Assembly: GCA_005862285.1 (NCBI GenBank)
Contig: SZXW01000010.1
Span: forward strand, 186,001-250,000
Direction of reading: 5' to 3'
DNA from: Chlorobium sp.
GTDB lineage: Bacteria > Bacteroidota > Chlorobiia > Chlorobiales > Chlorobiaceae
DNA: 64,000 nucleotides
The translations under genes and the position numbers were made by a program. Below the pieces are notes generated by a model that saw only the letters and a program-made list of their open reading frames with translations, was not told the origin of the DNA and made no database searches. Of the stretch, positions 1-64,000 are shown piece by piece (the stretch's first letter is position 1; each line of letters begins with the position of its first letter).

Positions 1-91
1 GAAGGATCGTTGCAAAAATCGCCGCAATGATCAGAGCTTCAAACCATTCCTTCGAATGTTTCCTTTCCGGCTTGTTATTCTGCGTGTTCAA
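1..91 (-). CDS. lepB: Signal peptidase I, N-terminal fragment (runs off the window)
   Basis: Only the first 30 or so codons are inside the window; the rest continues beyond base 1. The visible peptide has a short charged lead (KPERKHSKEW) followed by a hydrophobic stretch (FEALIIAAIFATIL), the cytoplasmic tail and first membrane anchor typical of type I signal peptidases, which cleave signal peptides from exported proteins. No in-frame ATG precedes it before a stop, so the likely start is TTG at base 91. It lies downstream of lepA on the same strand, the classical lepA-lepB order, which supports the call. The catalytic Ser/Lys region is outside the window, so the identification rests on the anchor motif and context. 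Confidence 0.6.
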   Translation of the reverse strand, partial: MNTQNNKPERKHSKEWFEALIIAAIFATIL

Positions 92-217
92 TGATATGAT
101 AGTTTTTGATTATAAAATGTCCTGCAGCGGCATCAATTGACCTGTAAGACGTCTTTTTTAATGAATTCCTGCCCCTTTAACCATATTTTTTATGCGGTTA
201 AGGAATAAATCCTGCTC

Positions 218-2035
218 TTATTCCTCGATATTCAGCAGTGCAAGGAAAGCCTCCTGCGGAACCTCGACCCTTCCGACCTGTTTCATTCGTTTTTTACCCT
301 CTTTCTGTTTTTCAAGCAGCTTCCGTTTTCGGCTTATGTCTCCGCCATAACATTTCGCCAGCACATTCTTGCGCATGGCTGATATGGTTTCGCGGGAGAT
401 GATCTTGCTGCCGATAGCCGCCTGAATGGCAACCTCGTACATCTGCTTCGGGATGATCCCCTTGAGCTTCTGGCAGAGTTTCTTTCCCCAGTCATATGCT
501 TTCGAACGGTGCACGATGATCGAAAGGGCATCGACCGGTTCAGCGTTCAGCAGCACATCGAGCTTGACAAGATCAGACGGGCGGTAGCCTGTATACTCGT
601 AATCCATCGAGGCATAGCCTTTCGAAATGGATTTGAGCTTGTCGTGGAAATCAAAAACGATTTCGGCAAGGGGGAAATCGAAATGCATGATCACCCTTGA
701 CGTATCGATGTAATCTGTATTCTTGTATTCACCCCTCCGGTCCATGCCGAGCTTCATGATATTGCCGATATATTCTGAAAGCGTAATGATCTGTACGCTC
801 ACATACGGCTCTTCCACCTGCTTGATCCTTGTCGTGTCGGGCATTTTCGACGGATTGTCGACAACAACCACTTCGGCATTGGTCAGTACGACACGGTACT
901 CGACGTTGGGTACCGTCGTGATGATATTGACATTGTACTCCCGTTCGAGACGCTCCTGGATGATTTCCATATGAAGCAGGCCGAGAAAGCCGCAACGGAA
1001 CCCGAACCCGAGCGCAACCGAGGTCTCGGGGGTATAAACGAGCGATGCATCGTTAAGGGCAAGCTTCTCGAGCGATTCGCGCAGGTCTTCGAATTCATTC
1101 GAATTGATCGGATAAAGACCGCTGAACACCATGGGTTTCACATCCTTGTATCCGGCAAGTCGTTCCAGCGCAGGAGTGTCGGCAAGCGTGACCGTATCGC
1201 CGACCTTGGCATCCTTCACATCCTTGATGGAACAGATCAGGTAACCGACATTGCCCGATTCAAGAACGTTTTTAGGATTCCGCTTCAGGCTCATGGTGCC
1301 GATTTCGTCGGCAATGAAAATCTTGTCACTGGCAAAAAATTTGACCCTGTCTCCTTTCTTCAGTACACCCTCAACAATACGCAGGTAGACAACGGCACCC
1401 CTGTATGCATCGAACACCGAATCGAAAATCAGTGCCCGCAAAGGTTTATCCTTGTTTTCAGCCGGAGGAGGCACCCTGGAAATGATGGCTTCCATGAGCT
1501 CGGTGATGCCGATTCCGGCTTTCGCTGAAACCTGCAGGATATCCTGGCGTTCGACACCGGTAAGGTCGATTATCTGTCTTGCAACCCCCTCGACATCGGA
1601 TGAGGGAAGGTCTATTTTATTGATAACCGGTATGATCTCAAGTCCTGCCTCGATTGCGAGATACAGGTTGGCGATTGTCTGCGCTTCAACGCCCTGTGTA
1701 GCGTCAACGACAAGCAGAGCCCCTTCGCAGGCAGCAAGTGAACGGGAAACTTCGTAGCTGAAGTCCACATGACCGGGTGTATCGATCAGGTTCAGGGTAT
1801 ATTCCCGGCTGTCGGCAGCAGTATATCTCATCTGGACGGCATGGCTTTTGATAGTGATGCCGCGCTCACGTTCGAGGTCCATATCATCGAGAACCTGTGC
1901 GGAAGACATCTGGGTGCGGTCGAGGGTATGGGTCACCTCGAGCAGGCGGTCTGCCAGAGTGGACTTTCCATGATCGATATGGGCTATAATGCAGAAGTTT
2001 CTAAGGCTGCTGACTTCCGGACCGGAAAAAGACAT
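218..2035 (-). CDS. lepA: Elongation factor 4 (LepA), ribosome-associated GTPase
   Basis: Translation GTPase that acts on stalled ribosomes and in 30S maturation. The N-terminus carries the G1 P-loop ([14 protein letters not shown]), then G2/G3 ([17 protein letters not shown]) and G4 (NKIDLP); EF-G-like domains II, III and V follow, and the C-terminus has the LepA-specific lysine-rich tail ([20 protein letters not shown]). The reading frame stays open up to a TTG at 2068, but ATG at 2035 gives 605 residues, the usual family length, and is preferred; neither start has a clear Shine-Dalgarno. lepB follows on the same strand. The gene looks intact, and the family assignment is certain. Confidence 0.95.
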
Positions 2036-2224
2036 AAAAAGAGCGTTTGATTGAACGGAAAATTGCAAAGTGGGAATATAATGAATAAATGGGATTGTTT
2101 GTGGTACGGACGGGCGATGAAAGTGTTGAACAAGCAGTGAACGTCAGGAAACAGCTGATATTGTTGGAACAGGGCTAACCATAATCAAGTGGTGAATCCT
2201 TAGGGTAAGCGATATGAATATCTG

Positions 2225-3166
2225 TCAGAACAGAACAAGCGGTTCTTCCTGGTGACGGAACCCCCTCAGAAATTCATCGGCCTGCATGGGTTTCTTTCCT
2301 TCGATCTGAAGCGAAAGCACTTCGATCCAGCCGTCCGAACCGCTGACATAGAACTTGCCGTTGTCGATAAGAACAGTTCCGGGTGTTGCATGTGATTTGT
2401 CATGAGAGACAACCGGAGCAGCCTTCATGATTTTGAGGGTTTTACCTGCCATTGCGGTCCACGCCGTTGGTTTCAGGGCAAGCCCCCTGATGAAATCATT
2501 GATTTTAGACACAGGCTGCGACCAGACGATCCTCGTATTTTCACGGTTAAGTTTGGGGGCTTTCGATGCAAGTGCCTCGTTCTGCAATGATGCATCAATC
2601 TTGCCGGAAGCGATGAGACGAAGAGTGTCGACAACAACCCTCGCACCTATCACCGAAAGACGGCCTGAAAGTTCAGTAGCATTCTCACCGGGCCCGACAG
2701 CAGTCTTTTCCTTCAGAATGATATTGCCTGTATCGACACGATTCTGCAGGAAAAATGTCGTGACTCCGGTCTCATGTTCACCCCGGATAATTGCCCAGTT
2801 GATCGGTGCCGCGCCCCGATATGCCGGGAGCAGCGACGCATGGAGATTGAACGCCCCAAGACTGGCCTGTTCATAAATCACTGGTGGGAGGATACGAAAA
2901 GCGGCTACCACGATAACGTCAGGCCGGTACTCCGCAACAAGACGGGCAAAAGCGGGGTCCCTGACATCATCTGTTTCGAAAACCGGAAGGCTGAGCTCCA
3001 TTGCCGCCTGTTTGACCTCCGAAGGTTCGTAAGCGGCATGCTTTCCCTTACGAGGCTTGTCCGGTCCGGTAACCACCAGAACCAGTTCAAAATCTTTATC
3101 TGCTGCAGCGATAGCTTTGAGGGAAGGAACGGCAAACGAAGGCGTTCCCATGAATACAATTCGCAT
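2225..3166 (-). CDS. fmt: Methionyl-tRNA formyltransferase
   Basis: Transfers a formyl group from 10-formyl-tetrahydrofolate to initiator Met-tRNA in the cytoplasm. The 313-residue protein starts [16 protein letters not shown], the typical Fmt N-terminus. It carries the formyltransferase signature [16 protein letters not shown], with the catalytic Asn/His pair, near residue 107, and ends in the OB-like tRNA-binding domain. Peptide deformylase lies 74 bases upstream on the same strand, so the two enzymes that add and remove the formyl group are probably co-transcribed. About 190 bases without a gene separate its 3' end from the lepA start; nothing notable was seen there. Full length, no anomaly. 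Confidence 0.96.
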
Positions 3167-3240
3167 TAAGGCCGGAAATCTTTAGTCTTTTCTATGAAAA
3201 AAATGTGCTTTCACTAATCTGTTGCATATCCGGAGAATTC

Positions 3241-3801
3241 TCAACCCTGAAGCTCGGAAAGAGAGACCCGGCTATGCGGATAGGGTGCTTCGACAATGCC
3301 TGATGCAAGTTCATTAAGCTTCGGCTGTATTTTACGGCGGTCGCGCTTGAGAAGCCTGTCAACAAAGAGCGTTCCGTCAAGATGATCGATCTCATGCTGC
3401 AGCACTCTTGCAAGCATTCCCGAAAATTCGCCGCTTTTTTCCTCAAAATGTTCGTCCCGATATTTCAGGGTGATTACCGATGGCCGTGTGACATCACCCT
3501 GAACTCCGGGGATGCTCAAACATCCTTCTTCCATCATATTGTTACCCCTCACAGAGAGGATATGCGGATTTATGACGATCATAGGTTTTACGTCCATGTA
3601 TTCTTTTATACAGGAAATATCGAGTACAAGAAGTCGAATCGAATGTCCGATCTGGGGGGCTGCAAGCCCGATCCCGGACGCATTACGCATGCATTCGAAC
3701 ATGATTCCGATAAGATCATCGATATCGCTGTCAACACCTTTCAGTGGTTTGGCTTTCTTTCTGAGTACATCGTCGCTGTATATATTGATCGGTACTATCA
3801 T
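3241..3801 (-). CDS. def: Peptide deformylase
   Basis: Metalloenzyme that removes the N-formyl group from nascent proteins. All three family motifs are present: GIGLAAPQIG near residue 43, EEGCLSIPG near residue 91 (metal-ligand Cys) and HEIDHLDGTLF near residue 135 (two metal-ligand His and the catalytic Glu). At 186 residues it has normal length. An AGGAG ribosome-binding site lies about 10 bases ahead of the ATG at 3801. It is the first gene of a minus-strand pair with fmt. Confidence 0.96.
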   Translation of the reverse strand: MIVPINIYSDDVLRKKAKPLKGVDSDIDDLIGIMFECMRNASGIGLAAPQIGHSIRLLVLDISCIKEYMDVKPMIVINPHILSVRGNNMMEEGCLSIPGVQGDVTRPSVITLKYRDEHFEEKSGEFSGMLARVLQHEIDHLDGTLFVDRLLKRDRRKIQPKLNELASGIVEAPYPHSRVSLSELQG

Positions 3802-4377
3802 GCGTCATTTTCTCCTTTACAGTTAGGAACTTCCCTTCTCATGAAAAAGTTGCTGCCTGCAGTGTGCAGATATAATGCTTTTCCCGGCATGCTAAGGAAC
3901 AGGAATGAATATAGAAAAAGTTTGTATGAGCCGAACATTCGACCGGCAAGGTATGCTATTCCTTTTTTTTAAGCATATGACGGCAGGAAAAACAACTCTG
4001 TTTTTGTTAAACATTCCCCCCCCTTAATCTTTAAACACTCCCTTTTACGTTGAAATAGTGAAAAAAACAAATCTCATTGATGTAAAAAAATTAACAATAT
4101 GTTATTATAGAATATATTAAAATTTCACAGCGCAATATTGGTGTAATATATGCTGTTTGAGATAAAACATTTTTTTGTAAACATTGATTTAGAAATAAAC
4201 TTGTGGCGGATAGCCCCGAGTCCCCTGACAAACAATTGTTTTTATTATAGATACTTATTCTGTGCAGCCTCCCCCCTGCTGCATCTGACTGGTTTGAACG
4301 GTGAAATGAATTTCCGGTGACTTTCTTCCGGATCATTTTTTAAATAAAAATGTGAACCGAAAAGCAATCCAGACGTT
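3802..4377. other. Divergent intergenic region between def and the hybrid kinase
   Basis: About 575 bases hold the start regions of def (leftwards) and of the kinase at 4378 (rightwards). The part after 3990 is AT-rich with pyrimidine runs around 4014-4045. No convincing ORF, tRNA or terminator was found. Promoters are presumably here, but no box stands out enough to call. Confidence 0.4.
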
Positions 4378-7300
4378 ATGCATATCAATTCGGAGGGCAC
4401 AGAGAACCAGCGCGAAAACACCTACCGGATCATATTTGATGAAAGTTCGGATCCAGCATTCATCATTGACCGTGAAGGAACAATTCTCGATGCGAACAAA
4501 GCTTTTGCTTCGCTTTTCAGCGAACAGTTCACAGATTGCGCTGATTGTGTGGGGTTGAATGTTTTCGGTTTGTTAGACACAAACCTGGCTGAGGAAAGAA
4601 GAAAACATATCGACCATGCATTCCGGAACGGAAAACGCATGTTTTTCGAAGATGAGAGAAATGGCCGTTTTTTCAGAAATACGCTTTATCCAATTCCCGG
4701 CAAGGATGGTATTATCGAAAATATCTATATACTGGCCCAGGATATAACGGAAACAAAACGATCTGAAACCAAATCAAAAATACAGGCCGCATTCAGCCGG
4801 GAAGCAATGGAAGCAGTTCCCGGCCCGTTTGTCGTTCTCGATCCCCGAGGCGCCATTATCAACAGTAATTCACATTTCCGGAAAATAATCGCGCGAAATG
4901 AAGAGGATAATCTGTCAGGATTGAACTCCTTCGATCTGTTTCATCATGACGACAGGTCCTTTGCATATGAAAAGTTCAACAATATCCTGCAGAAAGGCAC
5001 TGAAGAAATCGGGGAAATCAGGATAATGGTCCATGGCGGTCCTGAGTACAGGTGGTTCAGGATATCGACAAAGCGGATATTCGTCGATAATGAAATGTTC
5101 CTGTTAAGCACAGGCAACGATATCAATGAATACAAGAAAAAAGAACAGGAACTCAGCATAAGCAACGAACAGCTCCGGTTCATTCTTTCACAATCAAAGA
5201 CTGGCAGTTGGGTATTGGACATCAAGACTAATACCAACAGATGGTCCGATGAAATCTGGGAGTTATACGGACTTGAAAAAAAGGCCTTCGAACCAACCCC
5301 TGAAAACTGGAGAAATTTAATAATTGAAGAAGACAGGGAAACACTCGAACAGCAGATAACCGAAAACATTGTTAAAGGCATTCCCTTCAAGCTCGAAGTT
5401 CGAACACGACATTCCGACGGCTCTCTGCATTGGCTTCTGATCAGAGTATTTCCTTTCAAAGATGTCTTTGGCAATATCACCAACTATATCGGTATTGTCA
5501 TTGATATTACCGATCTGAAAGAGTCTGAACAGAAGCTGAAAGAAAGCGAGGAACGGTTCAGAACATTTTTCGAACAGCATTCCGCAGTTATGATCCTGTT
5601 CGACCAGGAAAACGGTGATATCCTTGACGCCAATATCGCTGCCGAGGAATTCTACGGATGGAAACAGGACAAGCTTCGGGAAATGAACATCCAGGAAATC
5701 AATTCCAATTCTCCTGACGTCTCACAAAATATCCTTGATGGATGGAATAATGTGGAAAGACGAAATTTTATCACCTCTCACAGAAAAGCTGACGGCACTA
5801 CCCGGGATGTCGAAGTTTTCGCTCATAAAATAAAGTTCGGCAGCAAATGGTTTGTCTACTGCATCATACATGACATTACGGAGCGCAGGCTTGCCGAGAA
5901 AGAACTGAAAAAGCTGAGCGTCGCGCTGCAGCAAAGTCCCGTTGTCGTTTCCATCACTGATGCACTGGGAAATATCGAGTACATCAACCCTACATTTACC
6001 AAACTTACCGGCTATACATTTGAGGAGGTGAAAGGAAAAAATCCGAGTATGCTGCAATCCGGACTTATGCCGAAGGAGCTGTATGAAAATCTCTGGAAAA
6101 CCATCCTGTCCGGGAACGTCTGGCATGGTGAATTTCACAACAGAAAAAAGAATGGGGAGCTGTACTGGGAAGATGCATTCATCTCGGCCATCACGGATGA
6201 AAAGGGCACAATAACAAGCTTTGTAGCGGTCAAGGAAGATATCACCGAAAAGAAAAAGCTCTGGAATGAACTTGTTGCCGCAAAAGACAACGCTGAAGTC
6301 AGCGACCGCCTGAAAACCGCCTTTCTCGCCAACATGAGTCACGAAATCCGTACCCCCATGAACGGCATCATCGGATTTACCGAACTCCTGAAAGAACCTC
6401 ATCTGTCAGGCCAGGAGCAGCAGGAATACATCGCGCTCATACAGCAGAGCGGAGAACGGATGATGACCTTGATCAATGACATCATCGAAATTTCACGCAT
6501 CGATGCCAAGGAAACCGTTCTCGAACTTTCCGAAACACCGCTTAACGAACTGCTTGAACATCTTTACCGGAGTTTCATCCCCAAAGCTGAAAACAAGGGG
6601 TTGCAATTGTACTGGAACCCGGGTCTGCGCGATTCTGACAGCATTATCGAAACTGATGCAAAAAAGCTTGAACTGATTTTGACAAACCTGCTTCAGAATG
6701 CACTTAAATTCACACACCACGGACATATCAGTTTCGGCTACACGAAAAAGGATGACATGCTGGAGTTTTATGTTGACGATACCGGTGTCGGCATTCCGGA
6801 AGAAATGACAGAAAAAATTTTCGACCGTTTCAGGCAGGTCGACAACTCACTCTCGCGACTTCATGAGGGTATCGGTCTCGGGCTGAGCATAACGAAGACA
6901 TATATCGAAATGCTAGGTGGCGGCATCCACGTCGAACCCTGCAAATGCGGTGGCAGCAAATTCTTTTTCACCCTGCCCTACAATCCTCCCCGAAAAAATG
7001 ACATTGGACATTCAGACTCTGAAGTCATGGCAATCTCTCAACCTTCCCAAACCATCATCATAGCGGATGATGACAAGATCAGCCGCCTTCTGTTGAAAAA
7101 AGTTCTCAAAGATGAAAACTTCATGCTGATTTTTGCTGAAAACGGAAAGGATGCCCTTGAACTCGTTAAAAAGCATCCCGAGACGGAACTGGTTCTGATG
7201 GATGTCAAAATGCCTGATATGAACGGATACGAGGTTACAAAGCTGATCAGACAGATTCGGCCGGAATTACCGGTAGTTGTACTGACAGCCTTCGTTTCTC

Positions 7301-7407
7301 CGGAGGAAAGGGAAAAAGCCTCTGATGCGGGATGTGACAGTTTCATAACGAAACCGGTCAAAAAAAACGAGTTGATCGATTTAATCCGGACGATGGTCGG
7401 GAAATAA
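4378..7407 (+). CDS. Five-PAS hybrid sensor histidine kinase with C-terminal receiver
   Basis: A 1009-residue signalling protein without membrane segments, so probably a cytoplasmic sensor. Five PAS-like domains run through residues ~20-630; the third is of the PAS_3 fold, and the fourth has the DxxxGxIxDAN pattern (DQENGDILDAN). A HisKA domain follows with the H-box AFLANMSHEIRTPMNG near residue 650, then HATPase_c (N-box LTNLLQNALKFT, G-boxes DDTGVGIP and GIGLGLSI) and a receiver domain from ~885 with the phospho-acceptor Asp in LMDVKMPDMNG. The architecture suggests an internal phosphorelay. No response regulator or HPt gene is adjacent, so signal and target are unknown. The gene stands alone between def and the Fur-family gene. 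Confidence 0.9.
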   Translation: MHINSEGTENQRENTYRIIFDESSDPAFIIDREGTILDANKAFASLFSEQFTDCADCVGLNVFGLLDTNLAEERRKHIDHAFRNGKRMFFEDERNGRFFRNTLYPIPGKDGIIENIYILAQDITETKRSETKSKIQAAFSREAMEAVPGPFVVLDPRGAIINSNSHFRKIIARNEEDNLSGLNSFDLFHHDDRSFAYEKFNNILQKGTEEIGEIRIMVHGGPEYRWFRISTKRIFVDNEMFLLSTGNDINEYKKKEQELSISNEQLRFILSQSKTGSWVLDIKTNTNRWSDEIWELYGLEKKAFEPTPENWRNLIIEEDRETLEQQITENIVKGIPFKLEVRTRHSDGSLHWLLIRVFPFKDVFGNITNYIGIVIDITDLKESEQKLKESEERFRTFFEQHSAVMILFDQENGDILDANIAAEEFYGWKQDKLREMNIQEINSNSPDVSQNILDGWNNVERRNFITSHRKADGTTRDVEVFAHKIKFGSKWFVYCIIHDITERRLAEKELKKLSVALQQSPVVVSITDALGNIEYINPTFTKLTGYTFEEVKGKNPSMLQSGLMPKELYENLWKTILSGNVWHGEFHNRKKNGELYWEDAFISAITDEKGTITSFVAVKEDITEKKKLWNELVAAKDNAEVSDRLKTAFLANMSHEIRTPMNGIIGFTELLKEPHLSGQEQQEYIALIQQSGERMMTLINDIIEISRIDAKETVLELSETPLNELLEHLYRSFIPKAENKGLQLYWNPGLRDSDSIIETDAKKLELILTNLLQNALKFTHHGHISFGYTKKDDMLEFYVDDTGVGIPEEMTEKIFDRFRQVDNSLSRLHEGIGLGLSITKTYIEMLGGGIHVEPCKCGGSKFFFTLPYNPPRKNDIGHSDSEVMAISQPSQTIIIADDDKISRLLLKKVLKDENFMLIFAENGKDALELVKKHPETELVLMDVKMPDMNGYEVTKLIRQIRPELPVVVLTAFVSPEEREKASDAGCDSFITKPVKKNELIDLIRTMVGK

Positions 7408-7635
7408 TTTCTTCCCCCCTCATCTCATGGCTATTCGTACAATATGATCGATATGATACTTTCCTTTGCCTGACATGCTTCTTCAATAGCGGTGATTTTT
7501 CGAAGAATTTCTTACTTTATGGAAGAATTACGGCTGAAAGGAAATCATTTTGATACGTGACTCTTCTTTTTCCTGTTGAGACGTCGTTTTTTTCCCAATC
7601 AAGATCCTGGCAACTTGACACCAGAAATTAACACC

Positions 7636-8133
7636 GTGCCCGTTACTCTCAGACAAAAACATAAAAAACCTGATGTCAAGGCAAAACTTGCCGAAGAACA
7701 TTTCCGATCCGAGATGAAGGATCATGGTTTGCGATGCACGCTCGAACGCATTGCGGTGCTGAGGGAGATATACGAATCGAACAGTCATCTCGATGCAGAC
7801 GAACTTTTTGTAAAACTGAAAAACAAGGGCGTAGGGATTTCACGTGCGACCGTTTATCACACCCTTGATCTCCTGCTGAAATTTCACCTGGTTACAAGAA
7901 CTGACCTCGGCCACAAGCACACGCATTATGAAAAAGCCTACGGTGTTGAAAATCACCTGCATATGGTTTGCAACGTGTGCGGAAGGGTCCTGGAGATATC
8001 CGACAGCCGGTTATCCTCCATGCTTGAAACACTTTGCAGACAAAACGGGTTCGAACCTGAAAATTTCACTCTCCAGCTCTTCGGTAATTGCTCCTGTTCA
8101 CAGGAGACATCACTCCCGTCGAAGCACTCCTGA
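7636..8133 (+). CDS. Fur-family metal- or peroxide-responsive regulator
   Basis: Ferric-uptake-regulator type repressor. It has the N-terminal winged helix (MKDHGLRCTLERIAVL and ISRATVYHTLDLLLK, the recognition helix) and a C-terminal dimerisation domain with metal ligands (HKHTHYE, HLHMVCNVCGRVLEI). Two CxxC-like pairs (CNVC and CSC near the C-terminus) suggest a structural zinc site. Whether it senses iron (Fur), zinc (Zur) or peroxide (PerR) cannot be told. The frame is open back to a TTG at 7576, but GTG at 7636 gives a 165-residue protein closer to family length; the start is uncertain. Its end converges with the antiporter gene after a 12-base gap. Confidence 0.85.
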   Translation: MPVTLRQKHKKPDVKAKLAEEHFRSEMKDHGLRCTLERIAVLREIYESNSHLDADELFVKLKNKGVGISRATVYHTLDLLLKFHLVTRTDLGHKHTHYEKAYGVENHLHMVCNVCGRVLEISDSRLSSMLETLCRQNGFEPENFTLQLFGNCSCSQETSLPSKHS

Positions 8134-8145
8134 TTTCGGCACTCC

Positions 8146-10323
8146 CTATTGCTCCGGCGATGGATCAACCGGCTTTTTCCGGTAGATTTTCTCAATCTGT
8201 TTACCCAGATCAAATATACGGTCCAGAGCTTTCGATACCGGTTCCGCCGGAGCGTTTTCACAACCGTCATCAGGCATACCGGACTGAACGGGGTAAACGA
8301 GAATGAAACTTGTGTTCCTGAAATATTTGTTGAGGTAAAAAGGGATCCTTGACATTTTATGATGATAGGAAAGATGGTTTTTCCTGCTCATCACGATGAT
8401 GATGTTGTCGTCGTTCTGCACCTCTCTTGCAAGGGCGGGAAAATTGTCCCAATCCCTGAATATCTTGTAATCCGATATGAAAAACCTCCATGACTGTGAC
8501 TTTTTCAGGATACCAAGCAGTGGTTTGTTTGCATACACGACAAGTCTGGTTCCGGTATTCCGGACAATATTGATAACCTTCTGCATCCAGAGTGAAAAAC
8601 CGATCTCGTTTTCCGCTTCATCAGGTATCAGCAGGATCGTTCGCCTGATTGTGGCAAGCGGCTGAACCGGCCGGTAAATAAAGGTTGTAACGTTACACCT
8701 TCCAAGAATACCCTCGGAGGAACTCCCGAGAAAACTCTCGGTTACACTGTTTTTGTGATGAAGTTCCATAATAAGATCGGAGATGTTCCTCTCCCTGATT
8801 ACGCCGGCAATGCCATTCGCGACATTATTGTCATACCTGACCAGCGGCGTAAGAATATTGTCGGACGATGATGCCGCAATTTCAGCTTTTTCAAGAAGTG
8901 CACCTGCCTTTTTCCTCACAGCTTCATCGGACATGCAGTGATCAGCTACATGGACCGCATAAATGTTGTGATGCTTTCTGAGAGATTTTATGGTAACACT
9001 CAGGTTCACCAGTTCATCAACCGGACTGCCATCGTTCAGGGGAATGAGAATCCGTTCACTTTCCCCGGTATTGCTCTTTTCGGAAACGTCATCCAGCGTT
9101 TCAGTAACAGCGATATTGTGCGCCCCTTTTTGCCCTATGACCGTAGCAAGGATACAGGTCACAAGGATAAAAAGAATTGTTCCGTTCAGGACATTCTCGT
9201 TCAGCAGTCTCAGAGGAGAGCCGTCAGGCGCTTGTCCGATAATAATGTTGTACCCTATCAGCACCGTTGCAAGGGCCACGGCAGCATGCGCACTGATAAG
9301 CCCGAAGATCAGCCTGCGCTGATCGAGTGAAAAGCCGAACAGTTTCTGGGTGATCCAGGCGGAAAGATATTTGGCTGCCGATGCAGCAACCGTTATTACA
9401 ACAGCGACTTTTATGGTATTGAAATCCTTGAACACTGCACGAATATCGATCAGCATCCCGACTCCGATCAGGAAAAAAGGGATAAAGATAGCGTTTCCAA
9501 CAAACCTGATCCTGTTCATGAGTGCTGAAGTCTGAGGGATCAGACGGTTCAGGGCAAGCCCTCCGAGAAAAGCCCCGATTATTGCTTCCACTCCTGCAGC
9601 CTCGGCAAGAAATCCGCTGAAAAACACAAGCGCAAGCACAAAAAGGTACTGAAGGACATTATCTTCGAAACGCTTGAAAAACCAACGAGCAACAACGGGG
9701 AAAAAAAACAGGACAATGCTGCCGAACAGCATGATGCCAATGGTAAGCCTCAGCCAGAAAACACTGGTAATGCCTCCTTCGGCTATTCCGGATACAATTG
9801 CAAGAACAAGCAGGGCAAGGGTATCGGTAATCAAGGTGCCGCCAATTGCAATATTGACAGCTTTGTTTTTAGCTATCCCCAGCTTGCTGATAACCGGATA
9901 GACGATCAGTGTGTGCGATGCGAATATACTGCCGATGAGAATGGATGAAAGCAATGGGAATTGAAGAACATAGAGACCCACGACAATACCGAGTGTAATG
10001 GATATGAAAAAAGTATAGAGACCGAACAAGGTGCTTTTACCGCTGTTTTTCCGGAAATCCTCCACATCGATTTCCAGCCCGGCAATGAACATGATATACA
10101 GCAGTCCGACCGTACCGAAAAGAAGAATACTGCTGTCACGGAGCATGAGATTGAAACCATGCGGACCGACCACTGCACCCGCGATGATCAGGCTCACAAG
10201 GTTCGGTATCTTCAGGCGATTTAAAAAAAGAGGGACAAAAAGAATGATGAACAGCAGAAGGGAAAACTGCAAAACCGGGTTTTTCAGCGGCAGGGGTATG
10301 GTAAACAGGCTCATCAATAACAT
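8146..10323 (-). CDS. CPA2 cation/proton antiporter with C-terminal UspA-like domain
   Basis: A monovalent cation:proton antiporter-2 family membrane protein of 725 residues. Residues ~1-410 form about a dozen membrane segments with family patterns such as AGAVVGPHGFNL and GAFLGGLALNRLIP, as in KefB/NapA/GerN-type exchangers. The remaining ~300 residues are soluble and resemble tandem universal-stress-protein domains (SERILIPLNDGSPVDELVNL) instead of the TrkA-N domain of classical Kef channels, so a Kef-type glutathione-gated K+ efflux role is less likely than Na+/H+ or K+/H+ exchange. Substrate not determined. A second possible ATG lies three codons in (MSLFTIP). Confidence 0.85.
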   Translation of the reverse strand: MLLMSLFTIPLPLKNPVLQFSLLLFIILFVPLFLNRLKIPNLVSLIIAGAVVGPHGFNLMLRDSSILLFGTVGLLYIMFIAGLEIDVEDFRKNSGKSTLFGLYTFFISITLGIVVGLYVLQFPLLSSILIGSIFASHTLIVYPVISKLGIAKNKAVNIAIGGTLITDTLALLVLAIVSGIAEGGITSVFWLRLTIGIMLFGSIVLFFFPVVARWFFKRFEDNVLQYLFVLALVFFSGFLAEAAGVEAIIGAFLGGLALNRLIPQTSALMNRIRFVGNAIFIPFFLIGVGMLIDIRAVFKDFNTIKVAVVITVAASAAKYLSAWITQKLFGFSLDQRRLIFGLISAHAAVALATVLIGYNIIIGQAPDGSPLRLLNENVLNGTILFILVTCILATVIGQKGAHNIAVTETLDDVSEKSNTGESERILIPLNDGSPVDELVNLSVTIKSLRKHHNIYAVHVADHCMSDEAVRKKAGALLEKAEIAASSSDNILTPLVRYDNNVANGIAGVIRERNISDLIMELHHKNSVTESFLGSSSEGILGRCNVTTFIYRPVQPLATIRRTILLIPDEAENEIGFSLWMQKVINIVRNTGTRLVVYANKPLLGILKKSQSWRFFISDYKIFRDWDNFPALAREVQNDDNIIIVMSRKNHLSYHHKMSRIPFYLNKYFRNTSFILVYPVQSGMPDDGCENAPAEPVSKALDRIFDLGKQIEKIYRKKPVDPSPEQ

Positions 10324-10559
10324 CGCTTACTGTCGTGGTTTAATCGTCAACGAGCCCGCAGTTGTATGCTGCGTCAGGAAATATGCATTTCTTTTCAGAT
10401 GAACACAAACAGCTTCAGAAAAGTCAATCGGAGCACCAAACTCGATCAAGAAGCCATCTCGATCTGTCTGGCGAACAGAAATATCTTCGAATTATAAAAT
10501 CAAAAAAACTTGTTCTGATTTTTGTTTTTCAGTCTTGCAACAGTCGGCAACAATTATCC

Positions 10560-10994
10560 GAAAAATGCTTGTAAGAGTTATTTATTTTATTATTTTAAAG
10601 CAATTTAAGATTTCATGAAATACGTATTAAAAAACAGAAACAGATTTTATAACCTTATTTTGATATCATTTTAAAATTAATAGAACTGAATAATAACTTG
10701 ATTTAACAAAAAATATAGAGGATATTTATCACATATTTAATCCTGCTTTACCGCTTTTTACAGCATTCCTTCCCTCAAAAAATTACGACGAAACAGATCT
10801 GTCAACACGCTGTCAACACATTCTCTTTATCAACATTCAAACAATTCCGGTACTACACGTTAAAACATATCAATAAAATATCTTAAAAATAAATCGCACC
10901 GAAAAGGAAGTCACCGTAATAAAATCTGTCAACACAGTTATCAACAAACAATAAACACCTTATCAACACAATTATCAACATCCCTGTCAACATA
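10560..10994. other. Candidate replication origin: AT-rich block plus eight DnaA-box-like repeats
   Basis: Eight copies of a 9-mer of the form YTRTCAACA lie on the plus strand within 195 bases. Four are TTATCAACA, starting at 10827, 10938, 10960 and 10972; four contain TGTCAACA, at 10800, 10811, 10927 and 10985. TTATCAACA differs by one base from the E. coli DnaA box TTATCCACA. A strongly AT-rich tract (10560-10750) sits next to the cluster, as a DNA-unwinding element would, and genes immediately right of it run on the plus strand while several left of it run on the minus strand. dnaA is not in the window. This could instead be a binding array for another regulator. Confidence 0.5.
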
Positions 10995-11566
10995 GGATAG
11001 GTCTGGCTTAAATATATTTTCTGTTATATAAATCACCTGTTCATAATTTTACATTAACAGAAATACAGGTGTTTTCACCGATAAAAAAAGGATTGTCATA
11101 CTATTACATGCTAAAGTAGATTCTATACGAAATCCTGATGTCATATTCCATTGATTTTAGTCCTCACCAGCAGTATACCGGGTTAATTCTTGTAAATTAA
11201 ACATTCTGAATACCAGAAAAGCACTCAATTCGAAAATGTCATTCCCCCCTAAACTCATCATGTGTGGCAGCATCCTGTTCCGTTATTTCAATTGAAAACA
11301 TCAGGACTTTAAGTGATTAATAGCGCATTACCATTGTCTTATTATGATATTCCGAAGGACTTTCTGCTTTTATTTTCAACAGACAGGAAAAGACTTTTTA
11401 ACAGGCTGTCAGTCATGCTTGCTTCACTTTTTAAACACATGAACGACCCCGAAAAGGGAAACAGTGAATAGACCGATACCGGTCTCTGGAGCAAACACCT
11501 GCAAAAACATGGTTCATCTCAGAGGATAAATTATCCCGGGTTTTATCGCAGCAGATGGTTAACCCG

Positions 11567-11716
11567 CTTCAAGGGTACCTCTATTTATTGTAGTGAGAAG
11601 CCCGAGTGCAAGGTGGAGGGAGTGCCGAAATCCTTCGGGATGAGGATTTCGATCCCGACGAGTCGGGACAACGCAGTAATCGAGATTCGGAACAAATAAA
11701 TAGAGGTGCCCTCAAG
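11567..11716. mobile_element. MITE-like element with ~25-bp terminal inverted repeats
   Basis: The ends are imperfect inverted copies: CTTCAAGGGTACCTCTATTT on the left and, reverse-complemented, CTTGAGGGCACCTCTATTT on the right. Between them are two perfect small hairpins: GAAATCCT/AGGATTTC (11627-11634 with 11643-11650) and TCCCGAC/GTCGGGA (11653-11668). No transposase is encoded. The size and terminal symmetry fit a non-autonomous miniature element or a large structured repeat. It ends about 75 bases before the proB start, so it may affect proB transcription. Confidence 0.5.
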
Positions 11717-11793
11717 TAAAAATTTTTTCGTAAAATTGCCTCTTGAGATTTGACAGAGTTCATTGAGCAGTGGAAAAAGAAACTGGACAGGAC

Positions 11794-12882
11794 ATGAAGC
11801 AACTGCATCATCCCATCTATAAAAAAATAGTCGTCAAAGTCGGCACGAATGTCATCACCGATAAAAACGGTGAGCTCGATATCGAGATTCTTGAAAGCCT
11901 GACCTCGCAGATTGCGTTACTCCTGAAAAAAGGAATACAGGTGATTCTGGTTTCATCGGGAGCTGTCGGGGCCGGCCGTTCTATTGTAAAACCTTCCGGA
12001 ACGCTCACTCCTGTAGCCGCCCGCCAGGTTCTCGCCTCAACGGGACAGATAAAACTGATCAGCACTTACAGCGACCTGTTCAGCCGCCAGGGTTTGACCA
12101 CTGCCCAGATCCTCGTCACCAAAAGCGATTTCCGTGACCGTCAGCACTACCTGAACATGCAGACCTGCTTTACCTCCCTTCTTCAGCAGAAAATCATTCC
12201 CGTCGTCAATGAAAACGATGCGGTTGCCGTGACGGAACTCATGTTCACCGATAACGACGAACTTTCGGGGCTTATCGCATCGATGATGGATGTCGAGGGC
12301 TATATCATACTTTCCCATGTAGACGGTCTGTTCGACCTGTCGAAAACCGACGGAAGCATCATCAGCGAGGTCGATTCAGCGACAAAACATTTTCATCAGT
12401 ATATCAGCCCGGGGAAATCCGAATTCGGCAGGGGCGGAATGCTGACCAAATGCCATATCGCGCACAAACTTTCAAGGTTCGGAATAACTGTGCATATCGC
12501 GAACGGACGTAAACCGGATATTCTTCTCTTGATTCTCGGGGGGGAAAAAATCGGTACGAAATTTCTGCCCCAGAAAACGACACACGGACCGAAGCGCTGG
12601 ATCGCGACAAGCGAAGGCCTCGAAAAAGGGGCTGTCACCATCAACAAGGGAGCTGAAACAGCCCTTGTAGCCGATGTTCGCGCCAACAGCCTACTTCCTG
12701 TCGGTATCGTATCGGTCGAGGGTACCTTCAAGAAAGGCGACATCATCAAGATCTGCTCGGTCGACGGGACAGTGATCGGCTACGGCATGGCCCAGTACAG
12801 CTCAGAAAAAACCCAGTCGATCATAGGCCATAAAGACCAGAAACCCTTGATCCATTACGACTATCTTTATATTATGCCTTAA
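11794..12882 (+). CDS. proB: Glutamate 5-kinase
   Basis: First enzyme of proline synthesis; it phosphorylates glutamate to gamma-glutamyl phosphate. The amino-acid kinase domain starts [14 protein letters not shown] and contains the ATP/glutamate-site patterns [18 protein letters not shown] and [13 protein letters not shown] domain fills the last ~90 residues ([21 protein letters not shown]), as in bacterial ProB enzymes subject to proline feedback. ATG at 11794 is chosen; the frame is open back to GTG 11770, which would add eight residues. proA follows after 19 bases, forming the usual proBA operon, apparently extended into the ABC ATPase and MFS genes. Confidence 0.95.
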
Positions 12883-12901
12883 AACAATCCATCTTACATC
12901 C

Positions 12902-14158
12902 ATGCAGGAACATATCATACGCCAGCTTACAACCGTTCAGCAGGCGAGCCGGGAAATCATAACGCTCAGCGACGCTGCAATCAACAGCCTCCTGCTCGAT
13001 CTCACCGACAGGATCCCTCAGCACCGGGATGACCTGCTCGAAGCGAACGGCAAGGACCTCGAACGGATGGACCCTTCGAATCCCATGTACGACAGGCTTC
13101 TGCTGAACGCTTCACGTCTCGACGGGATTGCCGGGGATATCCGAAACGTCGCCACACTGCCTTCACCGCTCGACCACGTCATGGAGCAGCGTGTGCTGCC
13201 CAACGGCCTGAACCTGAAAAAAGTCACGGTGCCGATCGGCGTTATCGGCATCATCTATGAAGCGAGGCCAAACGTCACGTTCGATGTTTTCGCGCTCTGC
13301 CTGAAATCGGGCAATGCGACCGTGCTGAAAGGCGGCAGCGACGCCATGTACTCGAATATCGCGATCGTCGACCTGATCCATACCGTTCTCAGAGACCATT
13401 CGATCAATCCCGACATCCTCTATCTCCTGCCTGCCGAACGTGAAGCTGCAGGCATCATGCTGAACGCCGTGGGATATATCGACATGATCATTCCACGCGG
13501 CAGCCAGAAGCTGATCGATTTCGTAAGGGACAATGCGAAGGTCCCGGTCATCGAAACCGGCGCAGGCATCGTGCATACCTATTTCGACAGAAGCGGCGAC
13601 CTCGAGCTGGGCAAAAAGGTCGTCTTCAATGCAAAGACCCGGAGGCCGAGCGTCTGCAATGCGCTCGATACGCTCGTGATCCATCGCGACCGTCTCGACG
13701 ATCTCGCTGCGCTTGTCGAACCGCTTCAGGATAAAAAGGTCGTGATTTATGCTGACGAGCAGGCTTACGGCAAGCTTGAAGGTTTTTATCCTGAAATACT
13801 GCTGCATCGAGCCGAACCTGAACATTTCGGAACAGAGTTCCTTTCGCTGAAAATGTCCATAAAAACCGTCTCGTCGATCGATGAGGCGCTCGACCATATC
13901 GCCCGGTACAGTTCGCGCCACAGCGAAGCGATCATCGCAGCCGATCCCGAAGCGAAGGAAACCTTCCTGAAAAGGGTCGATGCCGCAGTGGTCTATGCAA
14001 ATACCTCCACCGCCTTCACGGACGGCGCGCAGTTCGGCCTTGGAGCGGAAATCGGCATCAGCACACAGAAGCTCCATGCAAGAGGTCCGATGGCGTTGAG
14101 GGAACTGACGACCTATAAATGGATCATCGAAGGAGATGGTCAAATCAGACTTCAGTAA
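12902..14158 (+). CDS. proA: Glutamate-5-semialdehyde dehydrogenase
   Basis: NADPH-dependent reduction of gamma-glutamyl phosphate to glutamate semialdehyde, the second step of proline synthesis. The 418-residue aldehyde-dehydrogenase fold shows the ProA patterns [16 protein letters not shown] and [15 protein letters not shown]. The catalytic Cys lies in [12 protein letters not shown], and the C-terminus has [20 protein letters not shown], a ProA signature. It is co-directional with proB, and the ABC ATPase gene begins two bases after its stop, implying one transcript. Confidence 0.96.
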
Positions 14159-14160
14159 GC

Positions 14161-14868
14161 ATGCTCGAAGCGAAGAACCTCGACAAGTCATATTCCATCC
14201 CCGGAAGGCAGAAACTTGAAATCCTCCGGGGAATCAATCTCTCCATCGGCGAGGGGGAAATGGTCACGGTTATCGGCGCATCAGGCAGCGGCAAAACCAC
14301 CCTGCTGAACCTGCTCGGAACTCTCGATACGCCTGACAGCGGTGAAATCGTATTTGACGGGGAGGTTCTTTTCAGGAATAAAAAGTATGCCCTCTCCCAA
14401 AAGGAACTCGCTAAATTCAGGAACCGTAAAATCGGGTTCGTTTTCCAGTTCCACCATCTGCTCTCGGATTTCACCGCACTTGAAAATGTCGCTATGCCCG
14501 AGTTCATCGCGACCGGAAAACTGCCTCCAGCCAAACAAAGGGCGGCCGGTCTTCTCAAGGAACTCGGCCTCGGAGAGCGCTTCGACCACCTGCCATCGGA
14601 ACTCTCCGGTGGCGAACAGCAGCGTGTAGCGATTGCCCGCGCCCTGATGAACAATCCGAAACTTGTTCTTGCAGACGAGCCGAGCGGCAATCTCGACAGC
14701 AAAAACAGCCGGATGCTTTACGAACTGATGGCCGGACTGAGCAAGGAGCGAAAAACTTCTTTCGTGATCGTCACGCATAACGATGAATACGCTTCCCATT
14801 CGGACAGGTGCCTCCATATGCAGGACGGCGTACTTCAGCTATGCGGACCGCAGGGAACCCACCGATGA
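14161..14868 (+). CDS. lolD: LolD-type ABC transporter ATPase
   Basis: Nucleotide-binding subunit of the LolCDE/MacB-like class. It has Walker A GASGSGKTTLLNLLG, Q-loop FVFQFHHLL, signature LSGGEQQRVAIARAL, Walker B LVLADEPSGNLD and the H-loop IVTHN; the GNLDS box after Walker B is typical of LolD/FtsE-type ATPases. ATG at 14161 (MLEAKNLDKSY) directly after the proA stop is preferred to an upstream ATG inside proA. LolD works with LolC/LolE in releasing outer-membrane lipoproteins, but no permease gene is next to it, so the partner must be elsewhere and the exact subfamily is less certain than the ATPase assignment. Confidence 0.85.
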   Translation: MLEAKNLDKSYSIPGRQKLEILRGINLSIGEGEMVTVIGASGSGKTTLLNLLGTLDTPDSGEIVFDGEVLFRNKKYALSQKELAKFRNRKIGFVFQFHHLLSDFTALENVAMPEFIATGKLPPAKQRAAGLLKELGLGERFDHLPSELSGGEQQRVAIARALMNNPKLVLADEPSGNLDSKNSRMLYELMAGLSKERKTSFVIVTHNDEYASHSDRCLHMQDGVLQLCGPQGTHR

Positions 14869-16178
14869 ACGAAACTCCTCTCCGTAAAATAGGCCCGATA
14901 TCGCTCGCCCCGTCGGTGCTTCCCCGCCACGGCTGGACTTTTCTCTTTGCCGCCTTTGTTTCCATCGGTCTTATAACCTTCGTATCGATCGGCCAGACAT
15001 ACATCCTCAATGAAAACCTGAGGATCCCCACTTCACAGCAGGGCACCATCAGCGGCAATCTCGTATTCTGGACCGAGATCGTCACCCTGCTGTTATTTAT
15101 TCCTGCCGGCGTTCTGATGGACCACATCGGACGAAAACCGGTTTACATGGCGGGTTTCGTGCTTGTTGCACTTGCATACGCCCTTTACCCGCTCTCCCGG
15201 TCGGTGGGTGAACTGACGATATACAGGATGATCTATGCTGCCGGCATTGTAGCGATTACAGGAGCGCTCGCTACCGTCATGACCGACTACCCTGCCGAAA
15301 GGTCCCGGGGAAAACTGATCGCGTTAACCGGTTTCCTGAGCGGTCTCGGCATCGTTGTCCTGAACCGCTTTTTTGGCGGCCTGCCTCACATGCTTGCCGC
15401 AAAAGGGTTCAGCGGATATGATTCCGGCCTGTATACCCATCTCTTAATTGCGTCATTTGCGCTCTTTTCCGCTTTGATTATCGGTATCGGCCTCAAAAGC
15501 GGCACGCCTGCCGAAAAAAAGGACCGTCCCGCACTCCGTTCCCTCTTTACCAGCGGTATAAGCTGTGCCAGAAACCCCAAAATCCTTCTATCCTACAGTG
15601 CGGCTTTCGTGGCAAGGGGGGACCAGTCGATTATCGGCACCTTCCTGCCGCTCTGGGGCACCACGGCAGCCATTGCCCTTGGATTTGCTCCGGCCGAAGC
15701 CGTTAAGAAAGGCATGATCATCTTCATTATCTCCCAGTGTGCGGCTCTTCTGTGGGCACCCCTTATCGGGCCTTTCATAGACCGCTGGAACCGGGTTACC
15801 GCCCTCGTCGTCTGCATGGGCCTGGCGAGCATAGGCTACCTATCCCTTGCCCTGATCGGCAATCCCCATGAACCAGCCTCGATTCTTTATTTCGTTCTTC
15901 TCGGGATCGGTCAGATAAGCTCTTTTCTCGGGGCCCAGTCGCTTATCGGCCAGGAAGCGCCGAAAGCCGAGAGAGGATCGGTCATCGGCATGTTCAACAT
16001 TTTCGGTGCTCTCGGAATTCTTGTGATCACCTCAATCGGAGGAAGGCTGTTCGATACCCTGAGCCCGAAAGCACCGTTCATCGTTGTCGGGGCCATCAAT
16101 GCACTGGTCATGCTTGCCGGTATCTACGTCCGTCTCAGGTATCCCGGTTACGATGCAAAAGACATTGCCCATACCTGA
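14865..16178 (+). CDS. Major facilitator superfamily transporter
   Basis: A 437-residue inner-membrane protein with about 12 hydrophobic segments and the MFS loop 2-3 motif variant GVLMDHIGRKPVYM. The second-half repeat carries a similar loop (GPFIDRWNRVTALV). The start is the ATG at 14865, overlapping the stop of the ATPase gene by four bases (ATGA), so translation is coupled. Substrate is unknown; drug or metabolite efflux is only a family-level guess. Placement behind proBA and lolD looks like operon read-through and says nothing clear about function. Confidence 0.85.
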   Translation: MNETPLRKIGPISLAPSVLPRHGWTFLFAAFVSIGLITFVSIGQTYILNENLRIPTSQQGTISGNLVFWTEIVTLLLFIPAGVLMDHIGRKPVYMAGFVLVALAYALYPLSRSVGELTIYRMIYAAGIVAITGALATVMTDYPAERSRGKLIALTGFLSGLGIVVLNRFFGGLPHMLAAKGFSGYDSGLYTHLLIASFALFSALIIGIGLKSGTPAEKKDRPALRSLFTSGISCARNPKILLSYSAAFVARGDQSIIGTFLPLWGTTAAIALGFAPAEAVKKGMIIFIISQCAALLWAPLIGPFIDRWNRVTALVVCMGLASIGYLSLALIGNPHEPASILYFVLLGIGQISSFLGAQSLIGQEAPKAERGSVIGMFNIFGALGILVITSIGGRLFDTLSPKAPFIVVGAINALVMLAGIYVRLRYPGYDAKDIAHT

Positions 16179-16296
16179 TGTTCCCTGCAACATGACCGCA
16201 GAACCGGCTCAGTTGTGCTCCATCGTATTTTTACGTATATAACAGGCAGTCGCAACCTCACATTCGGCCCTGCAAACTGAAAGAAAACCTGCACAG

Positions 16297-17730
16297 ATGA
16301 GTTCCATTTATTTTCTCGGTATCGGCGGTACGGCAATGGCGTCGGTCGCTGTGGCACTGTCTCATGCCGGACATGCAATCACGGGTTCGGACACCCAGCT
16401 GTATCCCCCCATGAGCACCTATCTCGAAGAGCACAGTCTGAGATATTTCAACGGATTTTCGGAACACAACCTGCAGAGTGCATCTCCGGATATGATGGTT
16501 GTCGGCAATGCCATAAGCCGAGGCAATCCCGAACTGGAATACGCTCTCGACAACCATATCGAACTTGTCTCGATGCCGGACCTGGTCCGCAAAACCCTCA
16601 TTGGCGGAAACACATCGATCGTGGTAACGGGAACCCACGGAAAAACAACGACAACCTCGCTTGTCGCATGGCTGCTCGAACACGGAGGGCTCAAGCCGGG
16701 ATTTCTTGTCGGAGGCATTCCGGAAAATTTTTCTCTCGGCTGCAGGGCATCAGGACGTGAAACCCCGGGCTATTTCGTAACCGAGGGTGACGAATATGAC
16801 ACGGCGTTTTTCGACAAGCGGAGCAAATTCCTGCATTACCGTCCCGATATCGCCATCATCAACAACATCGAATTCGACCACGCGGACATTTTCAGCTCGC
16901 TTGAGGATATCAAACAGAGTTTCAGGCTTTTTGTGAACCTCATCCCGAAAAACGGCAGACTGATCGTCAATGGAGAGGACCCGGCAGCACTCGAGATCGC
17001 ATCACGGGCATTCTGCAAGGTTGAACGGTTCGGTATGGCCGATGGATGCGAATGGAGGGCAGCCAACATCAGTTCCGGTCATGATACAACGTCATTCGAC
17101 ATTCTCCATCGCGGGTCATTGCTTGGAACGGTTCATGTACCGCTTTTCGGAACGTACAATATCATGAATGCGCTCGCGGCCGTTGCCGCCGCCAACGCCG
17201 CCGGGCTGTCATTCGAAGCGGTGTCGAAAGGCCTGCCACTGTTCAGGCGGCCCAAACGCAGGATGGAGACGGTCGGCACGTTCGGCAGGAACATTACCCT
17301 TGTCGAAGATTTCGCCCACCATCCGACGGCAATCAGGGTAACACTCGAAGCAATCAGCCAGCTCTATGAAGGGCGCCGGATCGTTACCTGTTTCGAACCG
17401 CGTTCAAACACAACGACCAGGAACATATTCCAGAAGGAGTTGTCCCAGTGTTTTGATGCGGCCTCCGTTGTCGTATTGGGTAAAGTTCACCGTTCCGATC
17501 GGTACAGTCCGGAAGAACGGCTCGATACCGGCCTGTTGAAACAGGAACTTGAACAGAAGGGAAAAAAAGTTTTTCTTGCAGGTGAAAATCCGGAATCCTA
17601 TCCGAATGATATCGTTTCTTTTCTCGAAAGCCTGGTGGAGCCGGGTGATGTGGTGGTTATTCTCAGTAACGGAAGCTTTGCCGACCTGAAAAACCTGCTG
17701 ATCGAAAGTTTTAATAAAATTCATGAATAA
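16297..17730 (+). CDS. mpl: UDP-N-acetylmuramate:tripeptide ligase (Mpl)
   Basis: Murein-peptide recycling ligase that joins recovered L-Ala-D-Glu-meso-DAP to UDP-MurNAc. The Mur-ligase layout is clear: an N-terminal Rossmann segment (IYFLGIGGTAMASVA), the ATP-binding P-loop VVTGTHGKTTTTSLVAW near residue 110, the central NNIEFDHADIF and the C-terminal domain FAHHPTAIRVTLEAI. The GGTAMASVA start and total length (477) fit Mpl better than MurC. It appears to be its own unit, about 120 bases after the MFS gene. Confidence 0.9.
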   Translation: MSSIYFLGIGGTAMASVAVALSHAGHAITGSDTQLYPPMSTYLEEHSLRYFNGFSEHNLQSASPDMMVVGNAISRGNPELEYALDNHIELVSMPDLVRKTLIGGNTSIVVTGTHGKTTTTSLVAWLLEHGGLKPGFLVGGIPENFSLGCRASGRETPGYFVTEGDEYDTAFFDKRSKFLHYRPDIAIINNIEFDHADIFSSLEDIKQSFRLFVNLIPKNGRLIVNGEDPAALEIASRAFCKVERFGMADGCEWRAANISSGHDTTSFDILHRGSLLGTVHVPLFGTYNIMNALAAVAAANAAGLSFEAVSKGLPLFRRPKRRMETVGTFGRNITLVEDFAHHPTAIRVTLEAISQLYEGRRIVTCFEPRSNTTTRNIFQKELSQCFDAASVVVLGKVHRSDRYSPEERLDTGLLKQELEQKGKKVFLAGENPESYPNDIVSFLESLVEPGDVVVILSNGSFADLKNLLIESFNKIHE

Positions 17731-17758
17731 TTCAATTGTGAAATCATATTTTGATTGA

Positions 17759-18835
<1,077 letters not shown>

Positions 18836-18860
18836 GAAAGCGGAAACAAGACACACACAA

Positions 18861-18891
18861 AAAAGCGTTCCAGCCGGGACGCTTTTTTTTT
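18861..18891 (+). terminator. Intrinsic terminator of gap
   Basis: Stem GCGTTCC (18865-18871) pairs with GGGACGC (18876-18882) over a 4-base loop, followed by nine T residues. It starts about 25 bases after the gap stop codon. Confidence 0.9.
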
Positions 18892-18985
18892 GTTTTTACC
18901 GTACCTTGAAGAAAACGTTTCTGAACATTCCTCTTTACAGGTCCAGAGCGGTTATTATCCAATAACACTTCCTTCTCCTGAAACC

Positions 18986-19432
18986 ATGAAAGCCATTATC
19001 CTTTATGACAGCCGGTCGGCAGGCGGATCGACTGAAAAATTCATCGATTCGGTCGGCACCAAACTTGCGGAAAAAGGAGCCTACGTTGAAAAAGCGAAAT
19101 GTAAAAGCACAGGGGATTTCAGCTTTGTCAAGGATTTTGATCTCGTGATACTTGGCGCTCCGATCTATTACCTGCTTGTTTCGTCCCAACTTCTCGGAGC
19201 CCTGATTCAAAGCAACCTCAAACAGTTCCTCCAGGGTAAAAAAGTCGCTCTCTTTCTGGCCTGCGGAAGTCCTGAGCCGATGGCAAACCTGCTCTATCTT
19301 CCACAGCTGGAACTGAACCTTGCCGGCACGACCATTCTTGCCGAAAGGATCCTGGCCCCTCAGCAGCTCACAAGCCCTGAAATCATCGAACAATTCGTGA
19401 ACGAGGTTTTCACGGCCTACAACAAAAAGTAA
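18986..19432 (+). CDS. Flavodoxin-like protein
   Basis: A 148-residue protein with a flavodoxin-type fold: MKAIILYDSRSAGGSTEKF resembles the phosphate-binding loop region (T/S-rich loop after the first strand), and DFDLVILGAPIYYLLVS resembles the FMN-contacting second loop. It may be a flavodoxin-domain protein of the menaquinone-dependent protoporphyrinogen oxidase (HemG) type, an electron carrier, or a quinone reductase; the sequence does not decide. ATG at 18986 is preferred because the upstream extension overlaps the gap terminator. It is isolated between two terminators. Confidence 0.7.
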   Translation: MKAIILYDSRSAGGSTEKFIDSVGTKLAEKGAYVEKAKCKSTGDFSFVKDFDLVILGAPIYYLLVSSQLLGALIQSNLKQFLQGKKVALFLACGSPEPMANLLYLPQLELNLAGTTILAERILAPQQLTSPEIIEQFVNEVFTAYNKK

Positions 19433-19450
19433 GATTCAATCGCTGTATTA

Positions 19451-19500
19451 AAACGAAAGAGGCTGCCTCAATTTTACTCCTGAGACAGCCTCTTTCGTTT
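19451..19500. terminator. Bidirectional terminator between flavodoxin-like gene and dnaJ
   Basis: Two 20-base arms (19451-19470 and 19481-19500) pair with a single mismatch across a 10-base loop. The arms begin with AAACG and end with CGTTT plus T residues, so the hairpin has U-tracts on both strands and can end transcription of both convergent genes. Confidence 0.9.
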
Positions 19501-19521
19501 TCCGTCGATACAAAAAGCGGA

Positions 19522-20733
19522 TCAGCTGAAAATATCCCGGGCTTTCTCAAAAAAACTCTTCGAGTTATTGTCATGATGACCTGCCGGTGATATCGTAGAG
19601 GATTTTTTCAACTCCTTCAGCATCTCCTTGTCCTGATGCGAAAGGTCCTTTGGCACAAAAACATTGACTTTCACATACTGGTCGCCCCTCGATGAACCTC
19701 TCAGATGACCGATACCGTGACCGGGGATCCTGAGCCTCGTCTCGGGCTGGGTTGAGGGCGGAATCGTCAGCTTTACCGGACCATCGAGCGTAGGCACATC
19801 AATCTTCGTGCCGAGCACAAGATCAGGGAAACTTATCGCAAGGTTGTATATAACATCGTCACCCTCGCGGATGAACAGATCGTGTGGTTTCTCCTCGATA
19901 ACCACGATAAGGTCTCCCGGCGCTCCTCCTCTCGGCCCGGTGTTGCCCTGGCCGCGAAGCGTAAGATAATTGCCGTCCTGAACTCCGGCAGGAACTGTTA
20001 CCTTGACGGTTACCTCTCCCTGTTTGATACCTTCGCCATAACATGATGTACAGCGGTCCTTGATCACCCTTCCCTCACCTCCGCAGGTTGGACATGCGGC
20101 AATGTTGACAAACTGGCCGAACATGGTTTTCGATGCCTGACGGACTTCTCCGGTGCCATGACAGGTCTGGCAGGTATCTGTGGCACCCGATTTGGAACCG
20201 GTCCCATTGCACTCCTTGCAGGCAACCTGCTTTTTTATCTTGAGCGTCTTTTCGACACCCTTGGCAATCTCCTCAAGGGTGAGCTTGAGCCTGATTTTGA
20301 GGTCGGTTCCCGGGATTCCCACTGAAGCGCGGCCTCTTCTGCCGCCGCCACCGCCGCCACCGAACACTTCCTCGAAGCCGAATGGCGCACCACCCGAACG
20401 TCCCCTTCCACCTCCGAACATATCGTTGAACGCGCTGAAAATATCGCTGAAATCCGCTGCACCGCCAGGGCCTCCGCCATAATGACCTCCGCCGCTTGAA
20501 GCAGCTGAAGAACCCACACCGGCATGGCCGAACTGGTCGTAACGGCGGCGTTTGTCGTCATTGCTCAGCACTTCGTACGCCTCGTTCACCTCTTTGAAAT
20601 GCTCCTCGGCATCCTTGTTGTCAGGATTTTTATCAGGGTGATATTGAAGCGCCAGCTTCCTGTAGGCTTTTTTTATTTCGTCCTTGGTCGCTGTCCGGCT
20701 CACCCCAAGTATTTCATAGTAGTCTGTTTTCAT
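19522..20733 (-). CDS. dnaJ: Chaperone DnaJ (Hsp40)
   Basis: Co-chaperone that stimulates DnaK ATPase activity and presents unfolded substrates. It has the J domain at residues 1-70 with the HPD motif ([11 protein letters not shown]), a long Gly/Phe-rich linker (~75-140), four zinc-binding CxxCxGxG repeats ([32 protein letters not shown]) and the C-terminal substrate-binding domains. At 403 residues it is a full-length type I DnaJ. It is the last gene of hrcA-grpE-dnaJ; dnaK is not in the window. Confidence 0.97.
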
Positions 20734-20787
20734 AATAAAACCGGCAATTTTTCATGGATATCATTCATAATTGATAACGCAAACGGG

Positions 20788-21423
20788 TTACCGTGCAACG
20801 ATAACTTTCGCATGCCTGATAACCTTGTCGCCAAGAAGATAACCTGTCTGGTACTCATGGACGATAGTATCTGTTTCCGCTTCCGGGTGATCGATCTGCG
20901 AGATCGCTTCGTGAAAATTCACATCGAGCTTCTGTCCTTTCGAATCAATTGCCTTCACTCCTTTTTCACCCAGCCACTTGTCAAGGTTTTTCCTGACCAG
21001 CTCAATCCCGTCAATGAACGGTTTAGACTGCCCGGCTGTTTCCAGATCGGCGGGAACATTGTCGAGAACCCTCTGCACATCATCGACAACCGGAAGGAGT
21101 TCCCGGATCACATTTTCAAGAGCCCTTGAGGATGCCTGCATGGTTTCCCGTTCTTTCTGCCTGCGGAAATTCTCGAACTCAGCGGCTTTACGGAGCAGCT
21201 CGTCACGAAACTTGTCAGCCAGTTCCTTCTGCCTGGCAAGTTCACTTTCAAGTTCCGCTATTCTGGCAGACAACGCTTCGACTTCCTTTGCCCCCGGATT
21301 TTCCACCGCAATTTCCGCATTCTGTGACGTTTCTTCCGATCCTTTTATGGTCACCGGGATCTGCTGTTTCTCTCCGGCGTTTTCCTGATGATGTTCTTTT
21401 CTTTCAGAGCCTCTTTTGATCAT
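20788..21423 (-). CDS. grpE: GrpE nucleotide exchange factor
   Basis: Exchange factor of DnaK. The 211-residue protein has a charged, low-complexity N-terminal arm (~1-55), a long coiled coil ([20 protein letters not shown] onwards) and the C-terminal beta domain with GrpE patterns ([25 protein letters not shown]). It sits 15 bases behind hrcA and 54 ahead of dnaJ on the same strand. Confidence 0.96.
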
Positions 21424-21438
21424 AAATCGATAAACAGT

Positions 21439-22515
21439 TTAATTGACATTCGACAATGTGGCAGAAAGACTGCCGGCCATATAGTTCAGTACCCTGACCG
21501 CATGTTCGTAATCCATTCTCTTTGGACCGAAAATGCCCAGTTTTCCGACCATGTTCCCTACATAATAAGGAGTCGAAACGATCGTGAGATCTTCAGCCTG
21601 ACGGGCGATGTTTTCCTTTCCAATGCTTATGGTAACTTCTTTTCCGGGAGAATGCAACCCTTCGGCAGTGTTTGTACCGCTGTTTTCCACCAGTCTTGCG
21701 ATACTGAACTTGTCTTCGATCATTGCGATGAGATCACGCACTTTTTCCGGCTGCTTGAACTCGGGCTGTTCGACGATATATTCGGTCCCGGATATATACA
21801 GACGTTCAACGATCGGTGACTCGTCGAAGAGCTTGCCGGCTGAACGGACAATGAGATTTTTCAGGTCTCTGTCGCAGGCGCAATCCGATAAACGCCATGT
21901 GATGGACTGGCGGATTTCCGTCAGCGTGAGACCGGAAAGACGCTGGTTGAGAACCATGACGACATCGTCCACTTTCTGACGCGAAACCTCGATATCCAGC
22001 TCCATGACAATGGTTTTAACAAAGAGGGACTGAATCGAAAGAATAACCATCATCCTGGTCGAGCTCAGGAGAACGATATCGAGCTTTTCGAAAATCGCGT
22101 TCGACAGCGTCGGCGACAGTACAACGCTCAGCTGCCTTGAAATGATCCCGAGCACTTTCGCTGCCGAAAGCAGGACATCCGATGGGGTGCCGGTACGTTC
22201 CTTTCCGATCTGGCCGATATTTGCCTCGATCCGTTTTTTCTCCTTTTCGTCAATACTCTGGACTGTCATGATCAGATCGACATAGTAACGGTAGCCCTTG
22301 TCGGTGGGAATACGTCCCGCCGATGTATGGGGCTGACTTATATATCCTTCATCCTCGAGTTCGGCCATTACATTGCGTATCGTGGCATCGGAAAGACCAA
22401 GATTGTAATTTCTGGCAATATTTCTCGATCCCACAGGAGCTGCGGTAACGACGTATGACTGAATGATGATCCCAAGGACCTGACGTTCCCTGAGGGTTAG
22501 TTCACGAGAATCCAT
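21439..22515 (-). CDS. hrcA: Heat-shock repressor HrcA
   Basis: Transcriptional repressor of class I heat-shock genes that binds CIRCE elements. The N-terminal winged helix ([52 protein letters not shown]) matches the HrcA signature, followed by the GAF-like and dimerisation domains. The family is normally autoregulated through a CIRCE inverted repeat, but no recognisable CIRCE (TTAGCACTC and its inverted partner) is visible in the region ahead of the start (22516-22620). Control here may use a diverged operator or lie elsewhere. Confidence 0.95.
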
Positions 22516-22689
22516 CTATCTCAACCATTGTAATTGCATACAGTGTGCCGGAAGCAGGCAAACAGGTGAATTTAAAAAAACTAATCTTTTCTGCACCGTG
22601 TAAACTCTTATTATAACAAATCCTGAAAATATAGAAGCATATCAGCTATTTCAAGTAACAGAAAACGCAGCCAAACCATCTTCTCCTGT

Positions 22690-22880
22690 TATTACTGCGT
22701 CAACTCAAAGTCTCGGACGGAAATGAGATTTTACCTGTCATCCTGAACGAAGCATTGAGTAGTGAAGGATCTATCTTATTGTTCAAATAATGGTTATGGA
22801 TTCTTCGTCCGACTGCGTCGGCCTCAGAATGACAATTTGCGCAAAACCGGATAAATACCTTAAATCACCTGAGTAATAAC
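22690..22880. repeat. Dispersed two-module repeat, full copy
   Basis: An intergenic repeat of ~190 bases. The 5' module (about 22690-22772, with CCTGTCATCCTGAACGAAGC) recurs at 52864-52945. The 3' module (about 22832-22880, with GACAATTTGCG and a following AAACCG) recurs at 49240-49295 and 49662-49715. At 49193-49295 the two modules are joined with the middle deleted. No coding sequence. The rest of the gap between hrcA and prmC (22516-22898) is otherwise featureless. Confidence 0.7.
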
Positions 22881-22898
22881 AACAATACAGGGAGGCTG

Positions 22899-23798
22899 TT
22901 AATTTCGGTCAGGAGCGGTTCCGGAGATCACCCTGTCATGTCCGGAATAATCCTTCAATACCTTGATATCGGAAAACCCTTGCGTTCCGAGAAGTTCTGA
23001 AACAGCGGCAGCTGCATCGGCATGAAGTTCAAAACAGATCTTTCCTCCCGGTGCAAGAAGCTGTCCGGAAAGTTCTGCAATCGCACGGTAGCACTCGATG
23101 CCTTCCGGGACCGTCAGCGCGAGGGCTGGTTCATACTGCCGGACCTCCCGCTGCAAATCTTCCCATTCGGAAACCGGAATATAGGGCGGATTTGAAACGA
23201 TCATGTCATATCGAGCTGCCGGAAGCCTGTCGGCAAACCGTTCACCGAACATGTTGGCCTCGATGAAAGTAATACGCGAGTTTACATCATGCATTTCCGC
23301 GTTCATCCTTGCAACGGCAAGTGCATCGCGGGATATGTCAACTGCGGTTATCCCCAGGGAAGGACAAAGCCTGGCCATGGCGACAGCTATACATCCGCTT
23401 CCGGTACCGATATCGAGAATTGCCGGGTTTGCAATACCTTCACGTTCCTTCATTGCGAGACATTCGAGCGCATGTTCGACCAGCAGCTCGGTTTCAGGAC
23501 GGGGAATGAGCACCCGTTCATCGACATGGAGCTGCAAGCCGTAAAAAAACTGCTCCCCGGTTATATACTGGACCGGGCGGCCGGCAAGCCTCTGACGGCA
23601 GAGGGTCCTGAAGCGTTCAAGTTCATCCCGGTAAACCGGCCGGTTATGGTTCAGGTAGAGCTCAAGCCGGTTCTTGCCGAGAACGTGGGCGAGAAGCAGT
23701 TCGGAACTGATCCTCGGCTCATCGACATTTTTTGCCGAAAAAAACTCCGTGGTTGTCTTCAGCAGTTCAACAACCTGCCACTCTTTCAGATCTTCCAT
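22899..23798 (-). CDS. prmC: Release-factor glutamine methyltransferase
   Basis: SAM-dependent N5-glutamine methyltransferase that modifies the GGQ motif of release factors RF1/RF2. It shows the N-terminal helical domain with the PrmC pattern RLAGRPVQYITGEQFFYG, the Rossmann SAM site ILDIGTGSGCIAVAMA and the catalytic NPPY motif (IVSNPPYIP). Length 299 is typical. It stands alone; the usual neighbour prfA is not in the window. Confidence 0.94.
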   Translation of the reverse strand: MEDLKEWQVVELLKTTTEFFSAKNVDEPRISSELLLAHVLGKNRLELYLNHNRPVYRDELERFRTLCRQRLAGRPVQYITGEQFFYGLQLHVDERVLIPRPETELLVEHALECLAMKEREGIANPAILDIGTGSGCIAVAMARLCPSLGITAVDISRDALAVARMNAEMHDVNSRITFIEANMFGERFADRLPAARYDMIVSNPPYIPVSEWEDLQREVRQYEPALALTVPEGIECYRAIAELSGQLLAPGGKICFELHADAAAAVSELLGTQGFSDIKVLKDYSGHDRVISGTAPDRN

Positions 23799-24041
23799 CA
23801 GGTTTCAGTAAAAGTAATATGCACAGTCATAGCGATAGTAACTCCGGTAAAGGATTACTCACAATCCGAATCCGGTTTCCTTAAAATTTTCCGCCATGGA
23901 ATTTCTTTAAAAAAATGTTTTTCCTGCCATCATATGTTTATTTTGAAAAAGATCAGCCTCATGTAACTTTATCCAGACAAACCTTCATTATACATGATAT
24001 CGTTACAGAGAAAAACCGCCAAAACATAACTGCAAGACGCG

Positions 24042-24782
24042 ATGAAAAAAGTTCTGATCGTATTTTTCCTGCTTTTCCTTGCGAATGCGTCCAATACAGC
24101 ATCTGCCGCTGCAAAATTCAACGGTATCATGGCAATGACGCTTAAAATGCCGAATGGTTCAGCCGATCTTACCTACTATTTCGGCAATGACGCCCAGCGG
24201 ATGGATATGCTCATGAAAATGGACAAGATTCCTGACCCGCTGAAAACTACTGTCATCACTAAGGCAGCCAACCCTGATCAGGCGTGGATCGTCAACCATA
24301 AAACAAAAAGCTATTCGATTGTAAACCTCAGGACTGCCGCAGAAAACGCCATGCTGGTCGATTTCGACAGCAACTATAAACTCAAAAAACTTGGAAAACA
24401 AACCATAAAAGGCTATTCGTGCGAACATATCAATTTAGCCAGCACAACAGACAATCTTGACCTCTGGGTCAGCAGTGATCTTGGGAATTTCTCGACATTC
24501 AGCATCCTTCAGTCGCAAAATCCCCGTCTTTCAAACACGGCTCTCTCAAAAACGCTCAGCAAGGAAGGGATAGAAGGCTTTCCGGTGAAAATCGTGCAAC
24601 AGAACGAAAACGGCACGTCAACCATGGAACTCAGGCAGATCCAGCCCAAGACAGTTCCACCGTCCGAATTCAGTATTCCTGCGGGCTACCAGAGAATCAC
24701 CAACAGCCAGAAACCTCTGGAAAAAAGCCAGAAAGCGCACCTGAAAAGTCTCATGGAAAAAATGAAAAAATTTGAACAGTAG
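24042..24782 (+). CDS. Exported DUF4412-like protein
   Basis: A 246-residue secreted protein with a clear signal peptide (MKKVLIVFFLLFLANASNTA, cleavage likely after the ASA near residue 25). The mature part has the pattern of DUF4412/LolA-like beta-rich proteins (YYFGNDAQRMDML, KTKSYSIVNLRT, GYSCEHINL, LDLWVSSDLG), followed by a lysine-rich C-terminal helix. DUF4412 proteins have no firmly established function; a periplasmic lipid or lipoprotein-handling role is only a fold-level guess. It is transcribed alone. Confidence 0.7.
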   Translation: MKKVLIVFFLLFLANASNTASAAAKFNGIMAMTLKMPNGSADLTYYFGNDAQRMDMLMKMDKIPDPLKTTVITKAANPDQAWIVNHKTKSYSIVNLRTAAENAMLVDFDSNYKLKKLGKQTIKGYSCEHINLASTTDNLDLWVSSDLGNFSTFSILQSQNPRLSNTALSKTLSKEGIEGFPVKIVQQNENGTSTMELRQIQPKTVPPSEFSIPAGYQRITNSQKPLEKSQKAHLKSLMEKMKKFEQ

Positions 24783-24935
24783 AGACGCCTTTCCTTCTGT
24801 TACCTGATATTGCTCTCTGATTCCTTTTATGACTGAATACAGCATCAGGGGGCAAAAATGAGAATAAAGACCGGGAGTTCGAACCGAAACGGATCAGTTG
24901 GACTACAGCGTTACGGGTAATGTGCCCATAGAGAT

Positions 24936-27839
24936 TCAATGGTTTATCGGCAGAGAAAATGTGAAAACTGCTCCGCCATCCTGCGGACAGTCAAGAACAA
25001 TTTTCCCGTTATGTTTATTGACAATGATGTCATAGGAAATGGAAAGCCCCAGACCGGTACCCTGTCCAGGTTCCCTGGTTGTAAAAAAGGGTGAGAATAT
25101 TTTATCGCGGATCTCCTCGGCGACTCCCGGACCGTCATCCTTGACAGAACAGAAGACCTGACCGTCCGCCGACCAGGTTTTGACTGTTACTTTACCCCGC
25201 GTATTCCTTTTTTCCGACTTTATGGCGTGAACGCCGTTCAGAATCAGATTCAGAAGCACCTGATTGATCTGTGATGGATTGCATTGAACCATCGGGATAT
25301 TTTCAAGCTTCAAATCGATATCGGCATCATATATGGATTCCGTTTTTACGATGGCGACGACTTCATTGACAAGCCTGCTGAAATCAGACGCTATTATCGA
25401 ATTTAAAGGGTTCTTGAAAGAGTACCCCCTCATGCTTTGGGTAATGGCCGATATGCGCTGAAGACCTCTTTTCTGATCATCCAGGATATTAGGGATGTCA
25501 TCGAGCAGCATTTCGATATCCAGCTCTTTTTCCTTATTCATGAGCTGGCGAACCTCATCGGCGAGTTCGGGAAAAGCTTCTGCATTTACGATAGTTCTGC
25601 GGAAAGAAGCGATAAGGTCACATATATCGGTAAAATGGTACTTCAGCATCTCGTTATTGAGTACGAGGAAATTGAGGGGATTGTTTATTTCATGAGTGAT
25701 GCCTGCCGCAAGCTGACCTACCATCTCCATTTTCTTTGCGTGCTCGAGCTGGGTTTGCAGTTGTTTCTGGTTCTCATCCACTATTTTTTTGGCAATGATG
25801 TCCCAAATCTGATTGGCAAGCAATACGACCAGGTCAACATCTTCCGAATCATAGTCTGTCGGCTTGTTGCCGAGTCCCAGAACTGCTACCACTTTTTTAT
25901 CGCGGATGATTGGGATAACCATTTCGCGTTTTACCTCGGCATGCCCCTCCGGCATCCCTTTGCGATCAGAATGTGATGCATAATCATTGTGAATCACCGG
26001 TTTCTTGAGCCTTGCCGCATCCGCCCAGACTCCGGCCTTGTCAAGGCTGTAGTGCAGACCTGTACCATCAGCACTGCACATGTTCAATAAAGTATTGGTT
26101 GACCATGCCTGTTGCGTCAGTGAATCCTGATCATCATTGACAAAGTGACAGAACCCGACGGTGCTGCCCGTAACTTTTTCAGCATGGTCAAGTGTTTTCT
26201 GTAGAAGTTTTACCGCTGGATACTTGTCTGCAATATTCAGCAATCGAATCCTGTATCTGTTGACCATTTCCATGCGTTTGCGCGATGTGACATCATGAAC
26301 AATATCATAAATCAGCTCCTTGCCCTTCAGCCGGATCTTTTTAGCAAATATCTCGACATCACGAACCGACCCGTCAGCTCTCCGGTGGCGGAATGTCATG
26401 CTGCGCTGGTTCAGATGCTCCCATTTCTGAAACTCTCGCTGAATGAACTCCCGTGATTCGATGTTGAGTACCGATATATGCATACGCCTCAGTTCACTGA
26501 CAGACCACCCATAGAAGGTTGCCGCAGCCTCGTTGGCATCGACAATGTTGCCAGTGTCAGGGTCAACCACAATCATGATGGCAGAATGTCCTTCAAACAT
26601 GTTCCGGAACCGTTCTTCGCTTTCAATCAATGCATTTTCGGCTGATTTGCGTTCGGTGATGTCGTGAATAATGACATGGACGACAGGCTTTCCATCAATC
26701 TCTACCAAATTGCGGTATACCTCTACATCCCGTACCGATCCGTCAGCCAGTCTGTGGCGCCCTGCAAATATATTGTGCTGACCCGCAGACACTTTTGCGA
26801 GACTGTCGATAACCGCTTCCGGCGCCATCATATTGAAGTCGCCGGCGGACATCCTCTTCATTTCATCAATTGGCCACCCGTACCAGTTCACTGCCGTCTG
26901 GTTCGCATCGAGTATTCTTCCGGTATCAGGATCAATGAGCACCTGGATTGAACTCGCACTGTTAAACAGCGTCCTGAAGCGTGCCTCGCTTTTCTTCAGT
27001 TCCTCTTCAGCTCTTTTATGCCTGGTGATATCATAATGGGTTCCGAGCATACGCACCGGTTTTCCTTCCGGCGTCCGTTCCAGCACTTTACCAGAGGTGA
27101 GCACCCAGATCCATTGCCCGTTTTTATGCCTCATCCGGCATTCCATCGTATAATCCTCCGATTCACCATTGAAATGCTGTTGCAGCTGGCGGGTTGACTC
27201 TTTCAGGTCTTCGGGGTGCACCAGATCGATCCATGTCTGAATGCTGACCGGTTCAAGCTCTTCGCTACGGTATCCCACAATGTCAAACCAGCGTTCATTA
27301 CAGATGACCCTGCCGGAGGGTATATCCCAGTCCCATGTTCCGACATTTGCCGCTTTAATGATTGCTTTAAACTGTTCCTTGTTATTCTTTATGATCAGCT
27401 CAACCCGCTTTTTCTCGGTGATTTCATTGAATATGGCAACCAGAGTGCCTTTTTCAGGGCAGTAAACCGTATTGCTGAACCACTTGCCCAACTCTTCAAG
27501 ATGGATATCGAACTTGTCGGGGATTCCGGTGTCGGCAACCTTGAGCAGTCTCTCGAAGAATTCCGGATTGGATTCGGCAATTCCGGGCATGACCTCTGTA
27601 AGCCTGCGTCCGACTACATCGTTTAAACCGGTAAGTTTCCTGTAAGCCTCGTTGATAACATCATGTATGAGATCCGAAGCGCGCCCATCCTGATATATGA
27701 CATGGCAGTAGACAAAGGCGTCAACCATTTTGTCAAGTATTTTTTCTAAATGGTTCACACGCTGATAATACCCAGCAGCGGAAGCTTCGGCCGGATCTTC
27801 CGCCTGCCCTGAATGATTGTCGTAATGTCCTTTTTTCAT
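24936..27839 (-). CDS. PAS/GAF sensor histidine kinase
   Basis: A 967-residue sensor kinase without membrane segments. Four PAS domains lie at ~25-140, 155-265 (PAS_3 type, [19 protein letters not shown]), 285-395 and 410-520; the last two are similar to each other ([12 protein letters not shown] and [12 protein letters not shown]), suggesting internal duplication. A GAF-type domain covers ~530-700. The dimerisation segment has the histidine in [16 protein letters not shown], and HATPase_c closes the protein ([29 protein letters not shown]). There is no receiver domain and no response-regulator neighbour, so it is an orphan kinase. Input signal unknown. Confidence 0.9.
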
Positions 27840-28202
27840 GGGGAAAGTGTTGTTGAGCTGTTAGAACAATAACGGGCAGATATGGTAATCAAGAAAACAC
27901 CTGAAACCAGGCAAGACCAGGAAAAACCGTTGAATACAAATTTCTCAGACCCTCTTACGCGGGAATTATACACTTGACCAATTAAGCTGTCCATTTATCC
28001 CGGATTTACGTCAACGGGATCAACATCAAAAACAGAACGAATGAAATATTTGATAATCACTTTCGCTCTGCACTCATCTCGTCGCTTTGGCTTGATTAGG
28101 GGACTTGAAGTATTGAAGTATAATATATGAAACTCGTAAGAGTATTCCAGCGAAAATTTGCCACCCGCGTGGGGTGCTCTTGTCATCTGACCTGAACCGT
28201 CG
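27840..28202. other. Intergenic region, nothing recognised
   Basis: About 360 bases separating the sensor kinase start from the antitoxin pseudogene. It probably contains the kinase promoter. No ORF with a Shine-Dalgarno and no clear repeat were seen. Confidence 0.4.
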
Positions 28203-28386
28203 ATGAAAACCATTTCACTCCGTCTTCCCGAAGTGATGCCCGAGCCGCATCAAGGTTCTTGCCAACGATAGAGATGTGCCATACCAGTCTCTCATGAAAC
28301 TGTTCCTGAGGGAACGGATCGATCGTGAATATGAACTGAAACGGAACAGGCGGGATGCATCAAGCAAAGCGGCAACCGGATCGTGA
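28203..28386 (+). pseudogene. Frameshifted ribbon-helix-helix antitoxin
   Basis: ATG at 28203 opens MKTISLRLPEV, a typical RHH/CopG strand. That frame soon stops, but a one-base shift around 28233-28244 continues as IKVLANDRDVPYQSLMKLFL and RERIDREYELKRNRRDASS, the helices and tail expected of the same antitoxin, ending at TGA 28384-28386. The YQSL pattern is common in CopG/BrnA-type antitoxins. No toxin gene is recognisable beside it, so this is probably the remnant of a lost toxin-antitoxin module. A sequencing error could also produce the shift. Confidence 0.6.
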
Positions 28387-28446
28387 AAACTTTCTACTTA
28401 AATAGATTTTAAGTTTCATATCGATTTGCTGAGGAGCATCCCCAAA
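28346..28446 (+). repeat. Dispersed ~100-bp repeat, copy 1
   Basis: Begins ACAGGCGGGATGCATCA, which codes the tail of the antitoxin pseudogene, and continues past its stop to GATTTGCTGAGGAGCATCC. It is similar to 29595-29690 and, in its 3' part, to 32330-32396. Confidence 0.6.
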
Positions 28447-28594
28447 ACCTCTCATATCCACTCTTTGTCCAGGATAAACTCCTTTAATGGGCAGCTTTAA
28501 AGGCAAAAAAATGATTGTTGAATGAATACTTTGTATTTTTGAAACCTGAATGACTGCCGCAGATAAAAGGGACTTCAGTGGCCATGATATTCAC

Positions 28595-29101
28595 ATGAAA
28601 AAATTATCACCAAAAGGATTGAAATGGCTGAAAGGGTTTCACCTCATAGCTGTTGCATGCTGGGTGGGAGGTGCCGTTTCCCTGCTCTCGCTGTACTTCC
28701 TGAAATACGGTGTGACTGACGGCAATGTTTTGTATGGTATTAACCGGAGCATTCATCATGTCGATATGTCCATTGTCGTCGTACCCGGAGCTATCGGAAG
28801 CCTGCTGAAGGGTTTAATCTATTCTATATTCAGTAACTGGGGGTTTTTCAGGCACAACTGGCTGACCTGCAAATGGATAGTAACAGTAACCGCTATTGTG
28901 TTCGGGACTTTTTACCTTGGCCCCTGGGAAACGGCTATGATGGAGATTTCAGGGAAAATCGGCACGGCTGCGCTGAGTAATGCCTCTTACCTCTACAATC
29001 AACAGATGAACCTGATTTTCGGCACCGTTCAGGTTGCGGTTCTGATGATCACCATATTTATTTCCATCCTGAAACCGTGGAAAACGAAAAAAACAGCATG
29101 A
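28595..29101 (+). CDS. Integral membrane protein, DUF2269/CopD-like
   Basis: A 168-residue protein with four predicted membrane helices (HLIAVACWVGGAVSLLSLYF; VVPGAIGSLLKGLIYSIF; WIVTVTAIVFGTFYLG; IFGTVQVAVLMITIFISIL). The first helix carries a His followed by WxGG, as seen in small DUF2269/CopD-related proteins. Function unknown. ATG at 28595 (MKKLSPKG) is preferred because the upstream 15 codons look non-conserved, but ATG 28550 is also open and neither has a good Shine-Dalgarno. Confidence 0.6.
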   Translation: MKKLSPKGLKWLKGFHLIAVACWVGGAVSLLSLYFLKYGVTDGNVLYGINRSIHHVDMSIVVVPGAIGSLLKGLIYSIFSNWGFFRHNWLTCKWIVTVTAIVFGTFYLGPWETAMMEISGKIGTAALSNASYLYNQQMNLIFGTVQVAVLMITIFISILKPWKTKKTA

Positions 29102-29178
29102 ATGCTCAATGAAAATCTGCCTGAAAACCATTATTCCCAGCAGAAAAGCCACGAAACAATATTTGAAAGGAGAAAGCG

Positions 29179-29445
29179 ATGAACAAGCAGAATGATAATG
29201 AAGAAGATATTCTGAAATCCTATGAAAACAACGAATGGAAATCAGCGGCTGATTTCAAAAAGCTCAAGGAAGAGGTTGAATCATACGCGCTTCATACCTT
29301 CAGGAAAAACAAGAGAATCAATATTCGAATATCGGAAAGTGATCTGAACCGCCTCAAGGCAAAATCTCTCGAGGAAGGACTCCCCTATCAGACTCTTGTT
29401 TCCAGCCTGATCCACCGGAATGTTTCAGGAAAGCTCAATTCCTGA
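29179..29445 (+). CDS. Ribbon-helix-helix antitoxin-like protein
   Basis: An 88-residue protein preceded by a good Shine-Dalgarno (GAAAGGAG, about 7 bases before the ATG). The N-terminal half is acidic and helical; the C-terminal half has the RHH layout: strand KRINIRISESDLNRLKAKS, then a helix LPYQTLVSSLIHRNVSGKL. Such CopG/BrnA-like proteins are DNA-binding antitoxins, and in some families the toxin gene lies just upstream. The upstream neighbour here is a membrane protein, so no partner is obvious and it may be an orphan antitoxin. Confidence 0.75.
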   Translation: MNKQNDNEEDILKSYENNEWKSAADFKKLKEEVESYALHTFRKNKRINIRISESDLNRLKAKSLEEGLPYQTLVSSLIHRNVSGKLNS

Positions 29446-29594
29446 TAGATGACAGGAAAATTTACTGTCACGCCACTCTCCGTTATTCTCAACAATGAGG
29501 AATCACTTCTTCCTTGATGTCCTGTATCAGGCACCATTGCCTTCAGGAACATATCGTCGGCATAATCTAAAAAACATACGTCGCGTATTCCGGG

Positions 29595-29690
29595 ACAGGC
29601 GGGATGCATCACGCAAAGCGTAAGCTGAATGGTCAAATCTTTCTATAAATGGATGTTACGATTCTTTTGACTTGCGGCGGAGCGTCCATA
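29595..29690 (+). repeat. Dispersed ~100-bp repeat, copy 2
   Basis: Starts with the same ACAGGCGGGATGCATCA as copy 1. Read in frame it gives RDRRDASRKA then a stop, like the tail of the antitoxin pseudogene (RNRRDASSKA), so the repeat seems to derive from an antitoxin gene end plus its 3' flank. It contains the inverted pair GACTT/AAGTC enclosing GCGGCGGAGCGTC. Confidence 0.6.
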
Positions 29691-29768
29691 AGTCCTCGCA
29701 AAAATCACAGACGCTAAATATTTTTTTGCTGAAACGAAATATTTTTATTATTGATTATAATATTACAA

Positions 29769-29897
29769 AGTCGCCGATTTAATAGACAACTTGCGGGCGA
29801 CTCTAAACTAAACCGCTAAAGCGTCAGGACTCATGAGATCCTGACCGGTTCCGAAGGGAACATAACCGGATAATAAGGATGGACCAACAACCATGAG
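29769..29897 (+). ncRNA. Structured 5' leader A (possible cis-regulatory RNA)
   Basis: AGTCGC (29769-29774) pairs perfectly with GCGACT (29797-29802), enclosing a conserved GACAACTTGC. A short hairpin CGC-TAAA-GCG follows. CTCATG (29830-29835) is complementary to CATGAG at the start codon of the next ORF (29892-29897); nested inside are ATCC with GGAT of the ribosome-binding site (29877-29880) and CCGGTT (29845-29850) with AACCGG (29864-29869). The same plan with different inner stem sequences occurs in leader B, which argues for selection on RNA structure. No Rfam family was recognised with certainty; Chlorobi-1 and Chlorobi-RRM are families to compare. Confidence 0.55.
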
Positions 29898-30069
29898 TCA
29901 ACTTTTTTTCAACAAACGAACAGAACAACAACCCAACACAACGGTCTGCAACAATGGCTTTGCCATCGGCGTCGGTTCTGCAAGCTGCAAAGGTATTTTG
30001 TGGTTTTATTACCTTTTACGAGCTGCCTTGTATATAAAACTCAATCAACAATATAACATGGGAGGATAA
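29893..30069 (+). CDS. Small ORF behind leader A, function unknown
   Basis: A 58-codon ORF with ribosome-binding site AAGGATGG about 10 bases ahead of its ATG. It begins MSQLFFNKRTEQQPNTTV, is Gln/Asn-rich at the start and has a hydrophobic, aromatic middle (GILWFYYLLRAALYIKL) that could be one membrane helix. No family is recognised. It is reported because of the conserved leader ahead of it; without that it would be doubtful. Confidence 0.35.
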   Translation: MSQLFFNKRTEQQPNTTVCNNGFAIGVGSASCKGILWFYYLLRAALYIKLNQQYNMGG

Positions 30070-30097
30070 CTCTTCAACAACAGGCTTTCCTGTTAAC

Positions 30098-30232
30098 AGT
30101 CGCGGGATTTAACACCGACAACTTGCAGTGCGACTTAAAATAAAACCTGCTAAAGCGTCGTAGCTCATGAAATCCTGATCATGATCTGCAACGCAGATCA
30201 TTCATCATCAGGAAAAGGATAAAAGACATGAG
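30098..30232 (+). ncRNA. Structured 5' leader B, paralogue of leader A
   Basis: It shares AGTCGC/GCGACT (30098-30103 with 30130-30135), GACAACTTGC, GCTAAAGCGTC and CTCATGA with leader A in the same order. CTCATG (30164-30169) pairs with CATGAG at the next start codon (30227-30232). The inner arm here is TCCTGAT (30173-30179) with ATCAGGA (30207-30213), capped by ATCTGC/GCAGAT (30184-30198). The sequence of this inner arm differs completely from leader A while pairing is kept. Translation of the next ORF would be blocked when the long stem forms. Confidence 0.55.
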
Positions 30233-30395
30233 CAAAAAAAATCAATCCATCACTACATCTCTCGACTCTGCCGACAGGCACAGCCACGCCTATCGTTACC
30301 AATGGGCGGAGCTTTCAATTACGGAAACGAAATCGGTTAACTCCATTTATGCAAGGAGACTGCTGATCGGATTTACACGTTACCAAGCATCATAA
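30228..30395 (+). CDS. Small ORF behind leader B, function unknown
   Basis: A 55-codon ORF with GGAT as ribosome-binding site about 7 bases before the ATG. It begins MSKKNQSITTSLDSADRHSH and is basic and hydrophilic, with YARRLLIGFTRY near the end. It has no similarity to the ORF behind leader A apart from the MS start, so the leaders appear to have been duplicated independently of the coding parts. No family recognised. Confidence 0.35.
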   Translation: MSKKNQSITTSLDSADRHSHAYRYQWAELSITETKSVNSIYARRLLIGFTRYQAS

Positions 30396-30435
30396 TATGC
30401 GATGCCGTTTACTACAAACAAAACATTCAAAACTA

Positions 30436-30782
30436 TGTCACAAACAAAATACTTCTTTACATCAGAATCCGTATCAGAAGGTCATCCTGATAAAGTTGCT
30501 GATCAAATTTCAGATGCAATACTTGATCAATATCTCCTCCATGACCCCAATTCTCGTGTTGCCTGTGAGACTTTTGTCACAACTGGACTGGTGATCGTTG
30601 GTGGAGAAATTAAAACGAAGTGGGAAGGTACTCTTGATATACAAAAAATCGTTCGTAAGGTTATCAGTCAGATCGGCTATACCAGGAGCGAATACATGTT
30701 CGATGCCAAATCGTGCGGTATTCTTTCCGCTCTTCACAGCCAATCTGAAGATATCAATCGCGGAGTTGACCTGAAAAAATAG
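30436..30782 (+). pseudogene. metK: Truncated S-adenosylmethionine synthetase (N-terminal third)
   Basis: The first ~115 residues match the start of MetK closely: [36 protein letters not shown]-type strands, [19 protein letters not shown]. It then stops at GVDLKK, just where a normal MetK continues towards the GAGDQG loop. Full MetK is around 380-400 residues, so this fragment lacks most of the active site and cannot make SAM by itself. An in-frame ATG at 30402 would add 11 residues. A functional metK is expected elsewhere in the genome; this looks like a partial copy carried by the accessory region. Confidence 0.75.
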
Positions 30783-30802
30783 TGATTGCTTAAAATAATT
30801 AA

Positions 30803-31081
30803 ATGAAAAATGAAGCCATGATCAAGATCGATAAAAAAACTCTAAGTGAGATGGAAGCAGACCATCCAGGCATTGAAGCTCAGATTCGTAGTTTCGAGGA
30901 AGCAGATCTTCCTGCATGCTCTCAATGTAAATCTCAAGATACTGCCGCGGTTAATGTGGGCATTATCCCCAGGACGATGTATATCGCCGGTGCTACAACA
31001 AAATTTAAGCTCATTCCCAATGGACCAAAGCCGGGCAAATATTTTTGCAACACCTGTAAGCGTTTTTTTGATAAGGAGTAA
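30803..31081 (+). CDS. Small zinc-ribbon-like protein
   Basis: A 92-residue protein with two CxxC pairs (CSQC near residue 39 and CNTC near residue 84) separated by ~42 residues, a spacing that fits a zinc ribbon. Between them is a beta-rich stretch (AVNVGIIPRTMYIAGATTKF). The N-terminal part is an acidic amphipathic helix. It is similar to small uncharacterised conserved proteins, but no function can be assigned. A second start at ATG 30821 (MIKIDKK) is possible. It follows the metK fragment by 20 bases. Confidence 0.6.
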   Translation: MKNEAMIKIDKKTLSEMEADHPGIEAQIRSFEEADLPACSQCKSQDTAAVNVGIIPRTMYIAGATTKFKLIPNGPKPGKYFCNTCKRFFDKE

Positions 31082-31310
31082 TTGATATCAAGCGGTATAT
31101 GAGAAGTCTATATAAAAATCATGAACAGTTCGAAGGATACAAACGTAAATAATTTTTTTAATAACAAAATAATTGGAACGGAATGAAATAGGTGTTTGTT
31201 GATTACGTTTATAAATCATCAGGAGAAGTCTTTTTACGAGACTCGCCAACCGAGCCAAATGGTCACGGTGGCAATGCATCAAAGCAGATGTGCCCGTAAG
31301 GGAAAAAGCT

Positions 31311-31341
31311 AAAAACCGCCTGATGTCAAAGGCGGTTTTTT
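31311..31341 (+). terminator. Intrinsic terminator
   Basis: Perfect 10-base stem AAAAACCGCC (31311-31320) with GGCGGTTTTT (31331-31340), 10-base loop, T-run on the 3' side. It may end the transcript carrying the zinc-ribbon gene. The stretch 31082-31310 before it holds no gene that can be supported. Confidence 0.85.
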
Positions 31342-31383
31342 CGTTTACGGTCTCCTGATGGTAAAACCAAAGAAAAGGAGATC

Positions 31384-31491
31384 ATGATGCCCACTCATTA
31401 CATACCTGCTAAAACAGAATTTCATTCAGGTTCTATCTGGATTGTGCGTTCAATATCCTTGAGCGGTGTTGATATTCACGCCCCTCCATGA
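31384..31491 (+). CDS. Very small ORF with strong ribosome-binding site
   Basis: A 35-codon ORF (MMPTHYIPAKTEFHS...) preceded by AAAGGAGATC immediately ahead of the ATG, one of the best Shine-Dalgarno sequences in this region. No family recognised and no membrane helix. It may be a real small protein or the start of a lost gene. Confidence 0.3.
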   Translation: MMPTHYIPAKTEFHSGSIWIVRSISLSGVDIHAPP

Positions 31492-31576
31492 AATTCTTGA
31501 CTGCAAAGCAATAAAAAATAGACAAGATACTGATAAGATATTTATTAAAGTAAATAACTATTAAATAATAATAGAA

Positions 31577-31768
31577 ATGAATTTATACATCATCACAAAA
31601 ATAGCAGGCATTATATCAGCCATACTTTTTGGGGTTGGAATAATCCATAACTTTGTATTCGGCAGCAGCGTTATTGATGATTATATAACATGCACTGTTG
31701 GTGTAATTTTGTATCCATTTGCCCTATTATGCTGGCTTCGTATTTTAAATATTTTTAAAAACAAGTAA
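31577..31768 (+). CDS. Small membrane protein
   Basis: A 63-residue protein with two hydrophobic helices (IAGIISAILFGVGIIHNFVF and CTVGVILYPFALLCWLRIL) and a lysine-rich end. No good Shine-Dalgarno and no family resemblance. Low GC compared with the core genes fits the accessory character of this stretch. Confidence 0.4.
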   Translation: MNLYIITKIAGIISAILFGVGIIHNFVFGSSVIDDYITCTVGVILYPFALLCWLRILNIFKNK

Positions 31769-31981
31769 TCAGTTTTAGTTGCTAAGGGTAAATTTCTCGA
31801 AGCATTGCTTGAGAAAAAATTGTTACTGAATGAATTTATACCCCGCAGCTCTGCTGTGGGATGGTTGATTAATCCAATGATTCATGCTGTTGAAAAATGT
31901 CTTTTGCATAATCTGTTACTGTGAAAAATATGCGCTTATATGGAAAAGCCATATTAATTTTATGAATAAAGGAGGATTAAG

Positions 31982-32146
31982 ATGAGCGAAAAAATGAAAA
32001 ACCGTATTGAATGGATAGCATTCATTTCTATAATGATTGTACTCTCCGTACCATTATTAATGTATAGTGATTTTTCTGATATTCGTACTGTGCTTATTGC
32101 AATAAGCTGGATTGTTGCATTTTCCAGAAAGCGCAGGAAATCATGA
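31982..32146 (+). CDS. Small membrane protein with strong ribosome-binding site
   Basis: A 54-residue ORF preceded by AAAGGAGG about 6 bases before its ATG. It has two hydrophobic segments (WIAFISIMIVLSVPLLMY and TVLIAISWIVAF) and a basic end (SRKRRKS). The ribosome-binding site and composition make it a credible small membrane protein. No family or partner recognised; a toxin-like small hydrophobic peptide is one possibility but nothing shows it. Confidence 0.45.
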   Translation: MSEKMKNRIEWIAFISIMIVLSVPLLMYSDFSDIRTVLIAISWIVAFSRKRRKS

Positions 32147-32329
32147 GTGCGAAGTATTGAGATGGAATATCTTAATACACTGAAATATAAGATTTATCGA
32201 TTTGCAAGGATTTACGCCCATCGTTGATGATTATCTCCTGCGCCTCCGGATATAACATGATTTTTCGGATGTACGATTTGTTATGACTAAAGTCTGGAGG
32301 CGTGATGCATAACGAAAAAAAGTAAGCCA

Positions 32330-32396
32330 GATCGTAAAATTCTTCTAAAATCGCTGTTACGTATCCTTTTGACTTGCTGCGGAATGTCCCTAAGTC
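32330..32396 (+). repeat. Dispersed repeat, copy 3 (3' part only)
   Basis: Matches the 3' two thirds of the repeat at 29595-29690: GTAAGC, GTTACG, CTTTTGACTTGC and GCGGA..GTCC.TAAGTC occur in the same order and spacing. Confidence 0.55.
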
Positions 32397-32423
32397 ACTC
32401 CCAGAGTTCGGATGTTCACCTAT

Positions 32424-32579
32424 GTTTTCAATCCACGCGGGGCGCGACTGAAAGAATAGTAATGAATTTTCACAATTAAAACGTTTCAATCCACGCGCCC
32501 ACGCGGGGCGCGACTCAGGCCGCCACGCCTTCAGTCGGGTCAGGCGTGTTTCAATTCACGCGCCCACGCGGGGCGCGAC
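32424..32579. CRISPR. Relic type I-C CRISPR array (three repeats)
   Basis: Three copies of a 32-base repeat beginning GTTTCAATCCACGCG and ending GGGGCGCGAC: 32424-32448 (8 bases lost internally), 32483-32514 (intact) and 32548-32579 (one substitution, CAATTCAC). Spacers are 34 and 33 bases. Repeat sequence and sizes are those of type I-C arrays; reverse-complemented they end in ATTGAAAC, the usual I-C crRNA handle. No type I-C cas gene (cas5d, csd1, csd2) is in the window. The decayed first repeat and the tiny size indicate an abandoned array. Confidence 0.8.
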
Positions 32580-32654
32580 AAGCACGAACGGCTAAGCCGG
32601 ATGCATCCATGGGATATGAGCATGGATATGAGAGCATGGATATGAAGGATATGA

Positions 32655-32671
32655 GGGACGTTGATCCGTAA
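32655..32671 (+). repeat. 17-bp inverted repeat, left copy (REP-like)
   Basis: GGGACGTTGATCCGTAA; its perfect reverse complement is at 33787-33803, on the other side of the transposase gene. Related cores (GTTGTTCCGTAAC) occur at 45531 and 46465. Confidence 0.75.
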
Positions 32672-32749
32672 CCTCAACAGCTGTCAAATACTCAAAAAAC
32701 TATAACGGTCTTTTCTGAATAGTTGCTTTACTCCGACCTTCCGGGGCTG

Positions 32750-33715
32750 TTATTTGGCCTTCAGCATATAACTTACCGCATTGGCGGTCACACCAAGCTG
32801 CCTTGCCGTATCGGCAATCGATATTCCATGCTCATTCACAGCCTGCATCGCCAGCTGTTTTCTCAATCCAGGCAACACCCCGCATCTGCTGCCGCTGCGC
32901 AGGAAGATCACCGTCACGCATGCCGCATTGCACGTCTGTTCGATCAATTCATTGAACTTTGCCATTCGCTCTGTTACCGGTATGACGAAATCCTTTCGTC
33001 CTTCTGCCGCTTTAAGCACCTCCGAGACAAAATCGCCATCGCCAAGAATCCTCTCATCACCATGAGCCTTCTCGCCATGCCTGCGCATCGATTGCACCTT
33101 TGCCCATCCTCCCTGCGAACGGATCAACCCGCCGCCTGACAGCTCCTGTTCCCGATCGATCCCCATCTCCTCTTCGAGAAATTCATAGTAGGCTTTCCTT
33201 GCTGCACCCTCCCGGTGTCCGAAAAACTTCAGCACGTAATCACTTTCCATCCAGTCGCACCTGAGCTTCTTCATCAGCACCGCATGACCGCTCCATGGAT
33301 ATTCGGCAAGCTCCTCAAGCGTTTGGACAAGTCCTGCCCGCAAGGGATTCAGGTGGATATAGGCTACCAGTTTGTCGAAATAGGCTTCTTCTTCGCAGAT
33401 AATCGATTTATAGCGGTTCTGGAACAGATGACCGGCCCGCTTGTGCCTTCGGTTGAAATATTGCGCATAACCACTGAGCAGCCTGCGCATATAGGTTGAC
33501 AGGCCGCTCGGTCCGCTTTTCAGCAGAATATGCGCATGATTGGTCATCAGCGCGAACGCATATATGCTTGTTCCGGTTTCTTTCGCAAGCAGTCCCATCC
33601 TGTCCGTAAACAGTTTTCTGTCCTTGTCGTCAAGAACAATCGAACCTCTCTCGATTCCTCGGATGATCACGTGATGCAAGGTGCCGGGTTCATCAAGTCT
33701 CGCTCCTCTTGGCAT
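32750..33715 (-). CDS. REP-associated tyrosine transposase (RAYT)
   Basis: A 321-residue Y1-type HUH nuclease of the TnpA-REP group. The HUH motif is visible as TNHAHILL (H60, H62), and the helix with the candidate catalytic tyrosine is GYAQYFNRRHKRAGHLFQNR (Y83/Y86), typical of RAYTs. The C-terminus has a helix-turn-helix-like end (ISIADTARQLGVTANAVSYM). RAYTs are usually single-copy enzymes that recognise REP palindromes. This gene is bracketed by perfect 17-bp inverted repeats (32655-32671 and 33787-33803), which fit its REP substrate. It sits between the relic I-C array and the I-F array. Confidence 0.88.
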   Translation of the reverse strand: MPRGARLDEPGTLHHVIIRGIERGSIVLDDKDRKLFTDRMGLLAKETGTSIYAFALMTNHAHILLKSGPSGLSTYMRRLLSGYAQYFNRRHKRAGHLFQNRYKSIICEEEAYFDKLVAYIHLNPLRAGLVQTLEELAEYPWSGHAVLMKKLRCDWMESDYVLKFFGHREGAARKAYYEFLEEEMGIDREQELSGGGLIRSQGGWAKVQSMRRHGEKAHGDERILGDGDFVSEVLKAAEGRKDFVIPVTERMAKFNELIEQTCNAACVTVIFLRSGSRCGVLPGLRKQLAMQAVNEHGISIADTARQLGVTANAVSYMLKAK

Positions 33716-33786
33716 TGATATCCCTCCACAGCTTTTCGATTCCCCTCTTTTTTCTGAGATATACGATTCTCAATATCTTTTTCGCT

Positions 33787-33803
33787 TACGGATCAACGTC
33801 CCC
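33787..33803 (-). repeat. 17-bp inverted repeat, right copy (REP-like)
   Basis: TTACGGATCAACGTCCC, the exact reverse complement of 32655-32671. It ends only 16 bases from the terminal repeat of the I-F CRISPR array. Confidence 0.75.
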
Positions 33804-33819
33804 CAATTCCCGCCCATGA

Positions 33820-34927
33820 TTTCTAAGCTGCCTGTCCGGCAGTGAACCTACCGGGAAGTAATCAATACCTTGTTTCGTTTTTCTAAGCTGCCTGTCCGGC
33901 AGTGAACTCACATATTGACCTTCATCAAGTGATGTTTTCTTTCTAAGCTGCCTGTCCGGCAGTGAACATTTAAAAAAGGACACTGCCATGATCTACACTT
34001 TTCTAAGCTGCCTGTCCGGCAGTGAACGCAGATATTCGGGCAAAAATTGAGGCGCTTTTTTTCTAAGCTGCCTGTCCGGCAGTGAACGACGGCATAATCG
34101 ATTACTACGCTTCTCTTGTTTTCTAAGCTGCCTGTCCGGCAGTGAACATCAGGCACAACCGCGCAAGGGGGAAGCATAATTTCTAAGCTGCCTGTCCGGC
34201 AGTGAACAACGTGTAAAGGCGGATTGCTTTTTGAGTACTTTTCTAAGCTGCCTGTCCGGCAGTGAACTTATCAGCAAGGATTACATCGAATGTTCTCAAT
34301 TTCTAAGCTGCCTGTCCGGCAGTGAACACAGAATCCACATCGATGACCAGCATGCTTACTTTCTAAGCTGCCTGTCCGGCAGTGAACCTGGAGGGAGTTC
34401 GATTCCGTTGTTTGCTGTTTTTCTAAGCTGCCTGTCCGGCAGTGAACTCCCATGTCTTACAGTTCGTCTGCTTTAAAACTTTCTAAGCTGCCTGTCCGGC
34501 AGTGAACATAATATTTTGCACGTTGCAGAAAGTCGATACTTTCTAAGCTGCCTGTCCGGCAGTGAACTAAAATAATATGCCATGTTATCATCCGATTCAT
34601 TTCTAAGCTGCCTGTCCGGCAGTGAACGAGATCTTAATGAGGTTCAAAAAAAGACACAATTTCTAAGCTGCCTGTCCGGCAGTGAACCTGAAACGAAAAG
34701 AGCAGGACGCGAAGGAACATTTCTAAGCTGCCTGTCCGGCAGTGAACGATATACGTCCAATCATGACATTAAGGGAATATTTCTAAGCTGCCTGTCCGGC
34801 AGTGAACTCTTCACCGCTCATTTCAAGGCCGAAATCTTTTTTCTAAGCTGCCTGTCCGGCAGTGAACTGATACATGCCAACGCAACCTATCGACCCCCTT
34901 TTCTAAGCTGCCTGTCCGGCAGTGAAC
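33820..34927 (-). CRISPR. Type I-F CRISPR array, 19 repeats and 18 spacers
   Basis: Nineteen identical 28-base repeats at an exact 60-base period (starts 33820, 33880 ... 34900), with 18 spacers of exactly 32 bases. Read on the minus strand, the repeat starts GTTCACTGCCGGACAGGC and ends AGCTTAGAAA; the internal CTGCC/GGCAG pairing forms the hairpin cleaved by Cas6f. The repeat class and direction match the cas genes, so transcription is leftwards from the leader at 34928-35057 and the newest spacer should be 34868-34899. No repeat is degenerate, even at the trailer end. No spacer was seen to match another part of this window by eye; external targets were not searched. Confidence 0.98.
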
Positions 34928-35057
34928 TACAAATATTTTCAAACAAACCATTCTCCAAAAAGAGGTTATCTGCTTATTTAAGCAAAATCCCCTTTTTGGA
35001 GAACGATCTTTTTACCCTGATCAATCAACGAGTAAGATGATGTAGATAAAAAAAGGG
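34928..35057 (-). promoter_or_regulatory. CRISPR leader with nested inverted repeats
   Basis: AT-rich 130-base stretch between csy4 and the first repeat. A perfect 12-base inverted repeat TTCTCCAAAAAG (34951-34962) / CTTTTTGGAGAA (34992-35003) encloses a smaller one, GCTTA/TAAGC (34972-34976 with 34979-34983). It may be an integration or host-factor site, a processing hairpin, or a weak terminator between the cas mRNA and the array. Confidence 0.65.
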
Positions 35058-35618
35058 TTAAAACATAGGAACAGTTACTCCATTGCTTAAAGCATATGCA
35101 TTAAACGTGCCAGTCACAGGATTTTCCGCTATCTGCTGATCAATAAACAACCGAAAAGATTGTCCAGTGCTGTTGCTTTTCAATCTCACATAAGGCAGAG
35201 TTGACTGTTTTTGAACCGAATCCGAAATACGGTTCAGCGCATCTTCATCAGATACTTGACAACGTTTGATTAGTCTTCGCCGCATACGCTCTGCACTGCT
35301 TTTGCATTGCACCCGTTTTACCGTGACAAAACTGACTCGCTTTGGAACTTCTAGAACATCCCCTACCCGCAAATGATCAAGTAGGGCTGACAACGTCAGA
35401 TTGTCTATCAAGTTTTTGAGATGAACATCACTGCCATGCAATCGTAATTTCTCTCCGAGTCGGTTTCTTTTATTGTCGAAGTCCGGAAAGCTCACGCCAA
35501 TATCGGTGCTACCCGTCTGAACCAGCGTCTTATGCAACTTGTTATAAAGGAGATTCATAATGATGCTTGAGGGAAACTCCGGGTCTGGGAGAATCCGAAA
35601 CTCTATATAATGGCTCAT
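35058..35618 (-). CDS. cas6f: Cas6f/Csy4 crRNA-processing endoribonuclease
   Basis: Cleaves the repeat hairpin of the pre-crRNA and stays on the crRNA 3' end in the Csy complex. ATG at 35618 (MSHYIEFRILPDPEF) is chosen: it has AGGAG 7 bases upstream and aligns with known Csy4 starts; the longer frame overlaps csy3. With this start the catalytic His falls at residue 29 (NKLHKTL), the same position as in P. aeruginosa Csy4. The arginine-rich RNA-groove helix is present (SSAERMRRRLIKR near residue 108). It is the last cas gene before the leader and array. Confidence 0.93.
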   Translation of the reverse strand: MSHYIEFRILPDPEFPSSIIMNLLYNKLHKTLVQTGSTDIGVSFPDFDNKRNRLGEKLRLHGSDVHLKNLIDNLTLSALLDHLRVGDVLEVPKRVSFVTVKRVQCKSSAERMRRRLIKRCQVSDEDALNRISDSVQKQSTLPYVRLKSNSTGQSFRLFIDQQIAENPVTGTFNAYALSNGVTVPMF

Positions 35619-35622
35619 ATTT

Positions 35623-36669
35623 TCACTCCTTTCCGCTTTCACCAAATACTCCGCCTCTTATCAATGTTGCCATCATAAAATGCTGGGATCCATCTTCAGC
35701 AGGGGCTTTGTCGCGAGTAGACCAAGCATCAAGTAAAGAGTAGAAATCCGCCTTTTCTTTAGGTTGCCGGTATGCTTTTCCCACTGTAGTGACCGAGCCA
35801 TAAGGTTCAACGGCAATAGGCCCAACACTCTCTGAATCATTTGCGTTGGGGTACCATGTGTCAATGGTCCGCAAAGCGTTCCCGATTTTCTGGGAGTGCA
35901 TGGCTGCAATATCAGCTATAGCATAGAGTGTTTTGCTCTTTTGGCCTTTCCCGGAACTACCTTTGTCTAAAATTAATTCCTGGCTTGGGTAAACCTCCTG
36001 GCCATCGCCGATGCGAACAAATGCAACGACATCCAACAACACATATCCATCACCTTTAAGCCCTGTTTCAATAACATTGCTTAAACTTTTTATGGCTTCA
36101 TTGGATTCGGCAGGAATATCAAAATTACGTAGCCCAAATTTTAGGGCATCAAAATCCCACAACTGAGCCTTATCACTATCACGGTTACTGACCCTGATCT
36201 CAACAGCCTCCGCACCCAAGCGATTACGCCATAAAAAACGGCCATTGGCAAGATTGATAGCATAACGCTTTGATAGTTCACCAAATCCTTTTTCTCGAAC
36301 ATAGTCTTGAACAATCTGATTCAGTTTTTCTCTGTATGCTGAATTATTACAGGCTGAAGGAGTCCCGGCACCACCCAAAATCCGCAACGTAAATCGAACT
36401 TTCAAAGTATCACAATCATTAGGTAACGTTGCTACATCAACCCGCTGAAGATTCGGATTTTCAATAGCAGCATCAAGTTTTGCTGGATCAGTATCTTTTG
36501 CTTTAAGCCGATTAGAGATAGTGCCACGTACAGCTTTTTCACGAATTGTTATTGGTGGCCATTTATTGGAATCAGAGCGTTGCTCCCATTTTCCGGCAAA
36601 AAACAAGGCATCCGAAGGATCGAGTTTGCGTTCAAAAGCCAATACTGAGGCGGTTTTAATGTCAGCCAT
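35623..36669 (-). CDS. csy3: Cas7f/Csy3 backbone subunit
   Basis: Forms the crRNA-binding filament of the type I-F Cascade. The 348-residue protein opens with the Csy3-typical LAFERKLDPSDALFFAGKW and contains NLANGRFLWRNR and the VEPYGSVTTVGKAYRQP region seen in this family. It ends four bases before the csy4 start and begins 41 bases after csy2, inside one minus-strand operon. Full length, no anomaly. Confidence 0.93.
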   Translation of the reverse strand: MADIKTASVLAFERKLDPSDALFFAGKWEQRSDSNKWPPITIREKAVRGTISNRLKAKDTDPAKLDAAIENPNLQRVDVATLPNDCDTLKVRFTLRILGGAGTPSACNNSAYREKLNQIVQDYVREKGFGELSKRYAINLANGRFLWRNRLGAEAVEIRVSNRDSDKAQLWDFDALKFGLRNFDIPAESNEAIKSLSNVIETGLKGDGYVLLDVVAFVRIGDGQEVYPSQELILDKGSSGKGQKSKTLYAIADIAAMHSQKIGNALRTIDTWYPNANDSESVGPIAVEPYGSVTTVGKAYRQPKEKADFYSLLDAWSTRDKAPAEDGSQHFMMATLIRGGVFGESGKE

Positions 36670-36710
36670 AGTTCACCTTCCTTAAATTATTGAGATTGTA
36701 AAAAAATCTG

Positions 36711-37643
36711 TTACGAAGAAATACAGCGATATATGCCTTTTTCCACATCAGCATCATACTTCCAGAAAATCTTTCTGGTATCAGTTAAACGATGCGGGCT
36801 GATCCATTGCCCAAGTGAATAGATACATTCAACAAAGGAAAATGGATATTCGGTGTCACGCGCATTGATCACTTCCCCGGCATCGTAACATTTTGAAATA
36901 GAACGGTATCCAACTGGAATCGGAACAATCCAGCCAGGTTTTTTACGTATGTGCCATTCAACAACTTCTGCATCGGACTCAGTACTTATCGGCTCATAAT
37001 TAAGACTGGATAAATCAAGCAATGCATCAAGAAATGTGGCTTCAGGATTAACTTTTTGCAATTCAATGGTGCGGTCGATCAGCAAATCTTCCCTGCTTGT
37101 CAGCAAAAAGCCCGGCAATAAACGACGAAGTTCAGCTTTAAGTGAATCACCGGTAACATCCCAATCACTCAACCGAGCCTTCGACTTTTTCGTATAAGGA
37201 GACAAGAAGCTTCCACCTGCAAATCGCAAACCTTGCGAAGTCTTTAATATATCCTGTGCAAGTTCTTCTCTTTGTGATGGGTTCAGTTCATAGTAAGCAT
37301 CACTCTCCATCTTAATCAACAAACTTATGGTAATATGTGCTCGCCCCTCTTCAGCAAACGAAGGTGACTCTCCTTTCTCGTTAAGCGGATTACGGGTTAA
37401 GCAAAAAACATTATCCCGTATTCCGGGAGAAAATATTTGAGGATCAAAACGATGGCAAATCACGGCTACGCCACTAAAATTCAGATCACTATATCGAGAC
37501 TTTATTTTACGCTCCAAGGCATGTACAAATCCAAGAATGGCTGAAATGGCAGGAAACCCCCAAGTCAATGGACTGGAAATACAGTTGGCGTTTTGAACAC
37601 GCAGCCAAGGTAATACCAATAACGCATCAGGATTATGGTTCAT
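36711..37643 (-). CDS. csy2: Cas5f/Csy2 subunit
   Basis: Binds the 5' handle of the crRNA together with Csy1. The start is ATG 37643 (MNHNPDALLVLPWLRVQNAN), which aligns with known Csy2 N-termini and overlaps the csy1 stop by four bases (ATGA); the longer open frame would run into csy1. The ISSPLTWGFPAISAILGFVH pattern is diagnostic of Csy2. Length is about 310 residues. Confidence 0.92.
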   Translation of the reverse strand: MNHNPDALLVLPWLRVQNANCISSPLTWGFPAISAILGFVHALERKIKSRYSDLNFSGVAVICHRFDPQIFSPGIRDNVFCLTRNPLNEKGESPSFAEEGRAHITISLLIKMESDAYYELNPSQREELAQDILKTSQGLRFAGGSFLSPYTKKSKARLSDWDVTGDSLKAELRRLLPGFLLTSREDLLIDRTIELQKVNPEATFLDALLDLSSLNYEPISTESDAEVVEWHIRKKPGWIVPIPVGYRSISKCYDAGEVINARDTEYPFSFVECIYSLGQWISPHRLTDTRKIFWKYDADVEKGIYRCISS

Positions 37644-38992
37644 AGAGCTATCTCCGGAGTGAGCCATGCCAGCTCTTTTTGTAAAAGTTTTTTCCATTCC
37701 AGTCGTTCGGCATCACCAAAACGAAGATGATCAGTCTGCAAAATTGCATTCAGCCAGTTGGCAAACTCATGGCTTATCCGTTCTTCCCAATTTGCGCTAT
37801 TCCTTTGCGCTTGCCATTCGTCATCAGGTCGCTCCGGATCCAACCAGAACACTTGAGCCTGGTTAAGGAAGCACTCGGGCTTTGTTGACCATCCGGGAGG
37901 CAACCCTTGAATCTCTGATGAATACTGAAGCAACTCGTCTATAATTTTCTCTACTAATTCGCTTCTGGTTTGACGCATCTCATCATTACTCTCGCGATCT
38001 TGTACTTTGACTAAAAAGTTCTTGAGTTCATGAGTAAGGGGCTTTACTCTACTCGCAAATATTTTCGGGAATACAGATTCAACACCTAAAGGGGTACGAA
38101 CTGCAGCTGGATTCCATGAAGGGGGAAGTGACGGCAGCAAAAAAGCCTGCCCTCTACGCTCACTGTTTAACTGAGAAATATTTTGTGGCTTGGTTCCTCC
38201 AAAATTTTGAACAGCTAAGTTCGGATAGTCACGATAACCGTGAGGATAATATTTTCTCTCCCGCTTTGCTTTGCGAGCTTCTTTGGTTACATCATCAAAG
38301 CGGATTTGAACCTTCAAGAAAACCTCATGTACCAAAGCAGTTGGAAATAAGGGGGCCAGCAGATGATATTTGCCATCACCTGTCGGGAAATAGAGCTGTT
38401 TTGCTAACGTGTTTGAAGTTGGCGGGATTTTAGGGTTTTTGATAGCACTAAACTCTTGAAACCACCTATCTTTCTTCTCTTCTGAAACAGGTAATGCTGC
38501 ACGTAACGCATCATCATTACGTAACATCCGGGAAAGAATTGTCTCCACATGAACACTCAGACTCAGTTGTAAAAATTTGTATATATCCAATGCGGCTGCA
38601 TTGCCGACGACATCATTCGCAGGATGCTTTAAGCAGGCCGTAGATACCCAAAATGACTCGCAGTTCTCTTCATTTGCTGCATACAGGGAACTACCCCTGG
38701 CATCAGGATTTTGATATTTGACAGCATGAGAAACCAACGTTAATTCCTTAACTCGCTGTGATTTATTATCGAGCCAAGCCTCGATATTATAGCTCTCAAT
38801 CAGGGATTGTTTTTTTTCTTCATTTTCATCTTTTAGCTGACCAAACGCCACTTCAAGTGTATTGTCCCGCTTTTGTTTATTTTCCTCCTTTTTAAGTTCA
38901 TCAAGTTTTTTATCAAGTCGTTCCTGCAGAAAATTGTGCATCAATTCATTTAATGCTGCAGCCTCAGTCATAACAGAGTTTTTTTGTTCCAT
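37640..38992 (-). CDS. csy1: Cas8f/Csy1 large subunit
   Basis: Large subunit of the type I-F surveillance complex, involved in PAM recognition. The 450-residue protein fits Csy1 in length and has family-like stretches (SSLYAANEENCESFWVSTAC, NFGGTKPQNISQLNSERRGQ, LLPSLPPSWNP). The N-terminal 60 residues form a charged coiled-coil-like helix. It lies 58 bases after cas2-3 and is translationally coupled to csy2. Confidence 0.92.
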   Translation of the reverse strand: MEQKNSVMTEAAALNELMHNFLQERLDKKLDELKKEENKQKRDNTLEVAFGQLKDENEEKKQSLIESYNIEAWLDNKSQRVKELTLVSHAVKYQNPDARGSSLYAANEENCESFWVSTACLKHPANDVVGNAAALDIYKFLQLSLSVHVETILSRMLRNDDALRAALPVSEEKKDRWFQEFSAIKNPKIPPTSNTLAKQLYFPTGDGKYHLLAPLFPTALVHEVFLKVQIRFDDVTKEARKAKRERKYYPHGYRDYPNLAVQNFGGTKPQNISQLNSERRGQAFLLPSLPPSWNPAAVRTPLGVESVFPKIFASRVKPLTHELKNFLVKVQDRESNDEMRQTRSELVEKIIDELLQYSSEIQGLPPGWSTKPECFLNQAQVFWLDPERPDDEWQAQRNSANWEERISHEFANWLNAILQTDHLRFGDAERLEWKKLLQKELAWLTPEIAL

Positions 38993-39050
38993 TCAATCAG
39001 TTTTTTAAAGTTCTTGATTGCGTTTTCTTCTCGCGGTTATATTTACTTCT

Positions 39051-42000
39051 TCAGCAAAATCGGCGGAATCCCAGAACGTGATGGTATTGCCAACCTTGCT
39101 CAGCACCTCTTTTTGGCAAATCAACCCAGCCAAAACGCAGGGTACATACGCTACGACTAATAGAGAGTCGCTCAGCCAAAGAATTTGCCATTGTCAGGTA
39201 ATCCGATTTTATAAAAGGGCTTATACGCTCTCCTCTCGCCAAATCTATACGAGGAAAAAAACCATCAGTAGCCTTTGGTTTATCCCCTTCCAAATCATAA
39301 AAGCAAGGAATGTCTGTATCATCATCAATCAAAAGGGCAAACCGCTCTCTTCCTGATGAATCATATCTGAATGGTGTTGCCCTTTGCCATTCACCGGCTA
39401 AAGCAGCCTGAGATTCCCACCATATGTTGACAGGATCATCTGAGGGGTTATCCTGTCCAAGCATCAAAGCTTTTAATCTTGCATGTTCAAGATCAGCCAG
39501 ATTCTCTTTAGGTAAAAGCGTTTGGTTTGCACTAATTCTCGGAGAAGCATCAATTTCGGAATATTGCTCTGGGTTTAAAAGCTTTTCAAGATCATGAGTA
39601 TTGAGAAGAAAAGAATCCGTCTCAAATCCGGGGCGGCAGTAGGTCGCCTTGACGCCTCGTTGTTTAAGGCTTTTTATATTGGTTCCCAAAAGATAGATGT
39701 TTGGTATAACACAGGGGTCCGGTCGATGGCGCTTGACCCGGCCAGCTAACTGGATGATTGAGCGCATGGAAGAGGGTTCCACAATCGCCCAGTCGTAGTC
39801 ATGGTCACGGCCCACTTCAGCTACCGGTGTTGCCAGCACCACAATAAGAAGATTGCTTTCACTGGTTTCATCAATCATGTTCCGTAGCATCGGGTTCTGA
39901 AAAATCTTATCGGGCTCTTTGCGATCAAGCAAACGGTCAAGACTGGATTCTATTGCTGAACGTACCAGCAAGGGGTGATGGGAATGATAACAGCAGAGTC
40001 TGATCTGGTGATTTTGCTCGGCACCAAGTGAAAAAAGAGTTTGGGCAATGTCAATGAGAGGATCAATATTTGCAAGTCGGATCAATCCAAAACTTACCTG
40101 TTTTTTTGTCTGAGGGTCAATACTGTGATGATGCTTGTGTAACTGGTGCAACAGGGTATAAAGCTGCTTGGCAACATCTGCTTGTATGCTATTCTGTTGC
40201 TGGCTGTTGCTTGTTAACGGTACGATGATTGCTCGCCGCCGGGATGGTTCGCCGGACAGTTTTTTCAGGCGTGATGAAACAAACTTGTCATGTGTTTGAC
40301 GGAAACTCGACGATTCGTGATGGAAACTGGCTACGGCGCTGTTTTTATGTTCGTCGAACCATGCGCAGCAGATGTTAACCGGCTTACAGGGAATACCTCT
40401 TGCTTTTTGAAATTCTGCTCGGCCGGCACTATAGGCATTAAACAGGCCCTCGACCAAAGACGGAGGAAGGGTTGCCGATGAGATCAGGATTTTGCAGCCC
40501 AACAAACCAGCCCAATGTACAAGGCGAGTCAAGGCGGGCAGATCAGATATATCAAAATCATCCGGTTCATCCAGAACCAGATCAGACGTCAATAACCGCA
40601 ACATCGGGGCAATCTGCCCTCCTCCTTTTGTTGCTTCAGTTGCACCAACAAGATGATCAATCGTGCAGGTCAGGATAGGGGCGGCGATCAAGGATTGAGC
40701 TGATGGTGTGTTTTGAATCCAGCGTTTCAGAGGGCCAATATCCAAAGCGCCATCAAAATGAACATAGCTGTAGCCATCTGGTAATAGCAACGCTTCCGAT
40801 TCTGAACCAGTTGCCTGATCCTGAATTTCCTGCTTCGTTTCTGATTCCAGTGAAAACAACGTCTTGACGGCGGTAGAACCAACCATAATTGCCAAATCAT
40901 CTGATTCTAATCCCAGTCTCGTTCGATATGCTTCACCCGTTTGCAACGTTAACGTCCGTAAACCTAAAGCAATGGTGAATCTCGCACCGATTTGCGGATC
41001 TGCCAGACCATACATAATTTTGGCGTTTGCAAACGTTTTGCCGCTGCCCGTCGATGCCATATTGATACCAAAAAAGCCATTCGTAACCGCCGACCCACGT
41101 ATCGAACATGCAAGTTCATAAGCATTATCCTGCCAACGATACTGCTCATCCGTCGAACGTTGTTTAAACCCTTTATGACGAGCAATCCGCGGCAAAGATC
41201 GGTCAAGCATCGGCAGCATTTGCACAACCCTTCTGGCATTATTTTCCACGCCAAGCAAGTGCTCGTCAAGTCTCTGCTTACAGTTTCCGGTTTTACGGTC
41301 AGTATTGGCGAACAGCGGAAACCCGACATCCCCAAGTTCAGGTTGTTCAGGCAAACTGGAATAGTAATGATCTGCCAACATCAGCCCTAAACGAGCAAGA
41401 TGTAATGAGTAGATATTGTTCAGCCAGTTTGTCGAGAGTAGCCCTGGACGTTTTAATGCTGAATCAGCCAGATATCGGGCACGTGTTTGCCAATGAATGC
41501 TGTGTATTGGCAGTTGTTTAAATGCCCAAAAAGGGATCTGTTCCTCTTTACTCGCATCAGTTCGACATGCATTCCATTCCGGACCTAACTGCCCCAGTAA
41601 AGACGTAAGCCGCTTTGGATTGAACTGCGGTTTTTGTGACTGGCCATCCAATTGTTGCCACTGTTGTTTTGGTAGTTGATGGTGGGTTAAAATCAGCCAG
41701 GCTATTGCTTGAGCAAACGGAGGCAATGTTGTGAACGGACTTGTCGTCGCATTTTTTTCTAACCCATCCTTAACCAATTCCTGAAAAGATGTATTCAGCT
41801 CTTTTCCGGGGTTGCCTTTCCCAAGGTCAGCTAAACAGGTTAACCATGCGGTGTCTTTTGCACAATTATCATCAGAAATGCCAATAATCGCTTTTGTGAC
41901 AAACGCCTGAAATAGGCGCAGGGAAACCCACTCATGACGATAAGCATCGGCGACAGGCTTTTTTTTACTGGTAAGTTTTTTCTGAAAGCCTTGATTTGCT

Positions 42001-42380
42001 TTGCCAAAATCATGAAAAAGTGCACCGATCGAAGCCATGATCTGAATATCCTGTATGGTATGCCAGTCGTTTTCATCTTTTTTCCTTAAAACATCACGCT
42101 CGGTGCTGTTTGTAGGAACCATCCCTCGCTCATTAAATTGAGCGGCATTTCCAACAATCCAGACAAGATCAGTACGATCTCTACCTCGAATCCAGTGACA
42201 TGCTATTGCACTGTTTCTTCTTGCCGTACGTTTCAGTAATTTTTTTACGGTATTGAGACCTTCCATCGTGATGTGAGTTTGCCATGTTCGGCTGCCAAAT
42301 CGCTCAGCAAACTGGTCAAGAATCCTTCTTGTTTCAGGCAGTGCATTTTTTGAGCATTCCGATACGAACAAAACATTCAT
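39051..42380 (-). CDS. cas3: Cas2-Cas3 fusion (type I-F)
   Basis: Combined adaptation subunit and target-degrading helicase-nuclease. The first ~95 residues are Cas2-like (MNVLFVSECSKNALPETRRI), the hallmark of type I-F. The HD nuclease motif is IGALFHDFGKANQGF (H123/D124). The superfamily-2 helicase shows Walker A ASTGSGKTFANAK, the DEAD-box variant LDEPDDFD, motif III SATLPPS and motif VI QLAGRVKRHR. At 1109 residues it is intact. It starts at ATG 42380 overlapping the cas1 stop by four bases, so Cas1 and Cas2-3 are made in a coupled way, consistent with their joint adaptation complex. Confidence 0.96.
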   Translation of the reverse strand: MNVLFVSECSKNALPETRRILDQFAERFGSRTWQTHITMEGLNTVKKLLKRTARRNSAIACHWIRGRDRTDLVWIVGNAAQFNERGMVPTNSTERDVLRKKDENDWHTIQDIQIMASIGALFHDFGKANQGFQKKLTSKKKPVADAYRHEWVSLRLFQAFVTKAIIGISDDNCAKDTAWLTCLADLGKGNPGKELNTSFQELVKDGLEKNATTSPFTTLPPFAQAIAWLILTHHQLPKQQWQQLDGQSQKPQFNPKRLTSLLGQLGPEWNACRTDASKEEQIPFWAFKQLPIHSIHWQTRARYLADSALKRPGLLSTNWLNNIYSLHLARLGLMLADHYYSSLPEQPELGDVGFPLFANTDRKTGNCKQRLDEHLLGVENNARRVVQMLPMLDRSLPRIARHKGFKQRSTDEQYRWQDNAYELACSIRGSAVTNGFFGINMASTGSGKTFANAKIMYGLADPQIGARFTIALGLRTLTLQTGEAYRTRLGLESDDLAIMVGSTAVKTLFSLESETKQEIQDQATGSESEALLLPDGYSYVHFDGALDIGPLKRWIQNTPSAQSLIAAPILTCTIDHLVGATEATKGGGQIAPMLRLLTSDLVLDEPDDFDISDLPALTRLVHWAGLLGCKILISSATLPPSLVEGLFNAYSAGRAEFQKARGIPCKPVNICCAWFDEHKNSAVASFHHESSSFRQTHDKFVSSRLKKLSGEPSRRRAIIVPLTSNSQQQNSIQADVAKQLYTLLHQLHKHHHSIDPQTKKQVSFGLIRLANIDPLIDIAQTLFSLGAEQNHQIRLCCYHSHHPLLVRSAIESSLDRLLDRKEPDKIFQNPMLRNMIDETSESNLLIVVLATPVAEVGRDHDYDWAIVEPSSMRSIIQLAGRVKRHRPDPCVIPNIYLLGTNIKSLKQRGVKATYCRPGFETDSFLLNTHDLEKLLNPEQYSEIDASPRISANQTLLPKENLADLEHARLKALMLGQDNPSDDPVNIWWESQAALAGEWQRATPFRYDSSGRERFALLIDDDTDIPCFYDLEGDKPKATDGFFPRIDLARGERISPFIKSDYLTMANSLAERLSISRSVCTLRFGWVDLPKRGAEQGWQYHHVLGFRRFC

Positions 42381-43348
42381 TTTGCTCCCCCGGTAGTTAA
42401 GGCGATCTCCTTTAATGAATCAATAATAAAATCAAGAGCATCATGTTTGACGAAGCTTCTGATACAAGACTGACGAAAGTCGCTGTCATCGTCACCTCGC
42501 ACCGCAGCAATAAAAGCTAACGGCAAAACCAGTGCGTCCTTTATAAGATCCGCTGCATCAAAAACAAGGCCGCCCCGACGGGTTTTTCCATGTAACACCG
42601 CTAAGCCATGCGGTAAGCCTAAAACCCATGTTCCTGTGGCACCCAATCCATATGCCAGATAATTACCATGGTCAAGAAACCTGTTTGCCGGATCAGAGCC
42701 TTGGCCTCTTATTGATCGAACGAAACCACCATAGTTGACAGCTTTAGCTGAAAATTTAAACAGCTGTTTGCTTAGACGCGCCTCCATGGTAAGCAACTGC
42801 ATGGTGTCCTGCGCTAAAGGAAGAACTTCACAAAACTTATCGAGAGTATATTTCAACTCTCCGTCATCAATTAAAAAGCCCTCATTTCTAAGTTCCTGAT
42901 GAAGCCAATGGTGACGTATAAAGTTTTGACGCTTCAGTTGTATGGCTTTTGCTGCTTCAAGACGCTGAGAATCATCAAACCAAAACTTCACCCAAGCTTG
43001 TAAATATTCTGTTGGGCGATACTCGCTCTGAGGCGAGAACCATGAAATATCAAGCTCCATTTCATTTGCAGAAAAAAGCGGAGACCCACCTCCACCACAG
43101 AAACCGACAAGTACACCTGCTTTTGCCAATTCACGCATAGCAGCCTGAGTAATCGAGGTGCCTGTACTTAATAATATTGTTGTGGTATTGGCAATTGGAA
43201 TATTCCAATACATCGATTTACTACCGGCTTCAGTAACGTATTCAACACGCCCTCCATTCATCAATATCCTGCAATGTTCAAGAAGATATATACTTGCACG
43301 TTTAGAATGCAGAATGGTTTTTAAATCTGAAGGTGAAATATTATCCAT
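42377..43348 (-). CDS. cas1: Cas1 integrase (type I-F)
   Basis: Metal-dependent spacer integrase. The start is taken at ATG 43348 (MDNISPSDLKTILHSKRASI), matching I-F Cas1 proteins; an upstream in-frame ATG at 43393 would add a Cys-rich stretch unlike the family. Key parts are visible: EYVTEAGSKSMYWNIPIANT, GVLVGFCGGGGSPLF, the catalytic Glu region (TMEARLSKQLFK), His in GLPHGLAVLHGKTRRGG and Asp in FDAADLIKDALVLPLAF. It lies 51 bases behind the exonuclease gene, with no terminator between. Confidence 0.96.
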   Translation of the reverse strand: MDNISPSDLKTILHSKRASIYLLEHCRILMNGGRVEYVTEAGSKSMYWNIPIANTTTILLSTGTSITQAAMRELAKAGVLVGFCGGGGSPLFSANEMELDISWFSPQSEYRPTEYLQAWVKFWFDDSQRLEAAKAIQLKRQNFIRHHWLHQELRNEGFLIDDGELKYTLDKFCEVLPLAQDTMQLLTMEARLSKQLFKFSAKAVNYGGFVRSIRGQGSDPANRFLDHGNYLAYGLGATGTWVLGLPHGLAVLHGKTRRGGLVFDAADLIKDALVLPLAFIAAVRGDDDSDFRQSCIRSFVKHDALDFIIDSLKEIALTTGGAK

Positions 43349-43399
43349 AACATTATTATTCATATCACATAAAAAACAACTCAAGCAACACAATTACGT

Positions 43400-43930
43400 T
43401 CATCTAATTCCCTGCCAGATCATGGCTGTCAGCAACGCATCGCCAGATGCCCGGTGTAGTTTGATGCCTTTTGGCATTTCTTTTAGAACATGTCGGGCAA
43501 CATTTTCCAGTTTATGGCTCTTCAGTTCAGGAAATTTATGTCGACTCATTTCCAGTGTACACTGACATGGGTTTGATAACGGCAATCCTAATAGTCCCAA
43601 TTCATTACGGATAAAAGAGATATCGAACGAGGCATTATGGGCGATGAGAGTGCTGCTTCCAATGAAAGCCAAAAAATTCGGCCAGACAGTTTCCGGCGGC
43701 TGTTCACCAGAGAGCAGTTCGGAAGTTATTCCATGAATCTTCTGTACATCAAGCGGAATAGGCGCATTTACATTAATCAGACAGCAGTAACGCTCTTCAA
43801 TACATCTATTCACTATCGCTACAGCCGCCACCTCGATCACCCGGTCTCCCCGAAATGGGGACAGACCTGTTGTTTCGACATCAACGGCTATAAACCTGTT
43901 TTCTGGACTTGCAATGGCCCTTTTGATCAT
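43400..43930 (-). CDS. DEDDh (DnaQ-like) 3'-5' exonuclease linked to cas1
   Basis: A 176-residue stand-alone exonuclease of the DnaQ/epsilon family. All acidic motifs are present: ExoI AVDVETTGLSP (D, E), ExoII LIAHNASFDISFI (D) and ExoIII HRASGDALLTA (H, D). It begins at ATG 43930, overlapping the WYL gene stop by four bases, and runs into cas1 after 51 bases. DnaQ-type exonucleases are known to trim prespacers, and some type I-E systems carry Cas2-DEDDh fusions; a free DEDDh gene ahead of I-F cas1 suggests the same job here. General DNA repair is the alternative. Confidence 0.9.
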   Translation of the reverse strand: MIKRAIASPENRFIAVDVETTGLSPFRGDRVIEVAAVAIVNRCIEERYCCLINVNAPIPLDVQKIHGITSELLSGEQPPETVWPNFLAFIGSSTLIAHNASFDISFIRNELGLLGLPLSNPCQCTLEMSRHKFPELKSHKLENVARHVLKEMPKGIKLHRASGDALLTAMIWQGIR

Positions 43931-44922
43931 CCCGCATGCTCCTTTTTTTCCAGATACATTTCATTCATTTTCCGCACTTCCTCCCTGATCATATCCCGCA
44001 GTTCTTTAGGTTCAAGGACTTCGGCCTGTGCTCCATAATGCATGATCCAGCGTTTGACAGCATCGAGTGCACCGACGTTCAAATTGAGTGTAAGCGAGCC
44101 GTCCTCATGCTCCTGTATTTTCTGTGTGGGGTGCCAACGGCGTTCCCTGATCCATTGGGACTGATATGGCGTGAATCTGACGGTAATATCGTATGACGCT
44201 GGACCGACAGTCTGCAGGAAGGCTTTTGCAAGATATTCGCCGATGCTGAATGATTCCGGTATGGTAAAATGTTCTTCAGTAAGTACCAGCGTCAGAATAC
44301 GGCTGATTGCAAAGGTTCTGAAGGCTTTGCGATATTCACAGTAACCGATGAGATACCATGTTCCGCCTGCCTGATCGTAATGGAGACGATAGGGATGAAC
44401 GATACGCTCGTTGACAACCTGTCTCGAAGGTGATTTATAATTTATGGCAACTTTCCACCGGTTGCGTACAGCCTGTTCAATCAGGGCGAAGTTTTCCTGA
44501 TCGACACTGAACGCCGGAACAGGATTGTCAAACGAATAGATGTCAAACAGGCCGTTTCCGGAACAGGAAACAGGCATGTACTGCATTAGTTTCTCAATCG
44601 CACGGGATATCTCTTCGTAATAAGGCGTACCCTGGTATTGGGCAAGTACTCTTGACGTTGCGGCAAGTGCTTCAACTTCTTCCTTGTTGAGAAACGATGA
44701 TGGTTCGAAAGTCCAGGATTTCCGGTAGAAATAGCCTTTTTTAGCGGGGTCATACTCGATAGGAGCATGAAGCATGTCACGCATGAAGTCGATATCCCGC
44801 TGGATGCTTTTGCTGCAGACTTCAAAATGAAGGGCAATCCTTGAACAATTCGGATAGCTGTGATTCCGAAGTTCGCGATCGATATGCTGCATGCGTGCAA
44901 GCGGTGGCCTCGATTGTCTCAT
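43927..44922 (-). CDS. WYL-domain transcriptional regulator of the CRISPR operon
   Basis: A 331-residue regulator with an N-terminal winged helix-turn-helix (HIDRELRNHSYPNCSRIALH, CSKSIQRDIDFMRDML), a central WYL domain (WKVAINYKSPS, RIVHPYRLHYDQAGGTWYLI) and a C-terminal WCX segment (DITVRFTPYQSQWIRERRW). WYL proteins often repress or activate CRISPR-Cas and other defence genes and sense nucleic-acid ligands. It is the first gene of the apparent WYL-DEDDh-cas1-cas3-csy1-4 unit. Three phased CGGATAC-type repeats ahead of it are candidate operators. Confidence 0.9.
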   Translation of the reverse strand: MRQSRPPLARMQHIDRELRNHSYPNCSRIALHFEVCSKSIQRDIDFMRDMLHAPIEYDPAKKGYFYRKSWTFEPSSFLNKEEVEALAATSRVLAQYQGTPYYEEISRAIEKLMQYMPVSCSGNGLFDIYSFDNPVPAFSVDQENFALIEQAVRNRWKVAINYKSPSRQVVNERIVHPYRLHYDQAGGTWYLIGYCEYRKAFRTFAISRILTLVLTEEHFTIPESFSIGEYLAKAFLQTVGPASYDITVRFTPYQSQWIRERRWHPTQKIQEHEDGSLTLNLNVGALDAVKRWIMHYGAQAEVLEPKELRDMIREEVRKMNEMYLEKKEHAG

Positions 44923-44986
44923 TCCTGTATTGTTCAGAATTCAGGAGCTATAAAGAGCAACATAGTGAGGTACCTGGGACAAAAAG

Positions 44987-45060
44987 TGTCCGATACGAAA
45001 AAAAATGCGCCGGATACGTTGAAGAATGAGGGTCTTGAAGCGTGATTCCATTCGGATACA
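44987..45060 (-). promoter_or_regulatory. Candidate WYL operator: three phased repeats
   Basis: Direct 10-base repeats GTCCGATACG (44987-44996), GCCGGATACG (45009-45018) and TTCGGATACA (45051-45060) lie 65-140 bases upstream of the WYL start. Their spacings of 22 and 42 bases are near two and four helical turns, as expected for cooperative binding on one DNA face. No promoter boxes were assigned. Confidence 0.35.
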
Positions 45061-45345
45061 TCAGATGAAAACCTCATCATCCATGGGTACCTGACGAACA
45101 TCCTGAACTGCAAACCGGCAACGATGGGACACGGGAGATACACGTTACCTGCATCAACTATTTACAAAATAAACACATTATTGGCAAAGTCACTGTAAAG
45201 CCTTTGGCACATTTTTTTTAAATAATGATCATGAAAATTTATTGAATCGAGCCGAGAACTTGCGGGACGTTAGTCAACAAGTGAAGTTACTTTTTTCCAT
45301 CCTCACCCTTTGAATTGCTCCTCATCCTGCATTGATATCAAAACG

Positions 45346-45510
45346 CTATGCGTGCTCAAAATAATATTCCTGCGATTTGAGGTCGGAATTCGCTCGAAGC
45401 TGGTCGGCGGCGTCTCATAGACGTTTTTCAAGAACGGAATTGGCATAATCCTTTTTGGCACTGGCAAACCACAGCATGGCTTTTCGAATCAATTTATTGT
45501 GGCGTGGGGA
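45346..45510 (-). pseudogene. Decayed type I restriction methylase (hsdM) N-terminal fragment
   Basis: One reading frame gives HNKLIRKAMLWFASAKKDYA, then NSVLEKRL, a TGA, then DAADQLRANSDLKSQEY before it diverges and stops at 45346. RLWDAADQLRAN...EY is the usual opening of HsdM proteins, so the TGA replaces the expected tryptophan codon (TGG to TGA). The body of the gene and the S and R subunits are absent. The call rests on a short stretch. The rest of 45061-45345 holds nothing recognised. Confidence 0.45.
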
Positions 45511-45520
45511 TATATTTTCG

Positions 45521-45587
45521 GAAAACTCAGGTACGTTGTTCCGTAACATCAAAAGCCGAAAAGTTTAATTCAAAGCGATACCGGCTG
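45521..45587. repeat. 67-bp direct repeat, left flank of hicAB
   Basis: GAAAACTC followed by the REP-like core ACGTTGTTCCGTAAC, then AAGTTTAATTCAAAGCGATA and CCGGCTG. It is nearly identical to 46456-46521. Confidence 0.8.
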
Positions 45588-45657
45588 AAAACCGCTTTCG
45601 GAAGTGATCTTCAAAATGAAGCCTGCTGCCATGAGCAATGTGCAACGAGGACACCCC

Positions 45658-45768
45658 ACTTCCAACATGCCACCCCTGCGGGGCTGAAACCCAAAATTTT
45701 TTTCCCCTCCATCCAGGGGCTTGCACCCCTGGCTACCAATATCCCGCCCCTACGGGGCTATCTTTCCC
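45658..45768. repeat. GC-rich intergenic palindromic repeat
   Basis: Contains CGGGGCTGAAACCC, then CAGGGGCTTGCACCCCTGG and CCGCCCCTACGGGGCT, with several short inverted repeats. Related copies with CGGGGCTGAAACCCGAA and CCCTACGGGATT occur at 49300-49385 and, inverted, around 49456-49590. Confidence 0.6.
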
Positions 45769-45826
45769 AGTCCCCAGTCCTCAGTCCTCAGTCCTCAGTC
45801 CTCAGCACTCAGCACTCAGTGTCCCC
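45769..45826. repeat. Short tandem heptamer repeat
   Basis: Head-to-tail copies of about seven bases (CCTCAGT with variants CCCCAGT and CACTCAG), immediately downstream of hicB. Such tracts can vary in length by slippage. Confidence 0.7.
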
Positions 45827-45833
45827 CGCCCGG

Positions 45834-46151
45834 TCAAGCCGATTCGAGTGTGTCAGATATCCACCGGTTCAGGCTTTTCCCGGATTTTGCCGCCTTCAGG
45901 TAAACCTTGTGATGAAGTTCCGGAGTTATCCGCAGCACCAGTTTGCCCGAAAAAGGTTTGTCCGGTTCCTCCCCTCTTGCCTTGCAGAATTCAAGATAGT
46001 CTTCTATCGATTCACGGAACGCCGTTTCGATCTCATCCACCGTTTTGCCTTGGAAGGTGATGACATCCCTGGTATCGAGAACTTCTCCATGAAAGATTCC
46101 AGCTTCTCCATCAAATTCCACCTGCCCTGTATATCCTTTGTAAAAAAGCAT
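45834..46151 (-). CDS. hicB: HicB-family antitoxin
   Basis: A 105-residue antitoxin. The N-terminal HicB fold (YTGQVEFDGEAGIFHGEVLD, VITFQGKTVDEIETAFRESI, EDYLEFCKARG) is followed by a C-terminal ribbon-helix-helix segment (GKLVLRITPELHHKVYLKAA, LNRWISDTLES) for DNA binding and autorepression. It follows hicA by two bases, the usual toxin-first order. Confidence 0.92.
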   Translation of the reverse strand: MLFYKGYTGQVEFDGEAGIFHGEVLDTRDVITFQGKTVDEIETAFRESIEDYLEFCKARGEEPDKPFSGKLVLRITPELHHKVYLKAAKSGKSLNRWISDTLESA

Positions 46152-46153
46152 GA

Positions 46154-46405
46154 TTAACGAACTCCGGCTTCTTGTAAAAAACGTCTCATTGACTGCAACG
46201 CACCCTTGTCGGTCTCTTTTTGTGGATGAGGTCTGTGAAAAACAGCTCGAATGCCATTGAGTGCAATGCGAACTCTGGAACCCTTCCCTTCCGACAATTC
46301 AGCGCCGAGAGCAATCAGAAGATTTTCGATGTCATTCCATGCGACATCTGAACATATCGGATTCTGAAAAATCTTGTCAAGAATCTTCTGATGCTTTTTA
46401 TTCAT
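46154..46405 (-). CDS. hicA: HicA-family toxin (long form)
   Basis: An 83-residue mRNA-interferase-type toxin. WNDIENLLIALGAELSEGKG and RVRIALNGIRAVFHRPHPQK match the long HicA subfamily with its dsRBD-like fold, where the histidine-containing FHRPHP segment replaces the shorter GSH form. It pairs with HicB directly downstream. The module is bracketed by direct repeats carrying a REP-like core, suggesting repeat-mediated movement. Confidence 0.9.
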   Translation of the reverse strand: MNKKHQKILDKIFQNPICSDVAWNDIENLLIALGAELSEGKGSRVRIALNGIRAVFHRPHPQKETDKGALQSMRRFLQEAGVR

Positions 46406-46455
46406 GATACTATATTATGATATCATTTCATCATTTTCAAAAAGTAAAAAACTCC

Positions 46456-46521
46456 GAAAACTCCGGGACGTTGTTCCGTAACATCAAAGCCGAAAAGTTT
46501 AATTCAAAGCGATACCGGCTG
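46456..46521. repeat. 66-bp direct repeat, right flank of hicAB
   Basis: Near-identical partner of 45521-45587, with the REP-like core GGGACGTTGTTCCGTAAC at 46465-46482. Between it and proS (46522-46818) no supported gene was seen. Confidence 0.8.
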
Positions 46522-46818
46522 CAGTACCTCTCCTCATTACACATTCTGTATAACGGCAAATACGGCAGACAAAAAAGGAGTTCAAAGCACTAAAGTTACG
46601 TATTCGTTTTCAAATGAGTTTTCAACCAATCGATCTTTTGAAAGTTTATCTTAAGCTTCGCAGGGGTAAGGAAAAATACGGCCCGTATTCATCCCTGTTC
46701 CGGTTTTTTGTATGTTCAGTGGCGGGAATTCTTGATTTCGGAGATTATTTTGTAGCCGAGTACCCGTATTTCATTATACATTACAGCTCTTTTTCAACAA
46801 TAATCATCTATCGGTATC

Positions 46819-48264
46819 GTGGCAGACAAGATCACTTCAAGAAGCGAGGATTACTCCCAATGGTATATTGACCTGGTCCGTTCGGCAAAACTTGCGGACT
46901 ATTCCGACGTCAGGGGCTGCATGGTCATACGACCGAACGGCTATGCGATCTGGGAAAAAATGCAGGCCGCCCTTGACCGGATGTTCAAGGAAACCGGCCA
47001 TGTCAACGCCTACTTTCCCCTCTTCATCCCGGAAAGCTTCATCGCGAAGGAAGCCGAGCATATCGAAGGGTTCGCGCCCGAATGCGCGGTCGTCACGCAC
47101 GGCGGCGGCGAAGAGCTCGCGGAAAAGCTCTATGTGCGCCCGACTTCAGAAACCATTATCTGGTCCTCCTACAAAAAATGGATCCAGTCTTACCGCGACC
47201 TTCCTATCCTGATCAACCAGTGGGCCAACGTCGTCCGCTGGGAAATGAGAACGCGCCTGTTCCTGAGAACCGCCGAATTTCTCTGGCAGGAAGGCCACAC
47301 CGCCCATGCAACGCCTGAAGAATCGCAGGAAGAGGTAATCCGCATGATCAACGTCTACAAGACCTTTGCCGAAGAGTACATGGCCATGCCGGTGATCATG
47401 GGCAGGAAAACCGACAGTGAAAAATTTGCCGGCGCGGTTGAAACGTACTGCATCGAAGCCATGATGCAGGACACAAAGGCCCTTCAGGCCGGAACGTCCC
47501 ACAATCTCGGCCAGAACTTCGCCAAAGCCTTCGACTGCCAGTTCCAGACAAAGGAAGGAAAGCTCGATTACGTCTGGGCTACAAGCTGGGGAGTATCCAC
47601 GAGGCTTATCGGAGCATTGATCATGGCACACTCCGACGACCGCGGACTTGTGCTGCCGCCGAAGCTTGCTTCGAGACAGGTCGTGATCATTCCTATCATG
47701 AAAGGCGATAAAGCCGCTGTGATCGAACGCGCCGAAGCCATTGCCGGCTCCCTGAAAAAAAGCGGCATACCGGCTTTTGTAGACTGCAGCGAACAGAACT
47801 CGCCGGGATGGAAATTCGCCGAATATGAACTGCAGGGTATCCCCCTCCGCATCGAACTCGGGCCTAGGGATATCGAGAAAAATATCTGCATCGTCGCCCG
47901 TCGAGACACCCTCGAAAAAACAGAGCTCTCGCTCGACGACACCCTGGTAACGAACATCAGCGAAATTCTCAACAATATCCAGCAGAGCATGTTCGACAAG
48001 GCGCTGCAGTTCCGCAACGACAACACCTACGTTGTCAGCAGCTACGAGGAATTCAAGGACAAGATCGATAAAGGGTTCGTCATCGCACACTGGGACGGCA
48101 CAGGGGAGACTGAAGCGAAAATCAAGGAGGAAACGAAAGCCACGATCAGGGTGCTTCCGATAGAACAGGACTATATCAGGAAGTATGAGACCGACATACC
48201 CGGAACCTGCATTTATTCAGGAAAACCTGCAGCTGGCAAGGCTGTCTTTGCCAAAGCATACTGA
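46819..48264 (+). CDS. proS: Prolyl-tRNA synthetase, archaeal/eukaryal type
   Basis: Class II synthetase charging tRNA-Pro. The 481-residue form without the bacterial editing insertion, with a C-terminal zinc-type domain ending in KAY, is the archaeal-like ProRS found in some bacteria. Class II motif 2 appears as [20 protein letters not shown] and motif 3 near [22 protein letters not shown]; the anticodon-binding domain follows. The start is GTG at 46819 ([16 protein letters not shown]). A longer overlapping ORF starting at 46614 in another frame is not credible. Confidence 0.96.
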
Positions 48265-48282
48265 CAACCCGGTAAAAAATTG

Positions 48283-48321
48283 ATTCCGGAAATTCCTGTA
48301 ACACATTGGAATTTCCGGAAT
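48283..48321. terminator. Perfect 14-bp hairpin after proS
   Basis: ATTCCGGAAATTCC (48283-48296) pairs exactly with GGAATTTCCGGAAT (48308-48321) over an 11-base loop. There is no long T-run, so it may stop transcription of the convergent genes weakly or protect mRNA ends. Confidence 0.6.
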
Positions 48322-48383
48322 TGAATCCCCCGTCCACGGTACAGGAACGAGAGAGGACCTGTTATTGAACTCCTGATGAAAAA

Positions 48384-48974
48384 TCAGGCGTCCTTGAAAA
48401 ATTCCTTCAATCCTTCATCATCCGGTTTCATAGTCTTGTCCCCCTTGTTCCAGTTGGCGGGGCAGACCTCACCGAACTCCTCGGTAAACTGGAGAGCGTC
48501 TACCATTCTCAGCACTTCGTCGACATTTCGTCCAAGCGGAAGGTCATTGACAACCTGATGACGAACCACCCCTTCCTTGTCGATCAGGAACAAACCGCGC
48601 AGTGAAATGCCGGCTTCATCGAGAAGCACATCATAGTCTTTCGAAACGGTTTTGTTGATATCGGAAAGCAGCGTGTAGGTTACGCCTTCGATGCCGCCGC
48701 GGTTTCTCGGCGTACGCAGCCATGCATGGTGGGAAAACTTGGAATCCACAGAACAGCCGATCAGCTCGACATTCCTCTTCTTGAACTCATCGAGCTTCTC
48801 CTGGAAAGCGTGAAGTTCCGTAGGACAGACAAACGTGAAATCAAGCGGATAAAAAAACAGCACCACATATCTGCCTTTGTAATCGGACAGCTTGCAGGAA
48901 TCGACGAACTGTGATCCGTTTACAACTGCGGCCACATCGAAATCCGGCGCGTTCCGGCCAACCAGTACACTCAT
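48384..48974 (-). CDS. Typical 2-Cys peroxiredoxin (AhpC/TSA family)
   Basis: Reduces hydrogen peroxide and organic peroxides. The peroxidatic cysteine lies in YPLDFTFVCPTELHAF near residue 50 and the resolving cysteine in EFGEVCPANW near residue 170; YVVLFFYP and the LRGLFLIDKEG stretch are typical. 196 residues. No ahpF-like reductase is adjacent, so electrons probably come from thioredoxin. It is a single gene. Confidence 0.94.
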   Translation of the reverse strand: MSVLVGRNAPDFDVAAVVNGSQFVDSCKLSDYKGRYVVLFFYPLDFTFVCPTELHAFQEKLDEFKKRNVELIGCSVDSKFSHHAWLRTPRNRGGIEGVTYTLLSDINKTVSKDYDVLLDEAGISLRGLFLIDKEGVVRHQVVNDLPLGRNVDEVLRMVDALQFTEEFGEVCPANWNKGDKTMKPDDEGLKEFFKDA

Positions 48975-49901
48975 TGTAATTTTCTCCTTGTTATGAATTT
49001 TCAGATTAAATAAGACTTATTTAGTCCAATATAAGACAAATCATTGTTCTCTGCAACTAAAAAACGCCGGGAATGGCCGAAGCGTTTCAATTCTTCAAGT
49101 GAAAAGCATACATAAAGGGGATTTTCCGCCGGAACATACTCCCCTTCCCTGTCTGTCCGTTTTTTTCGACGAGAGTTTCCGGAAATACTCCCATTATTGC
49201 CCCGGCAGCTGCAGGTCGCAGACGGGTATGAGACTTTACCTGACAATTTGCGCCAAACCGTATTAATCCCTTTGATCGCCGGAGTAATAAACCAATATGT
49301 CGGGGCTGAAACCCGAATTTTATAATGCATGTACCCCGGGGCTTACGTCCTCGGCTACCGATATGCCATCCCTACGGGATTGAAGACGGAGAGTGGGTGG
49401 AAGGGGGGAAAGCACTCATTGCTCATTGCTCATTGTTCGTTGCTGTTCACTTGATTTGAGCCCCGAAGGGGCGGGATACCGGTAGCCGGATGCGTGAGCG
49501 CCGGGGAAGGGCAACGCGCCAACCCCAATTATATCTTCTCAGCTCCGAAGGAGCGGCATGCCGGTATAGCGGGGTGATAACCCCGGAACTCCTGGACAGG
49601 AGAATATTCCTGTCATCCTGAGCTCCCTGTATCAAGCCGCTACCGGACACGGGGAAATCAGAATGACAATTTGCGCCAAACCGTATTAATCCCTTCAATC
49701 ACCGTATCAATAAGTTCAAAAGGGAGCATAAACACAAAAATAATCAACTTATTTATACATATTTGTCTGAATTAGTATTTTATTTCATTATTTATTCCTT
49801 ATATTTTTAGGAAAAAATAAAGTTAATCTTAAATAAAGGCACGAAAGACCGACACTATTTCTTTATCATTGCGCTGACGGAGCAACATCAAGGACCCGAA
49901 T
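48975..49901. other. Repeat-rich intergenic region before nifV
   Basis: About 930 bases without a supported gene. Between 49190 and 49720 it holds copies of the two-module repeat (49193-49295 and 49662-49715) and of the GC-rich CCCTACGGGG-type repeat (49300-49385 and inverted at 49456-49590), plus a CATTGCT tandem stretch at 49417-49443. From 49720 the DNA is very AT-rich up to nifV. Confidence 0.6.
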
Positions 49902-51056
49902 ATGATCAACAAAGGCAGTACATCTTCTCCCGACAGGAAACCCTGGATCATCGACACAACCCTGAGAGATGGAGAGCAGGCGCCGGGAGTCGCTTTCAGC
50001 AGCAGGGAAAAAATTGAAATCGCACGCCTGCTTGCCGAAACCGGCGTCAATGAAATTGAAATCGGATATCCGGCAATCAGTGCGGATGAAAGAAAAACGA
50101 TCACTGAAATTGCCTCACTGAACCTGCCTGTCCGGCTTTCCTGCTGGTCCCGGGCAAGAGTGCAGGATATAGAGCATGCTGCCGGATGCGGTACCGAAGC
50201 GGTGCATATCAGCTTCCCTGTTTCAGACCTCTACCTCCAGCTAATGGAAAAGGACAGAGCCTGGGTCTGCAGGCAGCTTTATGAGCTCACCGCTCATGCG
50301 AAAAAATATTTCAGCTATATCAGCGTCGGCGCACAGGATGCGACACGGGCTGATCATGAATTCCTGAAAACCTTTCTGTTTGAGGCCGGGGCATGTGGAG
50401 CTTACAGAGCGAGAATTGCAGACACGGTAGGGGTGGCTACGCCAACATCCATCCTTGATCTTGTAAACAGACTGAAATCTTCAGTCAGCATTCCACTCGA
50501 GTTTCATGCACACAACGATCTCGGTATGGCAACTGCAAATGCATTCATGGCGCTCGAAGGTGGATGTGAAGCAGTAAGCGTTTCTGTGACCGGACTTGGT
50601 GAAAGGGCGGGCAATGCCGCCCTTGAAGAACTGGCAATGGCATTGAAACTTTCCGGCAGATACGATACCGGTATCGATACGACAAGGCTATCCCTGCTCT
50701 GTTCGATGGTCAGCAAAGCGGCAGGGAGAATCATTTTCGACCAGAAACCGGTCATAGGCAAATCGGCTTTTCTGCATGAATCAGGAATTCATTGTGCCGC
50801 GCTGCTGAAAAACCCTCTTTCCTACCAGCCGTTCCTGCCTCAGCAGGTTGGACGGAGCAATTACGAGCTCGTGATCGGAAAGCATTCGGGAAGCGCGTCA
50901 CTGCAGCATTTTTTTTCAGCAAGGGGAATCATGATAACGAGAAGCGAAGCGAACCGGCTGCTCGAAAAAGTCCGCACGGCAGCAAATGAAAAGAAACGCT
51001 CCCTGCGTCCGGAAGAAGTCGAATTCATCTACAGAAAAAATTCAGTGAAACACTGA
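49902..51056 (+). CDS. nifV: Homocitrate synthase NifV
   Basis: Condenses acetyl-CoA and 2-oxoglutarate to homocitrate, the organic part of the nitrogenase FeMo-cofactor. The DRE-TIM motif is present as IIDTTLRDGEQAPGVAF, the metal-binding HAHNDLGMATANA lies in the middle and HESGIHCAALLKNP follows; this shorter pattern, with 384 residues and no regulatory domain, fits NifV rather than isopropylmalate synthase. nifA starts 20 bases downstream on the same strand. No clear sigma-54 promoter was seen ahead of it. Confidence 0.92.
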   Translation: MINKGSTSSPDRKPWIIDTTLRDGEQAPGVAFSSREKIEIARLLAETGVNEIEIGYPAISADERKTITEIASLNLPVRLSCWSRARVQDIEHAAGCGTEAVHISFPVSDLYLQLMEKDRAWVCRQLYELTAHAKKYFSYISVGAQDATRADHEFLKTFLFEAGACGAYRARIADTVGVATPTSILDLVNRLKSSVSIPLEFHAHNDLGMATANAFMALEGGCEAVSVSVTGLGERAGNAALEELAMALKLSGRYDTGIDTTRLSLLCSMVSKAAGRIIFDQKPVIGKSAFLHESGIHCAALLKNPLSYQPFLPQQVGRSNYELVIGKHSGSASLQHFFSARGIMITRSEANRLLEKVRTAANEKKRSLRPEEVEFIYRKNSVKH

Positions 51057-51075
51057 TCATCAGACCTTAATTGTC

Positions 51076-52704
51076 ATGCTCGTAACAAGGGAAAAGGATA
51101 ACAGCAGTATCAGCCTTCTTGCCGAGGTCAGCAGAACCATCACGAATGAAAACGATATCAGTAAAGTATTGAGACTGGTACTTTTCATCATGTCGGAACA
51201 TATGAACATGCTGAGAGGCATGATCACGATCCTGAACCGTGAATCCGGTGAAATAGTGATCAATGAATCGTTCGGACTGACACAGGAAGAGAAGGAACGT
51301 GGCCGCTACCGGATCGGAGAGGGAATTACCGGGCAGGTCGTGAAAACCGGAAAATCCGTCATCGTGCCGAACATCAGTGACGAACCTCTTTTCCTTGACC
51401 GGACGCGTTCGCGCTCAAAAGCGAAAAAAGACCGGCTCTGCTTTATCTGCATTCCGATCAGAGATGGAACGGAAATCATCGGAACGTTAAGTGCAGACCA
51501 TCAGATCGACCAGTCCCTATCTGATGAAAACATGAAAAAAAGCAGGATCGAAGAGGCCCGAACAGACCTGCTGCAGCACTATGTCGACCAGCTTTCCATC
51601 ATAGCGGCAATGATCTCCCAGGCTGTCCGCCTGAAACAGCTCGCCTTTGAAGAAAGCACGAAAAACGGTTTTGCCGGAGTATCAGGGAAAACGAACAGCA
51701 AAAAAGTCAGTATCGACGAATATGATGAAGATTACATTCTCGAATCGGTAAGGCCTTCAAATATCATCGGAAACGCTAAACCGATGATCGCCCTGTTCAA
51801 AATGATCGATAAAATTGCCAAAACCAGTGCGACAGCGCTCATTCTTGGTGAAAGCGGCGTAGGAAAGGAACTGGTGGCAAGTGCGATTCATTTCAAGAGC
51901 CGCCGTTCCGACAAGCCTTTTATCAAATTCAACTGTGCCGCCCTTCCGGAAAGCATCGTTGAAAGTGAACTTTTCGGACATGAAAAAGGGGCTTTCACCG
52001 GTGCATCCGCTACCCGTCAGGGAAGGTTCGAACTATCCCATACCGGCACGATATTTCTCGACGAAGTCGGCGAGCTCAGCCTGCCGGTCCAGGCGAAACT
52101 TCTCAGGATCCTGCAGGAAAAGGAGTTCGAGCGTGTTGGCGGTTCAAAAACCATCAAAACGGACGTTCGTGTCATCGCGGCAACAAACCGTAACCTCGAA
52201 GAACTTATCAGAAACGGAACATTCAGGGAGGATCTCTATTACCGGCTGAATATATTCCCGATCACCGTTCCGCCGCTCCGTGAACGCAAAACGGACATTC
52301 TGCTGCTTGCGGATTATTTTGTCGAAAAATACAATGCCCTGAACCATAAAGGGGTCCGCCGCATTTCGACAACCTCGATCGACATGCTGATGCGCTACCA
52401 CTGGCCGGGAAATGTCCGTGAACTGCAGAACTGCATCGAACGGGCGGTCATTCTCAGCGAGGACAACGTCATACACGGCTATCATCTTCCACCGACGCTC
52501 CAGACCGCCGAATCGAGCGGAACACCTTATACCGGTTCATTGCAGCAGAAGCTCGATGCGATAGAAAAAGAGATGATCATCGAAGCGCTGAAACGGACAA
52601 AGGGAAACATGTCAAGGGCCGCTGTCCAGCTTGGGCTGTCAGACCGGATCATGGGACTGCGTGTAAAAAAATTCGATATCGATTACAGAAAGTTCCGCCT
52701 CTGA
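51076..52704 (+). CDS. nifA: NifA, sigma-54-dependent nitrogen-fixation activator
   Basis: Enhancer-binding activator of nif operons. An N-terminal GAF domain (residues ~10-180, LAEVSRTITNENDISKVLRL) is followed by the AAA+ domain with Walker A ILGESGVGKELVASAIH, the sigma-54-contacting GAFTGA loop, Walker B GTIFLDEVGEL and the sensor arginines, and by a Fis-type helix-turn-helix at the end (NMSRAAVQLGLSDRIMGLRV). Placement behind nifV and this HTH ending support NifA over other family members. It should need RpoN and probably responds to fixed nitrogen or oxygen through the GAF domain. Confidence 0.93.
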   Translation: MLVTREKDNSSISLLAEVSRTITNENDISKVLRLVLFIMSEHMNMLRGMITILNRESGEIVINESFGLTQEEKERGRYRIGEGITGQVVKTGKSVIVPNISDEPLFLDRTRSRSKAKKDRLCFICIPIRDGTEIIGTLSADHQIDQSLSDENMKKSRIEEARTDLLQHYVDQLSIIAAMISQAVRLKQLAFEESTKNGFAGVSGKTNSKKVSIDEYDEDYILESVRPSNIIGNAKPMIALFKMIDKIAKTSATALILGESGVGKELVASAIHFKSRRSDKPFIKFNCAALPESIVESELFGHEKGAFTGASATRQGRFELSHTGTIFLDEVGELSLPVQAKLLRILQEKEFERVGGSKTIKTDVRVIAATNRNLEELIRNGTFREDLYYRLNIFPITVPPLRERKTDILLLADYFVEKYNALNHKGVRRISTTSIDMLMRYHWPGNVRELQNCIERAVILSEDNVIHGYHLPPTLQTAESSGTPYTGSLQQKLDAIEKEMIIEALKRTKGNMSRAAVQLGLSDRIMGLRVKKFDIDYRKFRL

Positions 52705-52863
52705 AAGGCATTTTCCTGTCCTCCGATAACAAACAGATTAACCGGACCCGCGTATTTAACACACGACACATGCTGTAATCTTTGATTTTTTTGCATTACA
52801 TTGCTGTAAATATCCCGGTTCGCCGAAAACATGTAAAGAGATTTCCCCTGAACCAAAGCATCT

Positions 52864-52945
52864 CTTTATTACTGCAGCAATTATAGCTTGCAGACGGGTA
52901 TGAGATTTTTCCTGTCATCCTGAACGAAGCACAGCATACTGAAAT
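52864..52945. repeat. Dispersed repeat, 5' module copy
   Basis: TTATTACTGC ... GACGGGTATGAGA ... CCTGTCATCCTGAACGAAGC, the same order as at 22690-22772. It lies in the 310-base gap between nifA and the hybrid kinase, which is otherwise featureless. Confidence 0.65.
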
Positions 52946-53015
52946 ATCTGTCTGCACTCCCCTTTTTCCGGAAGGATCAGGAACAGAAACATAGTGAACA
53001 GCATAGTGAAACGTT

Positions 53016-55037
53016 ATGAACAGTTCTGCGAAGAACAATGTACCCGAATGCTCTTTGACACTGGAGATGGTCGAATTCAGACCGGAATGGCAGTTCGAAG
53101 AGAGTAAAACCGGAGTATTCTATAAAAACGGTGTTATCCCCGGAAAGCTTTTCATAACGTTCCTCGGAGGAAACATACAGCTTGACAGTGCAAAAAAGGC
53201 TATAGACATCCTTGAAACGATGTTCAAGGGCAATGTGCTCAACAATTGTGAGTATATCAGGATCGCCGACTATACAGACGTCACGAAAGCAAGTATCAAT
53301 ACGAGGATGCTTTATGCAAATTCTCTGAACCGTCTGAACGAGGAATATCACTGCCGCCCGGTCATTACATACATCTGCGGAGCTTCACTCTTGCTGAAAA
53401 CGATGCTGAGGCTGTTCGCTTCCTATGTGAAACAAAAATTCATCTTCGTCAAGACTGTACATGAGGCGTTCGAACTTATAAACTCAGGCAAAGGGCTGAA
53501 CTTTGCTGAAACGAACCATCCGATAACCATAACCCAGGAGGAAATTGACAATTTCGCCGCAACTTGCGGACACATCCTCTTCGATGAATTCTATATCGTC
53601 GACGAGAAACAGAATTTCGTTTCGCCCGGACATCCTTTGTACGATCTCTACACCATCATTTCACTTCTGAACAATGACCTTAAGGAACTCCAGAAAACCG
53701 AAAAAGAACAGAAGCAGAAAATCGAAGAGGCGCTGAACAATTCACGCATTCTGAATAAAAAACTGTCGGAGGAGAAAAAGAATGTCGAGGAAAAAGAACA
53801 GATCCAGCAGATACTGATTGAAAACCTGAAAAAGGCAAGAATCGAAGCGGAATCTGCGAGCAAGGCCAAAAGCGAGTTTCTTGCCAACATGTCACATGAA
53901 ATAAGAACACCGCTGCACGCTGTCATAGGCATGACGGAACTCCTGCTCGACACTCCCCTGAACGGGGAACAGCAGCATTTTGCCGAAACCATTCAGATCA
54001 GCACCAGACAGCTGTATCAGCTTATCAGCGATATCCTCGATTTCAGCAAGATCGAGTCGGGCCAGCTTGAAAAAGAACAGACATCATTCAATATCAGAAC
54101 TCTCTGCAACGAGATTTCTACACTTCTGATCGGGAACGCCCTGAAAAAAAACCTGAAACTCGAAATATCCATAGCCGAACCAGTTCCGGATACCTTGAAC
54201 GGATATCCGGTCTATCTCAAGCAGGTGCTTCTCAACCTCATACAGAATGCGATAAAATTCACCTATCAGGGAACAATCACGATTAAGGTCAAACTGGAAA
54301 CGGAATCTGCCGATGAAACCAGTCTTCGATTTTCGGTCAAAGATACAGGAATAGGCATCCCTGAAGAGAAAAAGGAGCTTATCATCCAGAGATTCACCCA
54401 GCTTGACTCTTCCGCTACACGCAAGGAAGGCGGCACAGGACTTGGCCTTGCCATTTCGACACAGCTTGTCGAGTATATGGGCGGAAAACTCAATCTCGAC
54501 AGCAAGGTTGATGAAGGATCGGAGTTCTGGTTTGTGATCCCTTTTCAAAAAACGGTGAATGCAATTGAAGAAAACAACGATACGGCATACAGCATGCCGT
54601 TTAAAACAAAAGAAACCGAAAACAAGGATTACCCCGGTCAGGCCTCGTCAAAAGGGGAAAAGATACTGCTCGTCGAAGACAATACGACAAACCAGCAGGT
54701 TGCCGTTGCGATGTTCACCAAACTGCGCTACAAGGTCGACATTGCTGCAAACGGCATCGAAGCTATAGACGCATTGAAGAAGATTCCCTATGCGCTTGTG
54801 GTCATGGACCTGCAGATGCCGCTTATGGACGGCATCGAAGCGACCAGGGAAATAAGGAGAATGGGAAATGAAATAATGAACCCCGACGTGAGGATTATCG
54901 CAATGACGGCGAACGCCACCGAAGAAGACAGGAAAAAATGCCTTAAGGCAGGAATGAACGATTTTATCACCAAACCGTTCTTCATCCATTCGCTTCGCGA
55001 ACTCCTTGATAAATGGCTTCCGAATAACAATACCTGA
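53016..55037 (+). CDS. Hybrid histidine kinase with unrecognised N-terminal domain
   Basis: A 673-residue soluble kinase. Residues ~1-200 form a mixed alpha/beta domain not assigned to a known sensor family (starts LEMVEFRPEWQFEESKTG, contains GKLFITFLGGNIQLDSAKKA and VITYICGASLLLKTMLRL). A coiled coil (~225-285) leads to HisKA (SEFLANMSHEIRTPLHAVIG), HATPase_c (NLIQNAIKFTYQG, KDTGIGIP, GTGLGLAIS) and a C-terminal receiver with Asp in LVVMDLQMPLMDGIEATREI. The neighbour on the left is nifA, but no functional link is shown. It converges with the cupredoxin-like gene after five bases. Confidence 0.88.
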   Translation: MNSSAKNNVPECSLTLEMVEFRPEWQFEESKTGVFYKNGVIPGKLFITFLGGNIQLDSAKKAIDILETMFKGNVLNNCEYIRIADYTDVTKASINTRMLYANSLNRLNEEYHCRPVITYICGASLLLKTMLRLFASYVKQKFIFVKTVHEAFELINSGKGLNFAETNHPITITQEEIDNFAATCGHILFDEFYIVDEKQNFVSPGHPLYDLYTIISLLNNDLKELQKTEKEQKQKIEEALNNSRILNKKLSEEKKNVEEKEQIQQILIENLKKARIEAESASKAKSEFLANMSHEIRTPLHAVIGMTELLLDTPLNGEQQHFAETIQISTRQLYQLISDILDFSKIESGQLEKEQTSFNIRTLCNEISTLLIGNALKKNLKLEISIAEPVPDTLNGYPVYLKQVLLNLIQNAIKFTYQGTITIKVKLETESADETSLRFSVKDTGIGIPEEKKELIIQRFTQLDSSATRKEGGTGLGLAISTQLVEYMGGKLNLDSKVDEGSEFWFVIPFQKTVNAIEENNDTAYSMPFKTKETENKDYPGQASSKGEKILLVEDNTTNQQVAVAMFTKLRYKVDIAANGIEAIDALKKIPYALVVMDLQMPLMDGIEATREIRRMGNEIMNPDVRIIAMTANATEEDRKKCLKAGMNDFITKPFFIHSLRELLDKWLPNNNT

Positions 55038-55042
55038 TCCGG

Positions 55043-55399
55043 TTATTTCACAATGACCTCTCCCCTGCTCACTCCCATCGAACACGTTATTTTATAGATC
55101 CCCGGTTTCTGCGGAACAAACTCCATCACGACCGGTTTGCTTTTCACAAGCAGTACCGGTTTGTTCCACAACCCCGGGATCATGATGTCGCTCATGCAGC
55201 CTGAACCCGTATCTTTCGGATTTACCTGAAAACGTACTTTATGACCTGCTGCAACCGTAAATGATCTCGGATTGATATCACCGGCGGCACTATAGACCGT
55301 CGTGAGCGTCTCCTGCGTATTGGGCAGCGGATTGCCATACGCTCGTGCATGAAAGGCTGCAATGATCAATACTGCTGCGGCAATAATTGTTTTGCTCAT
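55043..55399 (-). CDS. Cupredoxin-like periplasmic protein of the efflux operon
   Basis: A 118-residue exported protein with a signal peptide (MSKTIIAAAVLIIAAFHARA). The mature part has a cupredoxin-type beta fold: FTVAAGHKVRFQVNPKD, SGCMSDIMIPGL and the C-terminal GIYKITCSMGVSRGEVIVK. The Cys/Met near the end and the CM pair in the middle are candidate copper ligands, while the classical histidine of blue-copper centres is not evident. As the last gene of the cusCBA-like operon, it may carry or sequester copper or silver for the pump. Confidence 0.7.
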   Translation of the reverse strand: MSKTIIAAAVLIIAAFHARAYGNPLPNTQETLTTVYSAAGDINPRSFTVAAGHKVRFQVNPKDTGSGCMSDIMIPGLWNKPVLLVKSKPVVMEFVPQKPGIYKITCSMGVSRGEVIVK

Positions 55400-55420
55400 G
55401 ATATCTGTTCCTTTTGTTTT

Positions 55421-58400
55421 TCAATGTTTCATGCCTGAATAGTGCAGGCGGCCTTTTTTCAGATCCCTCGTTTTCATCATCACGAAAATGACCGGCGTCA
55501 TGATAAGAACATGCACCGCCGATGAAATCATTCCCCCGATCATGGGTGCGGCTATAGGCTTCATGACTTCCGCCCCCGTTCCCGAAGACCACATTATCGG
55601 CACGAGGCCGAGCAGGGCGACCGCCACGGTCATAAGTTTCGGGCGGAGGCGGAGCACGGCCCCTTCATAGGCGGCATCGTAAATATCCTGCCGGGTGCAG
55701 GGGCCGATCTGCAGCTTTTTATCGAGGGCCTCGTGCAGGTAGATGACCATCACGACGCCTGTTTCAACCGCTATGCCGTAGAGGGCTATGAACCCTACCC
55801 AGACCGCGACGGAAAGGTTGTAGCCGAGAGCGGAAACCAGATATACCCCGCCCACCAGCGCGAAGGGCACGGAGAGCATGACCATCGATGCTTCCAGTGC
55901 GGACCGGAAGGTGAAGTAGAGCAGGATGAAAATGATGACCAGCCCGAGCGGGATGAGCAGCTGCAGCCGTTCTTTCGCGCGGACCTGGTTTTCCCACTGT
56001 CCGGACCAGGCGACATAATACCCTGGGGGTAGCTTAAGCTCTTTTTCGAGCCGTAACTTGGCTTCGGTGACGAAACTTCCCATGTCGCGGCCCCGGACGT
56101 TCAGATAGACCAGCGAACGCAGGAGGCCGCCCTCGCTGTTGATCTCCGGAGCTCCGGTCGATACCCTGATTTTCGTGACCAGGGAGAGGGGCACCTGCGT
56201 TCCGTCCATGGTTCCGACAAGAATACGACCGATCGAGAGAATGTTGTCGCGGTAGTCACGCAGGTAGCGGATACGGATCGGAAAACGGTTTCGTCCCTCG
56301 ACCGATGTTGAAATCATCTCTCCTCCAAGCGCCGTTTCAATCACATCCTGGATATCCCCGACCTTGATGCCATAGCGTGCGGCAGCTTCCCGGTCGATAT
56401 CGATATCGATGTAATTGCCCCCGGTCACCCGTTCCGCCACCACGTCGGCCGCACCATTCACCGGTTTCAGTATCGCCTCTGCCCTGACTGCCAGGTCCCG
56501 CAGCACATTCAGGTCGCTGCCGAAGATTTTCACCCCCAGATCGGTCCTTACACCGGTGGAAAGCATGTTGATCCGGTTGATGATGGGCTGCGTCCAGCCG
56601 TTGCGCACCCCGACCTGCTGGAGCCTTGAATCGAGCTCCGACACGATACCGGCTTTGGTCATCCCTGGCCGCCATTGTTCTTTGGGCTTCAGGATGATGA
56701 TGCTTTCGAACATGGAGACCGGAGCGGGGTCGGTCGAGGTTTCGGCCCTGCCCACTTTGCCGAGCACCTGTTCGACTTCGGGCACGCTTTTGATGATGCT
56801 GTCCTGGACCTGAATGATCCTTTTCGCTTCGGTAATGGAGATGTTCGGCAGTGTTACCGGCATGTACAGCAGAGAACCTTCGTCAAGCGGCGGCATGAAT
56901 TCGGAACCCATGCTCATGAAAACCGGAACGGCCACGGCAAGCGCGAGGATGTTCAGCGCAATGGTGGTTTTCTTCCATTTCAGCACCCATCGTATAACCG
57001 GCGAGTAGATCCTGACGAAAAAGGATGAAACAGGATTGGCGCTTTCCGCGGGCATCCTGCCGCGCATGAAATAGTACATCAGTACAGGAACGAGCGTAAT
57101 GGCGATAACGGCTGAACCGGTCATCGAAAAGGTCTTCGTGAATGCCAGCGGGTGGAAGAGTTTTCCTTCCTGCCCTTCGAGCATGAATACCGGTACGAAC
57201 GAAAGCACGATGATGGCGAGTGAAAAGAAAATCGCCCTGCCGACCTGTTTCGCTGACGAAATGACCACATCGAGCCGTTTCGCCTCGCGCTCTTCGGGCG
57301 GAAGTTCCGACAGGCGGCGGTAACAGTTCTCAACCATGATGACACCGGCATCGACAAGCACCCCGATGGCGATGGCGATCCCCCCGAGCGACATGATGTT
57401 GGAGGTGACCCCCATGAGCTTCATGGTGATGAAGGCTATCAGCACCGAGACAGGAAGCGTAAACACGATAACCAGGGCGCTCTGGAAATGGAGCAGGAAG
57501 ACCAGCACGACCAGCGACACGATCACAGATTCTTCGAAGAGGTTCCCCTTCAGGGTTTCTATCGCCCGTGATATAAGGTCGGAACGGTCGTAGGCAACCC
57601 TGACATGCACGCCTGGAGGCAATCCTTTTTCGAGTTCCTTTATTTTCTGCTTGACCCGGTCGATCACTTCCCTTGCATTTTCACCGTACCGCATGACCAC
57701 GATGCCGCCGACGGCTTCGCCTTTTCCGTCGAGATCGAGCAAGCCCCGCCGGATTGCACTGCCGAGCTGAACAGTGCCGAGATTTTTCACGTAGATCGGA
57801 TTACCACGCATATCACTGCCGACCACAATGTTTTCGAGGTCTTCCATGGACTTGACATAGCCTCGTCCCCGGATAAGATATTCCGCATCAGCCTGTTCGA
57901 TCAGCCGTCCTCCGGTATCCCTGTTCGATGCCTTCACCGCCTCCATGACCTTGCCGGCCGTAATATTGAAGGCATAGAGCTTCCCTGGATCGAGGTCTAT
58001 CTGGTACTCCCTCACCAGGCCGCCGATCGAAGCCACTTCGGCAACGCCCTGGACTGTGTTGAGCTGGTAACGAACGAACCAGTCCTGCAGCGTCCTGAGC
58101 TGTTCGAGCGAGTAGCCGTTCCCTTCGATGGTGTACCAGAAGACATGGCCGACGCCCGTTCCGTCGGGCCCGAGCGTGGGAACGACACCCTGGGGCAGGA
58201 ACGAAGATGCGTAATTGAGGCGTTCGAGCACACGGGACCGTGCCCAATAAATGTCAGCCTTGTCATCGAAAATCACGTAGATCATAGAGAAACCGAATGC
58301 CGATGATGCACGCACCGCCTTGACCTGAGGAAGGCCCTGCAGGTTGACCGAAAGCGGATAGGTGACCTGGTCTTCGACCACCTGCGGAGAACGTCCGGGA

Positions 58401-58558
58401 TAATCGGTGAAAACGATCACCTGGTTGTCGGAAAGGTCGGGAATAGCATCGACCGGTGTGCGCAACACCGCCCAGATCCCGCAGAGAACTACCAGCCCGA
58501 AAGCCATCAGAACGATGATCCTGTTCCGGGCAGCATATTCTATAATCTTCTCTATCAT
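55421..58558 (-). CDS. cusA: Heavy-metal RND efflux pump, CusA/CzcA family
   Basis: Inner-membrane proton-driven pump of 1045 residues. It has the heavy-metal RND start (IEYAARNRIIVLMAFGLVVL), the DFGxxVD-like proton-relay region around GGIAIAIGVLVDAGVIMVEN, and VFMLEGQEGKLFHPLAFTKT and SMGSEFMPPLDEGSLLYMP, which are typical of CusA/CzcA. Twelve membrane segments and two large periplasmic loops are evident. The neighbouring CusB with a heavy-metal domain points to Cu(I)/Ag(I) rather than Co/Zn/Cd, but substrate choice is inference. Confidence 0.9.
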   Translation of the reverse strand: MIEKIIEYAARNRIIVLMAFGLVVLCGIWAVLRTPVDAIPDLSDNQVIVFTDYPGRSPQVVEDQVTYPLSVNLQGLPQVKAVRASSAFGFSMIYVIFDDKADIYWARSRVLERLNYASSFLPQGVVPTLGPDGTGVGHVFWYTIEGNGYSLEQLRTLQDWFVRYQLNTVQGVAEVASIGGLVREYQIDLDPGKLYAFNITAGKVMEAVKASNRDTGGRLIEQADAEYLIRGRGYVKSMEDLENIVVGSDMRGNPIYVKNLGTVQLGSAIRRGLLDLDGKGEAVGGIVVMRYGENAREVIDRVKQKIKELEKGLPPGVHVRVAYDRSDLISRAIETLKGNLFEESVIVSLVVLVFLLHFQSALVIVFTLPVSVLIAFITMKLMGVTSNIMSLGGIAIAIGVLVDAGVIMVENCYRRLSELPPEEREAKRLDVVISSAKQVGRAIFFSLAIIVLSFVPVFMLEGQEGKLFHPLAFTKTFSMTGSAVIAITLVPVLMYYFMRGRMPAESANPVSSFFVRIYSPVIRWVLKWKKTTIALNILALAVAVPVFMSMGSEFMPPLDEGSLLYMPVTLPNISITEAKRIIQVQDSIIKSVPEVEQVLGKVGRAETSTDPAPVSMFESIIILKPKEQWRPGMTKAGIVSELDSRLQQVGVRNGWTQPIINRINMLSTGVRTDLGVKIFGSDLNVLRDLAVRAEAILKPVNGAADVVAERVTGGNYIDIDIDREAAARYGIKVGDIQDVIETALGGEMISTSVEGRNRFPIRIRYLRDYRDNILSIGRILVGTMDGTQVPLSLVTKIRVSTGAPEINSEGGLLRSLVYLNVRGRDMGSFVTEAKLRLEKELKLPPGYYVAWSGQWENQVRAKERLQLLIPLGLVIIFILLYFTFRSALEASMVMLSVPFALVGGVYLVSALGYNLSVAVWVGFIALYGIAVETGVVMVIYLHEALDKKLQIGPCTRQDIYDAAYEGAVLRLRPKLMTVAVALLGLVPIMWSSGTGAEVMKPIAAPMIGGMISSAVHVLIMTPVIFVMMKTRDLKKGRLHYSGMKH

Positions 58559-58577
58559 CGTTTCAGGCTTGAGACTG

Positions 58578-59888
58578 TTACTGTTTCATTCCAGGCATGT
58601 TTGGGGACATTTCCCCGGTTGCCGTGCCCCGGAGCTGTGATTCGGAATCGATCAGGTAAGCACCTGAAACAACGACTTTCTCTCCGCTCCTGATCCCCGA
58701 AAGGATCTGCACCTTGTCCTTTGTGCGTTGTCCCACCTCGACGTTCCTCGGTTCAAACATGCCGGGCGAGCTTTCAACCCAGAGCACCTGGCGTCTGCCC
58801 GTATCGATGAGAGCCGTGACGGGCACGACGATTGCCGGTTTCAGGGGAACCCTTATCGTTGTGTTGACAAACATTTCCGGCTTCAGGAGCAGATCCGGGT
58901 TCATGAGCTCCACCCTGACCCTGACGGTTCTTGTCTTCGGGTCGAGAACCGGATAGACGAGTGATACCTTCCCGTTGAAGGTTTTCGACGGGTAGGCCCG
59001 TGAGGTGATGTTGACAGGCAGGCCCTTGTGCACCGATGCGAAATCGTTTTCGTACACTTCGGCTTCCACCCAGACTTTCGAAAGGTCGGCTATCGAAAAC
59101 AGCGCATCTCCTGCGTTGACATACTGCCCCTGCTGGACCATTTTTTCGATGACGACACCGGAATAAGGAGTGAAAACAGCGAGATTGACCGAAGCTTTAC
59201 CGGTTTTTCCGAGCCGGGCAATCTGTCCTTCGTTGACTCCGAGCAGCCTGAGGCGCTGCCTTGCCGATGAAACAAGGAGCTCGCCGTTTTCGGCTATCGA
59301 CTGGAATGAAGATCCCTTCAACTGTTCGCGGCTTCTGAGGGCAAGCAGGTATTCCTGCTGCGCCGTATAGAGGTCCGGAGAATAGATTTCCGCTACAGCC
59401 ATCCCCCTGGTGACAGTCGATCCTGCCGTGCCCAGAAAAAGCCGGTCGAGGCGTCCGGCAACCCATGCCGTCACTTTTGCCTGTCTCGACTGGTCATACT
59501 GAACGATACCTGCCGCATTGATTTCCTTGTCGAGCGGTTCTTCAGCCGCTTCGGCTGTGGCGACATTGGCCATCACACGCTGTGTCGGAGAAAGGGTTAT
59601 ATGGCCTGTCATGACAGGTTGACGGGCATCATTGCCGGCACCTGCACCGGGAACAGGAGCAGTATCGGGCTTATTAATGAGCTGCATGCCGCAGACAGGA
59701 CAATTCCCCGGTTTATCCCTGACAATGAAGGGATGCATCGAGCAGGTCCAGAGCTGTTTTGCCTGGGGCCCTGTTTTTGCAGGAACATTTCCCTGTTGAT
59801 TGTTCTGCCACAGCATGATGCCGGTCCCGGCCGCGATTGCAAGAAGAAGCACAATCAGTGCAATCCATTGTTTCGTTTTCTGTTCCAT
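58578..59888 (-). CDS. cusB: RND periplasmic adaptor with heavy-metal-binding domain, CusB-like
   Basis: Membrane-fusion protein linking pump and outer-membrane channel. A single N-terminal membrane anchor (WIALIVLLLAIAAGTGIMLW) is followed by a Cys/Met/His-rich metal site (WTCSMHPFIVRDKPGNCPVC), as in CusB-type adaptors of many non-enteric bacteria. Barrel-sandwich and beta-barrel parts follow (VYENDFASVHKGLPVNITSR). The C-terminus ends MSPNMPGMKQ, again methionine-rich. It lies 19 bases upstream of cusA and three bases behind cusC. Confidence 0.9.
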   Translation of the reverse strand: MEQKTKQWIALIVLLLAIAAGTGIMLWQNNQQGNVPAKTGPQAKQLWTCSMHPFIVRDKPGNCPVCGMQLINKPDTAPVPGAGAGNDARQPVMTGHITLSPTQRVMANVATAEAAEEPLDKEINAAGIVQYDQSRQAKVTAWVAGRLDRLFLGTAGSTVTRGMAVAEIYSPDLYTAQQEYLLALRSREQLKGSSFQSIAENGELLVSSARQRLRLLGVNEGQIARLGKTGKASVNLAVFTPYSGVVIEKMVQQGQYVNAGDALFSIADLSKVWVEAEVYENDFASVHKGLPVNITSRAYPSKTFNGKVSLVYPVLDPKTRTVRVRVELMNPDLLLKPEMFVNTTIRVPLKPAIVVPVTALIDTGRRQVLWVESSPGMFEPRNVEVGQRTKDKVQILSGIRSGEKVVVSGAYLIDSESQLRGTATGEMSPNMPGMKQ

Positions 59889-59891
59889 CGG

Positions 59892-61244
59892 TCATTCCGG
59901 GTTTTTTGCAAGTGTTCCACTGGAAAGGTGTTGGACATCGGCTGTCCGTGCAGGAAGCAGTTCCGTTCCTGTCAGGGCTTCGAGCCGGGCAAGCTTCATC
60001 ATGAAGTCCGCTTCGGCATCGAAAAGCTCTCGCTGATAAGTGAAAAGCGCCATCGTACCCTCGAGGATCATGCTGAACTCACTCTTGCCTGCGCGATAGC
60101 CGATCATGGCTGACTGTACGGATTGTTCAGCCTGCGGGACGATACCTTTCCTGTAAAGCTCGACAGTCTTGCGGAGCCGTTCGTATTCCAGCACGGTCTG
60201 GTTGATGGCAAGGCCGATACTGTTCTTAATGGCATTCAATTCCTCCTGCGCCATCATCGTTTCGGAAACCGACTCGGCAACCATTGCTTCCCTTTTTCCC
60301 GGCCACAGGGGAAGGTTGAAGCTGAGGCCGAGAGAAAACATATTCTCACCGGGATCCTGCACCATGCCGCTCGTTACCGGTTCGCGCAGCATGTATTCCG
60401 CCGAAAGGCTGACATCGGGCAGGAGTTCCCTTTGTGCCAGGCGTCTGCCGGCCTGCGCCTTCTGAAGCAGGCTCGAAAGGCTTTTCAGCTGAGGGCGTTT
60501 GTCGAGGGCGGTTTCAAGCAGCTTTTCGGAATCGACTTGTATCTGCGGAAGGGTAAAATCGCCAATTGGTCCTACATTGGTTGCCGGTTTGCGATAAAGC
60601 AGGTAATTGATGTTCGCCTCGATGCTCCTGCGCTGCTGCTGCAGGGAGAGCTGCATGGCAAGCATCCTCGATTGCTCAAGACCCGCTTTGTAGATATTCT
60701 GCTGTGATCCCTGACCGGCGGCTGACCGGAGTCCGTTGAGGGTCACAAGGTTATCGAGAATTTTCAGGCTTTTATCGACTAAAGCCAGTTCCTTGTCAAC
60801 CGCCCAGAGCTTGTAGTAAGCTTCCCTGACCATCAGTGCGAGCTCGAGTTTCCTTTCTTCCAGGGCCCAGCGGTACGATTCTGATTCATTCTTTGCCATT
60901 TCTTTCCGCAAACCGAGCTTGCCCCATAACGGCAGCTGCTGCGAAACACCGAAAACAATTCCTGACTGCGGGTCCCTGTTGAAAACGAAAGGGTCTTTTG
61001 CCATCATGTTCTGCAGTTTGACCATGAACATCGGGTCCTCGGGATATGATGCCTGTCTGGCTTTCGCGGCATACATTTTCCAGCGGGATTCCGAAGACCT
61101 GAGCTCCGGATTGTTTGCGATTGCCGTGCTGACAAGAGCCTGAAGATTTTCGGCAGGCACTGCCATATCCTGTGCAAGTGCAGATACGGGAAGAAAAAAC
61201 AGGAAGAGTAAAACCTGCACTCGTATGTTTTTCATGAAAATCAT
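59892..61244 (-). CDS. cusC: Outer-membrane efflux channel, TolC/CusC family
   Basis: A 450-residue outer-membrane factor with signal peptide (VQVLLFLFFLPVSALAQ). Two OEP repeats contain the long coiled-coil helices (NPELRSSESRWKMYAAKARQ; ESVSETMMAQEELNAIKNSI). It is the first gene of the efflux operon. Two start codons are possible: ATG 61244 and ATG 61235 (MKNIRVQV). A near-consensus sigma-54 promoter lies about 40 bases upstream. Confidence 0.88.
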   Translation of the reverse strand: MIFMKNIRVQVLLFLFFLPVSALAQDMAVPAENLQALVSTAIANNPELRSSESRWKMYAAKARQASYPEDPMFMVKLQNMMAKDPFVFNRDPQSGIVFGVSQQLPLWGKLGLRKEMAKNESESYRWALEERKLELALMVREAYYKLWAVDKELALVDKSLKILDNLVTLNGLRSAAGQGSQQNIYKAGLEQSRMLAMQLSLQQQRRSIEANINYLLYRKPATNVGPIGDFTLPQIQVDSEKLLETALDKRPQLKSLSSLLQKAQAGRRLAQRELLPDVSLSAEYMLREPVTSGMVQDPGENMFSLGLSFNLPLWPGKREAMVAESVSETMMAQEELNAIKNSIGLAINQTVLEYERLRKTVELYRKGIVPQAEQSVQSAMIGYRAGKSEFSMILEGTMALFTYQRELFDAEADFMMKLARLEALTGTELLPARTADVQHLSSGTLAKNPE

Positions 61245-61284
61245 GGCAATGTCATGTCTGATTATTGCTTATAAGTTTATACCA

Positions 61285-61298
61285 GCAAAGATCGTGCC
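61285..61298 (-). promoter_or_regulatory. Sigma-54 (-24/-12) promoter of the cus operon
   Basis: On the minus strand: GGCACGATCTTTGC, with the invariant GG and GC separated by exactly ten bases (consensus TGGCAC-N5-TTGC). Only the leading T of the consensus is missing. Transcription would start near 61274, about 30 bases ahead of the cusC ATG. The adjacent regulator gene encodes a sigma-54 activator. Confidence 0.75.
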
Positions 61299-61355
61299 GC
61301 CCCCCTCGCACCCTTGCCACTCCTGTATTCATGAACCCGCGCCCAATAAAAGTAA

Positions 61356-61387
61356 AGAATATCCTTCATCACCATGTAGAATATTCT
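61356..61387. promoter_or_regulatory. Candidate upstream activator sites
   Basis: AGAATATTCT (61378-61387) is a perfect 10-base palindrome; AGAATATCCT (61356-61365) is a near copy. They start 22 bases apart, about two helical turns, and lie 60-90 bases upstream of the -24 element, a normal place for enhancer-binding protein sites. Confidence 0.5.
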
Positions 61388-61440
61388 GCACACTGTTCGA
61401 TTAAACTGTGACCGGAGAATGTGTCAGGATAAAGCCTGAT

Positions 61441-62790
61441 CTAAGGCAGAGTGATGCCGTATTTTTCAATCCGGTAGATGAGAACGTGGCGAGGAATACT
61501 CAGAAAACGGGCGGCAGCGGCCTGGTTCCAGGAATTTTTCTCGAGCGCATGGATAATGATGTTCTTTTCGAGGTCGTCCAGGGGATACCCTTCATCGGGA
61601 AGGTTGATCATGTTGTTCGCTTCGGTCTTTTTTTGAAGCATGTTTTCAGGGAGGTCGGAAACACCGATGCTGTCACTGTGCCTCAGGATCAGAATGCGTT
61701 CCACCGTGTTTTCAAGTTCCCGAATGTTGCCCGGCCACGGATGATGCTTCATCACTTCAAGCGCATCCCGGCTGAATTGAACCTCGGCGCTGCCGTGCTT
61801 TTCACAGAAATGGCGGATAAGCAGCGCGATATCGTCCCTGCGTTCTCTGAGCGGGGGAAGATGGATCTCGATCACCGACAGCCGGTAAAAGAGGTCTTCA
61901 CGGAATGATCCGCCCGTTACTGCTTTTCTGATATCGAGATTGGTGGCCGAAAGCACACGGACATCGATTTTCAGGGGCTTATCGCTTCCAACCGGATCTA
62001 TTTCCTTTTCCTGCAGTGCCCTGAGCAGTTTTGGCTGCAGCTCGGGCAGCAGTTCGCCGATCTCGTCGAGAAAAAGCGTTCCACCCTCGGCCAGCTGGAA
62101 TTTGCCGGCCTTGTCCTTCAGAGCCCCTGTAAACGCCCCCTTTGCATATCCGAAAAGTTCGCTTTCGATGAGCTCGCGGGGGATGGCCGAACAGTTTATG
62201 GCTACAAAAGGAGCATTCCTGCGTGAGCTCTGAGCATGGATCGCGCGGGCGACCAGCTCCTTGCCTGTGCCGGATTCTCCGGTTATCAGCACGGCTGCTT
62301 CCGTATCCGCCACCTTGTTTATCACATCGAAAACCTTCTGCATCTCGTTCGACGTCCCGATCATGTTGCGAAAGCCGGCTTTTTCATCAAGCTGGCTTTT
62401 GAGCCGACGGTTCTCCTCGATCACACCGGAATACTGAAGTGCCTTGCTTACCGTCAGTTTCAGGGAGTCCCTGCTGAACGGCTTCTGGATGTAGTCATAT
62501 GCTCCGGCTTTCATGGCTTCCACGGCTCTGTCGACCTCTCCGAATGCCGTGATGATGATGACCAGTGTTTCCGGGGATCGCTGCCTGATATGCCGGAGAA
62601 CATCAAGCCCATCGATACCAGGCATTTTCATGTCGGTAATCACGAGGGCTGGCATCAGTTGATCGAACATGCCCAGTCCTTTTTCACCTGAAGCGGCGAC
62701 CGATACCTCGTAACCTTCCTGCTGGAGATTGTATTCCATGACCCTGCGCAGCGAAGGATCGTCGTCGATGACAAGAATTCTTTGTTTCAT
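61441..62790 (-). CDS. Sigma-54-dependent response regulator (NtrC/ZraR type)
   Basis: A 449-residue activator: receiver domain (residues 1-120; acidic pocket IDDDPS, phospho-acceptor Asp in LVITDMKMPGIDG), AAA+ domain (Walker A ITGESGTGKELVARAIHA, GAFTGA loop, Walker B GGTLFLDEIGEL) and Fis-type HTH at the C-terminus (NSWNQAAAARFLSIPRHVLI). The kinase gene lies four bases upstream, and the metal-efflux operon with a sigma-54 promoter lies 196 bases downstream, so it probably controls that operon in response to periplasmic metal or envelope stress. Confidence 0.93.
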   Translation of the reverse strand: MKQRILVIDDDPSLRRVMEYNLQQEGYEVSVAASGEKGLGMFDQLMPALVITDMKMPGIDGLDVLRHIRQRSPETLVIIITAFGEVDRAVEAMKAGAYDYIQKPFSRDSLKLTVSKALQYSGVIEENRRLKSQLDEKAGFRNMIGTSNEMQKVFDVINKVADTEAAVLITGESGTGKELVARAIHAQSSRRNAPFVAINCSAIPRELIESELFGYAKGAFTGALKDKAGKFQLAEGGTLFLDEIGELLPELQPKLLRALQEKEIDPVGSDKPLKIDVRVLSATNLDIRKAVTGGSFREDLFYRLSVIEIHLPPLRERRDDIALLIRHFCEKHGSAEVQFSRDALEVMKHHPWPGNIRELENTVERILILRHSDSIGVSDLPENMLQKKTEANNMINLPDEGYPLDDLEKNIIIHALEKNSWNQAAAARFLSIPRHVLIYRIEKYGITLP

Positions 62791-62794
62791 GCCG

Positions 62795-63907
62795 TTACTG
62801 TTTGGTCTTTTCCGAAACCGGAAGCCTGATGATGACGGTCGTGCCCTTCCCCTTCAGGCTTTCTATTGCAATGGTGCCGTTGTGGCTTTCGATAATTTTT
62901 TTCGTGATGGAAAGACCAAGACCTGTCCCATCCGGTTTCGTGGTGAAGAACGGTACGAAAAGCCGGTCCAGATTCCCGAGATCGATACCGGGGCCACTGT
63001 CATGAATGCGGATGCTCAAGCTTACACTGTCGGAAGCATCGACAGCAATGGAAACGCTGCTTCCCGCCGGTGCCGCCTGAAGCGCGTTCAGGATAATGTT
63101 CAGAAAAGCCTGGCGCAGTTTTTCGCTGTCAGCCATGATCGGAACCTGCTTGCCGGTTGGTTCGAGAACTATTTCCACATGATGATTTCTCGCATCGTTT
63201 GTCAGGAGGGTTGCAATGGTTTCAAGCTCTTCCATGACATTGCAGGGCTGCATGTCGGAAGGCCGGGGACGAACCATCTGCAGGAACTCGCTGACAACCC
63301 GGTTCAGGCGCTCGGTCTCCCTGATCTGGATATCGATGAACTCATGTTTCGGGTTATCCGGCGGGTAATCATCCCTGAGTATTTCAGCCGTCCCCCTGAT
63401 GGAACCGAGCGGGTTCCGCACTTCGTGGGCCAGCACGGCAGCAAGCTCGACCATGGTTGAAAGTTTCTCGGCCCTTCTAAGCTGCTCTTCGATCGCCATG
63501 ATCCTTTCAGACTGCGCCTTGAGTTTGCTGTACGATATTTCAAGGCCTTCGGCGGTTTTTTTCAGCTCGGCCGTGCGTTCCTTTTCAAGCTGGGATAAAA
63601 AACCGGTCAGGCCTCCGACGATATTGAAAAGCAGTATTTCGAGATATTTCCCTGTTTCCATGGAGAAATCGCCGCCCCACTGGTAGAGAATGTGAGGTGC
63701 ATACACGATACTGACGATGACTGAGCAGAACAATCCTCCGCGCAGGCCGAACCAGAGTGCGGAAAGGATGATCGGGATATAGTAGAGGCGCTGAAAAATG
63801 TCATGGAGATAGGAAGCGTGAAGCGGCGTGAAATAATGGAACATGCTGATACCGGTTACGGCAACCGTTAAAATCAGGAGCCTTGTATAATCCGGCTTTC
63901 CAATCAT
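62795..63907 (-). CDS. Membrane-bound sensor histidine kinase, partner of the regulator
   Basis: A 370-residue kinase. The N-terminus has about four hydrophobic segments (LLILTVAVTGISMFHYF; YIPIILSALWFGLRGGLFCS) and no large periplasmic loop, so it may sense within the membrane. A coiled coil leads to HisKA (ELAAVLAHEVRNPLGSIRG) and HATPase_c ([40 protein letters not shown]). Gene order kinase-regulator-cusCBA suggests a metal-responsive pair like ZraSR or CusRS in role. The 93 bases beyond its start hold nothing recognisable. Confidence 0.9.
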   Translation of the reverse strand: MIGKPDYTRLLILTVAVTGISMFHYFTPLHASYLHDIFQRLYYIPIILSALWFGLRGGLFCSVIVSIVYAPHILYQWGGDFSMETGKYLEILLFNIVGGLTGFLSQLEKERTAELKKTAEGLEISYSKLKAQSERIMAIEEQLRRAEKLSTMVELAAVLAHEVRNPLGSIRGTAEILRDDYPPDNPKHEFIDIQIRETERLNRVVSEFLQMVRPRPSDMQPCNVMEELETIATLLTNDARNHHVEIVLEPTGKQVPIMADSEKLRQAFLNIILNALQAAPAGSSVSIAVDASDSVSLSIRIHDSGPGIDLGNLDRLFVPFFTTKPDGTGLGLSITKKIIESHNGTIAIESLKGKGTTVIIRLPVSEKTKQ

Positions 63908-64000
63908 TTCATTACAGCATGATGTTGAACCGCTTTCAGGAGCATAAACTATCTGAAGAGATTATAAAATTCAGAAAAAATAAAGATCGCTTCGAATAAG

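Follow-up and report, generated by a model that had tools for sequence, protein, structure and literature searches.

SAM-II (RF00521) and SAM-V are the closest described systems to the RNA leaders reported here. In SAM-V, the nucleotides U9, U10, U19, U20, U47, and A48-A50 contact S-adenosylmethionine (SAM), and its structure is superimposable on that of SAM-II (PMC6061858). For SAM-II, 44 doublets have been reported, some with a terminator in the first element and ribosome-site control in the second, and SAM-I/IV elements adjoining SAM-II have also been reported (PMC9481103). For metK in beta-proteobacteria, a survey from 2014 reported no regulator (PMC4239095). We found no report of SAM-II in Chlorobi or green sulfur bacteria in the open-licence papers searched.

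The present study concerns two leaders, A (29769-29899) and B (30098-30233), whose starts lie 329 bases apart in the window, i.e., the whole 64,000-nucleotide stretch of Chlorobium sp. DNA that was analyzed. We consider it likely, with a probability of about 0.8, that A and B act as translational riboswitches arranged in series, that they belong to a divergent SAM-II-like clade, and that their SAM-bound state is OFF. This would extend SAM-II-type sensing to green sulfur bacteria.

An Rfam scan at the cut-off returned only the downstream SAM-I/IV riboswitch and a CRISPR array. With the threshold lowered, both A and B aligned end to end with SAM_alpha (SAM-II, RF00521), neither reaching the gathering cut-off of 36 bits (Table 1); the best Chlorobiaceae relative in this family search, from a second genus (L005), scored 34 bits. 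The original prediction had recognized no known riboswitch core and had left a choice between a new RNA and one of the listed Chlorobi motifs. Neither view is supported, as the core is that of SAM-II, below the cut-off, and Chlorobi-1, Chlorobi-RRM, SAM-Chlorobi, and SAM-V were ruled out as the identity of A and B, with no Rfam match at E values up to 10 between 29600 and 31500. Furthermore, a covariance model trained on 24 non-Chlorobi sequences only (R3) returned A and B as the sole significant matches across the whole genome, the third match having an E value of 0.26. The class has the features of SAM-II membership, namely the P1 stem with its third strand, the ligand-site nucleotides, and the P2 pseudoknot. 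Judged from these sequence features, A and B form a divergent SAM-II-like clade, with a SAM-II core that is recognizable though under the Rfam cut-off. The first pattern matches in the same genome (L002-L004) were not taken as the motif, L002 lying inside a transposase-like gene, and two weak RF00521 matches in relatives (L009 and L010) were discarded, the motif being absent from their sequence.

A and B have a common layout, in which an H-type pseudoknot core is followed by a hairpin at the start codon. As originally described, the blocks AGTCGC...GCGACT, GACAACTTGC, GCTAAAGCGTC, and CTCATGA follow one another in the same order in both, with a complement to the next start codon in each, and the nested arms (CCGGTT/AACCGG in A; TCCTGAT/ATCAGGA plus ATCTGC/GCAGAT in B) are present and paired in the predicted folds. 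The 3′ parts fold better than dinucleotide shuffles, with z values of -2.5 for A and -4.9 for B.

Table 1. Positions of the parts of leaders A and B and of the neighboring features in the window
Feature	Position	Strand	Basis
Likely -10 box for leader A, TATAAT; transcript would begin at P1	29756..29761	+	Perfect hexamer 7 nt upstream of P1
Putative aptamer A, SAM-II-like pseudoknot	29769..29829	+	SAM_alpha 23.6 bits; leave-out model R3 64.2 bits, E 1.9e-13
A: P1 5′ strand AGTCGCC, partner GGCGACT 29796-29802	29769..29775	+	Sequence; P1 covariation on alignment A6
A: GATTT, matching the third strand of the SAM-II/SAM-V triplex	29776..29780	+	Alignment to RF00521 GAUUU; role per PMC6061858
A: P2a 5′ strand GAC, pseudoknot with GTC 29823-29825	29785..29787	+	P2a covariation
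A: CTTGC, pseudoknot strand opposite GCTAAA (29815-29820); putative ligand-site nucleotides	29790..29794	+	Rfam alignment; PMC6061858
A: lock 5′ arm GACTCATG, partner CATGAGTC 29892-29899 at start codon	29828..29835	+	Predicted fold
A: nested hairpin; AAGGA ribosome-site-like sequence covered by ATCCT/AGGAT; CCGGTT/AACCGG inside	29838..29880	+	Predicted fold
ORF A, 58 aa	29893..30069	+	Family and relative searches negative
Putative aptamer B, SAM-II-like, 28 nt past ORF A stop codon, intercistronic	30098..30163	+	SAM_alpha 19.9 bits; R3 53.1 bits, E 1.5e-10
B: P2a 5′ strand CGAC, partner GTCG 30157-30160	30116..30119	+	Sequence; P2a covariation
B: lock 5′ arm GCTCATG, partner CATGAGC 30227-30233 at start codon	30163..30169	+	Predicted fold, z -4.85
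B: nested hairpin TCCTGAT/ATCAGGA, inner GATCTGC/GCAGATC	30173..30213	+	Predicted fold
ORF B, 55 aa	30228..30395	+	Family and relative searches negative
Truncated metK, SAM synthetase N-terminal domain only, 114 aa	30438..30782	+	78% identical to the genome's intact metK
SAM-I/IV riboswitch (RF01725), 56.9 bits; 3′ end overlaps hairpin then T run	31211..31318	+	

Relatives in other genomes

A DNA pattern built on the conserved blocks found at least 120 matching stretches in the GTDB collection. Among the matches listed, 102 of the 119 loci with a readable downstream frame precede metK, at a distance of 51-119 nt; these belong mainly to Burkholderiales, with others in Desulfobulbus, Fangia, and Cysteiniphilum, and the non-metK loci include those before MoxR-like ATPase genes. 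None of the 15 such metK loci examined reached the Rfam SAM-II cut-off, nor did L041. The clade sits before metK, the gene that was left without a regulator in beta-proteobacteria in the 2014 survey (PMC4239095). As a SAM-II-like clade on metK under the Rfam cut-off, it is apparently unlisted; models newer than Rfam, e.g., those behind PMC9481103, may already include it.

With a wider covariance model (R2), matches were obtained in 91 of the 150 genomes sampled from the order to which a Comamonadaceae host belongs; for the class of the window the figure was 5 of 98, and for its phylum 11 of 198. Since R2 also picks up terminator-type copies before metX and metH, these counts describe the superfamily and not this clade only. 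Several proteobacterial loci carry doublets, in which a first aptamer with a terminator is followed by the translational form with a ribosome-site hairpin. At L062, L067, L087, L156, L057, L124, and L083, the translational form comes no more than about 150 nt after a terminator-type SAM-II. Viral contigs searched with the pattern yielded nothing, so a phage origin finds no support there.

Some other arrangements were seen among the relatives. One operon (L120:1350-5902, minus strand) encodes a MoxR-like ATPase, an unknown protein, a VWA/CoxE-like protein, and a SAM-synthetase-like protein; it is preceded by a SAM-I/IV plus a SAM-II-like leader, and a DUF3293 gene lies further downstream. SAM-I/IV also occurs near a SAM-II-like copy in L134. 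At L124:3280-3399, the Burkholderia sRNA Bp2_287 (RF02424) gave a below-cut-off match antisense to a SAM-II-like copy with terminator, and RF02424 might thus represent the opposite strand of leaders of this kind.

Promoter, cistrons, and neighborhood

A promoter of its own probably drives leader A, as suggested by the hexamer listed in Table 1. Among the proteobacterial copies, 86 of 114 loci have a -10-like hexamer (5-6/6) whose end lies 4-10 nt before P1, versus 0 of 456 background windows. No -10-like hexamer was found upstream of P1 in B, which lies between cistrons. Of the 8 Chlorobiaceae copies, 6, including B, are intercistronic, 15-48 nt past a stop codon. Specifically, G021 has three copies in a row (48, 18, and 38 nt past the upstream stops), G005 has one 25 nt past a stop, and G069 one at about 15 nt. 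Tandem SAM-II riboswitches are already known; intercistronic copies in Chlorobiaceae are new, and they make serial translational gating within one operon directly testable.

ORFs A and B, which would be translated under our reading, have no homologue in 98 genomes of the class and none in Pfam or NCBIfam. A possible five-codon frame, ATGGACCAACAACCATGA, occupies 29879-29896, and its stop overlaps the ORF A start codon (ATGA). The truncated metK begins 42 nt past ORF B. Besides this partial copy, the genome has an intact metK on contig 15, whose leader is SAM-Chlorobi (70.5 bits). Further along the window, a 35-codon ORF follows the SAM-I/IV riboswitch and its hairpin and T run (31211-31340), and a CRISPR array at 33820-34927 (CRISPR-DR4 repeats, 19 matches) adjoins a transposase-like ORF with an IS200/REP-type sequence (32750-33715).

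The truncated metK following B and the lack of homologues for ORFs A and B indicate that the locus may be decaying. They leave an appreciable chance, though one well below even, that the copies in the window are relics, i.e., once-functional riboswitches in a decaying island of truncated metK and short non-conserved ORFs, without present function. Against such decay, neither copy has lost any of the core nucleotides, P1, P2a, or the lock, and the -10 box of A is still perfect.

In the other Chlorobiaceae, the targets in G004, G005, and G021 include no methionine-related family. YbjN-like, PP2C, and ADP-ribosylglycohydrolase genes lie near the copies in G021, and the direct targets elsewhere in the family are unknown proteins. 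A defence-system reading of these neighbors was rejected, only one PP2C protein having matched a PADLOC candidate model. More speculatively, in some Chlorobiaceae individual cistrons of accessory operons might each be gated by SAM through an intercistronic copy of their own. Non-methionine genes would then respond to SAM depletion all at once and in a graded way, perhaps as an alarm against SAM-consuming or SAM-degrading attack. We hold this scenario to be improbable; if true, it would be a new architecture, with translational riboswitches placed in series within a single operon.

Start-codon pairing and direction of the switch

In the predicted folds, the start codons of both ORFs lie in CATGAG paired with CTCATG, over 8 bp for ORF A (ATG 29893) and over 7 bp for ORF B (ATG 30228). 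To see this lock in a wider set, pairing between the start region and the tail that follows GCUAAAGCG was computed in 125 leaders, representing 49 distinct start-site classes. True tail/start partners had a mean of -10.5 kcal/mol versus -8.8 kcal/mol for permuted ones, and 0 of 20,000 permutations of the 49 classes were as good. The lock postulated by the original prediction therefore holds overall against permuted partners, but it does not reach significance within the Chlorobi subset alone (1,684 of 20,000), partly because Chlorobi starts share ATGAG, or within the non-metK subset alone (3,588 of 20,000). A part of the metK signal could come from conserved N-terminal codons. Of 124 predicted folds, 111 have at least 75% of the ribosome site in pairs. 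Lock pairs with changed bases are GCUCAUG/CAUGAGC in B, CGCUC/GAGCG in L045 and L053, and GCCGUAUAGGU/ACUUAUAUGGC in L100; in L141, where metK begins MEL and not MAN, the lock UUCGCCA/UGGCGAA is shifted 6 nt downstream.

According to the proposed mechanism, the 5′ part folds into an H-type pseudoknot, consisting of P1, the third strand GAUUU, CUUGC opposite GCUAAA, and a P2a of 3-5 bp, which most likely binds SAM. The outermost helix of the predicted 3′ hairpin pairs the AUG of the next small ORF, with the Shine-Dalgarno region covered in A and many relatives. Bound SAM would hold the pseudoknot together, along with its P2a just 5′ of the hairpin, and the start codon would stay closed; when SAM is low, the tail would be able to re-pair and translation would begin. 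B, between the cistrons, would gate the second one. The switch is most likely OFF in direction.

The opposite direction, an ON switch in which SAM binding draws the P2a strand from the lock and opens the start codon, is suggested by the metK leaders. There, UUC belongs both to the P2a strand and to the lock GUUCGCCA/UGGCGAAC; thus, the two cannot both form fully, and SAM could make the full lock weaker instead of stronger. The lock of A and B begins 2 nt or more past P2a without overlap, so both can form together. Furthermore, SAM-V and translational SAM-II have been described as OFF switches (PMC6061858), and repression by SAM would be expected for metK. We therefore regard an ON switch as unlikely. 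Two other pairings were considered and set aside. An antisequestor between the tail and the P1 3′ strand, seen in the metK leaders and partly in B, was not adopted because it is missing from many copies, A among them. An alternative hairpin, GTCAGGA/TCCTGAC, that uses the P2a strand is possible in A and in one G021 copy and is not general.

Ligand site and comparison with known systems

Alignment A6 comprises 63 distinct sequences. Pairing in P1 reaches 97.3% there, and 49 cells carry changes on both sides, with 0 of 500 shuffles as good; these values are favored by A6 having been fitted to P1. No such fitting entered the P2a pseudoknot, which was taken directly from the sequences; its three pairs are 91% paired versus 72% in shuffles (0 of 2000) and include AU to UA exchanges. 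For the combined structure (31 sequences), both the cells paired and the covariation score beat all shuffles. As the sequences are related, shuffles overstate the significance somewhat; the control with slid versions of the P1 pairing, which were 24-70% paired in A6, is free of that flaw. The original prediction of a structured cis-regulatory RNA at translation initiation is thereby supported, since the further genomic copies with compensatory changes that it proposed to seek by covariance-model scans were found. The stronger covariation across genomes lies in the aptamer helices; the pairing change between A and B lies in the nested arm of the expression platform.

The counterparts of the SAM-V contact nucleotides are GAUUU, CUUGC, and GCUAAA, and both A and B retain all of them. 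The two contacting uridines of GAUUU are assigned by SAM-II numbering. The third strand is often GAGUU in proteobacterial metK copies and GAUUU in the Chlorobi copies. From these nucleotides, the pseudoknot most likely binds SAM. The position of the class before metK in 102 of 119 loci among the matches listed, along with the metX and metH leaders, makes a methionine or SAM signal the expected one.

In Chlorobiaceae, where the downstream genes are not methionine genes, the same fold might have come to bind another ligand such as SAH. The targets in G004, G005, and G021 would be in line with this, as would the different leader, SAM-Chlorobi, of the intact metK. We nevertheless find it quite improbable, as A and B keep all SAM-contact nucleotides, including the uridine third strand that favors the charged sulfonium (PMC6061858), and a metK remnant lies directly downstream of B. 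A start-codon hairpin without metabolite sensing, i.e., an RNA thermometer or a protein-binding operator, would account for the strong lock hairpins in A and B and is highly improbable, given that conservation is highest in the pseudoknot aptamer, which is common to metK, metX, and metH leaders of other phyla.

Among the known systems, SAM-Chlorobi (RF01724) is likewise a SAM-related leader in Chlorobi, but it does not match A or B and is found instead at the intact metK of the genome. The metXZ element of beta-proteobacteria (PMC4239095) has a pseudoknot plus a terminator before metX or metZ and, compared by description, is probably related to the terminator-type copies seen here, whereas the present form sits before metK and is translational. 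SAM-V has the same triplex core and translational control (PMC6061858); the leaders here, however, gave no Rfam match to it, have a longer P2a and no recognized P3, and carry the ribosome site in a separate downstream hairpin, whereas that of SAM-V lies within P2a.

With SAM-II (RF00521), the leaders share the H-type pseudoknot of P1, the GAUUU third strand, CUUGC/GCUAAA, and P2a, as well as methionine-pathway targets in relatives and tandem use. They differ from it in scoring 20-34 bits against a cut-off of 36, in a short P2a (3-5 bp) with AA and GC spacers, in being mostly on metK with a translational hairpin that includes the start codon, and in occurring in Chlorobiaceae. In the transcription-then-translation tandems, the form takes the second place, as SAM-V does in SAM-II/SAM-V tandems (PMC6061858, PMC9481103, PMC2704228). 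The reported tandem SAM-II doublets, with a terminator followed by ribosome-site control (PMC9481103), have their like here in L062, L067, L087, and L156. In contrast to such one-gene doublets, the copies in the window and in G021 lie between cistrons, each before a different ORF.
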